From: Methanococcus maripaludis C5
Lineage (GTDB): Archaea > AGJL01 > Methanococci > Methanococcales > Methanococcaceae
Reading direction: 5' to 3'
DNA: 64,000 bases
Assembly (NCBI RefSeq): GCF_000016125.1
Contig: NC_009135.1
Location: 434,001-498,000 of the forward strand
Part shown: in pieces, positions 1 through 64,000 of the stretch
How the letters are laid out: every line of letters starts with the position of its first letter
Position numbering within the stretch: position 1 is the first letter of the stretch
Notes under the pieces: model-generated
Seen by the model: the letters and a program-made list of their open reading frames with translations, nothing else
Database searches by the model: none
What the model was told of the DNA's origin: nothing
Program-made: the position numbers and the translations under genes

Positions 1-1
1 A

Positions 2-670
2 AAAGATAATATAATACTGACAATTCATGCGGATAAAATTAAATCAATTGGGCGACTTTACAACCTTGTAAAAACAAAAAAACCAAAAACACTTCTTGAT
101 AAAGGAAAAGGATTTTTTATATACACGATACTAAACCAGATTACAATAAGTTATTCTAGAATTCTCGTAAACCTTGAAGATCAACTCGATGTTTTAGAAG
201 ACAGAATCGTTCAGGAACAGAATAAAAACATGACTGAAGAAATTTTACAGCTTAGAAAAATGCTCGTATATTTCCACAAGGCGCTTATTTCAAACAAGGA
301 TGTTATTTCAGTTTTAAAAAGAAAATACATTTCAATAACCACTCAGGAAGATCGGTGGGAATTCGAAGATCTTTACTATGATATTTTGCAGTTAATTGAC
401 ATGGAAACAACGTACCGTGAGCTTTTATCGTCAATGATGGACATGTCGCTTTCGATTGAAAACATAAGGATGAATCAGGTAATGAAAATTCTCACAATGG
501 TTACTGCATTATTTGCAGTCCCAATGTGGATTACAGGAATATATGGAATGAATTTTAAATACATGCCTCTTTCAGAGCATCCTTATGGATTCTGGATAAT
601 TTCTGCAATATCCATTGTAGTTATAATGATAATTATCCACACGTTTGTAAAAGAAAAATGGATTAAATAA
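2..670 (+). CDS. corA: CorA-family divalent cation transporter, 3' part
   Basis: The reading frame is open from the left edge of the window, so the true start lies outside it. The visible part begins with a helical cytoplasmic region and ends in two membrane helices. Between them is the sequence YGMNF, which contains the GMN signature of the CorA magnesium/cobalt channel family, followed by a short loop and a C-terminal helix ending in a lysine-rich tail (KEKWIK). This matches the usual CorA C-terminus. The protein would move Mg2+ or a related divalent cation across the cytoplasmic membrane. The ATG at 230 is an internal methionine, not the start. Substrate specificity cannot be read from the fragment. 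Confidence 0.9.
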
Positions 671-684
671 TTTCGGTGAAAGTA

Positions 685-954
685 ATGAAAGAAATGATTA
701 TATGGCCCGCATATATTGACTTAAAAAGGACCAAAAACGAAGGTAGGAAAGTTCCAAAAGAATTTGCAGTACAAAACCCGAAATTAAAAGATATTGCAGG
801 TAAACTAAAAAAAATGGGTTTGGAATACAGTATTGAACATAAAAAAAGTTATCCAAAGGATCCATGGGAAATTTGTGGATATATCAAAGTAAAAGCGGAT
901 AAACGTACTTCAAAATTACAAATTTTAAAAGAAATATGTAAAAATATGGGATAA
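685..954 (+). CDS. srp19: Signal recognition particle 19 kDa protein SRP19
   Basis: A protein of 89 residues starting [12 protein letters not shown], which matches the SRP19 family (WPxYxD followed by RKVP near the N-terminus and a basic C-terminal half). SRP19 binds 7S RNA and promotes binding of SRP54 for co-translational membrane targeting. The longer reading frame opens with GTG at 676, but GGTGA at 675-679 is a typical ribosome site here, which places the ATG at 685 as the start. The gene lies 14 bases after corA. Its stop (952-954) directly abuts the stop of the convergent coiled-coil gene. Confidence 0.92.
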
Positions 955-1269
955 TTATTTTTCAGAATCTTGCTCATGTTTTTTTTCAAGTTCCGAAAGG
1001 AGAAATTTAATTCTATTTTCCAGTTTTTCGTAATTTTTTGAAAGATCTCTATATTTTTCATAGAGTTCATTTAATTTATGATTTAAATATTCAAGTTCTA
1101 CGTTTTTTCGACTTAGTTCACTTTTTAACTGGCCATTCGTGTACAATTCATGTTTGTATTTTGCCTCAAGTTCGAGATAAGATTTTTTAGATTCAAGATA
1201 TATTTTTTTAATATCTTCGTACTTATCCCTTGAAACGGTTTCCTGTTTTTTTCTTCGGATATTAAACAT
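955..1269 (-). CDS. Small coiled-coil hypothetical protein
   Basis: A 104-residue charged protein with no membrane segment or signal. From about residue 10 to the end it is Glu/Lys/Leu-rich with heptad-like spacing, so a single long helix or coiled coil is expected. The N-terminus is very basic (FNIRRKKQ), which could contact nucleic acid or membrane. I do not recognise a family. GTGA lies just upstream of the ATG. It is the last gene of the leftward operon PLD-tfuA-pyrI-sucC, 12 bases after sucC, so it is probably co-transcribed with them. Confidence 0.65.
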   Translation of the reverse strand: MFNIRRKKQETVSRDKYEDIKKIYLESKKSYLELEAKYKHELYTNGQLKSELSRKNVELEYLNHKLNELYEKYRDLSKNYEKLENRIKFLLSELEKKHEQDSEK

Positions 1270-1281
1270 GCAAAATCACAT

Positions 1282-2370
1282 TTAACTGTTTATTAATTCA
1301 GTAAGTGCTCTTGCAGCCCCTTCCATTGAATTTTCGAAACTTACTCCATTTTCAGATAGAATTTTTCTTCCTTTTTCTTCGTTAGTCCCCATCATCCTAA
1401 CTGCAAACTTGAGGTTAGGATTTTCTTTTAAAACATCTACAATTCCAAGTGAAACTTCATCGCATCTTGTAATTCCACCAAGAATGTTGATAAACGCTCC
1501 TTTAACATTTTTTCTTGAAGTTGCTTTTAAAAGTGCTTTTTTTACAGTTTCTCTATTGGAACCGCCACCAACATCTAAGAAACATGCAGGTTCTCCGCCG
1601 AACTCTTTTACAATGTCCATGCTTGCAAGGGTGAGTCCTGCACCGTTTCCAATAACTGCAATGTCCCCATCAAGTTCAACATATGCAAATTCGGATTTTT
1701 CCTGTTTTTTAAATTCTTCAAATTTATCGTATTTATGTCTAAAGTACGCATCGTCATCAATATTCAAAACTGCATCAGCAGCAATGATTTTTCCATCTTC
1801 GGTAAATACCAACGGGTTTATTTCAGCTAAAATTCCATCCATGTTTTTGAATGCTTTGTAAACTTTGCATAAAACATCCGCAACTTTTGGAATTTCTGCA
1901 CTCGGAATGCCTGCTTTTTTGAGCATTTCTCTTGCAAGGTATGGTAAAAATTCTTTTCCAGATTCTAACGGTAATTTTATTATTTTTTCGGGAGTTTTTG
2001 AAGCCACTTCTTCAATATCTACTCCACCTTCTGTTGAAAATATGACAACATTGTTTTTTTCGTTCCTGTTAACAACAACGCCAACATAGTATTCTTTTGC
2101 AATTTTAATTTGTTCATCAAGGAGTACTTTTTCAACGAGTTCTCCTTTTACTGTGTTTCCAATCAATGATTCAATTTTTTTGTTTGCATCATCTAAATTA
2201 TCTGCAAATAATATTCCGCCAGCTTTTCCTCTTCCACCGACTAATACTTGCGCTTTTATAACGACAGGGTACTCGATACTGTCGACTTTACCGCATGTAA
2301 GTTTGTTTTTTGGAACAGGGATTCCATTTTCTTTAAAAATTTCCTTTGCTTCATATTCGTGCAATTTCAT
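1282..2370 (-). CDS. sucC: Succinyl-CoA synthetase, ADP-forming, beta subunit
   Basis: A 362-residue ATP-grasp protein. The N-terminus MKLHEYEAKEIFKENGIP is typical of succinate-CoA ligase beta subunits. GGRGKAGG forms the nucleotide-binding region, and GGITRCDEVS near the C-terminus belongs to the CoA-ligase domain. It joins succinate and CoA with ATP, in partnership with an alpha subunit (sucD) that is not in this window. In methanococci this serves the incomplete reductive branch from succinate toward 2-oxoglutarate. The GTG at 2379 is in frame, but GGTGAT just before 2370 identifies the ATG there as the start. It lies 52 bases after pyrI, in the same operon. Confidence 0.93.
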   Translation of the reverse strand: MKLHEYEAKEIFKENGIPVPKNKLTCGKVDSIEYPVVIKAQVLVGGRGKAGGILFADNLDDANKKIESLIGNTVKGELVEKVLLDEQIKIAKEYYVGVVVNRNEKNNVVIFSTEGGVDIEEVASKTPEKIIKLPLESGKEFLPYLAREMLKKAGIPSAEIPKVADVLCKVYKAFKNMDGILAEINPLVFTEDGKIIAADAVLNIDDDAYFRHKYDKFEEFKKQEKSEFAYVELDGDIAVIGNGAGLTLASMDIVKEFGGEPACFLDVGGGSNRETVKKALLKATSRKNVKGAFINILGGITRCDEVSLGIVDVLKENPNLKFAVRMMGTNEEKGRKILSENGVSFENSMEGAARALTELINS

Positions 2371-2422
2371 AAAAATCACCGCAGGTTTGTTAACAATATT
2401 TACTGAAAATTTGATTACGTGT

Positions 2423-2869
2423 TTATTTTGAGATTATAATTGAATTAATGAATTTTTCGCAGTATTCGCATCTGATTTTTAACGTGTTTTTCTGTTCAAT
2501 CGAGAATTTGCCTTCAATATTCTCTTTATTCGTGATACAGTTTGGATTTGTACACTTTATTATTCCATCAATTCTTTTTGGGAGGTCTACTTTAAATTTT
2601 TTTATGACTTTTCCTTCTTTTATGATGTTTATCGTCGCATCTGGTGAAATTAGCGCAATTTTATTTACATCGTCTTTTGTAAGTTCAAGCCCTTCAATTT
2701 TCAGGATATCCTTCATAACGCCTTTTTTTGAGGGTACATTTAGTGCAAGGGTTATTGGGAGTTTTTCTTCGATATTTAAGATTTTATAAACTTTCAAGGC
2801 TTTTGAGCCACTGATATGGTCGATAACAGTTCCATTTTCAATGGGTTTTACCTTAAGTTCCATTTTCAT
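2423..2869 (-). CDS. pyrI: Aspartate carbamoyltransferase regulatory chain
   Basis: A 148-residue protein beginning MKMELKVKPIENGTVIDHI, the nucleotide-effector domain signature of PyrI. Four zinc-ligand cysteines appear in the C-terminal part (CTNPNC ... CEYC). PyrI binds the catalytic PyrB trimers and transmits allosteric control by nucleotides in pyrimidine synthesis. pyrB is not in the window. An in-frame ATG exists at 2935, overlapping the end of tfuA, but GGTGA precedes the ATG at 2869 and the family alignment begins there. It sits between tfuA and sucC on the same strand. Confidence 0.94.
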   Translation of the reverse strand: MKMELKVKPIENGTVIDHISGSKALKVYKILNIEEKLPITLALNVPSKKGVMKDILKIEGLELTKDDVNKIALISPDATINIIKEGKVIKKFKVDLPKRIDGIIKCTNPNCITNKENIEGKFSIEQKNTLKIRCEYCEKFINSIIISK

Positions 2870-2918
2870 GACTTCACCAGATATTTTTATATAACTATTA
2901 AAAAACTGTTTTAAATCA

Positions 2919-3563
2919 TTACTGTTTTTCAACATATTTTATAATTTCTTCAAGCATCTCTAAAGCATCATTTCTTTTTATGTCTGGCTGATTTTTAAGA
3001 TATTTTTCTAAAATTTCCTTTTTTTCTCCAGAAATTCCTGATTTTTCAATAACATTTTCAAAGGTTCTAAGTGGATAATAAAGTTTTTTTCCAGAATTAA
3101 TCAATCGTTTAGAATCATCTTCATCGATTATTTTATCTTTCAATGCATTGTTGATCATTTCCCTAAAGCTGATCATTGAAAATGTGATCTGATTTAAATT
3201 ATCATCAAAAGTAACTGCAACTTCATCATCATCCGTAATTATTCCGTGTTTGTATAGTGAGTAAACCGAACCAACTCCAATCATTCCACAGGTGTCGAGT
3301 TCTGAAGCCCTAAGTGCCCCCATTGAACCTGCACCAAATACTGTTGTGTTATTTTGAATGACCTTTAAAATTTCCCTATGGGCTACCGCGGTATTTTGCA
3401 AGAAACATCCATCGATTATCCCAATAATATCATAATCAAAAATTTTTTTAGACGTCAAATCTCCCCGTTTTATTGGGGGATAGATATCTACGTCAAGCCC
3501 ATCCATTTTTTTTCTTATTTGATCTTCTTTGATAGTTAGTTTGGAAAAAATAGCTATTTTCAT
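2919..3563 (-). CDS. tfuA: TfuA-like protein, probable partner of YcaO in McrA thioglycine formation
   Basis: A 214-residue protein with the TfuA core motif GAGSMGALRASEL near residue 85 and an IIDGCFLQ segment before it. In methanogens TfuA works with YcaO to install thioglycine in McrA, probably by delivering sulfur; this is known for the family, not shown here. GGAGGTC lies upstream of the ATG at 3563. That ATG overlaps the stop of the upstream PLD gene (ATGA), implying translational coupling. In many methanogens tfuA adjoins ycaO, but here ycaO lies at 59287-60489, about 56 kb away on the same strand. Confidence 0.85.
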   Translation of the reverse strand: MKIAIFSKLTIKEDQIRKKMDGLDVDIYPPIKRGDLTSKKIFDYDIIGIIDGCFLQNTAVAHREILKVIQNNTTVFGAGSMGALRASELDTCGMIGVGSVYSLYKHGIITDDDEVAVTFDDNLNQITFSMISFREMINNALKDKIIDEDDSKRLINSGKKLYYPLRTFENVIEKSGISGEKKEILEKYLKNQPDIKRNDALEMLEEIIKYVEKQ

Positions 3564-4135
3564 TCGACAGACCTCCACAATGACTCGAAATATTCTTTTT
3601 CCTCTTTAAGAACACTTTCGTTCGATATTGCAATTCCCGATTCTTTATTTTCAAAAAGGGCTTTATCAGTCCAGTTGTGGCTTCCAACAATGACTGTATC
3701 ATCCAAAATTATTAATTTATTATGTGTTTTCTTAGAATCGTGGAATTTTACCATGATATGCTGGCTTGAAAGCTTGCTCTGGGCTAGAATATTTGATCCT
3801 ACTTCTTCTTCAAGAATTACTCTAACCATGACTCCACGCTTTCTCGCATTTACAAGTTCATCGATTAATTCTGATATCTTTGGATTTAAGTATATCGAAA
3901 ACATGATAACGTCGATTTCTTTTTTAGCATATTTTATTCGATTTAAAACATAATAATAGTATTTTTCGTCATTTAATACTTCAATCCTGTCTTCGGGGCA
4001 GGTTAAACTTCTTGAATATTCGAAATTAGATTTTACAAGTTTTAACAACATTATGAGTATATAACCTAAAATTACGAGGATTATCGTGTTTATAATTGCT
4101 AAATATTCAAACATGCTGGTTAGATCAAACGTCAT
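3560..4135 (-). CDS. Membrane-anchored phospholipase D-like protein
   Basis: A protein of 191 residues. An N-terminal hydrophobic helix (about residues 11-33) is followed by a single phospholipase D domain. The catalytic HxKx4D motif is visible as HNKLIILDD, with GSHNWTDKA after it, as in Nuc-type single-HKD nucleases and phosphodiesterases that act as dimers. The substrate may be nucleic acid or phospholipid; the sequence does not decide this. An ATG at 4201 is in frame, but AGAGG precedes the ATG at 4135 and this start puts the membrane helix close to the N-terminus. It is the first gene of the operon with tfuA, pyrI and sucC. Confidence 0.8.
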   Translation of the reverse strand: MTFDLTSMFEYLAIINTIILVILGYILIMLLKLVKSNFEYSRSLTCPEDRIEVLNDEKYYYYVLNRIKYAKKEIDVIMFSIYLNPKISELIDELVNARKRGVMVRVILEEEVGSNILAQSKLSSQHIMVKFHDSKKTHNKLIILDDTVIVGSHNWTDKALFENKESGIAISNESVLKEEKEYFESLWRSVE

Positions 4136-4200
4136 TTTAATCCTCTGATTCGTTGAATAATTATCGGTAGTGAAAATTACAAAACTTATTTTCAAAAACA

Positions 4201-4213
4201 ATATATTTTTAAA
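4201..4213 (-). promoter_or_regulatory. Candidate TATA box for the PLD-tfuA-pyrI-sucC operon
   Basis: On the minus strand the sequence reads TTTAAAAATATAT, an archaeal TATA-like element about 66 bases before the ATG at 4135. A start of transcription about 25 bases downstream would give a leader of roughly 40 bases that includes the AGAGG ribosome site. Confidence 0.45.
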
Positions 4214-4286
4214 CTCGGTACTATTAAATAATTTTGAATCATGATTTATTTATCACACGACTGATTTGATTGTCTTGGTGGTTAGA

Positions 4287-5474
4287 ATGAGCACTTTAGA
4301 AAAAGAACAAATTATTTTGGATGAGAAAAAATACGTTATAAATACTTACGGCCGAGTTCCAGTCGTCCTTGTAAAAGGAAAAGGAATGAGCGTATTTGAT
4401 ACTGAAGGAAAAGAATATTTTGATTTTCTTGCAGGAATTGGGGTAAATAACGTCGGGCACTGCCACCCCAAGGTTGTTGAAACAATTAAAAATCAGGCAC
4501 AAACCTTAATCCACATTTCAAATATATATTACAATGTTCCACAGATCGAGTTAGCAAAAAAACTCGTAAATTTAAGCGGATTAGATAAAGCATTTTTCTG
4601 TAATAGCGGTGCAGAAGCAAACGAAGCTGCAATAAAGCTTGCAAGAAAATACGGTAAAAAAAAAGGTAAAGAGGGGGAAATTATTACAATGGAACACGCT
4701 TTCCACGGTAGAACCCTTACAACAGTTACTGCAACTCCTAAAGCAAAATATCAGGAAGGGTTTGAACCATTACCACAAGGTTTTAATTACATTCCCTTCA
4801 ACGATATCGAAGCATTGAACGCAGGAATTTCAGAAAAAACAGCTGCAATAATGATTGAACCAGTTCAGGGGGAAGGTGGAATCCACCCTGCAGACAAGGA
4901 ATATTTAAAAGCAGTTCGAAAATTATGCGATGAAAATAATATCGTTTTAATTTTTGATGAAGTACAGTGTGGAATGGGAAGAACTGGAACTATGTTTTCC
5001 TATGAACAGTACGGGGTAGTTCCTGACATTGTAACGCTTGCAAAAGGGCTTGGTGGAGGATTCCCAATTGGTGCAATGGTTGCAAAAAGCGAAATTGCAG
5101 ATGCATTTACCCCTGGAAGCCACGGAACCACATTTGGTGGAAATCCGCTTGCATGTGCTTCATCTAACGCTGCAATTGATGTAATTTCAGGACTTTTAGA
5201 AAATACGCTTGAAATGGGGGAATACTTTAGATCTGAATTAAAAAAATTGGAAGAAAAATATGATTTCATAAAAGAAGTCAGGTCGTTAGGATTAATGGTT
5301 GGGGTGGAATTAACATTCAATGGATCAGATATAGTTTCGAAAATGTTCGAAAAAGGATTTTTAATAAACTGCACTTCTGATACAGTTTTGAGGTTTTTAC
5401 CTCCGTTAATCGTTGAAAAAGAACACATCGATTCAATAATTTCGGCTCTTGACGAAGTATTTTCCGAAATTTAA
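4287..5474 (+). CDS. argD: Acetylornithine aminotransferase
   Basis: A 395-residue class III PLP aminotransferase. Visible motifs are NSGAEANEAAIKLARK (phosphate and PLP binding), IFDEVQCGMGRTG (Asp contacting the pyridine nitrogen), and LAKGLGGGFPIG with the Schiff-base lysine. It converts N-acetylglutamate semialdehyde to N-acetylornithine in arginine synthesis and may also act on N-succinyl-diaminopimelate precursors. The frame opens at 4266, but GGTGG at about 4276 places the start at the ATG at 4287. It is divergent from the PLD operon and monocistronic, with an oligo-T run after the stop. Confidence 0.93.
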   Translation: MSTLEKEQIILDEKKYVINTYGRVPVVLVKGKGMSVFDTEGKEYFDFLAGIGVNNVGHCHPKVVETIKNQAQTLIHISNIYYNVPQIELAKKLVNLSGLDKAFFCNSGAEANEAAIKLARKYGKKKGKEGEIITMEHAFHGRTLTTVTATPKAKYQEGFEPLPQGFNYIPFNDIEALNAGISEKTAAIMIEPVQGEGGIHPADKEYLKAVRKLCDENNIVLIFDEVQCGMGRTGTMFSYEQYGVVPDIVTLAKGLGGGFPIGAMVAKSEIADAFTPGSHGTTFGGNPLACASSNAAIDVISGLLENTLEMGEYFRSELKKLEEKYDFIKEVRSLGLMVGVELTFNGSDIVSKMFEKGFLINCTSDTVLRFLPPLIVEKEHIDSIISALDEVFSEI

Positions 5475-5489
5475 CTTTTTTCTCTTTTT
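5475..5489 (+). terminator. Oligo-T terminator after argD
   Basis: A T-rich run (CTTTTTTCTCTTTTT) follows the argD stop directly. Oligo-dT tracts without a hairpin are the usual archaeal termination signal. Confidence 0.5.
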
Positions 5490-5633
5490 AATTTAGTTAT
5501 TATGCCCAAAACTAATCAACATAAGATCGAATTTGATCAAAACTGTTTTTCAATGATAGTTGACAATACAAAAACTTTATATCCCACATTTTTAAAATAT
5601 ATAATTAAGTCTTTTGAAGTGGGGGCGCTTTAA

Positions 5634-5669
5634 ATGGCTATTTTATATTGGGTTAAATTTTTAAATTAG
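5634..5669 (+). other. Possible 11-codon leader ORF before the HTH regulator
   Basis: ATG through TAG encodes MAILYWVKFLN. GTGGGGGCG lies 7-8 bases upstream. A near-copy of the same segment (GTGGGGCGAT) precedes the regulator start at 5693. A TATA-like element (TTTAAAATATATAA, 5591-5604) lies upstream, so this would be the first ORF on the transcript. It may be a leader peptide or chance; expression is unproven. Confidence 0.3.
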
Positions 5670-5692
5670 CTTATTAGAGTGGGGCGATATTA

Positions 5693-6100
5693 GTGAATTC
5701 TATCGAAAACGTAGATCGAAAGCTAATCGAAAATCTTGCAAATCTAATGTCAAGTGAAGTTCGAGCAAAGATCTACATATATTTAAGAAAATACAACAAA
5801 AGTACAGTTGACGAAATTGCTGATGGAACAGGAATCTACCCATCAACAGTTCGAGAATCAATACTTGATATGTACAACACAGGATATGTTTCAAGAGAAA
5901 AAATGGATAAAGAGGGTTTAGGTAAAAAACCGTACCTCTATACTGCGGCAGCACCTTCAGAAATCGTTAGAAAAATTTCAAAAAGCATTCAGGAAAAGTT
6001 AAATGATTTGATAATGGTTGATAAAAGGCTTGAGTCAAAAGAGCTCAAAATTCCATTTGTTCCTGTAAAAATAGTAGTTGATGAAAAATATAAGGATTAA
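5693..6100 (+). CDS. Winged-helix transcriptional regulator
   Basis: A 135-residue protein with a helix-turn-helix at about residues 36-62 (STVDEIADGTGIYPSTVRES) and a following wing (GYVSREKMDKEGLGKKPYLY), as in ArsR/TrmB-like archaeal regulators. The C-terminal third is helical and ends in a beta-rich segment that may mediate dimer formation or ligand sensing. The start is GTG at 5693, preceded by GGGGCGAT. Its stop overlaps the stop of the convergent phoU. Its targets are unknown. Proximity to the phosphate operon is suggestive, but the genes converge and do not share a promoter. Confidence 0.75.
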   Translation: MNSIENVDRKLIENLANLMSSEVRAKIYIYLRKYNKSTVDEIADGTGIYPSTVRESILDMYNTGYVSREKMDKEGLGKKPYLYTAAAPSEIVRKISKSIQEKLNDLIMVDKRLESKELKIPFVPVKIVVDEKYKD

Positions 6101-6798
6101 TTTTCCAACTTTTTTGTAGTTTTTTTCAATATTTTCTCAAATTCTTCTTCTTTTAATCTTTCTCCGGTAATCATGAATGCAACTCTATCTCCGATACTTC
6201 CACACAAATTTCCGACTCTTTCAAGGTATGTTCCAACAACGATAAAGTCACCAGCTTCACTGATTACTTTTGGGTTCTCAATCATGTTTATTGTCATGTC
6301 TCTGCAGAGTACTTTGTAGAGTTCATCTATTTTACCATCTTCAAGGTAAGTTTCTTTTGCAACAGTTAAATCCCTATTTCTGAATGATGAAATCGAATTT
6401 TTAAGCATTTTATCAAGAATTTCGCCCATGATTGTTAACATGCTTCCATTTTTTGATCTCAATGTGTCGTGTTCAGACTTTATGGTTATTTTTGCAATTC
6501 TTGATGCCATATCTCCAACTTTTTCAAGTTTTGATATGATTTTAATCATTGTAATCATTTCTCTTAAATCGCTTGCAACAGGTTGCTGTGTTGCCATAAA
6601 TGAGATACACTTCTCTTCAATTTCCATTTCCTTTAGATCAATAGCATCGTCTCCTGCTTTGATAACTTTTGCAAGTTCAATGTCATTGTTTATAAATGCG
6701 GTTATTGAATTTTCCAAAGCAATTGCACACATTTCAGACATTTCGTAAATCATATCTTCAACTTCTTTCATTTGGTTTGAAAATGCAGTTCTGGCCAT
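6097..6798 (-). CDS. phoU: Phosphate transport regulator PhoU
   Basis: A 233-residue all-helical protein made of two similar PhoU repeats. Family features are the acidic metal-binding-type segments (DAIDLKEMEIEEKC, LEKVGDMASRIAK, YLERVGNLCGSIGDRV). PhoU damps phosphate uptake by the Pst transporter and in bacteria links it to a PhoR kinase; no such kinase is seen here. GGTGAT precedes the ATG at 6798, three codons inside the longer frame. It is the last gene of the leftward pstSCAB-phoU operon, 24 bases after pstB. Confidence 0.93.
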   Translation of the reverse strand: MARTAFSNQMKEVEDMIYEMSEMCAIALENSITAFINNDIELAKVIKAGDDAIDLKEMEIEEKCISFMATQQPVASDLREMITMIKIISKLEKVGDMASRIAKITIKSEHDTLRSKNGSMLTIMGEILDKMLKNSISSFRNRDLTVAKETYLEDGKIDELYKVLCRDMTINMIENPKVISEAGDFIVVGTYLERVGNLCGSIGDRVAFMITGERLKEEEFEKILKKTTKKLEN

Positions 6799-6822
6799 TT
6801 TTATCACCCATTTTGAATTTAA

Positions 6823-7578
6823 TTATCCAAATCTTCCGCTAATATAATCTTCAGTTTTTTTGTTTTCAGGTTCAACGAATAATTTGTCAGTCTTATTAAA
6901 TTCTACCAAATTTCCAAGCATGAAAAATCCAGTGTAGTCTGAAACACGACTAGCCTGCTGCATGTTGTGTGTTACAATTACTATTGAATATTCATTTTTC
7001 AATTCAACCATTAAATCTTCAATTTTAAGCGTGGAAATCGGGTCAAGTGCCGAACACGGTTCATCCATCAGTATTACATCAGGTTTTACTGCAATGGTTC
7101 TTCCAATACAGAGCCGCTGCTGTTGGCCACCAGAAAGTTTTAATGCGGATTTTTTAAGGTCATCTTTTACATCGTCCCATAGTGCAGATTTTTTCAATGT
7201 CCATTCAACGATTTCATCGAGTTCATTTCTGTCTTTAATTCCATGTATTTTTGGCCCGTATGCGATATTATCGTAAATACTCATTGGAAATGGGTTTGGT
7301 TTTTGAAATACCATTCCAACTCGTTTTCTAAGTTCAACAACGTCAACATCTTTGTCGTAAATATTTTTTTCATCAAGAGTTATCTTTCCATTAATCTTAA
7401 CTCCTGAAATTAAGTCATTCATTCTGTTAAGGCATCTTAAGAAGGTAGATTTTCCACAACCACTCGGACCGATCAGTGCAGTAATGTTATTTTCGTAAAC
7501 TGGCAGATTTATATCATTTAGCGCTTTTTTTTCTCCGTACCACAAATTTACATCTTTTGATTCCATTTTGATTTTCAT
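6823..7578 (-). CDS. pstB: Phosphate ABC transporter ATP-binding protein
   Basis: A 251-residue ABC ATPase with Walker [13 protein letters not shown] signature LSGGQQQR, Walker B VILMDEP and switch His in VTHNMQQA. Strong PstB features are [10 protein letters not shown] after Walker A and [12 protein letters not shown] in the Q-loop region. It energises phosphate import through PstA and PstC. GGTGTG precedes the ATG at 7578. The gene lies between pstA (18 bases upstream) and phoU. Confidence 0.96.
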
Positions 7579-7596
7579 AGTCACACCAAATTTTAA

Positions 7597-8463
7597 TTAG
7601 CTCTGCATGAGTTTGAATCTATTTTTAACGATATTTGCAATTGTAAATAATATGAACATGATTGCAATTAATACTAGTGCAATTCCGTATGCCATTTGAA
7701 GTTCTTCTGTAGTAGAATATTCTGTTGCAAGAACGTATAAACTAAACGAAAGGGTTTCCACCCTGTTGAATAATCCAATTCCAAATGAAAATGCAGTAGC
7801 TGCGGTAAACATGATTGCGGCAGTTTCTTCTGCACTTCTTCCCATTGCAAGGATAATTCCAGTAATCATTTGGGGCAGTGCTGAAGGGATTACCACTTTT
7901 GTGATTGTCTGCCATTTTGTGGCCCCAATTGCGAGACTTCCTTCTCTAAGTCCTGGTGCAACTGCTTTTAGACCTTCTTCTGTCGCTCTCATTATAATTG
8001 GAAGAACCATGAATGAGAGGGTAAGTCCCCCGATAAGAAGGGATGGACCAACCGTTTTTATTGCAAGAGCGTATCCAAAAATACCAAACACAATTGAAGG
8101 AAGTCCTGCAAGGCTGTCTGATGAAAATCTAATTGCTCTTGTTAGTTTATTATCTGATGCATATTCATGGAGGTATATTGCACCAAAAACTCCGAACGGA
8201 ATTGATAAAAGGATTGAAAGGAGGACTAATGCAAGGGTTCCAAGTATGGAATTCCAGATTCCATCAAAACATCTTTCAGAACCTAAAATCACGTTTATTG
8301 GGTTTGAATCTCCAAAGAAAAATTCCATGTTGATTGCGCCAATTCCATTAATAAAGACATAGCCTACGATTGTAAATAAAATACCTATTACAATAAATGC
8401 AAACAGGTAAAAAATACCAAACACAATGTTTTCTTCGATTTTGGCTTTTTTTGAGTTATTCAA
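7597..8463 (-). CDS. pstA: Phosphate ABC transporter permease PstA
   Basis: A 288-residue membrane protein with about six hydrophobic helices. A binding-protein-dependent transport EAA-type loop (EEGLKAVAPGLREGSLAIGATKWQT) contacts PstB. Together with PstC it forms the phosphate channel. The start is TTG at 8463, with AGGTGG just upstream. pstC ends 12 bases upstream. A very similar EAA loop in PstC shows that the two permeases are paralogous. Confidence 0.95.
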   Translation of the reverse strand: MNNSKKAKIEENIVFGIFYLFAFIVIGILFTIVGYVFINGIGAINMEFFFGDSNPINVILGSERCFDGIWNSILGTLALVLLSILLSIPFGVFGAIYLHEYASDNKLTRAIRFSSDSLAGLPSIVFGIFGYALAIKTVGPSLLIGGLTLSFMVLPIIMRATEEGLKAVAPGLREGSLAIGATKWQTITKVVIPSALPQMITGIILAMGRSAEETAAIMFTAATAFSFGIGLFNRVETLSFSLYVLATEYSTTEELQMAYGIALVLIAIMFILFTIANIVKNRFKLMQS

Positions 8464-8475
8464 AGTTCCACCTTA

Positions 8476-9351
8476 CTAGTCCCATTTTATTTTGTATTTT
8501 TTATCAATGTACTGGGAAATTAAATTGAGCGAAAGAACCATTATAAAGAGTACTAACCCTGTTGCAAACATTGCATAGTAGATCGGGCTTCCTGAGGCTG
8601 CTTCTTTAATATTCAATATAATATGTGATGTTAATGGCCTAACGGGGTTGAAAATTGATGTTGGAATAAGTGGCCAGTTTCCAGCAACCATTAAAACTGC
8701 CATCGTTTCTCCAATTGCTCGACCCATTCCCAAAATAACACCTGAAAGTATTCCACTAAGTGAAGCTGGAAGAATTACTTTTTTTATGGTCTGCCATCTT
8801 GTAGCACCCATTGCAAGACTTCCTTCTTTTAATTGTGACGGAACAGAGTTTATTGCATCTTCTGAAAGTACAGTAATTGTTGGAACAATCATGATTCCAA
8901 GAATAATTGATGCAGCAAGCCAGCTGTATCCTGGATTTGTGTTAAAAACATCTCTAATTAAAGGAACAAGTAAAACCATCCCTACAAAACCGTAAACTAC
9001 TGACGGAATCGCAGTTAAAATTTCAATTGATGGTCTCAATATATTTTGAACTTTTTTTGGTGCAAGTTCTGCTAAAAATATGGCGCATCCAACTCCCAAT
9101 GGAACAGAAAATACAAGTGCAAGTACTGTTACCAAAAATGACCCAACAACCATCGGGAAGATTCCGTAAGAGTCATAATTTGGTGACCAGTCAAGTCCAA
9201 ATACAAAATCAAACGGACTTACAACTGAAAAAACAGGAAGACTGCTGATTATCAAAAACAAAACCATTGAGAAAATAACTACGCTTGATAACAGTGCACT
9301 CAATTTCAATATATTTTCAAGGACTGATTCGCCAATATTTTTTTTATGCAT
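8476..9351 (-). CDS. pstC: Phosphate ABC transporter permease PstC
   Basis: A 291-residue polytopic membrane protein with an N-terminal helix, several further helices and the EAA-type loop SQLKEGSLAMGATRWQT. The segment GFVGMVLLVPLIRD fits PstC. It pairs with PstA in the high-affinity phosphate importer. GGTGAAAC precedes the ATG at 9351. The gene follows pstS after a 65-base gap, the largest in the operon, which may allow differential expression of pstS over the membrane components. Confidence 0.95.
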   Translation of the reverse strand: MHKKNIGESVLENILKLSALLSSVVIFSMVLFLIISSLPVFSVVSPFDFVFGLDWSPNYDSYGIFPMVVGSFLVTVLALVFSVPLGVGCAIFLAELAPKKVQNILRPSIEILTAIPSVVYGFVGMVLLVPLIRDVFNTNPGYSWLAASIILGIMIVPTITVLSEDAINSVPSQLKEGSLAMGATRWQTIKKVILPASLSGILSGVILGMGRAIGETMAVLMVAGNWPLIPTSIFNPVRPLTSHIILNIKEAASGSPIYYAMFATGLVLFIMVLSLNLISQYIDKKYKIKWD

Positions 9352-9416
9352 CTTGTTTCACCATAACTGTAAATTGAAAAGATTAATAGAATTTTTTTAA
9401 AAAAATAAGTAGATAT

Positions 9417-10262
9417 TTAGTTTACAGGGATGTATCCTTCATTTACAACGATTTGCTGGCCTTCTGAACTTAATAAAAAGTCAATGAATGCTTGTGCTTC
9501 TTCTGAAGGTTGACCGTTTGTAATAACGTTTAATGTTCTTGAAACTTTGTAAGTTCCGGAAACTACATTAGCTTCGGTAGGAAGTACTCCTTCGTATTCA
9601 CAGCCTTTAACTGATGAGTCAAGGTATCCAATTGAAAGGTATCCTATTCCATTAACATCAGCTTTAACTGATGATTTCATTGCACCATTTGATGCAACAA
9701 CAACGGCCTGTTTTGTGATATTTCCTTTATTCAGTGCTTTTTCAAAGAATACTTCTCTAGTACCACTTTCTTCGTCTCTCGTGTAAACTGTAATTGGTGC
9801 ATCTTCGCCACCAACTTCATTCCAGTTTGTAATTTCTCCAGCGTATATTGCAACGATTTGTTCTTGTGTTAAGCCCGATACTGAGTTATCTGGGTGCACG
9901 ATGATTGCAACACCATCTTTTGCAATTCCAAATACTTGTAATGAAGGATATTCTTCAAATTCTGAGGATTTCACGTCTCTTGAAGCCATTCCGATGTCAT
10001 TTAAGTTTTCACCGGATTCTTTAACACCAAGGCCTGAGCCTCCACCGGTAACTTCAATCATGTAGTTTTTATTTTGAATCATGAATTGTTTTGCAGCTTC
10101 TTCTGCAATAGGTAAAACGGTAGTTGAACCTGAAATTTTTAAACTGAACTGCTGGACTTCTTCTGCGTCATTTGAGCCATTAGTATTATCTGTGCATCCG
10201 CTGAATCCCACGATTAGTGAAATAAAGACAGCACCTATTAGAACATTTATATATTTTTTCAA
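9417..10262 (-). CDS. pstS: Phosphate-binding lipoprotein PstS
   Basis: A periplasmic-type binding protein of about 281 residues. A short basic N-terminus (KKY) is followed by a hydrophobic segment ending in the lipobox GFSGC, so it is probably lipid-anchored on the outer face of the membrane. Phosphate-binding motifs are SGSTTVLPIAE and ESGTREVFFE with GGGSG between them. The start is the TTG at 10262. An in-frame GTG at 10271 lies inside the ribosome site, so it is rejected. The ribosome site is part of an inverted repeat (see 10263-10276). pstS is the first gene of the pst operon, divergent from ppsA. Confidence 0.94.
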   Translation of the reverse strand: MKKYINVLIGAVFISLIVGFSGCTDNTNGSNDAEEVQQFSLKISGSTTVLPIAEEAAKQFMIQNKNYMIEVTGGGSGLGVKESGENLNDIGMASRDVKSSEFEEYPSLQVFGIAKDGVAIIVHPDNSVSGLTQEQIVAIYAGEITNWNEVGGEDAPITVYTRDEESGTREVFFEKALNKGNITKQAVVVASNGAMKSSVKADVNGIGYLSIGYLDSSVKGCEYEGVLPTEANVVSGTYKVSRTLNVITNGQPSEEAQAFIDFLLSSEGQQIVVNEGYIPVN

Positions 10263-10276
10263 AGGAGGCACCTCCT
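10263..10276 (-). promoter_or_regulatory. Inverted repeat that contains the pstS ribosome site
   Basis: On the mRNA strand AGGAGG, two bases, then CCTCCT are followed at once by the TTG start. The first arm is the ribosome binding site and the second is its exact complement, so local pairing could mask it. Whether it regulates translation is inference. Confidence 0.5.
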
Positions 10277-10305
10277 AGGTTTATGATATGCCCTACACAT
10301 CAAAT

Positions 10306-10314
10306 GTATATAAA
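10306..10314 (-). promoter_or_regulatory. TATA box of the pst operon
   Basis: The minus strand reads TTTATATAC, flanked upstream by GAAACA. It lies about 44 bases before the TTG of pstS. Initiation about 25 bases downstream would give a very short leader starting close to the ribosome-site hairpin. Confidence 0.6.
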
Positions 10315-10413
10315 TGTTTCTATTTTGGTATTTTAGTTCCTATTTTATGAATAACTCAAATATATTTTAAAAAAATAAATTATCAAAAACTAAGTCTGAA
10401 ATCAACCCTACAA

Positions 10414-10425
10414 AATATTATATAT
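10414..10425 (+). promoter_or_regulatory. Candidate TATA box of ppsA
   Basis: AATATTATATAT lies about 80 bases before the ppsA ATG. A second AT-rich element (GTATAAAATAG, near 10433) is closer. Either could serve; I cannot tell which from the sequence alone. Confidence 0.4.
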
Positions 10426-10504
10426 CTGAGATGTATAAAATAGAATTGTAATCATAGTTATTTTTGATAGAAGAAACATGACTCGAATGAATGGAGGATT
10501 CAAC

Positions 10505-12781
10505 ATGAAACTGATAACTTGGCTTGACGATCTCAGAAATGATGATGTTGATATTGCAGGTGGAAAAGGGGCATCTTTAGGGGAGATGTGGAACGCGAAA
10601 TTACCTGTCCCTCCAGCATTTGTCGTTACTTCAGAGGCTTACAGATACTTTATTAAGGAAACGAAGTTACAAGATGAAATTGAAAGAATTTTGTCAAATA
10701 TTGATGTTAATAACAATGAAGAATTGAACAAAGCATCAAAAGAAGTTAGAAAAGCTATAGAAAGTGTTAAAATTCCTGATGATTTGAGATTGAGTATTAT
10801 CGAATCTTACAGTAAAATTTGCGAAATGGGCGGAGACGAAGAAACATTTGTTGCTGTAAGGAGCTCAGCAACTGCAGAAGACTTACCTGACGCAAGTTTT
10901 GCAGGACAGCAGGAAACTTTTTTAAACATTAAAGGCGATGAACAGGTTTTACAGGCTGTTCAAGAGTGTTTTTCATCATTATTTACACCAAGAGCTATTT
11001 TTTACAGGGAAGAAAAAGGATTCGACCATTTTGAAGTTGCACTCGCTGCAGTAGTTCAAAAAATGGTAAATGCTGACCAAGCTGGAGTTATGTTCACTGT
11101 AAACCCGATAAACCACGACTATAACCAGATGGTTATCGAAGGAGCTTGGGGACTTGGAGAAGGTGTTGTCAGTGGAACAGTAAGTCCTGACACGTACATT
11201 ATCACAAAAGATACTCAAGAAATTTTAAGTGTTAATGTTGCAAGAAAAGATACAATGTTTATAAAAGATACCGACGGAGTTACAAAAGAAGTAAAAACTC
11301 CTGAAAATTTACTTGAAAAACAGGTTTTATCTGAAAAAATGATCAAAAAACTCGAAAACGTTGGTCAAACGATTGAAAATCACTACAAACGACCAATGGA
11401 TATTGAATGGTCTATTGAAAACGGGGAAATTTACATGTTACAGGCAAGACCAATTACCACATTAAACGAGAAAAAAGAATCAAAATCTTCAAATGATATA
11501 GATGGAAAAATTTTATTGAAGGGAATTGGTGCATCTCCTGGAACTGAAGCTGGAAAAGTAAAAATTATTACAGAAATTGAAGAAATCGGAAGGATAATTG
11601 ATGGGGATATTTTAGTTACAAAAATGACAACTCCCGACATGGTTCCTGCAATGAAAAAAGCAGCTGCGATCATCACAGATGATGGTGGACTAACCTGCCA
11701 CGCCGCAATTATTTCAAGAGAACTCGGAACACCTTGTGTAGTTGGAACCAAAGAAGCTACAAAAATGTTAAAAGATGAAGAATGTGTCACTGTTGATGGT
11801 GAAAAAGGAATTGTTTACGAAGGAAAAGTTGGTAAAACTGAAGAAAAAGCGCCTGCTCAGGTAGTTTATGCCGGAGCTCCAGTAATTACTGCAACAGAGA
11901 TAAAAGCAAATGTCAGCATGCCTGAAGTTGCAGAAAGAGCCGCAGCAACCGGTGCTGATGGTGTTGGACTTTTAAGGGCAGAACACATGATTTTAGGAAC
12001 TGGTGTCCACCCTGGAAAAATCTTAAACGATCAAGGTGAAGGTGCATTAACTGATGTATTCGCAGAAGGTATCAGAAAAGTTGCAGATGCATTTTACCCT
12101 AGACCAGTTACATACAGAACTCTTGATGCACCAACTGACGAGTTTGTCGGATTAAAAGGTGGCGAAGAAGAACCTCACGAACACAACCCCATGATGGGAT
12201 GGAGAGGTATCAGGAGAGGACTCGACCAGCCTGAAATTTTAAAGTGCGAATTAAAAGCGATCAAAAAATTAAGGGAGGATGGATACAGAAATATCAATGT
12301 AATGATACCTTTAGTTACAAACGTTGATGAAATAAGAAACGTGAAAGAAATCGCAAATGAAGTTGGATTAAAACTTAGATTGGATGTGGAGTTTGGGGTA
12401 ATGGTTGAAACTCCGGCAGCCGCTTTGATAATCGATGACATTATCGCAGAAGGAATAGATTTCGTAAGCCTTGGAACAAACGATTTAACCCAGTACACAA
12501 TTGCAATCGATAGAAACAATGAAAACGTTTCGAAATACTACCTCGAAAACCACCCTGCAGTTCTCAAATTGATTGAAATTGTTATCAAATCATGTAAGGA
12601 TGCAGGCGTAAAAACCTCAATCTGTGGACAAGCTGGAAGCAGACCACAAATCGTTGAAAAATTGGTTGAATGGGGAATTACTAGTATTTCTGCAAATATT
12701 GATGCAGTGGAAACAATCAGAAACGTTGTTGCAAGAACTGAGCAAAAAATCATTCTTGAAGCAATAAGGAGACAAAAATAA
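10505..12781 (+). CDS. ppsA: Phosphoenolpyruvate synthase
   Basis: A 758-residue three-domain enzyme. The N-terminal ATP-binding domain includes GGKGASLGEM and SSATAEDLPDASFAGQQET. The swivelling phosphohistidine domain has GGLTCHAAIISRELG with catalytic His at about residue 399. The C-terminal PEP-binding TIM barrel ends with SICGQAGSRP. It makes PEP from pyruvate, ATP and water, the entry to gluconeogenesis in autotrophic methanogens. The frame opens at 10478, but GGAGG at about 10493 selects the ATG at 10505. It is divergent from pstS and followed by a T-rich terminator. Confidence 0.96.
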   Translation: MKLITWLDDLRNDDVDIAGGKGASLGEMWNAKLPVPPAFVVTSEAYRYFIKETKLQDEIERILSNIDVNNNEELNKASKEVRKAIESVKIPDDLRLSIIESYSKICEMGGDEETFVAVRSSATAEDLPDASFAGQQETFLNIKGDEQVLQAVQECFSSLFTPRAIFYREEKGFDHFEVALAAVVQKMVNADQAGVMFTVNPINHDYNQMVIEGAWGLGEGVVSGTVSPDTYIITKDTQEILSVNVARKDTMFIKDTDGVTKEVKTPENLLEKQVLSEKMIKKLENVGQTIENHYKRPMDIEWSIENGEIYMLQARPITTLNEKKESKSSNDIDGKILLKGIGASPGTEAGKVKIITEIEEIGRIIDGDILVTKMTTPDMVPAMKKAAAIITDDGGLTCHAAIISRELGTPCVVGTKEATKMLKDEECVTVDGEKGIVYEGKVGKTEEKAPAQVVYAGAPVITATEIKANVSMPEVAERAAATGADGVGLLRAEHMILGTGVHPGKILNDQGEGALTDVFAEGIRKVADAFYPRPVTYRTLDAPTDEFVGLKGGEEEPHEHNPMMGWRGIRRGLDQPEILKCELKAIKKLREDGYRNINVMIPLVTNVDEIRNVKEIANEVGLKLRLDVEFGVMVETPAAALIIDDIIAEGIDFVSLGTNDLTQYTIAIDRNNENVSKYYLENHPAVLKLIEIVIKSCKDAGVKTSICGQAGSRPQIVEKLVEWGITSISANIDAVETIRNVVARTEQKIILEAIRRQK

Positions 12782-12782
12782 T

Positions 12783-12800
12783 TCTTTCTTTTTTATTTTA
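12783..12800 (+). terminator. Oligo-T terminator after ppsA
   Basis: TCTTTCTTTTTTATTTTA follows the ppsA stop immediately, typical of archaeal T-tract termination. Confidence 0.5.
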
Positions 12801-12845
12801 TTAGATTATATTATTTAATTTTAATTTATAAATGGTGTTTTTGGG

Positions 12846-13292
12846 ATGAATAAAGTTGTTATTGGAGGTACCTTTGATGTATTACATAAGGGCCACGAAA
12901 ATCTGTTATTACATGCATCAAAATTTGGAAAACTGTTTATTGGAATAACCAGTGACGAATTTATAAAATTGTATAAAAAACATGATGTAGATCCATTAGA
13001 TATCCGAAAAATCAAGTTAAAAGAGTTTTTAAATAATTATGAAATTGATTATGAAATAATGGTAATTAATGACGCTTATGGAAACTCAATTTCGAAAGAT
13101 TATGACATAATTGTCGTAACTCCTGAAACAAAAGAGAATGCTGAAACGATAAATAAAATAAGACTTAAAAATGGATTAAAACCTTTAAAAATTGAAGTTT
13201 ACAACTTTTTAATGGCAAAAGATAATATTCCAATTTCAACTACGAGAATAAGAACTGGTGAGATAGATAAACAAGGAAATTTAAAACGATGA
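12846..13292 (+). CDS. coaD: Archaeal phosphopantetheine adenylyltransferase
   Basis: A 148-residue nucleotidyltransferase. The N-terminus has [15 protein letters not shown], which carries the HxGH motif, and [12 protein letters not shown] near the C-terminus is the equivalent of the ISSTxIR motif. The archaeal family (COG1019) transfers AMP to 4-phosphopantetheine in coenzyme A synthesis. The ATG at 12846 is preceded by a weak GGTGTTTTTGGG. The stop overlaps the next gene start (ATGA), so the two are probably coupled. Confidence 0.9.
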
Positions 13293-14203
13293 TATTTATG
13301 GAAATCATGTATATAATAGTATTTTTGATTTTAATTGGTTATATCTCAAGAAATTTTAAAATACTTGACGAAAAAGACAGAATGGTTTTAAATAAAATAG
13401 TAATTTACATTACTATGCCGTCAACAATCTTTTTACAGTTACTTACAAATGTAACTCCTTCAGATCTTCCAGAATTTATGAAACTTCCATTAATTATATT
13501 TATTTCAACGGCAGTTTGTGCACTTTTGGCATATCTTGTTGGAAAGTGTTTAAAATTAGATAACAAATCTCTTGGTGGATTTGTACTTGTTTCTTCCATT
13601 GGAAACACAGGATTTTTGGGTTATCCAGTAATTCTTGGGTTTTATGGAAACGAAGGTCTTTTAAGAGCAATTTTTTGTGATATGTCCGCAATCTTTTGCA
13701 GCATGCTTCTTGGAACTTATGTTGGAGTTAAAGTTAGCGGTGCCAAAAAAAGCATTTTAAAAGAAGTATTTTCATTTCCACCACTATTTACAGGGATAGT
13801 TACATTAATACTGGTATTATTACACGTAAAATTATCGACATTCCCCGAATTTTTTATAAAATCACTTGGATACATGGCAAATGCAACAATTCCATTAATA
13901 ATGCTTTCACTAGGGCTTTCTTTATCTCCAAAAGCTGCAAAATTTGGAATATTCTATGGAATTATTGTATCCTTATTTAGAATGGTAATTTCTCCACTGG
14001 TTGCATTTCCTATTTCCGAAAGTATTTTATCAAACCAGTTAGATAAACAAGTAGCGATAATGCAATCTGCAATGCCTTCTGCAATGATGCCGTTAGTTTA
14101 TGCAGTAATATATGATTTGGATGTAAAACTCGTGGCTTCAGCATGTTTTGTATCAACAGTTTTATCATTGTTGATATTGCCTATAATATATACAATAATA
14201 TAA
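13289..14203 (+). CDS. Auxin-efflux-carrier (AEC) family transporter
   Basis: A 304-residue membrane protein with about ten hydrophobic segments in two five-helix halves, an arrangement typical of the AEC/malonate permease family. Family-like segments are [19 protein letters not shown] in the first half and [18 protein letters not shown] in the second. It would export or import a small organic acid. The substrate is unknown. The start ATG at 13289 overlaps the coaD stop; ATGs at 13298 and 13307 are alternatives. A TATA-like element and galU follow. Confidence 0.85.
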
Positions 14204-14268
14204 TACGGTTTAATTATTATAATTGAATATATTTTTAATAAATGTTAGTGATTTAGGGGTAATAATTA

Positions 14269-15117
14269 ATGGTAAAAAAAGCTATCATACCTGCAGCAGG
14301 ATTTGGAACAAGACTTCTTCCAATTACGAAGGCACAGCCTAAAGAAATGCTCCCAGTTTTAGGAAAACCAATTATACAGTATGTAATAGAAGATTTGGCT
14401 GAAGCAGGAATTGAAAATATACTTATTATTACAGGACGTGGAAAGTACGCAATTGAAAACCATTTTGATAAAAATTTTGAACTAGAGGATCGATTAAAAA
14501 AAGATGGAAAGTGTGGGGCATTAAAAACAATTCAGGAAATAAATGACTTTGCACATATTTATTACATTAGGCAAGGGAAACAGAAAGGTCTTGGGGATGC
14601 AGTATATTGTGGACGAGAATTTATTTGTGAAGATTATACCATCGTAATGGTTGGAGATACAATTTATTCAGGAAATGTACCAAAGAAACTAATCGAAGCA
14701 CATGAAAAATATAAATGTTCAGTAATTGCTCTTGAAAGAGTTCCAAAAGAAGATGTTTTTAAATATGGGGTAATTTCAGGAAAAGAAATTGAAAATGGAA
14801 TTTTCGAAGTAAATGACCTCATCGAGAAGCCAAATGTTGAGGAAGCACCTTCAAATTTGATAATTACTGGTGCATACCTTCTATCTTCAAAAATATTTGG
14901 TCATATCGAAAATATCGAACTTGGAAAAGGGGGGGAAATACAATTGACGGATGCCATGAAAACATTATTAAAAGAAGAAAAAATAATTGGTGTCGAAGTT
15001 GATTTCAAAAGGTATGATATAGGGGATATTAAAGGATGGCTTGAAGCAAATGTGGAACTTGGAATTGAAAACATTGAAGGATTTAAAGAATATATTCAAG
15101 ATCTTTGCGAGGAATAG
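14269..15117 (+). CDS. galU: UTP-glucose-1-phosphate uridylyltransferase
   Basis: A 282-residue GalU-type nucleotidyltransferase. The N-terminal PAAGFGTRLLPITKAQPKEM includes the nucleotide-binding GxGTRxxPxTK motif, and FEVNDLIEKP and ITGAYLL are family features. It makes UDP-glucose from UTP and glucose-1-phosphate. GGGGT precedes the ATG. It starts the rightward glycan operon and supplies the substrate for the UDP-glucose dehydrogenase at 16109. Confidence 0.93.
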   Translation: MVKKAIIPAAGFGTRLLPITKAQPKEMLPVLGKPIIQYVIEDLAEAGIENILIITGRGKYAIENHFDKNFELEDRLKKDGKCGALKTIQEINDFAHIYYIRQGKQKGLGDAVYCGREFICEDYTIVMVGDTIYSGNVPKKLIEAHEKYKCSVIALERVPKEDVFKYGVISGKEIENGIFEVNDLIEKPNVEEAPSNLIITGAYLLSSKIFGHIENIELGKGGEIQLTDAMKTLLKEEKIIGVEVDFKRYDIGDIKGWLEANVELGIENIEGFKEYIQDLCEE

Positions 15118-15207
15118 TTCCTTTGATTCGATTTAAATTAAATAATTTAGAGAAATAACTGCCATTTACTTAATAAAAGCAATAAAATTTAATTTTTTGG
15201 TGAAATT

Positions 15208-16098
15208 TTGAAAATTTTAGTTACTGGTGGTGCAGGATTTATTGGGAGCCATATTGTAGATATTTTAATCGAAAATGGACACGATGTATCAATTTTGGAT
15301 AATTTAAGCACCGGAAACGAAAAAAATTTAAATACTTCCGCAAAATTTATAAATGGAGATATTTTAGATAAAACTTTGGATTTATCTGGATTTGAATGTG
15401 TAATCCATGAGGCCGCTCAAATTAACGTTAATAAATCCTTAAGTGCCCCTATGTTCGATGCTGAAGTAAATATTCTTGGAACAGTAAATATTCTGGAAAA
15501 GATGAAAAAATATGGTGTTAAAAAAATTATATATTCTTCATCAGGGGGTGCAGTTTATGGAGAACCCGAATACTTACCCGTCGATGAAAATCACCCAATA
15601 AAACCATTATCTCCTTATGGATCAAGTAAATTTTGCGCAGAAGAATATATTGAACTATATAATCGTCTTTATGGTATCGAATACTGTATTTTGCGATATT
15701 CTAATGTTTATGGGGAAAGACAGGATCCCCTTGGTGAAGCAGGGGTTATTTCCATATTTATTGACAAAATAAAAAAAGGGGAAACGCCCGTAATTTATGG
15801 GGATGGAAACCAAACTAGGGATTTTATAAATGTTAGGGATGTCGCAAAAGCAAATTTATTGGCACTAGGGTGGAGAAATCAAATAGTAAATATTGGTTCT
15901 GGAAGGGAAACTTCGGTAAATGAGCTCTTTAAACTTATTTCTTTTGAATTGGGATTTAATTTGGATGCAATATATGAAAAAGAGCGAGAAGGTGAAGTAT
16001 ATAGAACATATATAGATTATAAAAAAGCTAAAAGTTTAGGTTGGATTCCAGACGTCGAATTACAGGATGGAATTAAAAATCTAGTATTTGCATTTTAA
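15208..16098 (+). CDS. NAD-dependent sugar-nucleotide epimerase, UDP-glucose 4-epimerase type
   Basis: A 296-residue short-chain dehydrogenase of the extended type. The Rossmann motif GGAGFIGSH is at the N-terminus, SSSGGAVYGEP and YGSSK give the catalytic Ser and Tyr-x3-Lys, and GDGNQTRDFINVRDV is typical of GalE-like epimerases. It probably interconverts UDP-glucose and UDP-galactose, or an N-acetylated or uronic form. The start is TTG at 15208, preceded by GGTGA. It is 10 bases from the next gene in the glycan operon. Confidence 0.88.
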   Translation: MKILVTGGAGFIGSHIVDILIENGHDVSILDNLSTGNEKNLNTSAKFINGDILDKTLDLSGFECVIHEAAQINVNKSLSAPMFDAEVNILGTVNILEKMKKYGVKKIIYSSSGGAVYGEPEYLPVDENHPIKPLSPYGSSKFCAEEYIELYNRLYGIEYCILRYSNVYGERQDPLGEAGVISIFIDKIKKGETPVIYGDGNQTRDFINVRDVAKANLLALGWRNQIVNIGSGRETSVNELFKLISFELGFNLDAIYEKEREGEVYRTYIDYKKAKSLGWIPDVELQDGIKNLVFAF

Positions 16099-16108
16099 AC
16101 GTGAAAAA

Positions 16109-17431
16109 ATGAAAATTTCAGTTATAGGAACAGGATATGTTGGATTGATACAAGCTACGGGTCTCGCAAGTTTTGGTTTTGAGGTTATGGGCATAGATAT
16201 AGACGAAACTAAAGTTAAAATGTTAAACGAGGGTTTATGCCCATTACACGAAGAAGGACTCGAGGAACTTTTGAGATCACACGTGGGCAAAAATTTAAAA
16301 TTTACCACCTCTTATGAATGTTTAAAAGAATCTGAAGTAATATTTTTATGTGTTGGAACACCTCAGGATAGGGATGGAAACACAGATTTGAGGTTTTTAT
16401 TTTCGGCAACAGATAATTTGAAAAATTATGTTGAAAATTCAAAGTATTTAGTTATTAAATCCACAGTACCTATTGGAACTAATCGAATGATAAAAGAACG
16501 ATTAAATAATCCAAATATTGAAATTATTTCAAATCCTGAATTTTTACGAGAAGGAATCGCACTCAAAGATTTTTTCAATCCTGAAAGAATAGTACTTGGT
16601 TTTGAAGATTTTAACCCCGAATCACGATATATTTTGGAAATCTATGGGGAATTTATGAAAAAAAATATTCCATTCGTGATTACTAACTGGGAAACCTCTG
16701 AAATGATAAAATATGCATCAAATGCGTTTTTAGCGACAAAAATATCTTTTATAAATGAATTATCAAAATTAGCAGATTTAACGAATTCTAATATCAAAAC
16801 AGTTGCATATGCAATGGGTATGGATGATCGAATAGGTGGTAAGTTTTTAAATGCGGGAATCGGGTATGGGGGATCGTGCTTTCCAAAAGACGTCAAGTCC
16901 CTTATAAAACAGTTTGAAAATCATGACATTGTTCCAAACATTATTGGTGCAACTGATCGAGTTAATGAAGATCAGATCTTTTGGTTTTTTAATAAACTTA
17001 AGGAACGTTATGGCGGAGATATTGCAGGTAAGACGATTTCAGTTTTGGGACTTTCATTTAAACCAAAAACTGATGATTTGAGGGAAAGTGCATCAATAAA
17101 ATTAATTGATTTATTGTTAAAAGAAGGCGCAATCGTCAAAGGATTTGATTATGTAAAAAAAGCACGAGAAAATGCATACAATATGTATAATTTAGATAAA
17201 TCTCGAGCTTTTTACGGTTATAATTTATATATTTTGGACAGTGTAAGGGATGCAGTAGTAAATTCAGACGGAATAATTATTGCAGTCGAGTATGAAGAAT
17301 TGAATTTTGAAAATTGGGCGGATATTTCAAAATCAGTAAATAAAAAAATCTTATTCGATGGTAAAAATATATTAAATAAGGATGTAATTGAGGAGATAGG
17401 GTTTGAATACGTGGGTGTCGGCATAAATTAA
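16109..17431 (+). CDS. ugd: UDP-glucose 6-dehydrogenase
   Basis: A 440-residue UDP-glucose/GDP-mannose dehydrogenase. It has N-terminal GTGYVGLIQA (NAD binding), NPEFLREGIA (substrate loop), and GIGYGGSCFPKDVKSL with the catalytic cysteine; the C-terminal domain includes LGLSFKPKTDDLRES. FLREG fits UDP-glucose rather than UDP-ManNAc substrates. It oxidises UDP-glucose to UDP-glucuronate with two NAD+. The frame opens at 16088, but GTGA precedes the ATG at 16109. Its neighbours, galU upstream and a UDP-glucuronate 4-epimerase downstream, fit a uronic acid pathway. Confidence 0.9.
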   Translation: MKISVIGTGYVGLIQATGLASFGFEVMGIDIDETKVKMLNEGLCPLHEEGLEELLRSHVGKNLKFTTSYECLKESEVIFLCVGTPQDRDGNTDLRFLFSATDNLKNYVENSKYLVIKSTVPIGTNRMIKERLNNPNIEIISNPEFLREGIALKDFFNPERIVLGFEDFNPESRYILEIYGEFMKKNIPFVITNWETSEMIKYASNAFLATKISFINELSKLADLTNSNIKTVAYAMGMDDRIGGKFLNAGIGYGGSCFPKDVKSLIKQFENHDIVPNIIGATDRVNEDQIFWFFNKLKERYGGDIAGKTISVLGLSFKPKTDDLRESASIKLIDLLLKEGAIVKGFDYVKKARENAYNMYNLDKSRAFYGYNLYILDSVRDAVVNSDGIIIAVEYEELNFENWADISKSVNKKILFDGKNILNKDVIEEIGFEYVGVGIN

Positions 17432-17442
17432 TCGGTGAGTTC

Positions 17443-18420
17443 ATGAAGATTTTGGTAACTGGTGCAGCAGGTTTTATAGGGTATAGTTTATGCAAAAATT
17501 TATTGGATGAAAATATTGAAAGTTTGGTTGGAATTGATAATTTAAATTCATATTATGATCCGATTTTAAAAGAAAAAAGACTTGATATGCTAAATAAATT
17601 TTCAAAAAATAATTTTAAGTTTTACAAAATAGATTTAGATAATTTTAAAGAACTGGAAGATATTTTTTCGAAAGAAATGCCTGATTTAATTGTCCACCTA
17701 GCCGCACAAGCCGGAGTTAGGTACTCTTTAGAAAATCCTTGGGCATATGAATATAGCAACAATATTGGAACTTTAAATATTTTCGAAATTGCTAAAAAAT
17801 ACAATATTAAAAAAATAGTTTTCGCATCGTCTTCTTCTGTTTATGGCGGGAACCAAAAAATTCCTTTTTCGGAAAGAGATAATGTAGGTAAGCCCGTTAG
17901 CATTTATGCAGCAACTAAAAAATACAATGAGTTACTCGCGCATGTTTATCATCATCTTTATGATATGGAAATGGTGGGTTTGAGGTTTTTTACAGTTTAT
18001 GGGGAATTTGGACGGCCCGACATGGCATATTGGAAATTTACAAAAAAAATATTAAATGGGGAACAAATAGACATATATAATTTTGGAGACATGAACCGGG
18101 ATTTTACATATATTTCAGATATCGTTGAGGGTATCAAAAACGCAATAAATACGCCTAATTTGGGATACAATATTTTTAATTTGGGGGGGGATAATCCAGT
18201 AAATTTAGAATACATGATAAATTTAATTGAAAAAGAACTGGGGATAAATGCAATAAAAAATTACATGCCGATTCAACCAGGTGATGTCCCTGTAACAATG
18301 GCAGATTTAGAAAAATCGAAAAAAATGATAAACTACCGCCCAAAAGTTTCCATTGAAGAAGGAATTCAAAAATTTGTAAATTGGTATTTAGAAAATAAAC
18401 AATGGCTCAAAGATATTTAG
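17443..18420 (+). CDS. UDP-glucuronate 4-epimerase-like protein
   Basis: A 325-residue extended SDR protein. GAAGFIGYSL is the NAD motif, and NLNSYYDPILKEKR is the diagnostic segment of UDP-glucuronate 4-epimerases (CapI/LspL/GAE family). SSSSVYGG and YAATKK hold catalytic residues, and RFFTVYGEFGRPDMA is family-typical. It would convert UDP-glucuronate to UDP-galacturonate. GGTGAG precedes the ATG. It begins 11 bases after ugd and 8 bases before the amidotransferase start, so the genes are tightly clustered. Confidence 0.9.
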   Translation: MKILVTGAAGFIGYSLCKNLLDENIESLVGIDNLNSYYDPILKEKRLDMLNKFSKNNFKFYKIDLDNFKELEDIFSKEMPDLIVHLAAQAGVRYSLENPWAYEYSNNIGTLNIFEIAKKYNIKKIVFASSSSVYGGNQKIPFSERDNVGKPVSIYAATKKYNELLAHVYHHLYDMEMVGLRFFTVYGEFGRPDMAYWKFTKKILNGEQIDIYNFGDMNRDFTYISDIVEGIKNAINTPNLGYNIFNLGGDNPVNLEYMINLIEKELGINAIKNYMPIQPGDVPVTMADLEKSKKMINYRPKVSIEEGIQKFVNWYLENKQWLKDI

Positions 18421-18428
18421 GTGCGCCC

Positions 18429-20321
18429 ATGTGTGGAATAAATGGATTTAATTTTTCAAGTGAAAATTACATTAAATTAATGAATAACGAAATAAAACAT
18501 AGGGGACCCGATGATAGGGGATTCTTTTTGGATAATGAACAAAAAGTGTCTTTAGGGCATGTTAGGTTATCTATTTTAGATTTAACTGAAAAAGGACACC
18601 AACCAATGTTTTATTCAAAAGAAACAGCATCCTGCAACGAAAACTTTGAAAATGAGTTAATTCAAAAATGTAACGTTGCAATATGTTACAATGGAGAAAT
18701 TTATAATTATCAAGAATTAAAAGATGAGTTAATTCAAAAAGGTTATAATTTTAATACAAACTCAGATACAGAAGTTTTACTGGCTTCATATTTAGAATGG
18801 GGTTTAGAATGCGTAAATAAGTTTAACGGAATGTGGGCATTTTGCATATATGATAAAGAAAAAAATATACTATTTTTGAGCAGAGATAGACTTGGTGTTA
18901 AGCCAGTTTATTACTATTTTGATGAAAATTATTTCATATTTAGTTCAGAGCTTAAAGGAATTTTAAAACATGATTATTTAAACTTAAGATCTTTAAAAAA
19001 TATTAATAAAGATGCAATAGATCTTTATTTTTCATTAGGGTATATTCCATCCCCTTATTCGATATACAATAACGTTTACAAGATAGAATCTGCAAGTAAT
19101 CTTGTTTTTGATATACATAAAAAAGAAATTAATATTCAAAAATACTGGGAACTACCTGATTATAGTCCAAATAATGATAAGAAAAAGTTACTCGAAGTGG
19201 GTAAAAAGTTACTCGAAGATTCAGTTAAACTAAGAATGCGTTCAGACGTTCCAGTAGGTGCTTTTTTAAGTGGCGGGATAGATTCTTCAACAGTTGTGGG
19301 CATTATGAAAAATTTTACGAACTTGGAGAAATTACATACCTTTTCAATTGGTTTTGAAGGCGATTATGACGAAACGCCATATATAAATATGGTTAAAGAT
19401 GATTTTAAGACAATACATCACCACGAATATTTTAAAGAGAATGATTTTGAGAATATTGTTGATATTTTTTCCGAAATCTATGACGAACCTTTTGGAGATT
19501 ATTCTGGTTTTCCAACGTATTTTTTAAGCAATATGGCTAAAAAAACTGTTATCGTTTCCCTGAGTGGTGACGGTGGGGATGAAGTTTTTGGCGGTTACAA
19601 TATGCATCTTGCAGCAAAGAGATTGGAAATTATACGAAAGCTTCCAAAAATTTTAAGGCGCATTGGATCAAAAATACCTGTAAAAGAGAATTTAAATGGA
19701 TTTTTTAACATCTATTCCTTAAAAAAAGCGTTCGAAGTTTCTTTATCGGATCCTGAATTATTTTTTATAAATTCATTCAGCGATAATCGATTAATAACTG
19801 AAAAGTATTATGGATGGACTATGGAAAAACTTAAGTATAGTTTAAAAAAGGGTGGCAATGATTTAGTTGAAGGATTTCGAATATATGATTTATTATACAA
19901 TACCCTTTCAGATAATTTTTTAGTAAAAGTCGATCGTGCTTCAATGAGAAATTCTTTAGAGGTAAGAAGTCCGTTTTTAGATTACCGATTTGCAGAGTTT
20001 GCACAAAAAATACCTTCAAAATGGAAAGTGGATTTATTCAATACAAAAAAATTAATGAAAGAGCTCGTTAAAGGAGTTTTACCTTTAAAAATAATCACTC
20101 GAAAGAAACAAGGTTTCACACCGCCAATTGAAAAATGGATATTGGATAAAAAATATGAAAAAGATTTTGAAAAAGGCCTTTTAATTTTAAAAGATATAAA
20201 TCCGGATATTCATGATTATTATATTGAAAAAGTAATGAATAGAAATGATAAATTGTCAACCCACGCTAAAATAAGATTGTTTATTTTTTCCAAATGGTGG
20301 GAAAAATGGATGGAATATTAG
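18429..20321 (+). CDS. Asparagine-synthase-type glutamine amidotransferase
   Basis: A 630-residue two-domain protein. The start MCGINGF leaves an N-terminal cysteine nucleophile after Met removal (class II glutaminase), and the C-terminal ATP-pyrophosphatase domain has the SGGIDSS P-loop. AGGTGCG precedes the ATG at 18429, so the in-frame ATG at 18402, which would bury the cysteine, is rejected. It may be asparagine synthetase. Its place inside a uronic acid glycan operon suggests instead that it amidates a sugar carboxylate, as WbpS/AsnB-like proteins do in some bacterial O-antigen loci. The substrate is inference. Confidence 0.85.
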   Translation: MCGINGFNFSSENYIKLMNNEIKHRGPDDRGFFLDNEQKVSLGHVRLSILDLTEKGHQPMFYSKETASCNENFENELIQKCNVAICYNGEIYNYQELKDELIQKGYNFNTNSDTEVLLASYLEWGLECVNKFNGMWAFCIYDKEKNILFLSRDRLGVKPVYYYFDENYFIFSSELKGILKHDYLNLRSLKNINKDAIDLYFSLGYIPSPYSIYNNVYKIESASNLVFDIHKKEINIQKYWELPDYSPNNDKKKLLEVGKKLLEDSVKLRMRSDVPVGAFLSGGIDSSTVVGIMKNFTNLEKLHTFSIGFEGDYDETPYINMVKDDFKTIHHHEYFKENDFENIVDIFSEIYDEPFGDYSGFPTYFLSNMAKKTVIVSLSGDGGDEVFGGYNMHLAAKRLEIIRKLPKILRRIGSKIPVKENLNGFFNIYSLKKAFEVSLSDPELFFINSFSDNRLITEKYYGWTMEKLKYSLKKGGNDLVEGFRIYDLLYNTLSDNFLVKVDRASMRNSLEVRSPFLDYRFAEFAQKIPSKWKVDLFNTKKLMKELVKGVLPLKIITRKKQGFTPPIEKWILDKKYEKDFEKGLLILKDINPDIHDYYIEKVMNRNDKLSTHAKIRLFIFSKWWEKWMEY

Positions 20322-20364
20322 TTGGAATACGAATATTTATTTAAGTTAACCTAATGGCGAAAAA

Positions 20365-21507
20365 ATGAACGTACTGATAATAACACCCACGTATTTACCC
20401 CGAGACGGCGGTATTGAAAATTCAATACTGGAAACAGCAAAAAAAATTTCAGAAAAAAGTGGAAATAACGTATCAATCGTCACTCCATTTATAGATCCAA
20501 ATTCCAAGAACTATGAAAAATTTGGAAATTTGGAAATTTATCGATTTGGTAAATTTTTATGTTTTATACAAAATAGATTTTTAAAATTTAGTTTATTTAA
20601 TTTAACGGCTTTATTTTATTTATTTTATTTAAAAATATTCAAAAAATTTAATTTTGATGTGATAAATACTCATACTGTGGCTTTACCAGGAATTCCTTCC
20701 GTTGTTTTATCAAAAATATTTAAAAAACCGCTGGTTTTTTCAATTCACCATTACGGCAGTGGAATGGATATTGTAAGGCCTGAGGAAAATGGGTACCTTT
20801 TGAATAAATTAATAAAGAAATTATTAAAATATGCAGATTTTATTACAGTTACTAGTGAAACACAGGAAAAATATCTAGATTATTTATTCGGGGGCAAAAA
20901 AAAGGATTTAAAATATTTTTGCGTGCCCTTAGGTATAAATATGCCAGAAATATCGAATTCTAAAAATATATCTAATAATGGCCAATTTATAGTATTTACC
21001 ATTGGAAGACTCGTAAAAAGAAAACGGCTCGATATTATATTGAATATCGCAGAAAGACTCTCTGAAGATAAAAAAATAGTTTTTGCAATTGCAGGATCGG
21101 GGCCCGAAAAAGAAAATCTTGAAAAAATGATTTTAGAAAAAGATTTAAAAAATGTTATTTTGCTAGGTAGGGTAACTGAAGAAGAAAAAGTGGAATGGTT
21201 TTCAAAATCCAATTTATTTATTCAATCTTCAGAATACGAAGGTTTTGGTATAACTTATCTAGAGGGACTTAGTTTTGGAATTCCAGTTCTCGCTTTCAAA
21301 AACACTGCAATAGAGGAAATAAAAAGAAAAATTGGCAAAGGCGTTTATATTTTTGAAGACGTTGATTCAGCAGTATCTCAAATAACCGAAATAAAGAGTT
21401 CAAAATTGGATTCGGAAATAATACAAAATAAAATACGCAAAACTTATTCATGGAAAAAAACTTCAGAAAAATTTGAAGAAATATTTAATAATTTAATTCG
21501 TAATTAA
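20365..21507 (+). CDS. Glycosyltransferase family 4 protein
   Basis: A 380-residue GT-B glycosyltransferase. The N-terminal ITPTYLPRDGGIENSI acceptor-domain motif, TIGRLVKRKRLDIILN at the start of the nucleotide-sugar domain, and SEYEGFGITYLEGLSFGIPVLA with the EX7E-type donor site are all clear. It lacks membrane helices and probably acts at the cytoplasmic face. It is the last gene of the rightward glycan operon, 43 bases after the amidotransferase. Its stop overlaps that of the convergent HprK-like gene. Sugar specificity is unknown. Confidence 0.9.
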   Translation: MNVLIITPTYLPRDGGIENSILETAKKISEKSGNNVSIVTPFIDPNSKNYEKFGNLEIYRFGKFLCFIQNRFLKFSLFNLTALFYLFYLKIFKKFNFDVINTHTVALPGIPSVVLSKIFKKPLVFSIHHYGSGMDIVRPEENGYLLNKLIKKLLKYADFITVTSETQEKYLDYLFGGKKKDLKYFCVPLGINMPEISNSKNISNNGQFIVFTIGRLVKRKRLDIILNIAERLSEDKKIVFAIAGSGPEKENLEKMILEKDLKNVILLGRVTEEEKVEWFSKSNLFIQSSEYEGFGITYLEGLSFGIPVLAFKNTAIEEIKRKIGKGVYIFEDVDSAVSQITEIKSSKLDSEIIQNKIRKTYSWKKTSEKFEEIFNNLIRN

Positions 21508-22634
21508 CTTTTTTTATTAATTTCATCAATTATTCCGTAAAATGCAACTGAATTCGTATTATCTATTTTGTAGACTTCAGTATTTGATAGCATATTTTGT
21601 ACTGCTTCAGTTTCCATTTTTTCAATTTTTGGAAATATTTGTGATTCGTTTAAATATTCTAACGATTTTAAAATGTCACTTTTCCACCAGAAAAACTCTA
21701 CATTATTCAAAAACTTTATTATTCCGGTAGTTTTGTTTTTTTCTTCAGTATCTAATTTTTCTACTGCCTTAGTATCTAATGTTTTTTCCAAAATCATAAT
21801 GTTTTTTAGGGTTCCGACTGGTTTATATGGTAATTTTTCAAAAATGTTTTGATAATCCATTTTAAATGAACTATACAGATATATTATCGGGAATTTTTTC
21901 AAAAATTCGTTCCATCGAAGTTTAAAGAATTCTAATCTGGAAATAAGCCCTTTTTTATAAAATTCACCGATCAAATATTCATTATGGTAGTAAGTAAATG
22001 CGTATGGGCAAGAATATACTTTTTTAGTATTTATATCCACTACAATAATGTCGTCACCAATTAAACTATAATCTTTCTCAGACACCAAACTAAATGTTGA
22101 AATTGATTTTCCGGTATTTGGTTTACCCATTATTATTGTTACATCGTCATTATTCGGCCCTGCAACTGCCGAAGCATGTAGTGTTAAATAACCATTTTGA
22201 AGTAGTATGAAAAATAAAAGATCGTTAAGAACCTTTCTCGGTGAATCTAAATTCCATATTGGAAACATTATTTTACTCCAAGCTCGATTTGAAGTAACGT
22301 TGATTTTTTTAGTTTTTTCATCAAAACATATTTTTCCAACAAATGTAATAATGGATTTTTGAAACATGTAAAATTCAAGATTTTTGGAATCTTTACAAAT
22401 GTAAACATTAGAAAATAGATTTTTTATTTTGCCTTCATTTTTCAATTTTTTAAATTCTTTTTCTACTTTTTTATTTACTTTATAATTTACTGTAAAATCG
22501 TAATCTGGGTTATTGGCCATGTTTTTAATATTGTAAAGCAATGTCGAGTAATTAAATCCCGAAAGCATTTTATTGTCCGTAGTTAATGAACAAAGTTCTG
22601 GTATTATCGGGTAGGTATTTTTAGTATTTTCCAA
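21504..22634 (-). CDS. HPr-kinase-like P-loop protein of the glycan locus
   Basis: About 376 residues. The N-terminal 150 residues match nothing I recognise. The central part has a P-loop IIMGKPNTGKSISTFSLV, preceded by TLHASAVAG and followed by LIGDDIIVVD, the arrangement of HPr kinase/phosphorylase C-terminal domains and their relatives in polysaccharide loci. It may phosphorylate a protein or a sugar. No HPr is seen in the window. An in-frame ATG at 22649 exists, but GGTGAT lies inside it and points to the TTG at 22634. It is a single gene between convergent and divergent neighbours. Confidence 0.65.
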   Translation of the reverse strand: MENTKNTYPIIPELCSLTTDNKMLSGFNYSTLLYNIKNMANNPDYDFTVNYKVNKKVEKEFKKLKNEGKIKNLFSNVYICKDSKNLEFYMFQKSIITFVGKICFDEKTKKINVTSNRAWSKIMFPIWNLDSPRKVLNDLLFFILLQNGYLTLHASAVAGPNNDDVTIIMGKPNTGKSISTFSLVSEKDYSLIGDDIIVVDINTKKVYSCPYAFTYYHNEYLIGEFYKKGLISRLEFFKLRWNEFLKKFPIIYLYSSFKMDYQNIFEKLPYKPVGTLKNIMILEKTLDTKAVEKLDTEEKNKTTGIIKFLNNVEFFWWKSDILKSLEYLNESQIFPKIEKMETEAVQNMLSNTEVYKIDNTNSVAFYGIIDEINKKS

Positions 22635-22694
22635 AGTATCACCTAACATATTTCAAACATGGCCGTAAGGGATAATAAATCTTAATTTATAGGC

Positions 22695-22710
22695 ATGTTT
22701 AAATAAACAT
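22695..22710. promoter_or_regulatory. Inverted repeat between divergent glycan genes
   Basis: ATGTTTA, two bases, TAAACAT: perfect 7-base arms in the 145-base gap between the HprK-like gene and the 557-residue gene. It could be an operator for one or both promoters, or chance in AT-rich DNA. Confidence 0.35.
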
Positions 22711-22779
22711 ATTTTCTTATTTAATTGTTGTATTTAAAGAATATATATGCTCTGATTCGTATCTCGAAACCGTGGAAAA

Positions 22780-24453
22780 ATGTTGTCAAACATATTTAAA
22801 AAATTTAATGATTCAAAATATGTAATTATCGATAAAGTTTTTTTTAGAAAACTTGATAATGAAATTAGATACACATCCAATGTAAACGAGTCTTTTGAAA
22901 TACTTTTAAATTACCTTCCATACGTTAAAAACATAGTTAAAAGCTCCAAAAGACCAAAATTCGTTAATAAACTGGAATCAAAAGAACTAAATGATCTGAT
23001 TTATTATTCGTATATTTATTATTTGATACACTGGGACAATATTGATTCTTCCAAGCAAATAGCTTGGCAAAACTGGTTTAATTTTAAAAAAACAGTTGAT
23101 AAAAATTTAAAAAATGAATATGTTGTAGTTTTAGATTATATTAGAAATATTGATTTTTATGAAAAATACATTTCTAAAAAATTTCCCAACGAAATTAAAC
23201 GATATAATGAAAAAAACATATTTTTAAAATTTTTTGGAAATTTTCATGGATTTTTCATGGTTTTTTACTTATTAATGAGGAAATTAACATGTTTATTCAT
23301 AACGGGATTTTCAAAAACGTCTGCAAAGTATGATAAAAATATGATATTGGCAATCACGGATTATGATAGATATTATGATAGCAAGGGTTTTTTTAACAGT
23401 GAAATATTTTCAAATGCGGAATTTAAAGAATATTTAAAATTAAATTTTAATACGGACGTTGAAACTGAAAATATCCAAGTTGTATATACAAAATACTCAT
23501 TTAAAAATTTTTTAAAATACCTAATTACTTTTAAAAATGACAATAAATCCGTATTTTTGGAAGATATTTTGGATTTTCATATCGGGCTCGAGATTTTTAT
23601 TCACGGTTTATTGAATATTAAAAAAAATAAAAATTTTCCAATCGTTAAAACCGATGAAAACATAGAATTTATTGACCATATGTACGAAGATTTCATGAAA
23701 AATAAGTTTTTATTTAGTTTATGGTTTTATTTATCCGTAAAAAAGTACATTGAAAATAACAATGTAAAAATTGTTATTGGTGATTCTGAAAAGAATCTAT
23801 TATATTTCTTCTTTAGTATTTTACGAAAAAATTCAGAATATTTTAATACAATAGCTTTTAGTCACGAAGTAATAATTCCAGATCATTCTTTCTATCTGCC
23901 GTTTACTGGACATTATGACGATTCACCAGATTTAAAGTTTGTATGGAATGAGGGTATAAAGAAATTATTGGTGGATAAATACAATTATTCTGAAGATAAA
24001 ATTGCAGTTTTGGATGACCCCCGATTTTTAAAATGGAAATCAAAGAAATTCGAAAAAAAATCGATATTATTTATATCTCAAGGATATAGTCACTTTTATG
24101 AGGATTTAATAGATTTTTTCAAAAATGAAACGGAAAAAGTTAATTTTTTAAAATCAAAAGGTTTTAAATTTTATTTTAAGCCTCATCCAGCAGAATTTTT
24201 AACGCCTACAAGTAAAAAATATCTGGAAGAAATAATGAAATCATATAATGATATTTCAGTTATAGATAATCTTGATTTTATCCCAGAATATGGAATAGGG
24301 GTAGATTCCACACTAGTTTATGAATTAATGAGGAATGGTACAAAAGTTTTCTTTTTATCGTTAAATAATATATTTATGATTGAAAAAGAGGATTTTCAAA
24401 AATGTTCTAAAAAATCAATATCTGATGTAATACATAGTTTAAAAATAGAGTAA
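22780..24453 (+). CDS. Uncharacterised glycan-locus protein, possible GT-B transferase
   Basis: A 557-residue protein I cannot assign with certainty. The first 200 residues are charged and Asn/Lys/Tyr-rich, with one hydrophobic stretch at about residues 155-180. The C-terminal half has LFISQGYSHFYEDLI, FYFKPHPAEF and a late GVDSTLVYELMRNGTKVFFLS, an order seen in capsule and teichoic acid-type GT-B transferases (CDP-glycerol and polysialyl transferase-like). It may therefore use a CMP- or CDP-linked donor, which would fit the CMP-sugar pathway next to it; this is inference. A TATA-like element (AATATATATG) precedes it. The DNA is unusually AT-rich. Confidence 0.55.
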   Translation: MLSNIFKKFNDSKYVIIDKVFFRKLDNEIRYTSNVNESFEILLNYLPYVKNIVKSSKRPKFVNKLESKELNDLIYYSYIYYLIHWDNIDSSKQIAWQNWFNFKKTVDKNLKNEYVVVLDYIRNIDFYEKYISKKFPNEIKRYNEKNIFLKFFGNFHGFFMVFYLLMRKLTCLFITGFSKTSAKYDKNMILAITDYDRYYDSKGFFNSEIFSNAEFKEYLKLNFNTDVETENIQVVYTKYSFKNFLKYLITFKNDNKSVFLEDILDFHIGLEIFIHGLLNIKKNKNFPIVKTDENIEFIDHMYEDFMKNKFLFSLWFYLSVKKYIENNNVKIVIGDSEKNLLYFFFSILRKNSEYFNTIAFSHEVIIPDHSFYLPFTGHYDDSPDLKFVWNEGIKKLLVDKYNYSEDKIAVLDDPRFLKWKSKKFEKKSILFISQGYSHFYEDLIDFFKNETEKVNFLKSKGFKFYFKPHPAEFLTPTSKKYLEEIMKSYNDISVIDNLDFIPEYGIGVDSTLVYELMRNGTKVFFLSLNNIFMIEKEDFQKCSKKSISDVIHSLKIE

Positions 24454-24455
24454 TA

Positions 24456-25448
24456 TTAAAGTAATTTTTCAAGGTCTTCTTTTCTTAAATAACCTACATT
24501 TTCGGAATTGTACACTTTTTTTACATTTTCAGATTTTTCACTTTTAAAAGGTTTAATTATATACATTTCATCCGTTTCTTCGAGTTTAGAACATTCTTCA
24601 TCCATTAAAAGTTCTTCATATAACTTTTCGCCCGCTCTTTTTCCTATATTTTTGATTTCAATATCTTCTTTCTGATAATTATGTTCCGGGGCATATTTTT
24701 CAATTAAAAATTCTATTAAATCAATAATTTTAACAGAAGGCATTTTCAAAACAAATATTTCTCCATCTTGGGCCAAAAGCCCTGCCTTTAATACTAAGTG
24801 CACTGCCTGATCTATTTTCATTACAAATCGGGTCATTTCTGAATCAGTCAATGTAACGGGGCCACCTTTACGTATTTGCCCTTTTATTAATGGGATTATT
24901 GAACCCCTTGAGTTTAGTACATTTCCAAATCTAACTGCCGAGAATACTGTTGTTCTACTACCTTTGTAGAGATTTGCAGAGAGTGTTAATCTTTCAGACA
25001 GTAATTTTGTTGCACCCATTACATTTACTGGATTTACTGCCTTATCTGTACTTATGGTTATGAATTTTTCAATATTTTCATCAATTGCGGCATCTATTAA
25101 ATTCTGAGTTCCCAAAACATTGGTTTTTACGGCTTCAAAAGGATTATATTCACAGAGGGGAACGTGTTTCAATGCAGCCGCGTGAAAAACTATGTCAATA
25201 TCTTCAACGGCACGATATACCCTCTCTTTATCCCTAACGTCCCCAATGAGGCATCGTATTCTGTTATCATTTAATTCATGTTCTAAATCAAACAGTGCAG
25301 TTTCATTAATATCAAAAATTCGTACGGTATCAGGATTTAATTTTAATAGAGATTTCACTAACGTGCTTCCTATTGATCCCGTACCTCCTGTAACCAGTAT
25401 TTTTTTATTTTCGTAAAATTTCATAAGTTCATCAAAAGTTTTTTCCAT
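24456..25448 (-). CDS. UDP-N-acetylglucosamine 4,6-dehydratase family protein
   Basis: A 330-residue short-form CapD/PseB/LegB-type SDR protein. It has TGGTGSIGSTLVK, HAAALKHVPLCEYNPFEAVKTNV with the characteristic AAxKHVPxxExxP motif, STDKAVNPVNVMGATK in place of the usual SYK triad, and RFGNVLNSRGSIIP. It dehydrates UDP-GlcNAc to a 4-keto-6-deoxy sugar, the first step toward bacillosamine-, pseudaminic- or legionaminic-type sugars. It is the last gene of the leftward nonulosonic acid operon, 2 bases after the aminotransferase. Retention or inversion at C5 cannot be told by eye. Confidence 0.88.
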   Translation of the reverse strand: MEKTFDELMKFYENKKILVTGGTGSIGSTLVKSLLKLNPDTVRIFDINETALFDLEHELNDNRIRCLIGDVRDKERVYRAVEDIDIVFHAAALKHVPLCEYNPFEAVKTNVLGTQNLIDAAIDENIEKFITISTDKAVNPVNVMGATKLLSERLTLSANLYKGSRTTVFSAVRFGNVLNSRGSIIPLIKGQIRKGGPVTLTDSEMTRFVMKIDQAVHLVLKAGLLAQDGEIFVLKMPSVKIIDLIEFLIEKYAPEHNYQKEDIEIKNIGKRAGEKLYEELLMDEECSKLEETDEMYIIKPFKSEKSENVKKVYNSENVGYLRKEDLEKLL

Positions 25449-25450
25449 AT

Positions 25451-26569
25451 TTACCGACTCCTAAAAAATTCTTCAATACAATCAATAACGTAATCCATTT
25501 CTTCAATCGTCATGTGTGGGTACATTGGTAGTGTGAGTATTTTTGAAGAAATATCTTCGGTAACCGGTAGGTTTACATTTGCCGATTTAAAAACAGAATA
25601 TTTATGAACTGGATCAAAGTATATTTTTGAAGATATCTCTTTTTTATTTAAGAATTGGATTAATTCTCCTCTTAATTCAGTATTTTCTAAAAGTATGCTG
25701 TATAATTGGTATACTGCATAATTGTTGTTTTCGACATTAATGGTTTTTACGCCTTTAATCTCATTTAAATTTTTATTTAAATATTCTGCGTTTTTTCGTC
25801 TCATTTTAATAAGTTTTTCGACTTTATCCAGTTGGGAAATCCCTAAACACGCCAGTATTGTGGGTAATCTCCAATTGTATCCTATATCAACATAATCTAC
25901 ACTGCAATTTGACGAAAAATAGTTTTCTTTTGAAATTCTGCCGTAGGAACATATCAAATTAAGTTTATTATATACCTCCTCGTCATCAGTTACAACACAG
26001 CCGCCTTCTCCGGTAGCAAATATTTTGTTCTGACAAAAACTAAATATTGAAGAATCTCCATAAGTTCCGACAAATTTATTATTATATTTTGCGCCAAATG
26101 CTTCTGCGGCATCTTCTATCAACAATAAATCCTTAGCTTCTGCAATTTCCCGTAATTCATCGATTTTACAGGAAATTCCTGCATAATGAACAGGAATTAT
26201 TGCCTTTGTATCAGGGGTTATTTTTTCCAAAACGCTATTTGGGTCTAATCCAAAAGTTTCTTCTTCAATATCTGCAAATACCGGTTTTGATCCAACGTAT
26301 TTTGGGGCCATACATGTGGCAATGAATGTAAATGACGGAACTATTACTTCATCATTCGGTTTTAGCCCATGTGCTAACATCAGGGCATGCAATGCAGATC
26401 CTCCTGAATTAAAAGTTATGCAATATTTTGAACCCAAATACTTTGCTATATTATTTTCAAAAGTTTTAATTTGTGTTCCAGAACTCCAAAATGCTCCAGA
26501 TTTTAATATAGTATCAACAGAAGATATGTCTTCATCATCCCAGTAAATTTTAAATAATGGTATCTTCAT
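25451..26569 (-). CDS. DegT/DnrJ/EryC1 sugar aminotransferase
   Basis: A 372-residue PLP enzyme of the sugar aminotransferase family. FNSGGSALHALMLA (PLP phosphate), IEDAAEAFGAKY (Asp to the pyridine nitrogen) and SFCQNKIFATGEGG (Schiff-base lysine) are all intact. It would add an amino group at C4 of the 4-keto sugar from the neighbouring dehydratase, like LegC or PseC. GTGAT precedes the ATG. It is followed at 2 bases by the dehydratase gene and preceded at 9 bases by the FemAB-type gene. Confidence 0.9.
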   Translation of the reverse strand: MKIPLFKIYWDDEDISSVDTILKSGAFWSSGTQIKTFENNIAKYLGSKYCITFNSGGSALHALMLAHGLKPNDEVIVPSFTFIATCMAPKYVGSKPVFADIEEETFGLDPNSVLEKITPDTKAIIPVHYAGISCKIDELREIAEAKDLLLIEDAAEAFGAKYNNKFVGTYGDSSIFSFCQNKIFATGEGGCVVTDDEEVYNKLNLICSYGRISKENYFSSNCSVDYVDIGYNWRLPTILACLGISQLDKVEKLIKMRRKNAEYLNKNLNEIKGVKTINVENNNYAVYQLYSILLENTELRGELIQFLNKKEISSKIYFDPVHKYSVFKSANVNLPVTEDISSKILTLPMYPHMTIEEMDYVIDCIEEFFRSR

Positions 26570-26578
26570 TTTATCACT

Positions 26579-27643
26579 TTATACGATTGTACTGTCAAAA
26601 GTTCGATATTCGGGGAAATAATCTTTATTTAATGGTTTAACTAAATTTAAATGTTTTACGAGTTGATTATATTTATTTTGGTCATATATTTTTTTACCAA
26701 TGTAAAATGGCATATCAAGTTTTGAAAATCCAGATTTATATTCAAAAAGTGAGTCGTCTTTTATTACCCCTCCGCCTAAAAAGAAGTATTTTAGTCCCAA
26801 GTCTTTTGATTTTTTGATCGACTCCCATAATATTAAATCATTTGGATAAATTCCTTTTAATTTCAATGTTCCTGAAAGGTGGTAGTGCATAATAGTCTCC
26901 CCTTTAAAGAAAATGCCTGCACCAACCACTTTTTTTTGATAGTATGCTAAAATTAAAAAAGTTTTTATGAACTTAAAGTGATCCATTATAAACTGTTTTG
27001 AAAAATGATACTTTTCAGAAGATTCGTTTCTACATAGCATGGAATTGTAGCATTCCATAAAATGATCTATATCTTCAGATGAGGGATTTTCAATAATTTT
27101 TAGATCACAACCTTCATTCTTTGATTTTTTAATGTTGTATCTAAGACCTTTTTTAAAATTGCTTTTGATTGTATCAATATTTTGGTTTAAGTCAATATAT
27201 CTAATATCACTTAAGTATTGGGTATTGAATATTTTACTAAAGCAGATATGATTTTCATAAATTGGGTGAAATCTAAAAAATTCGCAGATATATTTTTCAT
27301 CTAAACAATAATTTTGGTATTCTTTTTCAAAGTCAGATATTGATTTTCGAATTTTTTCAGGTTCGTTAGTTTTTTTAACGATTATTGGGCCACCATAGCC
27401 ATAAGGCGTTGTAAGATCATAACCGTCGAAATTTTCTAAATTTTTAATTTTACAAATATCTCTGATTAAATGACTGAGAAAAATTTTTATATTTCGATCT
27501 TCCCAGAAAATTCCTTCAAAATCTGTGCCATAATGCATTTTATATAAGTTAAAATAGCCATAATTAAAATAAACATCGTTGTAGTTTTCAAAATCACTTT
27601 TAATTAGTTTATTCCATTCTTTTTCGCCACGTATAATCTCCAT
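26579..27643 (-). CDS. FemAB-like GNAT-fold acyl- or aminoacyltransferase
   Basis: A 354-residue protein with the FemAB/BioF2-type double acyltransferase layout. The C-terminal half has RYNIKKSKNEGCDL, an internal GAGIFFKGETIMHYHLSG strand pair and LKYFFLGGG, typical of this family. Such proteins N-acylate sugars or add amino acids to amines. Placed between the aminotransferase and the NeuC-like enzyme, it is the best candidate for acylation of the new amino group, in place of a LegH- or PseH-type enzyme. That role and the donor (acyl-CoA or aminoacyl-tRNA) are inference. Confidence 0.7.
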   Translation of the reverse strand: MEIIRGEKEWNKLIKSDFENYNDVYFNYGYFNLYKMHYGTDFEGIFWEDRNIKIFLSHLIRDICKIKNLENFDGYDLTTPYGYGGPIIVKKTNEPEKIRKSISDFEKEYQNYCLDEKYICEFFRFHPIYENHICFSKIFNTQYLSDIRYIDLNQNIDTIKSNFKKGLRYNIKKSKNEGCDLKIIENPSSEDIDHFMECYNSMLCRNESSEKYHFSKQFIMDHFKFIKTFLILAYYQKKVVGAGIFFKGETIMHYHLSGTLKLKGIYPNDLILWESIKKSKDLGLKYFFLGGGVIKDDSLFEYKSGFSKLDMPFYIGKKIYDQNKYNQLVKHLNLVKPLNKDYFPEYRTFDSTIV

Positions 27644-27645
27644 AT

Positions 27646-28761
27646 TTACATCTCGTTATTTAGTATTTTTAAAATAATTTCATTTATTTTTGAGTAACTT
27701 TTCCCTTTACCATATGGATTTTCTAAATTGTTTAGGTCTTTTTTAAAATTCTCATCGTAAATAGCTTTATGAACTGCTTTTTTTATCTCTGTTTTATCAA
27801 AATTTGTTTCAATTACATTTTTCGTTTTTAAACGACCTTTCTGCCGATTTCCAATATTTACAAATGGTTTTTTAAAACTTGGGAGTTCTACAAGGCCGGA
27901 ACTTGAATTTCCCACCATTGCCGAACATAAATTCATAAGTCCTAGGAAATCTTTTCGTGAAATGTGTGCATATACAGATATATTTTTTGATTTTTTAGAA
28001 TATTCATCGAGCATTTTATTAATTTCTGTACCACCTGCATCAGAATTTGAATAAACCGAAATTGTTGGAATATTTAATTCCAAGATTGCATCCAGAATTT
28101 CTTTTATTTGAGTTTTTACCTCTTCATTTTCGTTGGTATTTGGATGAAATATTAATAAAAGTAGATTTTCATCAGTTTTAATACCATATTTTTCTATAAT
28201 TGTATCTTTTTTGGAGTAATTTTCTAAAATAATGTCATCAATGCCAGGTTCCCCGGTTACAAATATTTTATTTTTATCAATTCCCATTTTTAAGAGATTA
28301 ATGTAACTTTCAAGATTACCTACAAGGTGATAGTTTGCAAAAATTGATGTGGCATTTCTTAGCTTATTGTCTATCGAATCAGAAACGTCACCGCCACCGT
28401 GGTGAACAACTGGAATATTTAGGTGGGCGCCGATAAGTGCACCAACTAACGCGGCACAGCGATCTCCTTCTACAAATATCAGTTTTGGATTTAATTTTTC
28501 AACAACTTGGGTAATGCCGTAGATTTCCATCCCCATGGTTTTAAGCATACCTCCGAGTGAATTTGAATCAAAAAGCGCATCTACTTTTTCAACATCAAAA
28601 CCATCATTTTCAATATCGGATACAGTATTTCCAAAATGGGGGCTTAGGTGCATGCCTGTCGCAATTATTTTTATGTCGACATATTTTTTAAGTTCAATCA
28701 AGGCTTTGCTCATCAAAGAGTATTCTGATCTCGATTCAGTAATAAATGCTACATCACACAT
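27646..28761 (-). CDS. neuC: NeuC/LegG-type UDP-N-acetylglucosamine 2-epimerase (hydrolysing)
   Basis: A 371-residue GT-B-fold epimerase. The N-terminal FITESRSEYSLM, VEGDRCAALVGALIGAHL, VVHHGGGDVSDSIDN and C-terminal GNSSSGLVELPSF motifs fit the NeuC/LegG branch, which inverts C2 and releases UDP to give a free mannosamine-type sugar for NeuB. The start ATG at 28761 follows GGTGAA; an upstream GTG at 28770 overlaps that site. It lies 1 base after the PLP protein gene and 2 bases before the FemAB-like gene. Confidence 0.88.
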   Translation of the reverse strand: MCDVAFITESRSEYSLMSKALIELKKYVDIKIIATGMHLSPHFGNTVSDIENDGFDVEKVDALFDSNSLGGMLKTMGMEIYGITQVVEKLNPKLIFVEGDRCAALVGALIGAHLNIPVVHHGGGDVSDSIDNKLRNATSIFANYHLVGNLESYINLLKMGIDKNKIFVTGEPGIDDIILENYSKKDTIIEKYGIKTDENLLLLIFHPNTNENEEVKTQIKEILDAILELNIPTISVYSNSDAGGTEINKMLDEYSKKSKNISVYAHISRKDFLGLMNLCSAMVGNSSSGLVELPSFKKPFVNIGNRQKGRLKTKNVIETNFDKTEIKKAVHKAIYDENFKKDLNNLENPYGKGKSYSKINEIILKILNNEM

Positions 28762-28762
28762 A

Positions 28763-29839
28763 CTATTCACCGTTCAATATTCCTAAAATTTTTTCCATAT
28801 CTTTTTGACAGTATCTGTGATCAATCGGTACTGATAGGATATTTTCAGAGAGTGCATGTTCAAAAGTAAAATTTTTAGGAACTTCTTTGGGGATTTCCCA
28901 ATGTATTGGGGGGTAAATTTGATTTTCTATAAGTTTTTTTCTTATTCTTTCTTTTATTTCGCCATTTTCAAAATTGAGCGGTATAAAAAAAGGGCTTTTC
29001 AGTTCTTTTTTTTCATATATTGTGTTTACGTTTGGATTATTTAAATTATCGTAAATATATTCTAAATTAACTGTTCTTTGGGTTTTCATTTTTTTAATAT
29101 CTATGTTTTTCAGTATTTCCATAGAAATCGGAGGTATTTCTTTAACGGTAATTAATCCATCTTTTAAAAATTCATAATTTCTATATAATTCTAAAAAATA
29201 ATTCTTTAAGGAAGTTTCAGAGTTTGATTTATTCATATAGTATTTTTTTAAAACCATGGCCTCAAGCATTTCTATATAATTATTATTTTTTTCAAATACT
29301 CTTTTTTCCATATTTAAAATTCCTTTTTTATAAAAGAGAATTCCTCCATCAGGTATTGGAAAAATTTTTCTAAGGCTTGCGATCATGAAGACATTTTTAT
29401 CGAGGATCTCTAACCTTTCTTTATTTAATATTGAATGAGATATATCTAAAATCACAATATTTTTTTTAGAAATTTCCAATATCTCCTTTTTACTTAATGA
29501 ATCACTCCCAAAATAGTCTATTAGATATACTACTGAATTTTCAGGAATATTTCTTAAATCAGGTTTTAATTTTTCATCACAGGAATAAAATTTAAATTCA
29601 ATGTTTAATTCAGCAAATGGTTGAATGATTGAATGACATAGATATGCAGGCAGATAAAATTCAGAATGATTTTTTTTTATTAGTTCTTCGAGTAGCAATT
29701 TTATTGCTTGACGCCCATCCCCTACAAAAATTGAATCTAACTGCTGAGTTGAAATATTTCCTTTAATATGGTGATATGCAGAGTTTTCAAAATCTATACC
29801 GTCATATTTCGGAAACTCAAAAAAAGAACCTATTTCCAA
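28763..29839 (-). CDS. Second DegT-like PLP-fold protein
   Basis: A 358-residue protein resembling a divergent sugar aminotransferase. GDGRQAIKLLLEELI stands where the family has the phosphate-binding SGS/TxAL segment, VILDISHSI replaces the usual EDAA aspartate motif, and SLRKIFPIPDGG keeps a lysine at the Schiff-base position. The PLP aspartate is plausible but the surroundings are changed. It may be a second aminotransferase adding another amino group to the sugar, or an enzyme of altered chemistry. The start is TTG at 29839 after GGGGGAT. It is 66 bases after neuB. Confidence 0.65.
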   Translation of the reverse strand: MEIGSFFEFPKYDGIDFENSAYHHIKGNISTQQLDSIFVGDGRQAIKLLLEELIKKNHSEFYLPAYLCHSIIQPFAELNIEFKFYSCDEKLKPDLRNIPENSVVYLIDYFGSDSLSKKEILEISKKNIVILDISHSILNKERLEILDKNVFMIASLRKIFPIPDGGILFYKKGILNMEKRVFEKNNNYIEMLEAMVLKKYYMNKSNSETSLKNYFLELYRNYEFLKDGLITVKEIPPISMEILKNIDIKKMKTQRTVNLEYIYDNLNNPNVNTIYEKKELKSPFFIPLNFENGEIKERIRKKLIENQIYPPIHWEIPKEVPKNFTFEHALSENILSVPIDHRYCQKDMEKILGILNGE

Positions 29840-29905
29840 ATTATCCCCCTTCTTACGAAATTTATTTAAAAATTTATACTTAAAGATTATTTTAATTATA
29901 AAACG

Positions 29906-30952
29906 TTATTCAATTAAATCTTCCCATAACAAAACGCTGTCTTTTTTAACATCTTTTTTTACTTTTTTCCCGATAATATCCTGCAAATATTTTGGTTTTA
30001 TTCCCGTACCCGGCCTTTTTAATATAATCATATCTTCAGTGATTATTGAATTTTCAGCAATGTCTTTTTTAGTGACGATACTTCTCCTAGCTACTTTTTT
30101 AATTTCAATTTCTTCTTCAGTTAATCGTTTAATCCCATCACCAAACGCCTTTTCAACAGATCTAATTCCAATTACTAATTCTTTTAGCTGTGTAGGGTTT
30201 AACGATGCTTTATGGTCTGGACCGGGCAATTCATTATCTAATGTAAAATGTTTTTCAATAATTGTTGCACCCATTGAAACAGCTGCAATTGATGCATAAA
30301 TGCCTAAACTATGGTCTGAGAAACCAACATCCAATTTAAACGCGTTTCTTAAAGTATGTATTACATTTAAATTTAGACTTTCATCTTTTGCAGGATAACT
30401 TGTAACACAGTGTAATAACATGATTTCATGATTTCCAGCGTTTTTTAAAGCAGTTACAGCTTCTTCAATTTCGCACAATGTCCCCATTCCTGTTGAAATT
30501 ATTACTGGTTTTTTCTTTTTTGCAATATGTTTCAAAAATGGTATATTATTTAAGTCAGTTGATGAAATTTTAAACAATGGAACAAGATCATCTAAGAAAT
30601 CAGCACTTTCGAAATCAAAAGGCGTGGATAAAAATAGGATTCCTTTTTCTTGACAATAATTATATAATCTTTCAAAATCTTTTTCACTTAATTCAAGTTT
30701 TTTTATCATTTCGTATTGGGATTCTGATTCAACTCCGGTATTTTGAATTTGGTACTCGGCCTTTTCTGCATTTTCAGTTACAACATTTTCTGTTTTAAAT
30801 GTTTGAAATTTGACTGCATCCACACCCGCTTCGAACGCGACATCTATGAGTTTTTTTGCAAGTTCAAGGCTTCCATTATGATTTACTCCTGCCTCAGCAA
30901 TTATAAATGCATTTTTTAGCCCTATTTCTTTATTTCCTATTTTTATCGCCAT
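29906..30952 (-). CDS. neuB: Nonulosonic acid synthase, NeuB family
   Basis: A 348-residue protein with an N-terminal TIM barrel (AEAGVNHNGSLELAKKLIDVA, DAVKFQTFKTE, SSTDLNNIPFL, HCVTSYPA, GFSDHSLG, EKHFT) and a C-terminal antifreeze-like SAF domain (ARRSIVTKKDIAENSIIT). It condenses PEP with a six-carbon N-acyl sugar to make a nine-carbon sialic-, legionaminic- or pseudaminic-type acid. It overlaps neuA by 23 bases, so the two are coupled. The start ATG at 30952 follows GGGGAG; the in-frame ATG at 30994 lies well inside neuA. Confidence 0.93.
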   Translation of the reverse strand: MAIKIGNKEIGLKNAFIIAEAGVNHNGSLELAKKLIDVAFEAGVDAVKFQTFKTENVVTENAEKAEYQIQNTGVESESQYEMIKKLELSEKDFERLYNYCQEKGILFLSTPFDFESADFLDDLVPLFKISSTDLNNIPFLKHIAKKKKPVIISTGMGTLCEIEEAVTALKNAGNHEIMLLHCVTSYPAKDESLNLNVIHTLRNAFKLDVGFSDHSLGIYASIAAVSMGATIIEKHFTLDNELPGPDHKASLNPTQLKELVIGIRSVEKAFGDGIKRLTEEEIEIKKVARRSIVTKKDIAENSIITEDMIILKRPGTGIKPKYLQDIIGKKVKKDVKKDSVLLWEDLIE

Positions 30953-31640
30953 TTTCTCTTCTCCCCATGTAAAATTCAGCAAGTTCAAAGTCAAATTCTG
31001 TATCTATATCAATACTTCGGTCAGAAGTCATCGTATAATATGTAGTTTTCGGAGTGTAAAATGTTTTGTATTTTTTTAACTCATCAGTATATGCGATAAA
31101 TATTGCACCATTTGGCATGTATGTTTTAGGTAGGTCTTGTCTTCTTTTTTCAAATAATTCCTGGCCAAACGCAGGAACCAAAAAGTCATTTTTTATGCTC
31201 ATTGACCAGTATGGCGGATGATTTGGTTCGTCAACACTCACTAGGGATTTTGCTTCGGGATTATTTATTAATTGATTTATAGATTTATCAACATCTAATG
31301 TAATTTTTAGCGGAGATGTGGGCTGTAACAATACAATTATATCAAAAAATTCCCCTTTTTCTTCAAAAAATTCGATTGCATGAAGTATTGAATCAATAGT
31401 TGGTGAATTATCTTTTGCAAACTGGAGGGGCCTTAAAAATGGAACTTCTGCACCACAAACTTCCGAAATTTTTGCAATTTCTTCATCGTCTGTCGAAACT
31501 ATTATTTTAGTTAAATATTTGCTGTTTTTTGCGCATTCAATTGTCCAGGCGATAAGTGGTTTTCCGTAAAGGTTTTTTATATTTTTTCGAGGCACGCCTT
31601 TACTTCCGCCTCTTGCAGGAATTATTGCCAATATTTTCAT
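30930..31640 (-). CDS. neuA: CMP-nonulosonate cytidylyltransferase, NeuA family
   Basis: A 236-residue nucleotidyltransferase. Signature IIPARGGSKGVPRKNIKNLYGKP at the N-terminus, VLLQPTSPLK, and SIDIDTEFDFELAE near the end match NeuA/PseF/LegF. It activates the nine-carbon acid with CTP. ATG at 31640 fits the family start. An in-frame ATG at 31652 overlaps the stop of the flippase gene (ATGA) and is the alternative. Whether CTP or GTP is used upstream in this pathway cannot be seen. Confidence 0.92.
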   Translation of the reverse strand: MKILAIIPARGGSKGVPRKNIKNLYGKPLIAWTIECAKNSKYLTKIIVSTDDEEIAKISEVCGAEVPFLRPLQFAKDNSPTIDSILHAIEFFEEKGEFFDIIVLLQPTSPLKITLDVDKSINQLINNPEAKSLVSVDEPNHPPYWSMSIKNDFLVPAFGQELFEKRRQDLPKTYMPNGAIFIAYTDELKKYKTFYTPKTTYYTMTSDRSIDIDTEFDFELAEFYMGRRENGDKNRK

Positions 31641-31648
31641 ATTATCTC

Positions 31649-33166
31649 TCATTTTACATTTAATAAATTTTTTAATTCATTAATTGAAATCAGCTTAAAC
31701 ATAAAAAGTCCTGTTAAATACATCAGGAAGTATGTAATTGTAAATGAACTTAATTTCATTATCAGACTGCTGAAAACTATATTTTTCATTAAAAATAATG
31801 GTATCAATGAAAAAATACCTACTATGGACACCAGAACGTATTTATTAAAATTCAATGAATAATGCAGGAATTTACGTAAATAAATTATTTGAAGTATCCA
31901 CATTATCAGGTAGCCAATTACGGTTGTTATTGCTGCACCAAATACGCCAAATTTTGGTATGAGTAATAAATTAAATGTTAAATTAAAAAACGCTCCAATA
32001 TAAAGTATTTTTGTAGATAGTGCAGGTTTTCCAATTCCATTTAATACTGAAAACCCGATAGTGTTCAATGTTAAAAAAATAGCACCGATACTTAATATTT
32101 TCATCGGTTCGGAAGCGGACAAATATTCTGGGGTGAAAAGAATGCCAATTATTGTTTCAGGAAGATATGCCATTAATAATGAGAATGGAAGTATTAATAA
32201 AAAAGAATAATAGCTTATTTTTTCAAAAATGCTGTTCAATATCTCTTTATGGCCCTTTTCCCATAGTTCTGAGCTCATCGGAAAAAGAACAGATGCAACA
32301 GAAACAGATATGTAACTTAAAATAGTTACTGTGGGCAGTGCAACATTACGGTAATCTGCAACCGTATTTAATCCTGTGAAATAGGTTAAACAAATTCCAT
32401 CAAGGTATCCAAGAATAATGCTTCCAGCACTACCTATCATTACAGGGATACTGTATGAAAAGAGGTCTTTAACGATTTTTTTAGAAAAAATAAATTCATC
32501 CTTAAAAAAATTAGGGTAAATTTTTTTAAATGTTATACTTGAGTATATAATAATCATAATAATTGGGGTTATTGCATAAGCAAGGGCGGGAGCATACGCA
32601 TTTTTAAGATTAAAGAAGTTAATAAAAATAAAAGAAAAAATTAAGACCGATGCTATTTTGACTACCCTTGTAGAACTTGCATAGTTTTGTTTTTGAAAAC
32701 CTGAAATAATATTTGAAAAGAAATCAGCACATCCTTGTAGCAATTGTAGTCCGACTGTCATTAATATTAGTACATTTATTACCGTAAAAATGTCATTTGA
32801 AAACTGGCCTTGATTGTTTATATAATATTTGGCAATTAATGGGGCCAATAGAATTAAAATTCCTGAAAAAACGCCAGAAATTAAAAATTGAAGAATACCA
32901 GTTATTACAATTGAGGATTTTACCATATTATATTCATTTTTCGCAATGTATTTGGGAATATATTTTATGATCGCCTGTTCAAGCCCCAATGCTTTAAAAA
33001 TTGCAAAAACGCAGAATAAATCCCAAACTGCATAATATAGTCCGACATCTAATTTTGGAAGTTCGTGGGAATAATAAACTCTAACAAAGTATGCAAGCGG
33101 GGCCGAAATTAAAAAAGAAAGTACATTCCAGCTAATTCCCGATAATATCTTTTTTTTGTATTCCAA
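31649..33166 (-). CDS. Polysaccharide flippase, Wzx/MATE-like
   Basis: About 505 residues with about 12-14 hydrophobic helices, starting SGISWNVLSFLISAPLAYFVRVYYS, an arrangement typical of Wzx/RfbX oligosaccharide-lipid flippases. It probably turns a lipid-linked glycan from the cytoplasmic to the outer face before transfer to protein or the S-layer. The start TTG at 33166 follows AGTGAT. Longer in-frame starts at 33175 (GTG) and 33190 (ATG) would overlap the upstream glycosyltransferase gene. It is coupled to neuA. Confidence 0.88.
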   Translation of the reverse strand: MEYKKKILSGISWNVLSFLISAPLAYFVRVYYSHELPKLDVGLYYAVWDLFCVFAIFKALGLEQAIIKYIPKYIAKNEYNMVKSSIVITGILQFLISGVFSGILILLAPLIAKYYINNQGQFSNDIFTVINVLILMTVGLQLLQGCADFFSNIISGFQKQNYASSTRVVKIASVLIFSFIFINFFNLKNAYAPALAYAITPIIMIIIYSSITFKKIYPNFFKDEFIFSKKIVKDLFSYSIPVMIGSAGSIILGYLDGICLTYFTGLNTVADYRNVALPTVTILSYISVSVASVLFPMSSELWEKGHKEILNSIFEKISYYSFLLILPFSLLMAYLPETIIGILFTPEYLSASEPMKILSIGAIFLTLNTIGFSVLNGIGKPALSTKILYIGAFFNLTFNLLLIPKFGVFGAAITTVIGYLIMWILQIIYLRKFLHYSLNFNKYVLVSIVGIFSLIPLFLMKNIVFSSLIMKLSSFTITYFLMYLTGLFMFKLISINELKNLLNVK

Positions 33167-33176
33167 AAAAATCACT

Positions 33177-34346
33177 TCACAATCTATCAAGGATTTTTAT
33201 GTATTGTTTTATAGATGAATCCCACGTGAAATTTTCTTTTAAGAATAATTTTGCAGCAGTTCCGTATTTATTTATCAATTGTTTATTCGAGTATAATTTG
33301 CAAATTCCGTTTTTTATTTCTTCTTCGTTATTATTCGGCAATAAAATTCCAGTATTATCCTCAAATATTACTTCATCAGCACCCTCATGGGGACTAGCAA
33401 TAATGGCTTTTCCAGAACACATTGCCTGTAATAGTGAACTTGAAAGTCCCCCCCCAGGATAAGACGAATGAATGTATATATCAGAGGCTTTCATTGCAGA
33501 TATTGCATCTTTGAAATCTAATTTTCCCAAAAAATATATTCCGTTATCTAAATAATCTCCTGCAAGATTTTTTAATCTTTCTAAGTCTTCACCATAACCG
33601 ATAATCAATAAAACGGTATTTTTTTGAATTTGTTCAGGTAGTTTGGAATATGCACCTATTATGTTTTCTACACCTTTCCACTTATAAAGTCTTCCCAAAA
33701 AACAGATTTTAAACTTATTTTCAAATTTTTTAGCCAATTCTAAGTTTTTTTCAATTTTTTCAATTTCTTCAATTTCCATACCTCTATATATTATCGGAAT
33801 ATCTTTTTTTTCTAAGAAATTAGTTTTTATGAATTTATGAACTGCTTTTGAAATTGCAATAACGCTATCTGATCTTTTGAATATTATTTTACCTACTGAA
33901 ATATCATAAAAATATGCCAGATGATTTTTAATTGGATTTTCGAGCTTAACGAAATCACTTCCATGTTCAACATGGATTAATTTTTTAGGTTTTGACCTAA
34001 ATTTCGCATAAATTAATCCTAAAAGAGTATTTGAAAAAAATCTAGTTCGGGTCATTACGATATCTGGTTTTAGCAAATATGCATCAGATAAAATTTTCCA
34101 AAATCTTAAATTAAATATATTTGGAACAGGATAGTTCGAAATAAGTTCAAATGCAGGATACCGATATACTTTTACAAAACCATGTCGGATTTCAAATTCT
34201 TTAGATTTTGGAATATTTGGTGCAAATATTGAGATATCATAGTTTTCAGATGGCATATATTTTGAAAATTCGTCAGTATGCGTTTCTAAACCGCCTAAAT
34301 GGGGTACAAAGTAGCCTGGAAAAATAAGTAATTTTGCTTTTTTCAT
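33177..34346 (-). CDS. Glycosyltransferase family 4 protein
   Basis: A 389-residue GT-B enzyme. The N-terminal FPGYFVPHLGGLETHTDEF acceptor motif, KICFLGRLYKWKGVENII at the donor-domain start, and HSSYPGGGLSSSLLQAMCSGKAII before the donor-site glutamates are clear. GHGSDF-like HVEHGSDFV is typical of lipid-linked saccharide transferases. It probably adds one sugar of the surface glycan. No strong ribosome site is seen before the ATG. It lies 10 bases upstream of the flippase start and 3 bases after the ORF remnant at 34350. Confidence 0.88.
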   Translation of the reverse strand: MKKAKLLIFPGYFVPHLGGLETHTDEFSKYMPSENYDISIFAPNIPKSKEFEIRHGFVKVYRYPAFELISNYPVPNIFNLRFWKILSDAYLLKPDIVMTRTRFFSNTLLGLIYAKFRSKPKKLIHVEHGSDFVKLENPIKNHLAYFYDISVGKIIFKRSDSVIAISKAVHKFIKTNFLEKKDIPIIYRGMEIEEIEKIEKNLELAKKFENKFKICFLGRLYKWKGVENIIGAYSKLPEQIQKNTVLLIIGYGEDLERLKNLAGDYLDNGIYFLGKLDFKDAISAMKASDIYIHSSYPGGGLSSSLLQAMCSGKAIIASPHEGADEVIFEDNTGILLPNNNEEEIKNGICKLYSNKQLINKYGTAAKLFLKENFTWDSSIKQYIKILDRL

Positions 34347-34349
34347 GAT

Positions 34350-34691
34350 TTACATCTTTAAAATTTTTAAATTATTCCATTTTCCAAAGTAAGTATTTTT
34401 TCCATTTAATTTAATGTGGTTTAATGTTAGGCCAGATTTTAAATATAAAAGTTTTGGAACTCTTGCAACAACATTTATTTCGTCTTCATTATCATTTAAA
34501 ATAAAAAATGGTTTTAAATAATCAATTTTTGGATTATTATATGCAATATTTACAAGCGCAGGGTAATGAATTCCATTAATTTCACCAAAAAACCAGCCCT
34601 TAATTTTGTCCCACAAGGACTGTTTTAAATAGATATACTGGCAATCAAAGGTTTTTTCATCAAATTTTATTGGAAATTCTCGATATCTGCG
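34350..34691 (-). pseudogene. ORF remnant without a normal start
   Basis: The frame is open for 113 codons from just after a TAA at 34692-34694 to its stop. It has no ATG or GTG in its first part; the first usable start is TTG at 34616 (88 residues), with no ribosome site. Coding-like sequence continues upstream of that TTG (FPIKFDEKTFDCQYIYLKQS), overlapping the end of the 34667-35287 gene in another frame. This suggests the 3' end of a larger gene that lost its 5' part, or one frameshifted from the neighbour. No family recognised. Confidence 0.5.
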
Positions 34692-35287
34692 TTATTTAAT
34701 TTTTTATTGAACAAATCAATAGATTTTGAAAGGTCCTTTTTATATTTTAAAATTAGATTTTTTGGCGGCAATTCTTTTTTTAAAATGCAATTTTTAACAA
34801 TATCGTATTCTTTAAGTTTATACAATGAATTTAAGTTTGAAACGTATTCTTTTAATTCCATGTCATATTTTGAAAGATAGTACGTATTTCCAAAAATTAC
34901 ATCTTTTAAAACGGGTTTATAACTATCTGGAACTTTATTTTCAGCATAATTTAAAATTAATTCTTTTAATCTTTCTTTTTCAGAAATATCTAATTCAAAA
35001 TAAGTTTTTGAGGGGTTTAAATTGTTATTTTTTAAAAATATAATCGATTCTTTTTCAGAATTAAAAAGCGGAATTTCGTTGAAATAATAAAGCATTTTAA
35101 ATAATGGGTAATTTTTACCATAAATTGCAAAATCATTTTCAATTTTTTCAATTCCTAATTCTTTTAAAATAAGTTCATCAACTTTCGGTTCGTTGTTTTT
35201 ATAAATACTATCCAAAATATTTAAAAAATCTGAAATTTTTTCGTTATTATTTTTTCTTTTAATTTCCAGAAATAAATCCGATAACAT
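34667..35287 (-). CDS. Hypothetical protein, Lys/Asn/Leu-rich
   Basis: A 206-residue soluble, mostly helical protein with no recognised domain, signal or membrane segment. The N-terminal part (MLSDLFLEIKRKNNNEK) and repeated Leu/Lys/Glu patterns suggest a helical bundle. GGGGG lies 5 bases before the ATG at 35287; an upstream in-frame start at 35308 would include that site. It opens the leftward glycan operon, divergent from glmM. Its 3' end overlaps the open frame of the remnant at 34350-34691 in another frame. Confidence 0.6.
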   Translation of the reverse strand: MLSDLFLEIKRKNNNEKISDFLNILDSIYKNNEPKVDELILKELGIEKIENDFAIYGKNYPLFKMLYYFNEIPLFNSEKESIIFLKNNNLNPSKTYFELDISEKERLKELILNYAENKVPDSYKPVLKDVIFGNTYYLSKYDMELKEYVSNLNSLYKLKEYDIVKNCILKKELPPKNLILKYKKDLSKSIDLFNKKLNNADIENFQ

Positions 35288-35381
35288 AAAAACCCCCACA
35301 AAAATCAAATCCTTTATATGTATGATTAATTAAAAGGATATAAAGTATTAGTTTAGGCGTTAATTTGTACTTGGTGAAATC

Positions 35382-36725
35382 TTGAAACTTTTTGGGACTT
35401 CGGGGATTCGAATGAAAAATTTAGATCCTTTAATTGCATACAAAGTTGGTTATGCAATTTCAAAAAATTTTAAAAAAGCAGTTATTGGAAGAGATACGAG
35501 AACTACTGGAAACTTAATTGAAAGTGCTATTACAGCAGGACTTCTTAATGGTGGCTGTGATGTAACTACAATTGGAATGGTTCCAACTCCAGTTTTGGGT
35601 TATTCTGCAAAAGACTATGATTTGGGAATTATGATTACTGCATCTCATAATCCTCCTGAATACAACGGGATAAAGTTATTTAATAAAAACGGAACTGCAT
35701 TTGATCCAAAGCAGGAAAAAGAACTCGAAAATATAATTAATAATGATGATTTTAACGAAGGTACTTGGGATAATATTGGCTGTGTTATAGAAGATAAAAC
35801 CGCAGTTAAAAATTATTCTGAGTATATTTTACAAAATTTAGATATAAAGACTAATTTTAATGTTGTTGTTGACTGTGCAAATGCGGCAGGGTGTGTAGTT
35901 TCTCCAAATATATTCACTGAAGCAGGATGTAAAGTAATTTCTGTAAATTCGCACTGTGATGGAAGATTTGTTGGACGGATGCCTGAGCCAAATGAAAAAA
36001 ATTTGAAGGAAACCGTAGATATTATAAAAGGTTTAAATTCAAACTGTAGAAATTATATTGGGATTGCGCACGATGGTGATGCTGACAGGATGATCGCAAT
36101 TGATGAACTTGGGAGAGTTACTGATTTTGACAAGCTTTTAGCAGCATTTTGTAAATATATTGTTCAAAAAACAGGCGCTGACAAAATTGTGACCACTGTT
36201 GACGCTTCAATGGCTATTGATGAATATTTAAATGAATTTGGGGCTGAAGTAGTAAGGACAAAGATTGGGGATGTTGCAGTAGCTGAGGAACTCGAAAAAA
36301 CAGGCGCTATTTTTGGAGGGGAACCTTCTGGAACATGGATACATAGGGATATTCATTTAACTCCTGACGGCATCCTTTCGGGACTTAGGGTTTTAGAAAT
36401 GATGGAATTTTACGACAAAAAATTGCATGAAATTATTGATGAAGTTCCTTCATACTACAATATGCGTGAAAAAATATTGTGCCCAGATAATTTAAAGCAG
36501 CAAGTAATGGATTACGTCTCAAAAGAAGGCGAAAAAATATTTGAAAAGAAACCTGAAACTCTTGATGGGGTTAGATTTTCATTTGAAAAAGGTTGGATAT
36601 TGATAAGGCCTTCTGGAACTGAAAGCTACGTTAGAGTTAGGGTTGAGGCAAAAGAAAAAGATTTTGCAGAAAAATTAATGAAAACTGGAATTTCAATGGT
36701 ATATACGGGAATTTCTGGAAATTAG
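35382..36725 (+). CDS. glmM: Phosphoglucosamine mutase
   Basis: A 447-residue alpha-D-phosphohexomutase. FGTSGIR at the N-terminus, ITASHNPPEYNG with the phosphoserine at about residue 88, DGDADRM for metal binding, GGEPSG for sugar binding and RPSGTESYVRV for phosphate binding are all present. It converts glucosamine-6-phosphate to glucosamine-1-phosphate. The start is TTG at 35382 after GGTGA. It is followed 9 bases later by glmU; together they make UDP-GlcNAc for the adjacent glycan island. The same order glmM-glmU-dut is, as I recall, found in Methanocaldococcus. Confidence 0.94.
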   Translation: MKLFGTSGIRMKNLDPLIAYKVGYAISKNFKKAVIGRDTRTTGNLIESAITAGLLNGGCDVTTIGMVPTPVLGYSAKDYDLGIMITASHNPPEYNGIKLFNKNGTAFDPKQEKELENIINNDDFNEGTWDNIGCVIEDKTAVKNYSEYILQNLDIKTNFNVVVDCANAAGCVVSPNIFTEAGCKVISVNSHCDGRFVGRMPEPNEKNLKETVDIIKGLNSNCRNYIGIAHDGDADRMIAIDELGRVTDFDKLLAAFCKYIVQKTGADKIVTTVDASMAIDEYLNEFGAEVVRTKIGDVAVAEELEKTGAIFGGEPSGTWIHRDIHLTPDGILSGLRVLEMMEFYDKKLHEIIDEVPSYYNMREKILCPDNLKQQVMDYVSKEGEKIFEKKPETLDGVRFSFEKGWILIRPSGTESYVRVRVEAKEKDFAEKLMKTGISMVYTGISGN

Positions 36726-36734
36726 GGGGTTAAT

Positions 36735-37970
36735 ATGGATGCAATAATATTATGTGCTGGAAAAGGAACTAGGTTACATCCAATAACAGAATCACGCCCA
36801 AAACCAATGATTCCAATTGCGGGAAAACCTATACTTGAACACATTATTGAAAAAATAGAAAACCACGTTGAAAAAATATATCTGGTAGTTGGTTTTGAAA
36901 AAGAAAAAATTATTGAATATTTCAATGAAAACCCTAAAATTGAATATATTTTGCAGGAAAAACAGCTTGGAACAGGGCATGCGGTTTTAACGGCTAAAAA
37001 TTTTATAAAAGACGATTTTTTAGTTTTAAATGGGGATGTAATTTTTGAAGATTCAATTGACGAAATTTTAGATTACGAAAATGCAGTCGCACTGTCAAAA
37101 GTAGATAATCCTGAAAATTTTGGCGTAATCGAACTTGGATACGACAATAAGGTAATAAATCTGCTTGAAAAGCCAAAAAAAGAAGAATTAACCTCAAATT
37201 TTATAAATGCAGGAATTTATAAACTTCAAAATAGCGTATTTGGAATTTTAGAAAATCTTGTTCCATCAGAACGCGGAGAAATCGAGTTAACTGACGCTTT
37301 GAAGAAACTAATTGAAATCGGAAAACTTCACGGTGTTGAATTAAATGGCTACTGGAACGATATTGGTCATCCATGGGATGTTTTAAGTGCAAACAGCCAC
37401 TTTTTAAATAAAATAATTTCAAAAATTTCTGGAAAAATTGAAAATAATGTATCAATTACTGGAAACGTTATAATTGAAGAAGGCGCAGTAATAAAATCAA
37501 ATTCAGTAATCGAAGGGCCAGTAATTATAAAATCTGGTTCTATTGTAGGGCCTTTAGCATATATTCGTCCAAATACAATTTTAATGGAAAATAATTTTGT
37601 TGGAAATTCTTCTGAAATTAAGGGAAGTATTATCTTTGAAAACACGAAAATTCCGCATCTTTCCTACGTTGGGGACAGCATAATTGGTGCAAACTGTAAT
37701 TTTGGATGTAACACGATAACTGCAAACTTAAGATTTGATAATAAACCTGTTATTGTAAATATCAAAGGAAAGCCTGTAAAAAGTGTCAGAAAACTTGGAG
37801 CAATAATTGGCGACAATGTAAAAAGCGGAATTCAAGTTTCATTCATGCCCGGTGTCAAAATTGGTAGCAATTCATTAATTGGGGCAAATTGCCTAATTGA
37901 TAGTGATATTGAACAGGAAAGTTTTGTTTATAAAAAAGACGAACTTGTAATTACTAAAAAGAGGAATTAA
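36735..37970 (+). CDS. glmU: Bifunctional GlmU-type sugar-1-phosphate nucleotidylyl/acetyltransferase
   Basis: A 411-residue protein. The N-terminal nucleotidyltransferase domain (LCAGKGTRLHPITESRPKPM, LNGDV, NAGIYKL) is followed by a left-handed beta helix from about residue 230 with hexapeptide repeats (IIEEGAVIKSNSVIEGPVII, IGDNVKSGIQVSF). In archaea this combination acetylates glucosamine-1-phosphate and uridylylates it to UDP-GlcNAc. A GGGGG run precedes the ATG. UDP-GlcNAc is the substrate of the dehydratase at 24456, so the gene feeds the nonulosonic acid pathway. Confidence 0.92.
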   Translation: MDAIILCAGKGTRLHPITESRPKPMIPIAGKPILEHIIEKIENHVEKIYLVVGFEKEKIIEYFNENPKIEYILQEKQLGTGHAVLTAKNFIKDDFLVLNGDVIFEDSIDEILDYENAVALSKVDNPENFGVIELGYDNKVINLLEKPKKEELTSNFINAGIYKLQNSVFGILENLVPSERGEIELTDALKKLIEIGKLHGVELNGYWNDIGHPWDVLSANSHFLNKIISKISGKIENNVSITGNVIIEEGAVIKSNSVIEGPVIIKSGSIVGPLAYIRPNTILMENNFVGNSSEIKGSIIFENTKIPHLSYVGDSIIGANCNFGCNTITANLRFDNKPVIVNIKGKPVKSVRKLGAIIGDNVKSGIQVSFMPGVKIGSNSLIGANCLIDSDIEQESFVYKKDELVITKKRN

Positions 37971-37971
37971 C

Positions 37972-38442
37972 ATGATTATTGGACCAAATATCACAAAAGA
38001 TTTTTTATCGGATTTAAAAGAAGGCCAGCTCCAGCAGTGCGGTGTTGATTTAAAACTCGATAAAATTTACAAAATTGAAGGAAAAGGGGCAATTGATTTT
38101 TCAAATGAAAAACGAGTTCTTCCAGAACATGTTTTAATTTTTGATTCGGAAAAGGATGAAAAAATCGAGCTTGAATGTGGGATATATATTGTAAAAATTA
38201 AAGAAAAAATGAATATTCCAGAAAACATGGCTGGTTTTGCATATCCTAGAAGTACGCTTCTTAGAATGGGCGTAACGCTTTATACTGCAGTACACGATCC
38301 TGGATACGAGGGATATGCAAGCTATTTAATGCATGTAATGAACCCTGTAACGATGTATAAATATGCAAAAATTGCACAGATTGTGTTTTCCGAAGTTAAG
38401 GATGGAAATGGAACTTACAGTGGAATATATCACAAAAAATAA
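37972..38442 (+). CDS. dut: dUTPase of the Dcd/Dut family
   Basis: A 156-residue trimeric-fold protein. QQCGVDLKLDKIY is the N-terminal motif of the dCTP deaminase/dUTPase family; AYPRSTLLRMGV holds the substrate-binding arginine/serine; AVHDPGYEGYA is the third motif. The short length and the C-terminus GTYSGIYHKK resemble the archaeal dUTPase that follows glmU in Methanocaldococcus rather than the longer bifunctional dCTP deaminase. It hydrolyses dUTP to dUMP. The start lies 1 base after the glmU stop. The choice between Dut and Dcd activity is not certain. Confidence 0.8.
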   Translation: MIIGPNITKDFLSDLKEGQLQQCGVDLKLDKIYKIEGKGAIDFSNEKRVLPEHVLIFDSEKDEKIELECGIYIVKIKEKMNIPENMAGFAYPRSTLLRMGVTLYTAVHDPGYEGYASYLMHVMNPVTMYKYAKIAQIVFSEVKDGNGTYSGIYHKK

Positions 38443-38454
38443 TAAAAATAGAAG

Positions 38455-38467
38455 TTTCTTTTTTTTT
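38455..38467 (+). terminator. Oligo-T terminator after dut
   Basis: TTTCTTTTTTTTT lies 13 bases after the dut stop, between convergent dut and ehbB. Confidence 0.5.
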
Positions 38468-38511
38468 CAAACTATTTTAAAAAAACTTTAAAGTTTAGTT
38501 ATTTTTTTAAG

Positions 38512-38754
38512 TTATTTATCAAGTCTTTGCGTTCTTTTAACTGTAAATGCGAAAAATGCAGGTAAAACGGCGCCACCCAAAATTGCTTCTGTTAACGCAA
38601 CATCCGGTGCAAGTAGGGAGCTGAAAAGGTACGCAAGTCCAAGTCCGCCAAGTCCTGTTAAAACAACACATTTAATTAAGTCTTTCTGAATCAAAGCACC
38701 GATGTATGACATTAAAACGAGTGCCATTATTAAAAAATCAATATAAATACTCAT
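38512..38754 (-). CDS. ehbB: Energy-converting hydrogenase B subunit B-like membrane protein
   Basis: An 80-residue protein with three hydrophobic helices and the motif GGLGLAYLFSSLLAPDVALTEAILGGAVLPAFF, typical of the small MbhD/MnhB-like subunits of membrane hydrogenases and Mrp antiporters. In methanococci this subunit belongs to Ehb, an anabolic ion-driven hydrogenase that supplies low-potential electrons for CO2 fixation. GGTGTG precedes the ATG at 38754 (an in-frame GTG at 38760 overlaps it). It follows ehbA by 9 bases. The remaining ehb genes are not in this window. Confidence 0.75.
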   Translation of the reverse strand: MSIYIDFLIMALVLMSYIGALIQKDLIKCVVLTGLGGLGLAYLFSSLLAPDVALTEAILGGAVLPAFFAFTVKRTQRLDK

Positions 38755-38763
38755 TTTCACACC

Positions 38764-39018
38764 TTACTGCTTTTTTAATTCATCGAAGTAGTCTGCATTA
38801 GCTATTGCATGTGCTGAGAATGGAACTAACACTAGATATGTTAAAGCAAGCAAATACTGCCTAAATACAAGCAATATCACGATACATGCAATATCGATAA
38901 CCCCCGTGATATGGAGTCTTGCATAAACCATTTTTTCACGGTCTTTTTCAACCCAGAGCCTAAATGATGCTAACAATATCCCAATAGATGCGATTATTAG
39001 TACAATATCGTCAAACAT
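38764..39018 (-). CDS. ehbA: Energy-converting hydrogenase B subunit A-like membrane protein
   Basis: An 84-residue protein with three hydrophobic helices. RLWVEKDREKMVYARLHITGVIDIACIVIL matches the MnhG/PhaG-like motif (YaRLHaxg) of the first Ehb subunit. It is probably part of the membrane arm of the energy-converting hydrogenase. GGTGAA precedes the ATG. It forms a two-gene unit with ehbB. A single fragment of the complex at this locus agrees with Ehb genes being scattered in Methanococcus, as I recall. Confidence 0.75.
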   Translation of the reverse strand: MFDDIVLIIASIGILLASFRLWVEKDREKMVYARLHITGVIDIACIVILLVFRQYLLALTYLVLVPFSAHAIANADYFDELKKQ

Positions 39019-39162
39019 GAATTCACCAATTATATCAAAGATTTTTTAAAGATTAGGCAGATTTATTATACAATTACCACTTAATCTGTATTCAACAATA
39101 ATTTAAACGAGTAAACAGGATAGATTACATATATAGTATTAACAACAGTAATAATACCAATA

Positions 39163-39180
39163 ATAATGATTAATCATTAT
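39163..39180. promoter_or_regulatory. Perfect 18-bp palindrome before the aminotransferase gene
   Basis: ATAATGATTAATCATTAT is a perfect palindrome, 36 bases before the GTG at 39217. TATA-like elements flank it (CATATATA at 39128-39135 and TATATATAAT at 39191-39200). It is a candidate operator; the factor is unknown. Confidence 0.5.
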
Positions 39181-39216
39181 AATTCTTGATTATATATAAT
39201 TATCTAAGGTGATTTT

Positions 39217-40344
39217 GTGATTGCAGAAAGGTGTTTGGGAACAGAACAGTCCGAAATTCGTAAAATATTTAACATGGCGACAGAAAACTCGATAAATCTG
39301 GGGATTGGAGAACCGGATTTTGATACTCCAAAGCACATTGTCGAAGCTGCTAAATCGGCTCTCGATGCTGGAAAAACGCATTATGTTCCAAATGCAGGAA
39401 TCCCAGAATTAACTTCTGCAATTTCTGAAAAATTGAAGAAAGATAATAAATTAGATATTTCACAAAAAAATATTGTCACGACTTGTGGAGCTTCTGAAGC
39501 ACTTATGCTTTCATTATTTACGCTCGTAAACCGTGGCGAAGAAGTTTTAGTTCCTGATCCAGGTTTTGTTTCATACAAAGGTTTAACTGAACTTTGCGAA
39601 GGAAAAATGGTTCCAATTGATCTGGATGATAAATTTAGAATTGATTTGGAATCTGTAAAAAACAGTATTTCAGAAAAAACAAAATGTATTGTTTTAAATT
39701 CGCCATCAAACCCGACAGGAAGTGTGATGACAAAGGAAGAAATTAAAGGAATCTGTGAAATTGCAGACGAAAAAAATATCTGTGTAATTTCTGATGAGAT
39801 ATATGAAAAGATAATTTATGGAAAAAAACACTATTCTGCAATGGAATTTACAGATAACTGTATATTAATTAATGGATTTTCAAAAGCTTACGCAATGACT
39901 GGCTGGAGAGTTGGATACTTGGCAGTAAACGAAAATTTTGATAATAAATACGAAATACTTGAAAACATGATGAAAATCCACCAGTACGGCTTTGCATGTG
40001 CAACATCCTTTGCACAGTTTGGTGCAGTTGAAGCACTTACTGGGGATCAAAATTGCGTTTCAGACATGGTTTCAGAATTTGAAAGAAGAAGGAATTTAAT
40101 TTATTCAGGAATGAAAGAGATATTTAGCGTTCAAAAGCCAGAAGGGGCATTTTATATATTCCCTGATGTTATTGAATATGGAAACGGAATGGATGTAGCA
40201 ACAAAACTCATTCAAAACGGAATTTTGTGTGTTCCCGGATCAGCATTTGGTAAAAATGGAGAAAACAGTGTACGATTCTCATACGCTACAAAATATGATG
40301 ATATTGAAAGAGCATTAAGCATTATGAAAAACGTTCTTCTTTAA
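39217..40344 (+). CDS. Aspartate/aromatic-type aminotransferase, class I
   Basis: A 375-residue class I/II PLP aminotransferase. NLGIGEPDFDTP at the N-terminus, NSPSNPTGSVM (Asn and substrate carboxylate), SDEIYEKIIY (Asp/Tyr) and GFSKAYAMTGWRVGY (Schiff-base lysine) are all intact. It would transfer amino groups between glutamate and oxaloacetate or a related keto acid. The exact substrate is not clear from motifs. The start GTG at 39217 follows GGTGAT. A palindrome upstream may control it. The next gene starts 13 bases downstream. Confidence 0.9.
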   Translation: MIAERCLGTEQSEIRKIFNMATENSINLGIGEPDFDTPKHIVEAAKSALDAGKTHYVPNAGIPELTSAISEKLKKDNKLDISQKNIVTTCGASEALMLSLFTLVNRGEEVLVPDPGFVSYKGLTELCEGKMVPIDLDDKFRIDLESVKNSISEKTKCIVLNSPSNPTGSVMTKEEIKGICEIADEKNICVISDEIYEKIIYGKKHYSAMEFTDNCILINGFSKAYAMTGWRVGYLAVNENFDNKYEILENMMKIHQYGFACATSFAQFGAVEALTGDQNCVSDMVSEFERRRNLIYSGMKEIFSVQKPEGAFYIFPDVIEYGNGMDVATKLIQNGILCVPGSAFGKNGENSVRFSYATKYDDIERALSIMKNVLL

Positions 40345-40357
40345 TCGAGATGGTACA

Positions 40358-40774
40358 ATGATAATCAAGATAAAAACAAATGTAAAACCAACCGAAGATG
40401 AAAATAAGGTTTTAAAAGCAGTAACTAATATATTTGTTGACGCAGAAATGGAGGTTTCTGAAAATATCTATACTGGAGTTTCAAAAGATATTTCAAGATT
40501 TAAAGAGCTCCTTAGAAGTCAGGCAATTTTGGATGCTGCAAGAAACGTTCTTGAAAGAAATATTGTTGGAAATGCAACGAAATTTCATATAAACAAACAG
40601 GCAGCGTATTCCGGAATTTTAAACTTTGATAAGGATGTTCACGGCGGAATAAAACTCGAATTTATTTGCGAAGAAAATGAAGATATATTTGGATTGATTA
40701 AAGATATTGCTCCAAGAACGAGAAACGGGGTCATAATAAACGAAGATGAAGAATTGGAAAACAAAAAAGAATAA
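40358..40774 (+). CDS. UPF0201 family protein
   Basis: A 138-residue archaeal protein of the UPF0201 family. It begins with IKIKTNVKPTEDENKVLKAVTNIF, has LRSQAILDAARNVL in the middle, and ends with an acidic tail (NEDEELENKKE). The family adopts an RNA-binding-like alpha/beta fold related to ribosomal proteins, but its function is unknown. It lies 13 bases after the aminotransferase, with no clear promoter between, so co-transcription is likely. I see no catalytic motif. Confidence 0.75.
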   Translation: MIIKIKTNVKPTEDENKVLKAVTNIFVDAEMEVSENIYTGVSKDISRFKELLRSQAILDAARNVLERNIVGNATKFHINKQAAYSGILNFDKDVHGGIKLEFICEENEDIFGLIKDIAPRTRNGVIINEDEELENKKE

Positions 40775-40871
40775 TTTATAAATTTTTTACCAATGATCTT
40801 TTTTAGTTAACCTTATATTTTTTTAAATTGTAAACTTATAGTTATAATTATTATGCTTGGTGAGAATTGTG

Positions 40872-41489
40872 ATGAGATACGTAGCATATAAAATACATCC
40901 ACAAGAATTTGCAGAAAACGAAGTTTTTGAAAAATCACTTATTTTGGATGGAAAAAGAATTCACAGGGTTAGATTACTTGGAAATGTTAGCAATGTTGAT
41001 AAATCAAACATTGTTTCTTTCGATCTTGGTGGAATTTCTGTAAAAGATTTTGAAAATAAATCATTAGATGTCGAAGAAAATGATTTTTTAGATATCATTG
41101 GAAGAATTGGGGAATACAATGGTGAAAGATACGTTGCACTCGAAGTTTACAGCAAAAAAAATGAAAATAAAGATAAATGGACTGAACTAAGAAATTTAGA
41201 AATCGAAAAAACCAGAAATTACGTAAAAGACGAAGAAACAATTATTTACAACAGGGACGAAATGTCAAGTGAACTTTCTGTTGAAAGTGAAGCTTTAGAA
41301 GATCTTTACGGGGATTTGGATATCAAAGATAAAGTCTTAGATACAATAAGGGAAAATGACGGAATTACTTATGAAGATTTAATTGATAACTTGGGACTCG
41401 AAGACGTTGAACTTGACAATGTTTTGTCCGAATTAAAGGAAGATGGGGAAATTTACGAACCAAATCCTGGAAGTTACAGAATATTATAA
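40872..41489 (+). CDS. OB-fold and winged-helix protein, RPA-associated type
   Basis: A protein of about 205 residues. The N-terminal 100 residues look like an OB-fold (KRIHRVRLLGNVSNVDKS, FLDIIGRIGEYNGERYVALEVY) of the kind in archaeal replication protein A partners (COG3390-like). The C-terminal 60 residues are winged-helix-like (ITYEDLIDNLGLEDVELDNVLSELKEDGEIYEP). This layout resembles RPA32, so a role with single-stranded DNA is likely but not shown. GGTGAG before 40872 selects the ATG there; the frame opens at a TTG at 40857. Confidence 0.7.
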   Translation: MRYVAYKIHPQEFAENEVFEKSLILDGKRIHRVRLLGNVSNVDKSNIVSFDLGGISVKDFENKSLDVEENDFLDIIGRIGEYNGERYVALEVYSKKNENKDKWTELRNLEIEKTRNYVKDEETIIYNRDEMSSELSVESEALEDLYGDLDIKDKVLDTIRENDGITYEDLIDNLGLEDVELDNVLSELKEDGEIYEPNPGSYRIL

Positions 41490-41518
41490 TCATTTTAATT
41501 TTTTTCGGAGGGGTAGTC

Positions 41519-42442
41519 TTGAAAAAGATATATTATTATTCGGGGGCAGTATTTTTAATAATTATTCTATTTTTAGTTGGATTTATTTTATTAATCCCTG
41601 TAGATGGGATCAGTTCTAAAAATATGGCAATGATAAATCTTGATGGTACAATAAGCTCACAAACTTCAGAATCAGGTTTTTTCAGTGAATTTGAGCCAAG
41701 CGTAGACGATTACATCGAATGGATCGATGATGCAGAAAAAGATTCTAATATAAAAGCAATAATTATCAAAATCAACTCCCCTGGTGGAGAAGTTATCGCA
41801 AGTGAAAAACTTTCAAGAAAAATAAAAGAAGCATCCGAAGAGAAAGTTGTTATTGCATATATTGAAACAATGGGTACTTCAGCAGCATATCAGGCTGCAT
41901 CTTCAACAGATTATATTGTTGCAGAAAGACAGGCACTAGTTGGAAATATCGGCGTTAGGATGGAAATTATACACTATTATGGATTGATGGAAAAACTCGG
42001 TGTGAATGCAACAACAATTAAAAGTGGGATCTATAAAGATATCGGTTCTCCGACAAGACCAATGACTGAAGAAGAACAGAGAATGCTCGAATCAATTGTT
42101 GATGAAAGTTATTATGAATTCGTTTCATGGGTTGCTGAAAATAGAAACATGACAATAAATGAAACGTTACGGGTTGCTGATGGAAAAATATACAGTGGGG
42201 TTCAGGCTAAACGGGTCGGATTAGTCGATATGACTGGAACAGAAGAAGACGCAATAGAAGTTGCTGCAAAAATGGCAAATTTATCAAATCCGGAAGTTTA
42301 TGAGTATGCTGGAAGTTCTTCTGTAGGGATATTTGGAATGACATTTAACGATGCACTATGTAGTTTCGGATATGGTTTTGGAAAAGGGCTTTCAGAATCG
42401 AATATCGAAGAAAGTTTTAAATCCTATCAGATTTATTACTAA
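41519..42442 (+). CDS. sppA: Signal peptide peptidase SppA
   Basis: A 307-residue protein with one N-terminal membrane helix (residues 5-27) and an S49 protease domain. INSPGGEV is the conserved Gly-rich loop; TMGTSAAYQAAS holds nucleophile Ser at about 121; KSGIYKDIGSP holds the general-base lysine at about 173. It degrades signal peptides and membrane fragments on the outer face. The start is TTG at 41519, with GGAGGGG upstream. It is shorter than E. coli SppA and similar to archaeal and Bacillus single-domain forms. Confidence 0.92.
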   Translation: MKKIYYYSGAVFLIIILFLVGFILLIPVDGISSKNMAMINLDGTISSQTSESGFFSEFEPSVDDYIEWIDDAEKDSNIKAIIIKINSPGGEVIASEKLSRKIKEASEEKVVIAYIETMGTSAAYQAASSTDYIVAERQALVGNIGVRMEIIHYYGLMEKLGVNATTIKSGIYKDIGSPTRPMTEEEQRMLESIVDESYYEFVSWVAENRNMTINETLRVADGKIYSGVQAKRVGLVDMTGTEEDAIEVAAKMANLSNPEVYEYAGSSSVGIFGMTFNDALCSFGYGFGKGLSESNIEESFKSYQIYY

Positions 42443-42485
42443 AATAAAATACTTGAAACACGTTTTCTTTTTTGTGGTGAAAAAT

Positions 42486-43442
42486 ATGCTAATCGAATCA
42501 GTCTTTTTTTTAGCAGTAGGTTTATTTATGCTATCTTATGGTAGTGATTGGTTTGTTTTAGGCGCTTCAAGAGTTGCAAAGCAGTTTAACATCTCCAGTT
42601 TTGTAATCGGGGCTACAATCGTTGCATTTGGAACGTCGCTTCCTGAAATTGTAACAAGTGCATATGCGGCATCTACTGGATCAGTTGATTTGGCAGTTGG
42701 GAATGCTCTTGGAAGCTGTATTGCAAATATCGGGCTTGTACTTGGTTTAAGTTTGATTATTTCTTCAGTATTTATCAAAAGCAGGTCGGTTCTTAAAAAC
42801 GGCTATTTATATATGGTTTACACGATAATTTTCACGATAATCGGATACAACGGTTTTTCATTTTTAGATGGTGTATTTTTACTTCTTTTACTTGCACTTT
42901 ACGTGATATATACGATAAAATCTGGCGAAATGGATGAAGACGAGCACGAAAAAAGTGTAACTTTTAGTGGGGCAATATTTTACCTTGCAATCGGACTTTC
43001 ATTTGTAATATTGGGAAGTAGTTTTTTTGTCGATGGTGCAAAAGGACTTGCAACTGCTTTTGGAATATCTGAAAAAATTATTGGATTTACAATCGTTGCA
43101 TTTGGAACGTCGCTTCCTGAACTTGCGGTTTCATTTGCTGCAGCAAAACAGAAACTTGGAGGAATTGTTATTGGAAATGTGATTGGAAGTAACATTGCAA
43201 ATATGTTTGGAGCGCTTGCAATTGCATCTTTGATTCACGAAATTCCTGCAGTTAAATTTGAACTTTCAGTTAATATTTTGATGGTATTTTTACTCCTGAT
43301 TTTAATGAACAAGGAAAAAATAAAAGCAGTATTAAATTTGAACTCTACAAAAGACTATCTTTCAGAAATTACAAAAATAGATGGCTTAATATTAATGTTA
43401 ATATACTTGCTATTTGTTTTGGGGCTTACCGGAATCTTTTAA
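42486..43442 (+). CDS. Calcium/sodium antiporter of the CaCA family
   Basis: A 318-residue membrane protein with about ten helices in two inverted halves. The alpha repeats are obvious: GATIVAFGTSLPE in the first half and GFTIVAFGTSLPE in the second, each followed by GNxxGSxIAN. These form the cation site of Na+/Ca2+ exchangers. The frame opens at 42351 inside sppA, but GGTGAAAA precedes the ATG at 42486, so that start is used. It is a separate gene following sppA by 43 bases, and it ends in a T-rich terminator. Confidence 0.93.
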   Translation: MLIESVFFLAVGLFMLSYGSDWFVLGASRVAKQFNISSFVIGATIVAFGTSLPEIVTSAYAASTGSVDLAVGNALGSCIANIGLVLGLSLIISSVFIKSRSVLKNGYLYMVYTIIFTIIGYNGFSFLDGVFLLLLLALYVIYTIKSGEMDEDEHEKSVTFSGAIFYLAIGLSFVILGSSFFVDGAKGLATAFGISEKIIGFTIVAFGTSLPELAVSFAAAKQKLGGIVIGNVIGSNIANMFGALAIASLIHEIPAVKFELSVNILMVFLLLILMNKEKIKAVLNLNSTKDYLSEITKIDGLILMLIYLLFVLGLTGIF

Positions 43443-43443
43443 A

Positions 43444-43471
43444 TTTATTTTCTTTTTTCTTTTGATTTTTT
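43444..43471 (+). terminator. T-rich terminator after the CaCA exchanger gene
   Basis: Several T-runs (TTTATTTTCTTTTTTCTTTT followed by GATTTTTT) follow the stop within 30 bases, consistent with archaeal T-tract termination. Confidence 0.5.
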
Positions 43472-43591
43472 GAAAATTAGTTTAAAATTTAAACTTTAAC
43501 AATTCTTTATATATCATTTTCATATAATTTTTAAATACGATTATTGATTTTTACTGGTTTAATTTTTATTTCAAAATTTTGCGTGATATTT

Positions 43592-45076
43592 GTGAAGACA
43601 TTTACAATTACTGTAAAAAAGACAGAAGGATTTAAAAAATTTGAAGTTCCTGTTGGAATTACTGTTTTAAGTGCTCTTGAATATATAAACAAAACTTACG
43701 GGGAAAATATTCAATTCAGGTCGTCATGTAGGGCAGGGCAGTGCGGAAGCTGTGCCATGATGATAAATAAAAAATCAAAGCTTGCATGCAAAACCAAAGT
43801 TGAAGATAATGCGATTATCGAGCCTTTGGATGGATTTGACGTAATTTCGGACCTCGTAGTTAATAGGGAACCATATTATAAAAAAATTGGAACACTTAGA
43901 AATTACATTCAAAAAAAGACTGAGAAAATAACTGAAGAAGACTTAGATAAATTAAAATTGTACCCCGATGATTTAAAGGACGTAAAAAAAATTCGTGGGT
44001 GTATTGACTGTTTAAGCTGTATTGCAATGTGTCCTGCGAGAAAATATTCAGATTATCCCGGACCAACCTTGATGAGGCAGCTTGCAAGATTTGCATTTGA
44101 TCCAAAAGATGAGTTAGATCGGGAAAAGGAAGCATTTGATGAAAATATTTACAACTGCACAACATGTGGCAGATGTGTTGAGGTCTGTCCAAAAGAGATT
44201 GATATTGTGCACAATGCAGTTGAAAAATTGCGAGAAAAAACATTTAAGAAAGGATACAATTTAGATAGCCACCTTGAAGTTAGGAAAAACGTGCTATCAC
44301 AAAACAGGTCTATCCCAAAAGAAAAAACTTCATTTTTAGAAGAAGTTGCTGAAGAATACCTCGTAAAAAACGAAAAAATGAGAGTTGCATTTTTTACAGG
44401 ATGTCTTATTGATTTTAGGTTGCAAGAAATTGGAAAAAGTGCAATAAGGGTTTTAAATGCACACGGAGTCTCAGTAATTATTCCTAAAAATCAGGTATGC
44501 TGTGGATCGCCATTTATCAGAACAGGTCAGACTGATATTTCAGACAAATTAAAAAAACAAAATCTTGAAATTTTTAATAAATTAAATGTTGATTCTGTAG
44601 TTACATTATGTGCAGGTTGCGGAAGCACTTTAAAGAACGATTACACTGAAAAAGAATTCAAAGTAATGGATATCACGGAAGTTTTGGTTAAAGTTGGATT
44701 ACTTGATTACAAACCACTGGATATCACGGTAACATATCACGATCCATGCCACCTCAGGCGCGGTCAGAAAGTATACCTTGAACCTCGTAAAATATTGGAA
44801 AGCATTCCAAAGTTAAAATTCGTTGAAATGGAGATTCCAGATCAGTGTTGCGGAGCAGGTGGCGGAGTAAGATCTGGAAAACCAGAAGTAGCTGACACAA
44901 TCGGTAAAAGAAAGGCAAATATGATTTATGCAACTGATGCAGATTATTTAATTACAGTATGTCCGTTTTGTGAATACCACATAAGGGACAGTTTAAAGAA
45001 GTATTTCGAAGAACACGGATTAAAAAAAGATATTCCAGTAATGAATATAGTTTCACTGCTTGACAAAGTGATTTAA
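43592..45076 (+). CDS. tfrB: Thiol:fumarate reductase, iron-sulfur subunit B
   Basis: About 494 residues. The N-terminal 2Fe-2S ferredoxin domain has CRAGQCGSC, followed by two 4Fe-4S motifs (CIDCLSCIAMCP and CTTCGRCVEVCP). Two CCG domains follow (CCGSPFIRTGQ and CCGAGGGV), as in HdrB. TfrB with TfrA reduces fumarate using coenzymes M and B, giving succinate for the reductive branch, and thus connects to sucC. tfrA is not in the window. A GTG start at 43592 after GTGATATTT is used; the frame opens at 43544. Confidence 0.92.
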   Translation: MKTFTITVKKTEGFKKFEVPVGITVLSALEYINKTYGENIQFRSSCRAGQCGSCAMMINKKSKLACKTKVEDNAIIEPLDGFDVISDLVVNREPYYKKIGTLRNYIQKKTEKITEEDLDKLKLYPDDLKDVKKIRGCIDCLSCIAMCPARKYSDYPGPTLMRQLARFAFDPKDELDREKEAFDENIYNCTTCGRCVEVCPKEIDIVHNAVEKLREKTFKKGYNLDSHLEVRKNVLSQNRSIPKEKTSFLEEVAEEYLVKNEKMRVAFFTGCLIDFRLQEIGKSAIRVLNAHGVSVIIPKNQVCCGSPFIRTGQTDISDKLKKQNLEIFNKLNVDSVVTLCAGCGSTLKNDYTEKEFKVMDITEVLVKVGLLDYKPLDITVTYHDPCHLRRGQKVYLEPRKILESIPKLKFVEMEIPDQCCGAGGGVRSGKPEVADTIGKRKANMIYATDADYLITVCPFCEYHIRDSLKKYFEEHGLKKDIPVMNIVSLLDKVI

Positions 45077-45134
45077 AATTAATTAAAAGTTTAAATTACT
45101 CTTATTTTAACGTTAATTAGTTTAGAAGTGAAAA

Positions 45135-45846
45135 AATAGCAGGATCAACTCAAAATGGGATTATTTAGAATTTGAACTCCAACAGGCACATTCTGATTAC
45201 AGATATTATGGTAATAAAATCAAAAACCAAGTAAATATGATGATAGGGGCTTGGGTTGCATCAATTCCAATATTTAGCCTAATTTCAAACTTTGATCTTA
45301 ATGAAGTTCATTTTTGGACAGGAGTATTGTTGGTAGTAGCATTAATTCTTATGGTAAGTCTTATGTTAATAAATGACATAAAAAATCTGCTGAAGATTTA
45401 ATAAATTCATATCTAGCAATTAATACTCTTAAAAAACACATCAATAAACATTATGTGCCGGAGTATACTATAAAAGCCCCAACTATCTCATTAATACTCT
45501 TTTCACAACTTAATCTATAGCATTTATCTTAGCCTGTATATTATGTATCCCAGTAATAGTTATTCATTTAATTAAATTTTGGATAGAACATCTACTTGAA
45601 GATTTACTATTTACAATACTACCAGTTATATTAATACCCACAATATTGTGCTCTTTGAAAAATTACTATGAAAAATACAAAGAAATATTAAAAATTTTTA
45701 AACCTTATGATCCAGAACTTAAATCGGGCATTGATTTTAAGGCATTTCTCGAAAAAATTACGGGTAAAGATGTGATTATTTCATTTTTAAGCATGGTAAT
45801 TTTTTTACTTTCGTTAATGATTTTTAAATTATTGTCCATAATTTGA
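45135..45846 (+). pseudogene. Membrane-protein pseudogene with two frameshifts
   Basis: Three overlapping frames give one continuous protein of about 235 residues with four likely membrane helices. Frame 1 (from 45135) encodes WDYLEFELQQAHSDY, then helices ending LINDIK, and stops at 45399. Coding resumes one frame lower at about 45386 (SAEDLINSYLAINTLKKHIN) after an A6 run, and again at about 45514 (SIAFILACILCIPVIVIH), ending at 45846. Both shifts fit single-base losses. The start seems lost too: GTGAAAAAATAGCAGG would become an ATG with one base restored. It was probably a functional membrane protein until recently. Confidence 0.7.
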
Positions 45847-45954
45847 GATTAAAATAGCCTTATTTTTTAATTTAAAGCGTATTCCCCTCATTAAAAATTC
45901 ATTCAAAATAATTATTCTTCAATTGAATATTAAACTTCTCTTTTACAATTTAAC

Positions 45955-46018
45955 ATTAAATTGGAAATTAAACCTTTAAATTTTATATATAATTTTAAAC
46001 AGATAAATATCCATTCAA
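45955..46018 (+). repeat. Duplicated promoter region, copy A
   Basis: This region matches 47751-47812 along its length (ATTAAA...AAATTAAAYCTTTAAATT...ATATATA...TATCCATT) with few differences. It holds a TATA-like element ending about 45 bases before the first nuclease-like gene. The same region in front of the small winged-helix gene suggests shared control. Confidence 0.6.
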
Positions 46019-46037
46019 TTAAAAAAAGGGGTTTATT

Positions 46038-46604
46038 ATGGTACTTGGCAAAATTAGATCAGCAGTTTCATCAACATTCTCAAAACTTGCAGATGCATTC
46101 AAACCAAAATCAAGATCTGAAAAGATCGAAGAAATTCGAGAAGAAATTAAAAATGACCAAACTTCTTATGAAAAAGGGACCGCGTTCAAACTATGTTGTT
46201 TAGATATGTTCCCTGAAAAAGACTTTGATCTTCTTGAAATGTCACACGATGATCCCAAAGCTTCAAACGGTAGATTCATTAAAAGCGATTTAAAACCCGA
46301 TTTACAATTTAATCATAAAAAAACAGATAGTCCTTTTAGTGTTGAATGTAAATACAGAAGCAATCTTTTTAAAGGTGCTTACAGCTGGGCCAACAACAAA
46401 AAACAAGCTGATAAATATAGAGAATTTGAATTAGAAAGCCAAATTCCCGTATATATCGCAATGGGTTTAGGGGGAACCCCTGAAAAACCGGAACAAATTT
46501 ACTTAATGCCTTTAAAAGAAATACAGTATAATTCACTCTATCCGAGTGTTTTAAACGATTATGAAGTAAAAAACATAGAAGATATTCTTAAAATAATAAA
46601 TTAG
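46038..46604 (+). CDS. PD-(D/E)xK nuclease-like protein
   Basis: A 188-residue protein. After a basic helical N-terminus (residues 1-45) it has a restriction-endonuclease-like core. KPDLQF gives the catalytic Asp at about 88, VECKYRS gives E103-x-K105, and a Q-x3-Y segment (QADKY, 123-127) follows, as in RecB/Cas4-type nucleases. It is paralogous to the C-terminal half of the next protein (KPDLQF, VECKYRS and IPVYIAMGL are shared). No methyltransferase or specificity subunit is nearby. GGGG precedes the ATG. Its role (DNA repair, defence or element control) is unknown. Confidence 0.65.
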   Translation: MVLGKIRSAVSSTFSKLADAFKPKSRSEKIEEIREEIKNDQTSYEKGTAFKLCCLDMFPEKDFDLLEMSHDDPKASNGRFIKSDLKPDLQFNHKKTDSPFSVECKYRSNLFKGAYSWANNKKQADKYREFELESQIPVYIAMGLGGTPEKPEQIYLMPLKEIQYNSLYPSVLNDYEVKNIEDILKIIN

Positions 46605-46623
46605 ATTTATTGGATGGAAAAAC

Positions 46624-47715
46624 ATGATAAAAAAAGATATTACCGAATTTGTAGATATTCCACATCAAAAACTACTAAAAAAGATCTATAACTTTGAAAA
46701 AACAATTCCCCACGATGAACTTTTTAAATCTCAAAAAAATGGTTTTGGATCAACATATGGACTAAGTGATTTAAAAAACTGGGGCATGTTAAAAGAAAAC
46801 GTTAAAAATCAATATGATATAAAGAAAAATGAATATACTATAACTCCACTGGGTAAATACGTTGCATTGCTTTTGAAAAGGATTAATAAAGAAGACTTAA
46901 GCGACGAAGAATTAGAATTTTTAAACGATTATACAATTTTCAATGAATTATTTGAAATTCCAACACTAAAATTTATTTTAAAAACACTTTACCATAACAG
47001 TGAATTTATAAGTTCTAAAGAAATTTCAAACGGTGTTTACAAAAACTTAGGAATTTCCAACTTTGCAACCAATACAGAAATAAAAAAACTTGCAGTAATT
47101 GGTTTTTTAGAATCTTACGTAACAGGTAGTTTCATATTTGCCACACATTCTTACCGGTTAAACGAGCTCGGAAAGAAAGTTTATGAGCATTATAATTCAA
47201 ATCCAGAACCAATAACGCCCCCTGTAAAAAATGAAGAAATTAAAAAAGAAATAAGTGATACAGACCAGTTAGCACATGAAAAAGGAAAAAATTTTGAAAG
47301 TTATGTAATGGATAATTTTTTTCCAAAAGAAAACTTCGATTTACTCCATGTAACGCCTGATGCAGAAACTAATGAAAAAAGGTATGTTGAAAGTTCAAGA
47401 AAGCCAGATTTACAATTTAGGGATAAAAAAACAGGTAAAATATTTTACGTTGAATGTAAATATCGAAGTAGATTATTTAATGAAAAGTATGTATGGGCAA
47501 AAAATACCGAACAGGCGGAAAGATACCGAAATATTGAGTATTTAGAAGAAATTCCGGTATATATCGCAATGGGATTAATGGGAACTTCGGATAATCCTAA
47601 AAAAGTATTTTTAATGCCATTATGTAATATGGAAAATGTTGCAATATTTCTAAGTGTTTTAAAAGATTACGAAATAAAAGAAGCTAAAGATGTATCCAAA
47701 ATACTAAATTCTTAA
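46624..47715 (+). CDS. Winged-helix-fused PD-(D/E)xK nuclease-like protein
   Basis: A 363-residue protein 19 bases after its paralogue. The N-terminal 200 residues look like two winged-helix domains (about 5-90, with ITPLGKYVALLLKRI, and 100-195, with SSKEISNGVYKNLGISNF and HSYRLNELGKKVYEHY). From residue 215 it has the same nuclease core as the preceding protein: D262 in KPDLQF, E277 and K279 in VECKYRS, and Q-x3-Y at 297-301. It probably binds DNA with one half and cuts or recognises it with the other. This domain combination is the most distinctive protein in the accessory pocket. Confidence 0.65.
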   Translation: MIKKDITEFVDIPHQKLLKKIYNFEKTIPHDELFKSQKNGFGSTYGLSDLKNWGMLKENVKNQYDIKKNEYTITPLGKYVALLLKRINKEDLSDEELEFLNDYTIFNELFEIPTLKFILKTLYHNSEFISSKEISNGVYKNLGISNFATNTEIKKLAVIGFLESYVTGSFIFATHSYRLNELGKKVYEHYNSNPEPITPPVKNEEIKKEISDTDQLAHEKGKNFESYVMDNFFPKENFDLLHVTPDAETNEKRYVESSRKPDLQFRDKKTGKIFYVECKYRSRLFNEKYVWAKNTEQAERYRNIEYLEEIPVYIAMGLMGTSDNPKKVFLMPLCNMENVAIFLSVLKDYEIKEAKDVSKILNS

Positions 47716-47750
47716 ATTTTTAATCTTTAAATTACTCTTTTTAAATTTTA

Positions 47751-47812
47751 ATTAAACTCAAAATTAAATCTTTAAATTATATATACGATTTTTATTAAAT
47801 GTATATCCATTA
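47751..47812 (+). repeat. Duplicated promoter region, copy B
   Basis: This is the second copy of the segment at 45955-46018, ending 57 bases before the winged-helix gene at 47870. It includes CTTTAAATTATATATA, the probable BRE-TATA element. The TATCCATT 3' end is also conserved. Confidence 0.6.
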
Positions 47813-47869
47813 ACTTTTATTATTTTGTAATCTTAATTGATTAACAACTATCCAAATAGGGGGAAATAA

Positions 47870-48130
47870 ATGCCTGAACTTGAAATAAGAAAAAATATTT
47901 TAAAATATTTACATGAAAAAGGCAATTATGTAACTGGGGGCGAATTAGCCGATAAAATAAATCTTCAAAAAGATGAATTAAAAGTTCATCTTGATTTTTT
48001 AGAAACGGGAGGCTATTTAAAATTAAACGGTGCAGTCGGCGGAATTTCCCACATTTCAGCAATAACCGAGAAAGGAAAAAAGATGGTTGAAAATAACGAG
48101 TTTAAATTTCAAAAACCATTCTTATCTTAA
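47870..48130 (+). CDS. Small winged-helix DNA-binding protein
   Basis: An 86-residue protein. It has a helix-turn-helix at about residues 20-48 (TGGELADKINLQKDELKVHLDFLE), then a wing (GGYLKLNGAVGGISHISAITEKGKKMVE). GGGGG precedes the ATG at 47870. It is probably a transcription regulator. Its promoter region is a copy of that of the first nuclease gene, so it may autoregulate and control that pair. The promoter link is seen; the regulatory link is inference. Confidence 0.7.
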   Translation: MPELEIRKNILKYLHEKGNYVTGGELADKINLQKDELKVHLDFLETGGYLKLNGAVGGISHISAITEKGKKMVENNEFKFQKPFLS

Positions 48131-48159
48131 ATTACTCATTTTCAAAAAATTGAAGAAAA

Positions 48160-48200
48160 TTTATCTTTTTTAAGAAAATTAAATCAACATTTTTAAATAA
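48160..48200. repeat. Imperfect direct repeat, left copy
   Basis: TTTATCTTTTTTAAGAAAAT and the following 20 bases (TAAATCAACATTTTTAAATA) recur at 48659-48700 with a few changes. The two copies flank the membrane-protein gene at 48258. AT-rich DNA makes chance similarity possible, but the colinear match is about 40 bases. Confidence 0.4.
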
Positions 48201-48257
48201 AATTTATTTAATAATTTGGTTCACGACATATATTGTTTTTATTTGTGGGGAGTTAGC

Positions 48258-48623
48258 ATGAATTTGGTACTTATAATAACATTGGTGGTATTCGCATTTT
48301 CATTTAGAAAAGTATGCAACAATATAATCAATGATTTTTCAGGTTATGAAAATTCTCAAAATAATAAATTTATCGATGTTGTAGAGTCTATCCTGCTCAT
48401 ATCGTCAGTCGTTTTTTATTTTGTATTAGTTGCATTTTTGGGCAAAGGACTTTCAACTTTTGAAGTATTTCAAAGTCAAATTCCTGAAGTTAAGATAGTA
48501 AGTATACTTATTCTTCCACTTATCGCCATGTATTTATTTTCAGTATTTGCAAGTAAGCAGGCTGTAAATTACAGCTTTAAAAAGGAATTAATTAAAAAGA
48601 GAGATGTAAAAAAGGAAATTTAA
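48258..48623 (+). CDS. Small hypothetical membrane protein
   Basis: A 121-residue protein with three hydrophobic segments (about residues 1-18, 40-62 and 75-97) and a lysine-rich C-terminal tail (KKELIKKRDVKKE), which predicts a cytoplasmic tail. GGGGAG precedes the ATG at 48258; the frame itself opens upstream at 48216. I recognise no family. It is flanked by imperfect direct repeats and lies in the accessory pocket. It is not part of the pseudogene family at 45135 so far as I can see. Confidence 0.6.
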   Translation: MNLVLIITLVVFAFSFRKVCNNIINDFSGYENSQNNKFIDVVESILLISSVVFYFVLVAFLGKGLSTFEVFQSQIPEVKIVSILILPLIAMYLFSVFASKQAVNYSFKKELIKKRDVKKEI

Positions 48624-48658
48624 GAAAATTGGGTTTTAAAAATTCAAATGGAGTTTTT

Positions 48659-48700
48659 TTTATCTTTTTTTAAGAAACTTAAATCAGAATTTTAAATTCT
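48659..48700. repeat. Imperfect direct repeat, right copy
   Basis: This is the partner of 48160-48200. It reads TTTATCTTTTTTTAAGAAAC and continues TTAAATCAGAATTTTAAATT. Confidence 0.4.
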
Positions 48701-48713
48701 TTTTTAAATCAAC

Positions 48714-49201
48714 TTAAGGTCTATTTCGAAAAATAAATTTTTGGTGCGGATAATTGAATTCTTCAACAAATTCGTCTTCTAAAAATCCTATTTTTTTATA
48801 GGGTGCTCTTGGAGCCACACCTTTCAAATCGCCTTCACGAAACGTTGTAACCGAAATATCCATATCTTTTGGAAATAAGTCGATCATTTTTTTAACCATT
48901 GCATATCCAATTCCCATTTTGCGGTAATCTGGATGTACTGCCATACATGAAAGGCATTTTGAATAATATGAAAATATCAAGACCCCTACGATATTGCCAT
49001 TGTCGGACTTTGTAAAAAGAGCTGTTTTTCTTTCAATGTTTTTTATAACTGTTTTTTTATAATCTTCCAACTGTTCTGCAGTTTCCAATCCTGGAAAATT
49101 ATCTCTAACTATTTGAATCATTTCTATGCAGGCATATCGTTTAGTTCTGCAAATTGTAATTTAAAATTGGGAGCATTATGTTTCCTTACAAGTAGATCCA
49201 T
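48714..49201 (-). pseudogene. GNAT acetyltransferase with a frameshift near its start
   Basis: The main frame (ATG at 49121) encodes 135 residues with the GNAT acetyl-CoA loop HPDYRKMGIGYAM. It seems short at the N-terminus. Upstream, an ATG at 49201 with GGTG before it opens a second frame, ending FAELNDMPA at a TAG (49124-49126). Joining the two by one added base gives DMPAIEMIQIVRDNFPG, a typical GNAT first helix. So this looks like a full-length acetyltransferase disrupted by a single-base loss. A sequencing error or a shorter functional form from 49121 remain possible. Substrate unknown. Confidence 0.65.
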
Positions 49202-49322
49202 GAAAAAAACACCTTTTAAAACATTGCTGTAAAGTGGCCCATATATTCAATGAATATGTGTAGGATAAAAAGATTTTTATTACTTTTAAATTACTCTTTT
49301 TAATTTTAAAAAAATAATAAAG

Positions 49323-49784
49323 TTACTCTTTTTTAATTTTTTCAACAACTTCTATTCCGTAAATTTGGGTGTCCGGATATTGTCCAAATTCATCTTTTTC
49401 AATTGCCTTTACCATGTCCCAAATCGTTAAAAGTGCAACAGAAACTCCAGTTAAACTTTCCATCTCGATTCCTGTTTTGTATGTAGCTTTTACCCTTGCT
49501 TCTGCTTTTATTTTATCATCAAAAATCTCAAAATTAACTTTTATAGATTCAATCGGAAGTGGGTGGCACATCGGAATGATATTCGAAGTGTTTTTAACCG
49601 CCATAACTCCTGCAACTTGCGCAGTAGTTAAAACATCTCCTTTAATGAGTTCTTTTTTGGTAATTTTTTCAATAGTCGATTTTTTAAGTTTTATAAACCC
49701 AATTGCAGTACAAATTCGTTCAACGTCCTTTTTTTTGGAAACATCGACCATTTTTACGCCATTTTCATCAACATGTGTAAGCAC
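49323..49784 (-). CDS. moaC: Cyclic pyranopterin monophosphate synthase MoaC
   Basis: A 153-residue protein starting [41 protein letters not shown] is the MoaC signature, and [27 protein letters not shown] is the second conserved block with the active-site lysine. It completes pyranopterin formation in molybdenum/tungsten cofactor synthesis, needed for formylmethanofuran and formate dehydrogenases. The start is GTG at 49784 with GGCGAT upstream. No other moa genes are near. It is divergent from the HTH-ACT regulator. Confidence 0.95.
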
Positions 49785-49881
49785 GATTATCGCCTTTTGA
49801 ATAGATAATATTAAGAAAAAGAATATTCGTATATTGTTGTGTAATTTTATTTAAGTTATTTGATTCTATGTTGTGAAAATA

Positions 49882-50316
49882 ATGAAGATCGACGGGCTAA
49901 CTGAGAGAATACTTACGCTACTTGAAAAATACAGCACTACTAGAGAAATTGCGGCCGCCATGGAAACCCACCCTAAAAATATTGATAGATACATCCGGGT
50001 TTTGAGGGATCTTGGGTTTGTCGAAACAAAAAAGGGAAAAACGGGCGGTGTTTTTTTAACAAACGAAGGAAGATACGTTTTAAAGAAAAAAAATATAAAT
50101 TTAATTACTATCAAAGTTCAGGTGGTCGCTGAAGATAAAATAGGGCTGTTGGCAAGTATATCTTCTAGAATTTCTGAAATAAATGGGAATATTTTATCAA
50201 CTACGCTTGAAAAAGAAGGAAATAAGGTAAGAGTCTGGTTAGTCATCGAAAATCTTGAATTTAATGATTTAAAAGATAATTTAAAAGATATAGCTGATAA
50301 AGTGGTGCTTTTATGA
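49882..50316 (+). CDS. HTH-ACT domain regulator
   Basis: A 144-residue protein. The N-terminal half is a winged helix (REIAAAMETHPKNIDRYIRVLRDLGFVETKKGKTGGVFLT). The C-terminal half (about 75-144) is an ACT-type ligand domain (VQVVAEDKIGLLASISSRISEINGNILS). It would sense an amino acid or similar ligand and control transcription. GTGA lies before the ATG at 49882; the frame opens with GTG at 49873. Its stop overlaps the start of cyaB (ATGA), so it may regulate its own operon. Confidence 0.8.
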   Translation: MKIDGLTERILTLLEKYSTTREIAAAMETHPKNIDRYIRVLRDLGFVETKKGKTGGVFLTNEGRYVLKKKNINLITIKVQVVAEDKIGLLASISSRISEINGNILSTTLEKEGNKVRVWLVIENLEFNDLKDNLKDIADKVVLL

Positions 50317-50876
50317 TCGAAGTAGAGATAAAAGTTAGTTTAATGGACGAAGATTCTGAAAAAATACTCGAAAAACTAAAAAGTCTAGGTTTTGAAAAAA
50401 ACGAAACAAAAGAACAAATTGATAAATATTTTAACGGAATAGATCGCGATTTTCAAATAACCGATGAAGCTTTAAGAATAAGAAAATCCCTAAATCTCGA
50501 TACAAACGAAGGAACTGTATATGTTACCTACAAAGGAAAAAAATTAGACAATATTTCAAAAACAAGAGAAGAAATTGAATTAGAAATTTCGGAAATGGAT
50601 CCAATGTACAAAATTTTTGAAAAGTTAGGATTTAAACCCGTCGATCCAGTTCGAAAGGTAAGGGAGATTTACAGAAAAGATGATCTCGAAGTTTCATTTG
50701 ATAATGTGGATTATGTTGGAAACTATCTTGAAATTGAAAAAGTTGTGGACGACGATTCAAAACGCGAACAGGCTCTTGAAGAACTTCTAAATTTACTGAA
50801 AAGTTTAAATATCAGTACTGATAAATTAGAAAAGAGATCTTATTTAGAATTGCGGAGAGGAAACTGTGGAAAATAG
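50313..50876 (+). CDS. cyaB: CYTH-domain protein, class IV adenylate cyclase-like
   Basis: A 187-residue protein. The N-terminal MIEVEIKVSL gives the ExExK motif of CYTH enzymes, and the basic and acidic tunnel residues continue in DEALRIRKSL, VYVTYKGKKL and YVGNYLEIEKVV. Family members act on triphosphates: CyaB adenylate cyclases, thiamine triphosphatases and inorganic triphosphatases. A role in cAMP signalling in an archaeon is not established. It overlaps the HTH-ACT gene by 4 bases and is followed by the overlapping small ORF at 50866. Confidence 0.85.
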   Translation: MIEVEIKVSLMDEDSEKILEKLKSLGFEKNETKEQIDKYFNGIDRDFQITDEALRIRKSLNLDTNEGTVYVTYKGKKLDNISKTREEIELEISEMDPMYKIFEKLGFKPVDPVRKVREIYRKDDLEVSFDNVDYVGNYLEIEKVVDDDSKREQALEELLNLLKSLNISTDKLEKRSYLELRRGNCGK

Positions 50877-50952
50877 GAAATTGGTGGCATTATTTATTGG
50901 ATTGGCAATGATCTGTTCTACAATCCCACTGTTTTTTTTCACATTAAATTAA
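50866..50952 (+). CDS. 28-residue single-span membrane peptide
   Basis: A GTG-started ORF of 28 codons preceded by GGAGAGG, a strong ribosome site within the end of cyaB. It encodes MENRKL followed by a hydrophobic run (VALFIGLAMICSTIPLFFFT), which predicts one membrane helix. It overlaps the cyaB end by 11 bases and is probably translationally coupled. The ribosome site and membrane-type composition argue for a real product. The role is unknown. Confidence 0.5.
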   Translation: MENRKLVALFIGLAMICSTIPLFFFTLN

Positions 50953-50985
50953 TTAATTTTTTTTTAAAATAAAAAAGTAATGGAA

Positions 50986-52530
50986 TTAACCCATAAGTTT
51001 GTTTATTCCATCAATAACTGCTTCCACTGATGCTTTAACAACGTCATCGCCAGTAGCTTTTGCAATAACTTCTTTTTCATGATTTTCAAGTCTAACGGTA
51101 ACTTCTGCAATAGCGTCAGTTCCACCCGAAATTGCACTGATGTTGTATTCATTTAATCTGACGTTTTCGCCAACTGCAGCCTGAATTGCTTTTAATGCTG
51201 CATCGACAGGACCAACCCCTAGTTCAGATGTTTTATAAATTTTATCTCTTACTTTCAATGCAACGCTTGCAGTTGGAAGTACGTTGTTTCCGGTAATTAC
51301 TGCAAACTGCTCTAAATCAACGATTCTTTCAGATTTTAAAGTTCTCTGAGTAATATCTTCAGTAATTGCCATTACATCTGCGTCGGTTACAATTTTTCCT
51401 TTATCCCCAATTGCTTTTACCCGTTCAACAATGTCGCAAAACTGTTCTTTTGAAAGATTATCTCCAATTTCAACACCGATTTCTGAAAGCTTTGATTTTA
51501 TCGCGTGAGCACCGCTATGTTTTCCAAGAACAATTCTACGCTTATTACCAACAATTGCAGGATCAATTGGTTCATATGTTAGGGCATGTGCTAAAACACC
51601 GTGTGCGTGAATTCCACTTTCGTGAGCAAATGAATTTTCGCCAACGATTGCTTTGTTAGGTTGTGTTTTAATTCCTGTGTAATTTGAAACGATTCTTGAG
51701 AGTTTTGTGAGCATTTTTGTATCGACATTAGTTTCTATTCCGTAAACCATGTTCAATGTCATCACGGTTTCTTCTAATGATGCATTTCCTGCTCTTTCAC
51801 CAAGTCCATTTACAGTACAGTGAACCTGTTCAGCACCAGCTTCAACTGCTGCAACTGAGTTTGAAACAGCAATTCCAAAGTCATTGTGGCAGTGTACTGA
51901 TAAAGGAACTTTAATATCTTTCTTAAGTTCAGAAATCAAGTAATTCATTGAATTTGGAACCATAACTCCAACTGTGTCTGGAACATTTATCCTGTCTGCC
52001 CCGGCTTCAACTGCTTTTTTGTAAACTTCTTTTAAATAATCGAGTTCAGTTCTTGTAGCATCTTCTGCTGAGAATTCTACAATTACTCCGCGTTCCTTGA
52101 TGTATTCGATAGCTTCGATTGCAGTATCGATAATCTTTTCTTTACTCATTTTTAGCTTGTATTCCCTGTGTAGTGGGGATGTTGCAATAAATGTGTGGAT
52201 ACTGTCAACACCACAATCAATTGCAATATCAATATCTTTTTTAACAGCTCTTGTAAGTCCGCAGATTTCTGCATCGAGCCCCATAGAAGTTATTTTTTTA
52301 ATGGATTCCTGTTCGCCTTCGGAAGATACTGGAAAACCGGCTTCTATTGCATCAACGCCAATTTCGCTTAAATGTTTTGCAATATCTATTTTTTGGTTAG
52401 GCATTAGGGAAACTCCGGGGGTCTGTTCCCCATCCCGTAGCGTAGTATCAAATACGCGCACCTTTTCGGGCAGTTTCATAGATTTTAGGGAGTTTTTAAT
52501 AATTTCGTTACTATCCAAATAAGATTCCAT
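50986..52530 (-). CDS. leuA: 2-isopropylmalate synthase
   Basis: A 514-residue DRE-TIM metallolyase: [17 protein letters not shown] with the metal Asp, [14 protein letters not shown] with the HxH metal ligands, and [17 protein letters not shown] before the C-terminal LeuA dimer domain (from about residue 390; [21 protein letters not shown]). It condenses acetyl-CoA with 2-oxoisovalerate in leucine synthesis. The related methanogen enzymes are citramalate synthase (CimA) and homocitrate synthase (AksA); full length and the C-terminal regulatory domain favour LeuA. GGTGAT precedes the ATG. Substrate choice is family inference. Confidence 0.85.
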
Positions 52531-52598
52531 ATCATCACCATTAACTAAATAAAATATTCAAATAATGTAATTTTAAAGATATTATGCTAAGGAACTAT

Positions 52599-54443
52599 TT
52601 AATTATTTTTACGATACCAAACTCCTATTAAAATGCCTAAAATCATACCTGTGATTAGATACGTGATATTTATAAAGTAATTTTTGTAATCGTTACCAAA
52701 CAAGTTTAAATTATTTGAATTTCCCGGAATTTCGTAATTCACGCTTTCTTTCCTATAATTAAAAGCATCACTATCAAATTCTTTTAGAATATCCATATTC
52801 ATCTGGGCGTAGGCTATAGAATATTTGAAATAGAGAATTTTTGAATATTTATCGTCTAGATTTTCCGCGTATTCGAAATAACTTAGCGCAGAAACCGGAA
52901 TATATTCTGAATTATTTTCATTATTTAAAACGCAGTTTTCAGCTCTGTTTATCTTTTTTTCAGCCAAAGCTGATAGATAATCTACATCTGTTGTATAATC
53001 AAGAATTGTAGTCGAATAAACATATGCATCGATACTTTTTGATATTGCAAGAAGATACTCTTTTTCGTTATAAAGATCGATCGAATCTTCGATCTGCGTT
53101 ACTGGATAAGCTATGAGTTCTTCTGAAAGAACTGTTGAAGTATATACAACAACAATTTCTGAATTGTCGAGGTACTCTCTTGAAAGATATTTCAGGTCTT
53201 TTTCATCAATTTCTTCAGGATTTTCTTCTTCAGGCGCTAGTTCAAGCCACCAAATTCCAGTTTCGGCCCTTAACTTTGCATATGCAGCATATTCAAGTGC
53301 AGAAGTTAGATTTCTTTCATCAAGCTGATAAAATGATTCATCCATTAATTCGGAAGCTTCATATATTCTGCTTTTTGATGAAAATATGTATTCAATATTG
53401 TTTTTTGTCAAAGTTACATTTGATACATAGTTCTTTTTTTCACGTATGCTTTCATTTACAGCTAAAAGGTAATTTTTAACAGATTCGTTATTTTTGCATA
53501 AATATTTTGACTGCAAGGTTTCAAAGATAACTAAAGCATTAAAGCTTCTCGACATTCCTGCATAATAATTACTGTTTGAATCCAGTTCATTTCCAAGATA
53601 AACTAAATTTGATGCAGTTTGAATGTTTTCTTGAAATTCCTGTTTTTCCGAAGAATTTAATATTGACAAATCTAAATTTTCAACATCTTCAAGGTTTTTT
53701 TTAGCATTTTCCAACGTAATTTTTGATAATTCTTCCATAATTTGATTATATTTGCTATCAATCATTGGATTTTTTTTGTAATCCGTTTCAATTTCGTAGT
53801 TTGTGAAGTAATAAACTGCATCGTAAATATTGCTTACTTCAACAACGTTAATTCCGAGATTTTTACCGTATTCGATACTATCGATTGAGTTATTATTTTC
53901 ATCGATTTGATATCGCTGTCCATAAGGTATTAGGAAATAATCAACGTGTTTTTCGGCCCCAACTTCAATTTTTTCAAGTATTCCACCAACGGGCCCAATT
54001 GTTCCATCTGGACCAATCATTCCTGTCATCATGACGTTTTTATTCAATGTCCAATTATTTATTGCAGCAATCGTTGCAACAGTTAAAACTGCGCCTGCAG
54101 AAGGTCCTCCAACTGTCGGAACGTCTGACCTGATGATATAATAAACATCGTAGTCGTCACTGTCTTTTCCGCAAGTGTCAAAAGCTACTTTTGATGCAAT
54201 TCTGGCAGAACCTTGCATATCAATATCTGTAAGTGGTAAAGTGTCCATATACGCATGGCCTTCCCCGTCTGAAACTTTTACATCAATATCAACTGCTGTC
54301 CCAACGTATCCTTCATCAGTTATTGAAACTGCAGGGGCCGTAATGCTGACATAACTTTCAAATTCCGTATTATTTTCTAAATCAAATGCAAAGGTTGGAC
54401 TTATTGCTATTAAAATTGTGAAAATTGTAATAAGTTTTTTCAT
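52599..54443 (-). CDS. Secreted, membrane-anchored Lon-type serine protease
   Basis: A 614-residue protein. An N-terminal signal peptide (about 1-19) precedes a Lon-type S16 domain. GGPSAGAVL holds Ser at about 115 and GGILEKIEVG holds Lys at about 158, the catalytic dyad. No AAA ATPase domain is seen. A long helical region follows, and the C-terminus has a membrane helix (YLITGMILGILIGVWY) and a short cytoplasmic tail (RKNN). The protease domain would face outside. The COG1750-type archaeal family fits. Processing of cell-surface proteins is a reasonable guess. GGGGAT precedes the ATG. Confidence 0.85.
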   Translation of the reverse strand: MKKLITIFTILIAISPTFAFDLENNTEFESYVSITAPAVSITDEGYVGTAVDIDVKVSDGEGHAYMDTLPLTDIDMQGSARIASKVAFDTCGKDSDDYDVYYIIRSDVPTVGGPSAGAVLTVATIAAINNWTLNKNVMMTGMIGPDGTIGPVGGILEKIEVGAEKHVDYFLIPYGQRYQIDENNNSIDSIEYGKNLGINVVEVSNIYDAVYYFTNYEIETDYKKNPMIDSKYNQIMEELSKITLENAKKNLEDVENLDLSILNSSEKQEFQENIQTASNLVYLGNELDSNSNYYAGMSRSFNALVIFETLQSKYLCKNNESVKNYLLAVNESIREKKNYVSNVTLTKNNIEYIFSSKSRIYEASELMDESFYQLDERNLTSALEYAAYAKLRAETGIWWLELAPEEENPEEIDEKDLKYLSREYLDNSEIVVVYTSTVLSEELIAYPVTQIEDSIDLYNEKEYLLAISKSIDAYVYSTTILDYTTDVDYLSALAEKKINRAENCVLNNENNSEYIPVSALSYFEYAENLDDKYSKILYFKYSIAYAQMNMDILKEFDSDAFNYRKESVNYEIPGNSNNLNLFGNDYKNYFINITYLITGMILGILIGVWYRKNN

Positions 54444-54476
54444 AAAAATCCCCTAACTAAAATTATGTTAAATCGA

Positions 54477-55085
54477 TTATAAATTATCGATTTTTATTTT
54501 ATTTTTTGTTAAATTGACCAATTTTTTAATTAATTCGTCTTCAAGTCCTTTTTTAACTTCCATATTGAATTTTACAACATCGGAATAGTTTTCATCAACA
54601 ATTTTTCCGAAATTTTCAACAATCTGTTTAACTTTTTGTATTTCAGAATAGTCAAATTCTGCTAAAATATGAACTTTTTCGAAAATCTCTAAGATTCCGC
54701 TTGAATTTACAACTTCGGTTGCAGTATCACTGTATGCTTTTACAAGTCCACCATATCCTAATTTAACTCCTCCAAAATACCTTGTAACAACGATAACTGT
54801 ATTTTGAAGATTTTTAAGTTCTATAACTTTGTAGATTGGTTTTCCGGCACTTCCTTGCGGTTCACCATCGTCATCATACTTCATTGCAAGGTTATTTTCA
54901 ATATCTACCCGATATGCAGAAACTTTATGATTTGCATCAGTGTGAATGGACTTAATTTCATTTATAAATTCTTTTGCTTCAATTTCGCTTTTTATGGGTT
55001 TTCCATAACCGATAAAGAGAGAACCTTTAAAAACCAGTTCAACTTTTGAAAATGATTTAAGGGTTCTATAGAACTCTTTTTGCAA
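54477..55085 (-). CDS. IMPACT/YigZ family protein (UPF0029)
   Basis: About 202 residues. YDDDGEPQGSAGKPIYKVIE and TRYFGGVKLGYGGLVKAY are the two conserved blocks of the IMPACT N-terminal domain, with HKVSAYR before them. A C-terminal EF-G-like domain (residues about 135-202) is typical of YigZ. The family is linked to translation regulation in bacteria and eukaryotes. The start is TTG at 55085 with GAGTGG before it; an in-frame GTG at 55094 overlaps that site. It lies between the S16 protease and cysS. Confidence 0.85.
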   Translation of the reverse strand: MQKEFYRTLKSFSKVELVFKGSLFIGYGKPIKSEIEAKEFINEIKSIHTDANHKVSAYRVDIENNLAMKYDDDGEPQGSAGKPIYKVIELKNLQNTVIVVTRYFGGVKLGYGGLVKAYSDTATEVVNSSGILEIFEKVHILAEFDYSEIQKVKQIVENFGKIVDENYSDVVKFNMEVKKGLEDELIKKLVNLTKNKIKIDNL

Positions 55086-55135
55086 AAATACCACTCAAAA
55101 TTAATTAAAATTTAATAAAATACTTTTTTTATAAA

Positions 55136-56566
55136 TTAAATGTTTATTTTTTTAAATATGGTTCCTTCTTTTGGATTATCTTCAATCAGGTAGCCTATAT
55201 TCTTTAAACCATCCCTTATTTTATCAGACATTTCGTAATTTTTCTGCAACCTTAAATCTGACCGCAGTTCAATTAAAAATTTAATAAATTCTTCATCATT
55301 TGATTCTGACGAGGTTTTAAAATAATTTTCAAATAATCCAAATATTTCGCCAACTATTTTAAAGAAATCAAATGCTTTTAGAAGTAAACCTTCACTTGGA
55401 GTTTCTACCAAACTTAAATACTTATTAACTCCATTAGAAACTTCAAATACGGATTTTAACGCTTCAACCGTGTTAAAATCTGAATTCATAGCTTCGTAAA
55501 AGTTATGTTTTGAATTTTTTAAAATATCATAGAGTAAAAATTCATTTTCACCCCATGCTCCAGATTTTTTAGATTTTTCAAGCGAAATTCTTATGTTTTC
55601 AATCACATTGTATATCTTTTCAAGATTATTTTTAACATGGGTCATTGATTCAGCAGTATAATCGATAGGACTTCTGTAATGCCTTTGAATAAAGAAAAAC
55701 CTCAAGATTTCAGGATCGTACTCTTTTGAAATATCTTCAATAGTTACAAAGTTTCCAAGTGACTTGCTCATTTTTTCTCCATTAACCATTACAAATCCAG
55801 TATGTAACCAGTAGTTAACCCAATCTTTTCCAGAATATGCAACACTTTGTGCAATTTCATTTTCGTGGTGTGGGAACGATAAATCCCGTCCTCCGCCATG
55901 TATGTCAAACTGTTTTCCAAGATATTTTGAGCTCATTGCAGAACATTCAATATGCCAGCCAGGCCTTCCTTCTCCAAAAGGACTTTCCCATTTAGGTTCT
56001 CTAGGCTTTGCAGTTTTCCAAAGTGCAAAATCTTCCGGATTTTTCTTTTTTTCAGACGTTTCGATTCTAACTCCTGAATATAAATCTTCTAAATTAATAT
56101 TGCTCAATTTTCCATAATTTTCAAATTTTTTAACTTCGAAATAAACGCCATTTTCAGTTTTATATGCAAAACCTTTTTCGATTAACTTTTCAATAAATGC
56201 TATGATTTCAGGGATGTGTTCAGTAACTTTTGGATAAATATCTGCAGGTTTTACTTTTAATGTGGCCATATCGTTTAGAAATACGTTTATAAATTGTTCA
56301 GAAAGTTCTTGTGGATTTTTTCCTTTTTCATTAGCTCTTTTAATAATTTTATCATCAATATCTGTAAAATTTATAACGAGATTTACAGTATATCCGATAT
56401 GTTCAAGATATCTTCGAATGATATCAAATGAAACATATGTTCTCCCGTGTCCAAAATGCGTGTGATCGTAGACTGTGGGGCCACAAACATACATTTTCAC
56501 TTCTTTTTCAGTTAATGGTTTAAATTCTTCTTCTTTTCTTGTGAGCGTGTTGTAAACTTTTAGCAT
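55136..56566 (-). CDS. cysS: Cysteinyl-tRNA synthetase
   Basis: A 476-residue class I synthetase. It has CGPTVYDHTHFGHGRTYVSFD (HIGH-type motif), HIECSAMS with cysteine-site zinc ligands, HHENEIAQS, and KMSKSLGNF (KMSKS motif). It charges tRNA-Cys directly, whereas many methanogens rely on the SepRS/SepCysS route. Its presence in Methanococcus is known. GGATGAT precedes the ATG at 56566; the frame opens 6 bases upstream. It begins 10 bases after the FAD dehydrogenase stop, so the two are probably co-transcribed. Confidence 0.95.
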   Translation of the reverse strand: MLKVYNTLTRKEEEFKPLTEKEVKMYVCGPTVYDHTHFGHGRTYVSFDIIRRYLEHIGYTVNLVINFTDIDDKIIKRANEKGKNPQELSEQFINVFLNDMATLKVKPADIYPKVTEHIPEIIAFIEKLIEKGFAYKTENGVYFEVKKFENYGKLSNINLEDLYSGVRIETSEKKKNPEDFALWKTAKPREPKWESPFGEGRPGWHIECSAMSSKYLGKQFDIHGGGRDLSFPHHENEIAQSVAYSGKDWVNYWLHTGFVMVNGEKMSKSLGNFVTIEDISKEYDPEILRFFFIQRHYRSPIDYTAESMTHVKNNLEKIYNVIENIRISLEKSKKSGAWGENEFLLYDILKNSKHNFYEAMNSDFNTVEALKSVFEVSNGVNKYLSLVETPSEGLLLKAFDFFKIVGEIFGLFENYFKTSSESNDEEFIKFLIELRSDLRLQKNYEMSDKIRDGLKNIGYLIEDNPKEGTIFKKINI

Positions 56567-56576
56567 AATCATCCCA

Positions 56577-58028
56577 TTATTCCATAGTTTCTATTTTGTC
56601 CTGCCAATTGGCAGATTCGTCATTAAATGTATCTTCAAATCCTTCTTTTTTAAGAATTCCGCGAGCTGCAAGGATTCCTGTTGCACAAGCATTTGTAACA
56701 TCTCTTGAAAGGCCTGCTCCATCTCCCGCAACAAAAATGTCAGAAACACTAGTTTCCAAATCACTATTTACATTTGTTTTCATTGCATAGTACTTAATTT
56801 CCGGTGCATATAATAATGTATGGTCATCAGAAACACCCGGAATTACTTTATCGAGTTTTTCAAGTCCTTCGATTATATTTGTAACAATTCGGTGAGGTAG
56901 TGCCATTGCGATATCTCCAGGCGTAATCTGTTTCAATGTTGGATCAAAACTGCTTTTTTTGAGCCTATCCCAGGTGCTACGCCTTCCTCGTTTTAAGTCA
57001 CCCAAACGTTGTAAAAGTGGTTTTCCACCACCAAGAGTTGTTGTAAGTTTTGCAATACTTTTTCCATAACTTGTTGTGTTTTCAACAGGTTCGGTAAGTT
57101 CAATTCTTGTTAAAAACGAAAAGTTTGTGTTTTCACTCTTTTTATCTGCCATTGAGTGTCCGTTTACTCCGACAATATCCCCATAATTTTCTTCGACTAC
57201 AAAGCCGTATGGATTTGTACAAAACGTTCTAACGAAATCATCGTAGGTATTTGTGTAAATATGAAATTTAGGGTCGTGATTTATTTCGGTAATTGATTCC
57301 ATGATTATTGATGGAACTTCAACCCTTACTCCAACATCGATTGGTCCGTGATTTGCCTTTAAACCGATTTTTTCGGAAATTTTTAAAAACCAGTCTGCGT
57401 TTCCCCGTCCTGGAGCAACAATTATATATTTTGTTTTAATTAGTTCTCCTTTTCCAAAATTATTTACAAATACTTTATTTTTTTCAAATTCCAAAACTTC
57501 AGTATTCAATAAAAATGAAATTCCCCTATTTTGAAGTGTATTTTTGATGTTATTGATCAAATGTTTTGTATGGTCCGACCCAATATGTCTTTGGATAATT
57601 GGAATAAATCTAACCCCATTTTGTGCAGAACGCCTTTGAAGTGATTTTATTTTTTCAAAAGATCCTTTTGAAAGCTTTTTTGGGCCGCCGTGGGTCAGAA
57701 AGATTTTATCCACTTCAAAAATAAGTTGCCATGCGTAATTTTCGTCATCAGTTAAATCAAATAAATTTCCACCAATATCAGGTCTTAAATTCAGGGTTCC
57801 GTCACTCAAACCGCCTGCACCACCAACCCCATACATAATTTGGCATGGTTCGCATTTTATGCATTTTTTAAGTTTATCTGCGGCACAATATCTATCTAAA
57901 ACATCTTTTCCCTTATCAATTACCAGAGTTTTTAGTTTATCATATTTTGATAATTCATATGCTGCAAAAAGGCCTGCAGGACCTGCTCCAATGATAACAA
58001 CGTCAAAATAATTCTCTAAATTTTCCAT
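56577..58028 (-). CDS. FAD-dependent dehydrogenase, COG2509 type
   Basis: A 483-residue flavoprotein. The N-terminal IIGAGPAGLFAAYELSK is a GxGxxG nucleotide-binding motif, and VAGDGAGLSRDVTNACATGILAA near the end is the second FAD contact. A cysteine pair lies early (CIKCEPC), followed by GVGGAGGLSDGTLNL. These match archaeal uncharacterised FAD dehydrogenases of COG2509. The two cysteines could form a redox pair or metal site. The substrate is unknown. Its promoter region is shared with the tRNA-Ala gene upstream in the opposite direction. Confidence 0.75.
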   Translation of the reverse strand: MENLENYFDVVIIGAGPAGLFAAYELSKYDKLKTLVIDKGKDVLDRYCAADKLKKCIKCEPCQIMYGVGGAGGLSDGTLNLRPDIGGNLFDLTDDENYAWQLIFEVDKIFLTHGGPKKLSKGSFEKIKSLQRRSAQNGVRFIPIIQRHIGSDHTKHLINNIKNTLQNRGISFLLNTEVLEFEKNKVFVNNFGKGELIKTKYIIVAPGRGNADWFLKISEKIGLKANHGPIDVGVRVEVPSIIMESITEINHDPKFHIYTNTYDDFVRTFCTNPYGFVVEENYGDIVGVNGHSMADKKSENTNFSFLTRIELTEPVENTTSYGKSIAKLTTTLGGGKPLLQRLGDLKRGRRSTWDRLKKSSFDPTLKQITPGDIAMALPHRIVTNIIEGLEKLDKVIPGVSDDHTLLYAPEIKYYAMKTNVNSDLETSVSDIFVAGDGAGLSRDVTNACATGILAARGILKKEGFEDTFNDESANWQDKIETME

Positions 58029-58121
58029 AAAACTACCTTTGAATTATTTTTCAAAAAGACAGTATAAATTTATTTTTTTAGGGAGTTTTATAATTTTTTA
58101 AAAGAATTATGAATAGGAATA

Positions 58122-58130
58122 TTTATATAC
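58122..58130 (+). promoter_or_regulatory. TATA box of tRNA-Ala
   Basis: TTTATATAC preceded by AGGAATA lies about 30 bases before the tRNA 5' end, the spacing expected of an archaeal promoter. Confidence 0.65.
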
Positions 58131-58158
58131 TAAAAACAGTCAAAAATTAAGCTGAATT

Positions 58159-58232
58159 GGGCTGATAGCTCAGACTGGGAGAGTACCGCATTGGCTATGC
58201 GGAAGCCGCGGGTTCAAATCCCGCTCAGTCCA
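58159..58232 (+). tRNA. tRNA-Ala(GGC)
   Basis: A full cloverleaf. The acceptor stem GGGCTGA/TCAGTCC includes the G3:U70 wobble that is the alanine identity element. The anticodon stem is CCGCA/TGCGG with loop TTGGCTA, so the anticodon is GGC. The T stem GCGGG/CCCGC with loop TTCAAAT is perfect. The discriminator is A; the following CCT shows that CCA is not encoded. It is a single tRNA with its own TATA box, divergent from the FAD dehydrogenase gene. Confidence 0.97.
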
Positions 58233-58253
58233 CCTAATTTATTTTAAAATGGT

Positions 58254-59222
58254 TTAATCTTTCCAGTAGTCTCTTTTAAAAATTTCAGAATTGTCTGCAA
58301 GTTCACTCGGGAAAGGTTCGAAATACGTCTGTTTTTTTAAATAATCAACATTAAATCTAATAACCCATGATTTTAAAAGAATTATTGGTACACAAAGACA
58401 ATCCAGTTCATTATGGTATCTTTGAAGTGAATCGATGAAGAGCGATTTTTCATCTTTTGAAAGTTTATTGGATATGTATCCAAAAATATGCATGAGAACA
58501 TTAATATTTGATCCAATCGATGAAGGCCTTTTTAAAAGTAATTGAAGATGTTTTTCGTAAATTTTTATAATTTTATCAAAATTTTTGTTATGGTTTCCAA
58601 CAGTATTTCCAAGGAAATCTTTTTGTTTTTGATTGTATGCCATAAATAGGAATTTATTGTTTGTATGAAATTCAACCAGTTCTTTTATAGATTCAGACTC
58701 TTTAACTTCCTTAAAATCTTTTATTGTATATAATTTGGTTAAAAAATGGTCCTTTATTCGTTTATTTCGAAGGCGTGATTCTTCTTCAATTGGAATATTC
58801 GAATAACGATTTAAAACTTCATTTCCAAAGAAACCTGTCGTTTTTTGATTTGCAGGGTTTCCTTTTGGAGTATAAACCTTAACGTTTTTTATTCCGCAGG
58901 AGGGAGATTTGTGTTTTAATATTGCGCCATCGATATTTTCAATCGAATCTAAAAAATCAGACGAAAATTGCATAATTTCTGAAGTGTAATTCTTATAGGT
59001 AATATTTTGAACAAATTCAAATTTTCCATTTTCAAAAACAATTTTTAATGAATTTCTCGGAATTGAAAGCCCTATTTCAACTTCAGGGCATACTGAAACG
59101 TAGTTAAAATATTTTTTAGTATTTTTAACAAAATAGCTTGAAATCATCTGCCCGTCGTATCTACATCGCCCATGTTCAATGCATTTACTGATTAAAACAT
59201 CCGGTTTTTTGAAATTTCTCAT
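58254..59222 (-). CDS. DUF523-DUF1722 fusion protein
   Basis: A 322-residue two-domain protein. The N-terminal 150 residues are DUF523-like (LISKCIEHGRCRYDGQ, CPEVEIGLSIPR, GAILKHKSPSCGI) with conserved cysteines at the C-x-H, CPE and SPSCG positions, which may bind an iron-sulfur cluster. The C-terminal part is DUF1722/YbgA-like (KELVEFHTNNKFLFMAYNQ, PFPSELA). Some DUF523 proteins have been linked to thiouracil desulfuration in bacteria; that role here is uncertain. GGTGAAATT precedes the ATG. Confidence 0.75.
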   Translation of the reverse strand: MRNFKKPDVLISKCIEHGRCRYDGQMISSYFVKNTKKYFNYVSVCPEVEIGLSIPRNSLKIVFENGKFEFVQNITYKNYTSEIMQFSSDFLDSIENIDGAILKHKSPSCGIKNVKVYTPKGNPANQKTTGFFGNEVLNRYSNIPIEEESRLRNKRIKDHFLTKLYTIKDFKEVKESESIKELVEFHTNNKFLFMAYNQKQKDFLGNTVGNHNKNFDKIIKIYEKHLQLLLKRPSSIGSNINVLMHIFGYISNKLSKDEKSLFIDSLQRYHNELDCLCVPIILLKSWVIRFNVDYLKKQTYFEPFPSELADNSEIFKRDYWKD

Positions 59223-59286
59223 AATTTCACCAAAAATTTCAAAAATTGGTAAAAATAGTTAAAATTAGCTAGTTAATAAAAAGAAG

Positions 59287-60489
59287 TTAAATCAAATTTA
59301 AATTACTTTCTAGGTTTCTTCGAATCCTGTCCTTAATCCAGAGTGAAATCCTATCCCTGTCAACGCTATACATTTCCATTTTTGGAATAATTACTCTTGA
59401 AACATCGATTTCAGTTTTATTTAATTTAACAGTTATGATTTTATCAAAACCGTGCTGTTTCAATGTCTCTTTAACTGTTTCAATGTCTTTGTTAAGATTT
59501 AGTTTTGCATTATTGGGCATATCTTCGATATGTATTTCATTTTTAAATGTGTACCACTTTTTGTGCGCTCTTTTTAGCCTTTCGTAACTTATTCTCCTTA
59601 CAATATCTCCTCGGTTTGTATCTTCTCTTGCCCCATGGATTTGTGTTGCCCTGCTCTGTGCAACTTCTGTTAATGCCCTTAAAACAGCAATTTCTGGATG
59701 TAAATGGCATCCAACGCCCATGCATAAAAGTGCAGGGTCTTTCAATACGTCATCATCGGAAATTGCAGCAACTGTCGGGATTCCTACTTCACTTGTTAGA
59801 TCTTTTAATATTATGTTTATTTTTGCTTTTTTAAATTTTTCAAGGAGTTCAAAAATTAGTGGATTTTTCGCGTTTTCCACATTTAATTTTCTGTACGTGT
59901 TTTTTGAAAGTTCTGAAATACTCCACGCATCTCTTTCGATTACTTCAAGCATTCCGTGAAAAACTGCTTCTTCTTCAGAGTTTCCAGATGCAAGACCATT
60001 GGTATTACTTCTAAATAGTTTTTTTCCGTCATGAGGGTGAACAACACTGTTTATTGGAACATCAAAGGTTTTGCCGCTGATAATATCTTTTCCGAGTACC
60101 CATTCAATTCCATCAGTATCAATATGTTCTGCACTTTTTCCACCGGGAATAATTAAATCATCCAAATTTACGGGGTTTTCAGGTTCTTTTGAAAGTTCAA
60201 GTTTTGAATTTTCATCAAATTCCGCAGAATACCGTTCAATTGCTTCCATTGTGGATGAAACTTTTGCCTGAATTTCAGTAGCGCCTTTTCCAGCGTATAC
60301 GCTGATTGCACCATCTTTTGCAGATGGCCTGATCGATGAAAAAACAGGAATTCCAATTCTATCGAGCCCATCAATTCTCGCAGTTCTCGTAACGCCGATT
60401 TCTTTTATTATCGGTTCTATTTTTTCAAAAGTTTCCTCAGGAGTGCAGATTCTGTAAGCTGCAAGGGTGTAATTAATGTCATCTTCCAT
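59287..60489 (-). CDS. ycaO: YcaO-domain protein, probable McrA thioglycine synthase
   Basis: A 400-residue YcaO protein. The domain covers most of the length: ATEIQAKVSSTMEAIERYSAE, SGNSEEEAVFHGMLEVIERDAWSISE and ALTEVAQSRATQIHGAREDTNR hold the ATP- and Mg-binding glutamates and arginine/glutamine of the family. In methanogens a YcaO with TfuA activates the backbone amide of a glycine in McrA and installs thioamide sulfur. tfuA is not adjacent here (2919-3563). The ATG at 60489 has AGTGAT upstream. Function is by family, not proven for this gene. Confidence 0.85.
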   Translation of the reverse strand: MEDDINYTLAAYRICTPEETFEKIEPIIKEIGVTRTARIDGLDRIGIPVFSSIRPSAKDGAISVYAGKGATEIQAKVSSTMEAIERYSAEFDENSKLELSKEPENPVNLDDLIIPGGKSAEHIDTDGIEWVLGKDIISGKTFDVPINSVVHPHDGKKLFRSNTNGLASGNSEEEAVFHGMLEVIERDAWSISELSKNTYRKLNVENAKNPLIFELLEKFKKAKINIILKDLTSEVGIPTVAAISDDDVLKDPALLCMGVGCHLHPEIAVLRALTEVAQSRATQIHGAREDTNRGDIVRRISYERLKRAHKKWYTFKNEIHIEDMPNNAKLNLNKDIETVKETLKQHGFDKIITVKLNKTEIDVSRVIIPKMEMYSVDRDRISLWIKDRIRRNLESNLNLI

Positions 60490-60511
60490 GTTATCACTTA
60501 AGTTGGTAAGA

Positions 60512-60817
60512 TTAAATTGATTTAATTTCCTTTTTTAAAATTTTTACAATATCATCTTTTGTTTTATCTGGTATAAGTACTGTTTTTTGTGCTGAAGTAG
60601 TTCCCGAATTTATCAATATTTCACTTTTAAAAATTCCCTTTAAAAATTTCATGATTGCTTTATTTGCTTTGCCTTCAATTGGCTGTTCTTTAATTCTTAT
60701 TTCTATTCTTTTACGCCATTCATTAATTTTTCCAATTTCATTTTTTTTAGCGTTTGTAGTAACTTCGATATCAATTAAAATTCCTTTTTCTGATTCTTTG
60801 ACTATTTTCTCAATCAA
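60512..60817 (-). CDS. DUF167/YggU family protein
   Basis: A 101-residue protein with the YggU/DUF167 layout: IDIEVTTNAKKNEIGKINEWRKRIEIRIKEQPIEGKANKAIMKFLKGIF, where the pattern PxxGKANxAxxxFL is diagnostic. Function unknown; a structural link to RNA or ubiquitin-like folds has been suggested for the family. The start is TTG at 60817 with GGTGG upstream. It is the first gene of the leftward pair with ycaO, 22 bases apart, divergent from hdrC. Confidence 0.8.
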   Translation of the reverse strand: MIEKIVKESEKGILIDIEVTTNAKKNEIGKINEWRKRIEIRIKEQPIEGKANKAIMKFLKGIFKSEILINSGTTSAQKTVLIPDKTKDDIVKILKKEIKSI

Positions 60818-60866
60818 AATACCACCGTCTTAGATAATATTCGAATTTCTACTAAAAATACTAAGG

Positions 60867-60886
60867 TATTATACTCGAGTATAATA
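60867..60886. promoter_or_regulatory. Perfect 20-bp palindrome between DUF167 and hdrC
   Basis: TATTATACTCGAGTATAATA is a perfect palindrome about 63 bases before the hdrC start, adjoining TATA-like sequence (TATAATATAT). It is a strong operator candidate. Another self-complementary CCTCGAGG lies at 60933-60940, overlapping the hdrC ribosome site. Confidence 0.6.
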
Positions 60887-60948
60887 TATGATATCGATTA
60901 CCAATAAATATATTATATATAAACCAAAGTATCCTCGAGGTGTTAAGG

Positions 60949-61503
60949 ATGATGAAAGCTGAAGAGTTGAACAAAGGTTTTGTGAACGAAATCATTGAAG
61001 CTGGAACTCCGGTTCCTGGAGAAAAAGAAGTAGCTTCATTAAAATCATGCTACCAGTGCGGTACCTGTACAGGAAGCTGCCCAAGTGGTAGAAGAACTGC
61101 ATACAGGACAAGAAAAGTAATAAGGCAGGCATTACTTGGTATAGACAGTGTTTTAGATAGTGACGACATCTGGAAATGTACAACCTGTTACACCTGCTAT
61201 GAAAGATGCCCAAGAGATGTTAAAGTAACTGAAATCATTAAAACAATCAGAAACTTGGCAGCTAAAAAAGGAAACATGGCAACCCCCCACAAAATGACCG
61301 CAGTATATGTTTTAAAAGCTGGTCACGCAGTACCTGCAAACGACGATACAGCAAAATTAAGAAAATCAATCGGTCTAGCTGAAAAAGCGCCAATTGCACA
61401 ATTCAGCCAAAAAGACATGGATGAAATAAGAACAATTGCTAAAAACTTAAAATTCGATGAATTAATCGGATTTGACTGGAAAACAATGGGTTTAAAACAA
61501 TAA
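60949..61503 (+). CDS. hdrC: CoB-CoM heterodisulfide reductase subunit C
   Basis: A protein of about 184 residues. It holds two 4Fe-4S motifs: CYQCGTCTGSCP and CTTCYTCYERCP. It transfers electrons between HdrA and HdrB in the heterodisulfide reductase complex that regenerates coenzymes M and B in the last step of methanogenesis. GAGGTG at 60937-60942 is the ribosome site; ATG at 60949 is used and the next ATG at 60952 is an alternative. It lies 34 bases upstream of the hdrB start. The codons look optimised for high expression. Confidence 0.95.
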   Translation: MMKAEELNKGFVNEIIEAGTPVPGEKEVASLKSCYQCGTCTGSCPSGRRTAYRTRKVIRQALLGIDSVLDSDDIWKCTTCYTCYERCPRDVKVTEIIKTIRNLAAKKGNMATPHKMTAVYVLKAGHAVPANDDTAKLRKSIGLAEKAPIAQFSQKDMDEIRTIAKNLKFDELIGFDWKTMGLKQ

Positions 61504-61537
61504 TTTACGAATTTCATAATTTAAGATGGTGATATTG

Positions 61538-62419
61538 ATGAAATACGCGTTTTTCCTTGGATGTATCATGCCAAACAGGTACGCTGGTGTTGAATCAGCT
61601 ACAAGAACAGTAATGGAAAAATTAGGTGTGGAATTAGTTGACATGCCTGGTGCATCATGCTGTCCAGCTCCAGGGGTATTTGGTTCATTTGACCAAAAAA
61701 CCTGGTTAACATTGGCTGCAAGAAACTTAGTAATCGCAGAAGAAATGGGAACTGACATAGTTACCGTATGTAATGGATGCTACGGTTCATTATACGAAGC
61801 TGCACACATGTTACACGAAAATAAAGAAGCTTTAGCAATGGTAAATGAACAGCTCAAAGAAGTTGGAAAAGAATACAAAGGAACTGTTCACGTAAGACAC
61901 TTCGCTGAATTAATCTACAACGATCTTGGTGTAGATAAAATCAGAGAAAACGTTGTAAAACCATTAAGTGTAAACATTGGAGTTCACTACGGATGCCACT
62001 TTTTAAAACCAACTTCAGCAAAAGGTTTGGGTGGTGCTGAAAACCCAACCATGCTAGACGAACTCGTTGAAGCAACAGGTGCTAAATCAGTAGCTTACAA
62101 AGACAAAATGATGTGTTGCGGTGCAGGTGGTGGTGTAAGGGCTAAAGAATTAGACCTTGCATTAAGCATGACACAAGAAAAAATCGAAAACATGTTGGCA
62201 GTAGGTGCTGACGCTACAGTTAACGTATGCCCATTTTGCCAGTTACAATTTGACAGAGGGCAAGTTGAAATCAAAGAAAAATTGGGCAAAGAATATGGAT
62301 TCCCTGTTGTACACTTATCACAACTTTTAGGTCTTGCAATGGGTATGGAGCCAAAAGATGTGGCTTTGGACGTAAACTTTATTTCCCCAGAACCATTACT
62401 CCAAAAATTAGGATACTAA
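61538..62419 (+). CDS. hdrB: CoB-CoM heterodisulfide reductase subunit B
   Basis: A 293-residue protein with two CCG domains. The first has [13 protein letters not shown] and [16 protein letters not shown]; the second has [12 protein letters not shown] and [12 protein letters not shown]. These cysteines bind the noncubane 4Fe-4S clusters at which CoM-S-S-CoB is reduced. GGTGAT precedes the ATG at 61538; the frame opens at 61526. hdrA is not in the window. Methanococcus is known to carry two hdrCB pairs; this is one of them, with a regulator gene next to it. Confidence 0.96.
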
Positions 62420-62420
62420 A

Positions 62421-62445
62421 TCCTTTTTTGCATTTTCTTTTTTTT
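62421..62445 (+). terminator. T-rich terminator after hdrB
   Basis: TCCTTTTTTGCATTTTCTTT followed by TTTTT lies directly after the hdrB stop and includes two long T-runs. Confidence 0.55.
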
Positions 62446-62465
62446 AAAAATGAACATATGGAAAT

Positions 62466-63275
62466 TTAAGAAAACATTGGCTGTTCATATGAATCAGTCG
62501 TTTTTGATGCATTTAAAAGAGTGTAGCTTATTTTATTTTTGTCAACCGTTTTTATTATTTTTTCGGCCATTTTTCCAGTAATTATCGCAATAACATCACA
62601 ACCCCTGTTGCATGCAGAAACAATTCCCTCAGAGACTGCAAATCTAATATCTGGATGGATTTCAAGTTTATTTACTATAACTGTTCCAACAGTTCCTGCA
62701 GTTGCAACCACTGCATCAGGATATTCTTCAAAAGTACTTTTTACAATATCATAGTCGACGTTTCTAGATCCTCCCATCACTTCAGAAGGAATTTTTAAAA
62801 AGATAACTTTCCCATTTTGAACGTCAATGTGGCCCTGAATTTCATGAATTGCAACATCTTCTCCCGAATTCCCACCGTAAAATACTTTTGCAGTTGCATC
62901 AGATTCAATATTTTTTGAAACATATATAACTCCCTTTTTCATATATACTCCAACAGTTTCTCCAGGATTTACGTTTTCACTAGCAATTGCGGGCCATACG
63001 TCTTTATAACGGTATAAGTTTTGATTTACATCGTTTAAATAATTTTTAAAGTCTGAAATCCATGTTTTTAACGAAGCCATACCTTTTTCGGTTATTACGT
63101 ATTCCCCTCTTCCTCTATTTTTAATCTGTTCTTCTCTTATGAGGTTTCGCATATGTTCTGAAACTCCTTGAACAGTTATACCCAATATGTCTGCGATTTC
63201 TTTCTGTTTAATATGGGGCTGTTTTCTAACAACTTCTGAAAGTATTTGAAATTCTGTAATATTCCTTTTTTTCAT
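62466..63275 (-). CDS. COG1497-type winged-helix regulator
   Basis: A 269-residue protein. The N-terminal 80 residues are a winged helix (QKEIADILGITVQGVSEHMRNLIREEQI, with RGRGEYVITEKG as wing). The C-terminal 190 residues are an uncharacterised domain with glycine-rich turns (FYGGNSGEDVAI, VVATAGTVGTVIVNK, GCDVIAIITGKM), perhaps a ligand sensor. It matches archaeal predicted regulators of COG1497. It is convergent with hdrB and may regulate hdrCB or itself. A perfect inverted repeat lies 74-93 bases upstream of its start. The ligand is unknown. Confidence 0.75.
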   Translation of the reverse strand: MKKRNITEFQILSEVVRKQPHIKQKEIADILGITVQGVSEHMRNLIREEQIKNRGRGEYVITEKGMASLKTWISDFKNYLNDVNQNLYRYKDVWPAIASENVNPGETVGVYMKKGVIYVSKNIESDATAKVFYGGNSGEDVAIHEIQGHIDVQNGKVIFLKIPSEVMGGSRNVDYDIVKSTFEEYPDAVVATAGTVGTVIVNKLEIHPDIRFAVSEGIVSACNRGCDVIAIITGKMAEKIIKTVDKNKISYTLLNASKTTDSYEQPMFS

Positions 63276-63348
63276 AAATCCACCATAAAGCCCTTATCAA
63301 AATAACTTTAATAACTATATGAAATCGGCTAGTATATATACTTTTGAC

Positions 63349-63368
63349 GTTAATCTTCAAAGATTAAC
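63349..63368. promoter_or_regulatory. Perfect inverted repeat upstream of the COG1497 regulator
   Basis: GTTAATCTT, two bases, AAGATTAAC: 9-base perfect arms. It lies just upstream of a minus-strand TATA-like element (AGTATATATAC at about 63331-63341). It is a candidate autoregulatory operator. Confidence 0.5.
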
Positions 63369-63504
63369 TTTAATTTGAATCCCAAACAGAATTTTAAAAA
63401 TACTATAATTTAATATAATAATATAAGAAAACTTTAGCTTTAAATTAAATTTAGTAAATTAGAAAAAAGATGAATATCAAAACTTTATTCTATTTAAAAT
63501 AAAA

Positions 63505-63622
63505 GGAGTAGGTGTCGTTTACTCCCTTTAACCCACAAATTATAGATAGGCGTGCCAAAGGCACAATATATAAACAAGTAATTATAATATATATGGTTTT
63601 TGTGCGATTTTGGGCCTCCAAA
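63505..63622. ncRNA. Hairpin-rich intergenic stretch, possible structured RNA
   Basis: The 431 bases between the regulator start and surE hold no convincing ORF. Three hairpins occur in series: GGAGTA/TACTCC (63505-63525), GTGCC-AAA-GGCAC (63552-63564) and TTTGG-GCCT-CCAAA (63609-63622). The stretch is locally richer in G and C than its AT-rich surroundings, which is a useful sign of ncRNA in such genomes. TATA-like sequences lie within it (CAATATATAAAC, 63564-63575). It may be a small RNA, a leader of surE, or a terminator; strand is undetermined. Confidence 0.35.
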
Positions 63623-63706
63623 GCTCAATTCATGCATCTTTAAGAAAAAATATGTAATTGTATAAATATTTGTGAGACAATAATATTGAATAACTGGTGA
63701 TTTATT

Positions 63707-64000
63707 ATGACAATGGAAATATTGCTTGTAAACGATGATGGGATTTATTCAAATGGTCTTTTAGCACTTAAAAATGTAATAAGTGAAGAATTCGATGCAA
63801 ATATTACGGTTGTAGCACCCACTAATCAGCAAAGTGGTATTGGAAGAGCAATAAGTTTGTTTGAGCCACTGAGAATTACTAAAACAAAACTAGCTGACTG
63901 TTCTGAGGGCTACGCAGTATCCGGAACTCCAACTGACTGTGTTGTTTTAGGGGTACATCAGGTTTTAAAGAAAGTTCCCGATTATGTAATTTCTGGAATA
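63707..64000 (+). CDS. surE: Survival protein SurE, 5'-nucleotidase, 5' part
   Basis: Open to the right edge: 98 codons are visible. The N-terminal ILLVNDDGIYSNGL holds the metal-binding Asp-Asp and is diagnostic of SurE. APTNQQSGIGRAISLFEPL and SGTPTDCVVLGV are the following conserved blocks, with the metal Asn/Ser region. It dephosphorylates nucleoside monophosphates. GGTGA at 63696-63700 precedes the ATG at 63707; a second in-frame ATG at 63713 is less well spaced. A TATA-like element (TGTATAAATATTTG) lies about 45 bases upstream. Confidence 0.95.
   Translation, partial: MTMEILLVNDDGIYSNGLLALKNVISEEFDANITVVAPTNQQSGIGRAISLFEPLRITKTKLADCSEGYAVSGTPTDCVVLGVHQVLKKVPDYVISGI

What the first reader, a model, noticed from the sequence alone, without database searches (positions are those of the whole stretch)
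46038..47715. Tandem paralogous PD-(D/E)xK nuclease-like proteins, one fused to winged-helix domains
Both proteins share KPDLQF, VECKYRS, Q-x3-Y and IPVYIAMGL. The second carries two winged-helix domains at its N-terminus. No methylase, helicase or Cas gene accompanies them. Tight spacing suggests one operon. This is the best candidate in the window for an undescribed defence or element-control system.
Basis: partly seen in the sequence, partly recalled or inferred. Interest (0 to 1): 0.62.

Follow-up and report, generated by a model that had tools for sequence, protein, structure and literature searches.

The report
Stranded pair of element-borne DNA nucleases
Two neighbouring genes in a methane-producing archaeon encode related, hitherto unnamed DNA-cutting enzymes that normally ride on integrated plasmids or viruses, probably as a barrier against other incoming DNA, and here sit in a small leftover island inserted between two housekeeping genes.

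Summary
[quoted passage not shown] No Pfam, NCBIfam or PADLOC family explains them. Profile searches found relatives in Methanosarcinales (62/186 genomes), Methanomicrobia, Bacteroidota, one Bacillota record and Riemerella phages.

In Methanococcales the family is patchy (7/41 genomes) and sits mostly in the cargo slot of integrated elements, between a MarR-like regulator and the integrase; that slot also holds OLD/AriA-like, HEPN and methylase genes. The window copy is a 4.2-kb island without recombinase, inserted between tfrB and moaC, which abut in five sister species.

I read it as a stranded cassette of element-borne accessory nucleases, most likely a DNA barrier, possibly membrane-associated. 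A junction-resolving role is the main rival; but each genome tested has its own Hjc, and the family does not match the Hjc profile. The winged-helix claim is plausible but unproven. In Methanosarcina the family sits at a conserved locus, sometimes as an old tandem pair, so 'purely mobile defence' is too strong.

The parts
45090..49301 (.). Inserted island of about 4.2 kb between tfrB-like (ends 45076) and moaC (49323-49784, minus strand)
   Evidence: In L087, L088, L089, L090 and L091 (five sister species) the two flanking genes abut; BLASTN breaks at 45110 and 49298
45090..45103 (+). Boundary motif TTTAAATTACTCTT, left end of the island
   Evidence: Only three occurrences in the window at up to 1 mismatch, expected 0.18
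45159..45833 (+). Decayed membrane-protein gene(s)
   Evidence: 66% DNA identity over 693 columns to L026 10188-10864, where the reading frames are longer
45863..46015 (+). Leader/promoter segment of the nuclease operon
   Evidence: 97.4% identical to the segment in front of the second nuclease of L023 (11845-11997)
46038..46604 (+). P0001: stand-alone PD-(D/E)xK nuclease, 188 aa, N-terminal helix plus nuclease domain (about residues 39-188); D88, E103, K105, Q123; K51 in place of Glu
46624..47247 (+). P0002 N-terminal domain (residues 1-208), putative tandem wHTH
   Evidence: E=2.8e-8 to the C-terminal domain of the L028/L029 nuclease; no HTH profile match
47260..47712 (+). P0002 nuclease domain (residues 213-363); D262, E277, K279, Q297
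47726..47742 (+). Boundary/terminator-like motif TTTAAATTACTCTTTTT after the operon
47745..47869 (+). Second leader segment, repeated before other cargo genes of the genome
47870..48130 (+). P0003: 86-aa Sso10a-like wHTH protein
   Evidence: 47745-48145 is 88% identical to L023 14706-15111, beside that element's integrase; weak HTH/Sso10a matches
48216..48623 (+). Small membrane protein, passenger of the island
   Evidence: absent from the empty sites; no significant family
48714..49121 (-). GNAT acetyltransferase, passenger of the island
   Evidence: PF00583, E=1.9e-8; absent from the empty sites
49285..49301 (+). Boundary motif TTTAAATTACTCTTTTT, right end of the island

Best explanation
Shown: 46038-47715 encodes two paralogues of one unnamed PD-(D/E)xK nuclease family with a predicted Hjc-like fold, in a recombinase-less island inserted between tfrB and moaC. 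In other Methanococcales loci the family mostly occupies the cargo slot of integrated elements (integrase plus 450-aa Rep-like core, MVV/pT26-2-like). Inferred: the window island is a stranded piece of such cargo. The enzymes are metal-dependent DNA endonucleases kept by elements (and some chromosomes) as accessory barriers that cut foreign or competing DNA. P0002's N-terminal domain (and P0003) would supply DNA binding or autoregulation. The N-terminal amphipathic helix, replaced by true transmembrane segments in several lineages, would hold the nuclease at the membrane, where DNA enters.
For: Fold and active site. Cargo slot: of the 12 fetched relative regions, 7 carry a tyrosine integrase and an eighth (L032) a serine recombinase; the regulator family occurs in 9 of these 12. 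Element cargo beside the family includes OLD/AriA-like (1e-23), type II methylase (1e-122) and HEPN (7e-7) genes, and an SpbK/TIR gene (2.5e-39) lies in the L026 region. Convergent position in Riemerella phages: nuclease between a repressor-like gene and the integrase. Patchy distribution, 7/41 genomes, with pseudogenes. Empty site in five sister species. An element with the same core but no nuclease in its fetched 12 kb (L097), so it behaves as cargo. Membrane theme: 20 of 39 short-N members have a significantly amphipathic N-terminus (p<=0.05; about 2 expected, though members are related), and TM segments occur in several other lineages.
Against: No activity was tested. In Methanosarcina the gene sits at a conserved chromosomal locus beside a PHP-domain gene, unlike a typical mobile defence gene. 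P0001 lacks the helix-1 Glu. There is no partner ATPase or methylase in the window island. PADLOC gives no confident match (best E=0.0014). The survey of elements is biased, since most were found through the nuclease itself. The amphipathic-helix test is not significant for P0001 alone (p=0.17).
Confidence: 0.5

Rival explanations
1. Junction-resolving or recombination nuclease: an Hjc-like enzyme that elements use to process recombination or replication intermediates, not to attack foreign DNA.
For: Top PDB fold matches are all Hjc (A. fulgidus 2wcw E=1.6e-5, TM by target about 0.6-0.7; S. tokodaii ST1444), then RecU. Shared KGxxFE ... D ... ECK layout with host Hjc. In several elements it lies close to the integrase. 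Vertical presence in Methanosarcina.
Against: All 21 Methanococcales genomes tested already carry an Hjc (PF01870), and the family is not hit by that profile. Profile-profile match to host Hjc is weak (probability 6.7%). The Hjc Ser-Gly-Ser loop before the Asp is absent and there is a C-terminal extension. One element with the same core lacks it in the region read (L097). Membrane anchors make no obvious sense for a resolvase.
Confidence: 0.27
2. Obligate heterodimer: P0001 and P0002 act as two halves of one nuclease, each cutting one strand, with P0002 supplying DNA recognition.
For: Pairs recur: P0001/P0002 in the window; a solo copy plus a TM-bearing, N-terminally extended copy in L023; four Methanosarcina genomes carry tandem pairs, each one clade-A and one clade-B copy in the order B then A.
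Against: Single copies are common in both orders (L024, L025, L028, L034, L148, L152). P0001's partner differs between the window and L023. Pairs in Methanosarcina are largely inherited vertically.
Confidence: 0.1
3. Decaying passenger genes without present function, or DNA-binding regulators with a relic nuclease fold.
For: The island contains a decayed neighbour (45159-45833); P0001 lost the helix-1 Glu; two relatives (L026, L032) have Lys for the catalytic Glu; pseudogenes are frequent.
Against: Both window ORFs are full length with D, E, K and Q intact; leader and terminator-like motif are preserved.
Confidence: 0.13

Closest known systems
Archaeal Holliday-junction resolvase Hjc (PF01870)
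   Same: Best structural match in the PDB; alpha-beta-beta-beta-alpha-beta core; KGxxFE, D, ECK order
   Different: Not recognised by the Hjc profile; lacks the Ser-Gly-Ser loop; has an extra C-terminal region and N-terminal helix, TM or HTH-like additions; patchy and multi-copy, whereas Hjc is single copy in 20 of the 21 genomes tested (two matches in one)
NERD / Mrr-type PD-(D/E)xK nucleases
   Same: PD-(D/E)xK core; architectures with TM segments (comparison to NERD from general knowledge, not tested)
   Different: No NERD match; only a sub-threshold Mrr_cat match in one member
arCOG07102, 'PD-(D/E)XK superfamily nuclease, virus/plasmid associated' (Makarova 2014, PMC4158269)
   Same: Same superfamily label and element association, in the same list as virus/plasmid-associated MarR regulators; possibly the same family
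   Different: Identity with this family could not be checked here; no function or structure is described in the passages found
Cargo of pT26-2-family integrated plasmids, including MVV1 of M. voltae (Badel 2019, PMC6972569)
   Same: Integrated elements of Methanococcus with a type II integrase; likely carriers of this family
   Different: The paper's main text does not mention this nuclease; assignment of my loci to pT26-2 is inferred

Membership tests
PD-(D/E)xK nuclease superfamily | alpha-beta-beta-beta-alpha-beta core fold | tested here: met
   AF2 pLDDT 88, secondary structure and Foldseek matches to Hjc and RecU
PD-(D/E)xK nuclease superfamily | D ... (D/E)xK catalytic residues conserved | tested here: met
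   D88, E103, K105 invariant in 20 members; Q123 also invariant
PD-(D/E)xK nuclease superfamily | metal-dependent DNA cleavage | not testable with these tools
   needs a nuclease assay
Hjc (PF01870) | match to the Hjc profile over its cut-off | tested here: not met
   No PF01870 match for P0001 or P0002; host Hjc is a separate gene at G000:C1:1285502
Hjc (PF01870) | Hjc sequence landmarks (RSAGSxGVD loop before the catalytic Asp) | tested here: not met
   Family has TH..N.RYVESSLxPD instead; hhalign probability 6.7%
Hjc (PF01870) | four-way-junction cleavage | not testable with these tools
   needs an assay
Cas4, NERD or Mrr | profile match | tested here: not met
   No Pfam or NCBIfam hit over cut-off for P0001 or P0002; one relative shows a sub-threshold Mrr_cat match, E=0.048
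Known anti-phage defence system (PADLOC) | confident match of the nuclease to a PADLOC model | tested here: not met
   Best match SAVED_LON E=0.0014 to P0001; none to P0002
Restriction-modification system | cognate methylase in the same locus | tested here: not met
   No methylase in the island; a type II methylase in the same element as one relative (L025)
Winged-helix fusion (P0002) | HTH profile match or confident wHTH model | tested here: inconclusive
   No Pfam HTH match; pLDDT mostly under 50; homologous to L028/L029 C-terminus

The most novel reading that the evidence does not exclude
A new family of membrane-tethered, often paired PD-(D/E)xK nucleases that cut DNA as it enters the cell, spread among archaeal integrated elements as exchangeable leader-gene-terminator cassettes bounded by TTTAAATTACTCTTTTT, with one cassette cluster inserted at the 3' end of moaC.
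Probability: 0.17. Interest if true: 0.72.

Novelty: new member of a known kind. Interest (0 to 1): 0.45.

Why it matters
The family has no named model in Pfam, NCBIfam, PADLOC or PHROGs that matches it, yet it occurs in a third of the Methanosarcinales genomes tested and in Bacteroidota. If it is a DNA barrier it would add a candidate defence nuclease for methanogens. The clean empty site, the small size and the genetic tractability of Methanococcus make both the function and the cassette exchange directly testable.

Tried and rejected
Sequence search against the PDB (P0001, two profiles): nothing credible. IMG/VR scans with P0001 and with profile A2: no relatives. Genome-contig scan with P0002 alone: none; it worked only with a profile. 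PHROGs: only weak hits (RusA-like 0.012). FlgM and Apis_Csd Pfam hits: judged chance matches below cut-off. Recent tandem duplication as origin of the pair: rejected, since P0001 is closer to the L025, L023 and L024 copies than to P0002. Window locus as an intact element: rejected, no recombinase of the element's types in the window. Archaeal integrons as explanation of the cassette pattern: considered; no attC-like site or integron integrase was tested for, and literature hits did not concern Methanococcus. P0002 model for fold search: not done, N-terminal confidence too low.

Full report
Observation. The two ORFs at 46038-46604 and 46624-47715 exist as described, 19 bp apart on the same strand. 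They share 40% identity over 206 columns (E=4e-48), and all four shared motifs are present. Neither protein has a credible match in Pfam, NCBIfam or PADLOC; P0001 and the family profiles have none among PDB sequences.

Family. A profile from the Methanococcales copies, a Methanomethylovorans plasmid and Riemerella phages found 23 relatives in genome contigs: Methanosarcina, Methanomethylovorans, Methanomicrobia, many Bacteroidota and one Bacillota record. A 20-row alignment has invariant G47, P87, D88, F100, V102, E103, K105, R107 and Q123, the PD-(D/E)xK layout. P0001 has Lys51 where at least 90% have Glu; two relatives (L026, L032) have Lys in place of the catalytic Glu, so some members may be inactive.

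Fold. AlphaFold2 on P0001 gives pLDDT 88 and pTM 0.77. Foldseek against the PDB puts archaeal Hjc first (E=1.6e-5; TM by target 0.6-0.7), then RecU. Yet all 21 Methanococcales genomes tested carry a separate PF01870 Hjc, and profile comparison to these is weak. So it has the Hjc fold but is not an Hjc by sequence. For P0002 the nuclease domain is confident, the N-terminal region mostly is not.

The N-terminal domain of P0002. No HTH profile matches. It is homologous to the C-terminal domain of the nuclease in G001 and G006 (E=2.8e-8; alignment), so the same two domains are joined in opposite orders. Winged helices remain plausible, not shown.

Context in Methanococcales. The family occurs in 7 of 41 genomes, with up to five copies. 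I read 12 regions. Clustering of their proteins shows a recurring element: an integrase, a small protein beside it and a 450-aa Rep-like protein in seven of the 12 regions, and also in L097, which has no nuclease in the 12 kb read. A MarR-like regulator precedes the cargo slot. The nuclease is one of several kinds of cargo, beside OLD/AriA-like, HEPN and methylase genes; an SpbK/TIR gene lies in the L026 region, where no integrase was seen. Badel et al. (PMC6972569) describe pT26-2-family plasmids in Methanococcus, including MVV1; I infer that these elements belong there. Makarova et al. (PMC4158269) list arCOG07102 as a virus/plasmid-associated PD-(D/E)XK nuclease; it may be this family.

The window locus is an island. 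In five sister species the flanking genes tfrB and moaC abut. In the window 4.2 kb lie between them: a decayed membrane-protein gene, P0001-P0002, P0003, a small membrane protein and a GNAT. No recombinase of the elements' types is in the window. The 153-bp leader of the nuclease operon is 97% identical to the leader of the second nuclease in L023, and the P0003 segment is 88% identical to a segment beside L023's integrase. The motif TTTAAATTACTCTT occurs three times in the window, at both island ends and after the operon (expected 0.18). In G000 the 17-base form has 11 sites at up to one mismatch, against 1-5 in the six sister species of the genus; the reversed control has 1 in G000. The exact copies in G002 and G004 lie in the fetched element regions L030 and L025. 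TERM-then-LEADER pairs recur in front of other cargo. Whether this reflects cassette exchange by recombination or shared regulatory sequence is open.

Wider context. In the order of Methanosarcina 62 of 186 genomes have the family. In the nine regions read there it is a chromosomal gene divergent from a PHP-domain gene, usually with a peptide-transporter operon beyond it. Four genomes carry tandem pairs, each one member of two old clades, in fixed order. This counts against a purely mobile role. In Riemerella phages the gene sits just upstream of the integrase. In Bacteroidota some members are fused to a TM segment and a further domain.

Membrane theme. Of 39 members with a short N-terminal extension, 20 have a hydrophobic moment above shuffled sequence at p<=0.05 (about 2 expected; members are not independent), and TM segments appear in Flavobacteriaceae, Methanomethylovorans, a Chitinophagales record, G179 and the L023/L030 copies. 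P0001 itself is not significant (p=0.17).

Conclusion. Anatomy and origin are well supported. The function (DNA barrier at or near the membrane) is the best reading of context and fold, at about 0.5. A junction-processing role is the main rival.

Noticed in passing
45090, 47726, 49285; G000:C1 919225, 1106039, 1237252, 1237668 (exact or one-mismatch copies): Motif TTTAAATTACTCTTTTT at both ends of the island and downstream of cargo genes elsewhere; G000 has 11 sites against 1-5 in sister species of the genus.
   Followed up: partly
45863-46015, 47745-47869; G000:C1 211719, 1236427, 1238274, 1603801, 1729399: Roughly 100-150-bp leader repeat with a TATA-like core, recurring before unrelated cargo genes (nucleases, wHTH, ECF transporter component); some copies hold the palindrome ATGGATATCCAT.
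   Followed up: partly
L033 6867-7391 and 17855-18330: One intact and one broken nuclease copy bracket an element in G013 and share a near-identical 3' half; gene conversion or an attachment site.
   Followed up: no
L053 7893-11466; L034 1862-4651; L158 8037-8978: PHP-domain genes lie near the nuclease in three unrelated lineages; those of L053 and L034 match the PADLOC model Ppl (2e-22, 3e-36).
   Followed up: partly
L032 9500-10051 and 8621-9160: Nuclease relative with Lys in place of the catalytic Glu, 340 bp from a serine recombinase.
   Followed up: no
L092 (G000:C1 1100001-1112000): Apparent defence island (SIR2-like, toll/SEFIR-like, HsdM-like genes by eye) that also holds one exact TTTAAATTACTCTTTTT site.
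   Followed up: no
L023 9731-11185, L025 6154-7512, L097 5853-7235: Homologous 450-480-aa cargo proteins in the slot at or near the regulator; the two tested (L023, L025) have no Pfam or PADLOC match.
   Followed up: partly

Follow-up and report, generated by a model that had tools for sequence, protein, structure and literature searches.

The promoter of hdrC in Methanococcus maripaludis C5 contains a perfect 20-bp palindrome, TATTATACTCGAGTATAATA, which is defined by its sequence, its conservation, its position and a near-exclusive link to hdrC. We infer that it is a binding site: the palindrome is probably the target of a homodimeric transcription factor, encoded elsewhere, that controls hdrCB, most likely by activation. 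Heterodisulfide reductase is the enzyme that closes the cycle of methanogenesis, and its reaction includes the electron-bifurcating step. From sequence comparison the element is a new, order-conserved putative operator of hdrCB and would belong to a known class of element, the transcription-factor sites. In the open-licence PMC literature we saw no regulator of the hdrB or hdrC subunits in Methanococcales and no description of this site; in the excerpt of PMC3875500, TATTATAC is present in primers only. Features are given in Table 1, in coordinates of the window, by which we mean the whole 64,000-nucleotide stretch that was analysed.

Table 1. Features at and around the hdrC promoter, in window coordinates
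Feature	Position	Strand	Basis
Putative operator palindrome TATTATAC-TCGA-GTATAATA (= TATTATACTCGAGTATAATA)	60867..60886		Sequence and conservation; predicted site
Left half-site TATTATAC	60867..60874		Site positions 3 and 4 invariant in 42/42 sites
Spacer TCGA, variable; order-wide mostly ANNT	60875..60878		Comparison of sites
Right half-site GTATAATA	60879..60886		Site positions 14 and 18 invariant in 42/42 sites
BRE/TATA region of the hdrC promoter; TATA candidates 60905-60912 and 60914-60921	60903..60921	+	Conserved alignment block; predicted
hdrC Shine-Dalgarno GAGGTG; overlapped by the second CTCGAG (60934-60939)	60937..60942	+	Sequence, alignment
hdrC, CoB-CoM heterodisulfide reductase subunit C	60949..61503	+	TIGR03290, 221 bits, E 5.1e-66
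hdrB, CoB-CoM heterodisulfide reductase subunit B	61538..62419	+	TIGR03288, 508 bits
DUF167 gene, divergent from hdrC; ycaO next on the same strand	60512..60817	-	Family assignment
Winged-helix + DUF7839 gene, after hdrB	62466..63275	-	Family assignment

The initial annotation of this DNA had described a perfect 20-bp palindrome at the hdrC promoter, and the sequence is indeed fully self-complementary. It had also proposed a search for the palindrome elsewhere in the genome; TATTATACTCGAGTATAATA proved to be a single occurrence, both in the window and in its own genome, with up to three mismatches allowed. The symmetry by itself is unsurprising, because 81 of 300 dinucleotide-shuffled versions of the window contained a perfect palindrome of at least 20 bp, and this frequency is what favours a functionless palindrome that arose by chance. 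The hexamer CTCGAG is similarly uninformative: there are five in the window against 2.84 expected, and as at least five were reached in 14 of 100 shuffles, the presence of a second CTCGAG is unsurprising. The centre of the palindrome in the window is TCGA, which is why a CTCGAG was seen there. CTCGAG was rejected as the recognised core because the four central bases differ between the seven Methanococcus genomes. The other copy, CCTCGAGG (60933-60940), overlaps the Shine-Dalgarno sequence, as had been stated, but it is the ribosome-binding region and not a second site, and it reads CCTAGAGG in G002.

The half-sites are conserved at the hdrC promoter far beyond chance. The exact pattern TATTATAC-N4-GTATAATA is found once per genome in all seven Methanococcus genomes and always ahead of hdrC, so that the check on conservation in other Methanococcus came out in favour of the site. 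The sample for the order comprised 36 genomes, 35 of which have hdrC (G015, 85% complete, gave no hdrC match), with 59 hdrC copies. The surroundings of all 59 were compared, and each was scored by its best match to TATTATAC-N4-GTATAATA within 240 bp upstream. There were no mismatches in 12 copies, one in 7, two in 11, three in 13, four in 10 and five in 6. Matches with at most two mismatches were present in 30 of the 59 hdrC upstream regions, compared with none of the 329 regions taken ahead of other ORFs at the same loci; six of these controls had three mismatches and the remainder at least four. Outside the order, 60 hdrC loci gave one match at three mismatches and none at two. A chance palindrome is refuted by this conservation, and we regard it as practically dismissed.

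Selection by locus and position filter gave 42 positioned sites, leaving out 17 of the 59 copies, and the consensus of these sites is TATTATACANNTGTATWATA. Both in this set and in an alignment of ten loci, variation falls in the centre and the half-sites are conserved. A positioned site with at most three mismatches is present in 31 of the 35 order genomes with hdrC. In G011, G012 and G016 the best version at the conserved position has four mismatches, and G009 has hdrC with no site found in the scan of upstream regions of the 35 hdrC genomes. Taken together, these results uphold the proposal that the hdrC promoter has a site for a dedicated regulator and show that the initial annotation had understated it, as conservation covers all seven Methanococcus genomes and is order-wide; the CTCGAG core and the second site were wrong, and the choice of a neighbouring gene as the regulator, discussed below, was probably wrong.

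Across the genome, more degenerate matches show no clear excess. Genome G000 has 4 matches to the pattern at up to two mismatches compared with 7 for a reversed-pattern control, and 43 compared with 67 at up to three. Since these counts do not clearly exceed the control, the case for specificity depends on exact and near-exact matches. A wider regulon is not supported, on the same counts and because, by simple ORF calling, additional near-matches were intragenic at 8 of the 17 loci examined. Among the near-matches, one is intergenic and common to three voltae-like genomes (L263, L265 and L267), where it lies beside an apparent ribosomal-protein gene cluster; the L267 copy coincides in part with a short ORF. 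A second is common to two of these three genomes (L264 and L266). Control-pattern matches are as numerous as near-matches in the voltae-like genomes. In three of the seven second-copy hdrC loci of g5 (L182, L186 and L188) there is a 3-mismatch match at -106 which lacks the usual TATA spacing and was not counted.

All 22 copies nearest to the hdrC of the window (at least 60% identity) have a recognisable site, 19 at up to three mismatches and 3 at four. Of the remaining 37 copies, 20 carry the site. These are the second copy in G033 and in every one of the seven Methanococcus genomes, together with a single copy from each of the 12 g2 genomes. The 17 copies without a positioned site are L166, L168, L182-L189, L191, L201, L202 and L204-L207. 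Sixteen of these are located among homologues of carboxymuconolactone decarboxylase, desulfoferrodoxin, MTH865-like, ferritin, DsrE or flavoprotein-type genes, and the only siteless hdrC outside such oxidative-stress surroundings is L189 of G009. However, five site-bearing copies (L150, L151, L154, L156 and L164) are also in a stress-gene operon, so the link of the site to methanogenesis is not strict. Each of the five is divergent from a hydrogenase/complex-I large-subunit-like gene, which we take to be ehbN. Our reading is that the site is a property of the methanogenic hdrCB promoter, which in some Methanococcus and in G033 also heads a stress operon. This gives a rule that can be checked: hdrCB copies outside the stress operon have the site, and most copies within it do not.

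The second hdrCB operon L150, which is outside the window, is headed by hdrCB and contains carboxymuconolactone decarboxylase, desulfoferrodoxin, ferritin, DsrE and flavoprotein-type genes. Its counterpart in the Methanocaldococcus group is without the positioned palindrome. The hdrC/hdrB copy of the window presumably corresponds to MMP1054/MMP1053. Expression of MMP1054 (HdrC2) and MMP1053 (HdrB2) rises slightly, by log2 0.33, under H2 limitation in the excerpted data of PMC2723118. In the excerpt of PMC11097638, the operon MMJJ_16800-16910, which includes HdrB/C, desulfoferrodoxin and ferritin, falls by 2.1-2.7 log2 without selenium; its gene content is like that of the second site-bearing (stress) operon. 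Elsewhere in the window there is a perfect 18-bp palindrome, ATAATGATTAATCATTAT (39163-39180), 36 bp ahead of an aminotransferase ORF (39217-40344). Dyads lettered like it (TCATTATTAATAATGA) also precede some of the second hdrC copies in relatives, with a different order of half-sites.

The ten-locus alignment shows the half-sites, then an interval, then a conserved TATA block. The sequence TWTATATA, with at most one mismatch, is found 15-23 bp downstream of the site in 32 of the 42 positioned sites, compared with 1/42 at +30..+38, 1/42 at +45..+53 and 9/42 in the divergent direction. The distance from the start of the site to the start codon is 82-96 bp in 39/42 and 104, 121 and 224 bp in the others, a constancy that the position filter on the 42-site set could slightly favour. 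By the 26/27-bp rule for the distance from TATA to start (excerpt of PMC5512572), transcription of hdrC is predicted to start near 60935, counted from the first TATA candidate, just before the Shine-Dalgarno sequence. An Rfam search of the window gave a single match, a tRNA at 58159-58232, and none at the site. An element acting at the RNA level was rejected on this negative result and because the site is upstream of the predicted start.

This geometry is that of an upstream activating site, with the BRE/TATA directly downstream at a near-constant distance and with conservation ahead of the same gene across species. Because the site is directly upstream of the TATA box at near-constant spacing, activation is the most likely mode of control. 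In the mechanism that we propose, a homodimeric, sequence-specific factor would bind the palindrome and control the hdrCB operon, and in Methanococcus the same factor would also control the second hdrCB operon. It would contact the two 8-bp half-sites; from centre to centre these are separated by 12 bp, or about one turn of the helix. Bound some 15-23 bp ahead of the TATA box, it would help to recruit TBP/TFB and so act as an activator, and its gene would be located elsewhere and would probably not be the winged-helix neighbour.

The main rival to activation is repression, in which the bound factor would block or bend the promoter from upstream or silence both divergent promoters. Perfect symmetry is common among repressor operators and counts for such a role, and the right half-site contains TATAATA, a possible weak TATA which bound protein would cover. 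However, the conserved TATA is outside the site, which in 32/42 cases ends before the BRE/TATA without overlapping it, and a repressor operator would be expected to overlap. Repressors interfere with TFB/TBP binding or act downstream of the promoter, and EarA and Ptr2 bind upstream of the BRE, according to the excerpt of PMC5512572. We therefore consider a repressor operator unlikely, although it is the strongest of the competing explanations for the site.

Both halves of the palindrome read TATAATA outward, and the divergent DUF167 gene of the window starts about 50 bp away. The half-sites might accordingly be back-to-back TATA boxes of a symmetric bidirectional core promoter serving hdrC and its divergent neighbour without any regulator. 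Against this, the site remains in place at hdrC whichever gene is divergent from it: DUF167 in the maripaludis-like genomes, and ehbN-like or other genes elsewhere. It is even kept at the first hdrC copy of one voltae-like genome, where there is no divergent gene close by. A separate TATA exists downstream of the site, and GTATAATA differs from the TWTATATA box of Methanocaldococcus given in the excerpt of PMC5512572. A bidirectional core promoter is very improbable on these grounds.

The region divergent from hdrC differs between lineages. The DUF167 gene and the ycaO gene after it (59287-60817), which is of the McrA-glycine thioamidation type, adjoin the hdrC intergenic region only in the four maripaludis-like genomes. 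It is possible that hdrCB and McrA modification are under common control in these genomes, as a lineage-specific arrangement.

Two activators described in the excerpt of PMC5512572 have sites placed like the hdrC palindrome. In M. maripaludis, EarA sites lie directly upstream of the BRE of the fla promoter and are required for transcription of the operon; the likeness is in the genus and in this position, but EarA controls other genes and has four 6-bp sites, whereas here there is one 20-bp dyad (PMC5512572). The comparison is one of arrangement. In Methanocaldococcus jannaschii, which belongs to the same order, Ptr2 is an activator that binds upstream of the BRE and recruits TBP, but the rubredoxin 2 gene carries several of its sites (PMC5512572). 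It is because the arrangement is the same as at the EarA and Ptr2 sites that a dimeric activator is proposed at hdrCB. The sequence of the Ptr2 site is, to our knowledge, not TATTATAC-N4-GTATAATA. The operator core of CopY/BlaI-type regulators is TACANNTGTA. The order-wide consensus contains TACANNTGTA, and ACA..TGT is present in 30/42 sites, but the core in the window is TACTCGAGTA, without ACA..TGT. This family was rejected as the binder: PF03965 gave weak matches in 24/36 genomes and none in several that bear the site, e.g. G013, G021, G022 and G033. Finally, HrsM, a LysR-type regulator that acts on the selenium-free isogenes of M. maripaludis and for which repressor binding between frc and vhc is described, is another case of transcriptional control of methanogenesis genes in this genus, and the excerpt of PMC11097638 contains no link between HrsM and the hdrC site.

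The initial annotation had suggested that the regulator is the winged-helix gene just after hdrB. Binding of the palindrome by this winged-helix + DUF7839 protein is a question of the binder and overlaps with the readings of activation and repression. The gene adjoins hdrB in 5 of the 32 loci examined, out of 34 genomes with the gene, and it is single-copy in 34/36 genomes, a distribution compatible with the role of binder. Additionally, winged-helix identity is lowest (52-54%) in G009, where the site is absent, and in G015, which has no hdrC match. However, the gene is not linked to the proposed target across genomes. Its constant neighbour is surE, from which it is divergent in 27/32 loci, and three voltae-like genomes keep the motif while the winged-helix gene is not next to hdrB. 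The motif is present upstream of the winged-helix gene itself in 0/32 at up to two mismatches and in 2/32 at three, although autoregulation is not universal among regulators. The DUF7839 family is also found in the Haloferax and Methanosarcina controls. Taken together, the winged-helix neighbour is probably not the binder, and we regard this assignment as doubtful. A search of solved structures with the winged-helix protein returned one weak match, to an unrelated protein.

An inverted repeat before the winged-helix gene, GTTAATCTTTGAAGATTAAC / GTTAATCTTCAAAGATTAAC (63350-63369, 20 bp with a 2-base centre), was considered as an autoregulatory site and rejected, as it is not conserved even in G001-G003. 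The divergent pair formed by surE (63707-64000) and the winged-helix gene is the arrangement seen in the 27 Methanococcales loci above. In several Methanocaldococcus-group loci the sequence AATTAAAGTTATCTTTAACATTTAAATA is located between the two genes, and it is a candidate site for the pair.

The site is 20 bp long, near order-wide and near-exclusive to hdrCB, and this makes the regulation of hdrCB directly testable. It could be used as bait for purification of the factor and, in a methanogen amenable to genetics, as a defined target for mutating the promoter. A more far-reaching idea, unlikely in our view, is that the factor is a single-purpose, order-wide regulator that has the hdrCB operons as its sole conserved targets and senses a redox, thiol, H2 or selenium cue indicative of how heterodisulfide reductase is faring. 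If this were true, a single-purpose regulator would adjust, through transcript levels, the final step of methanogenesis in all Methanococcales.
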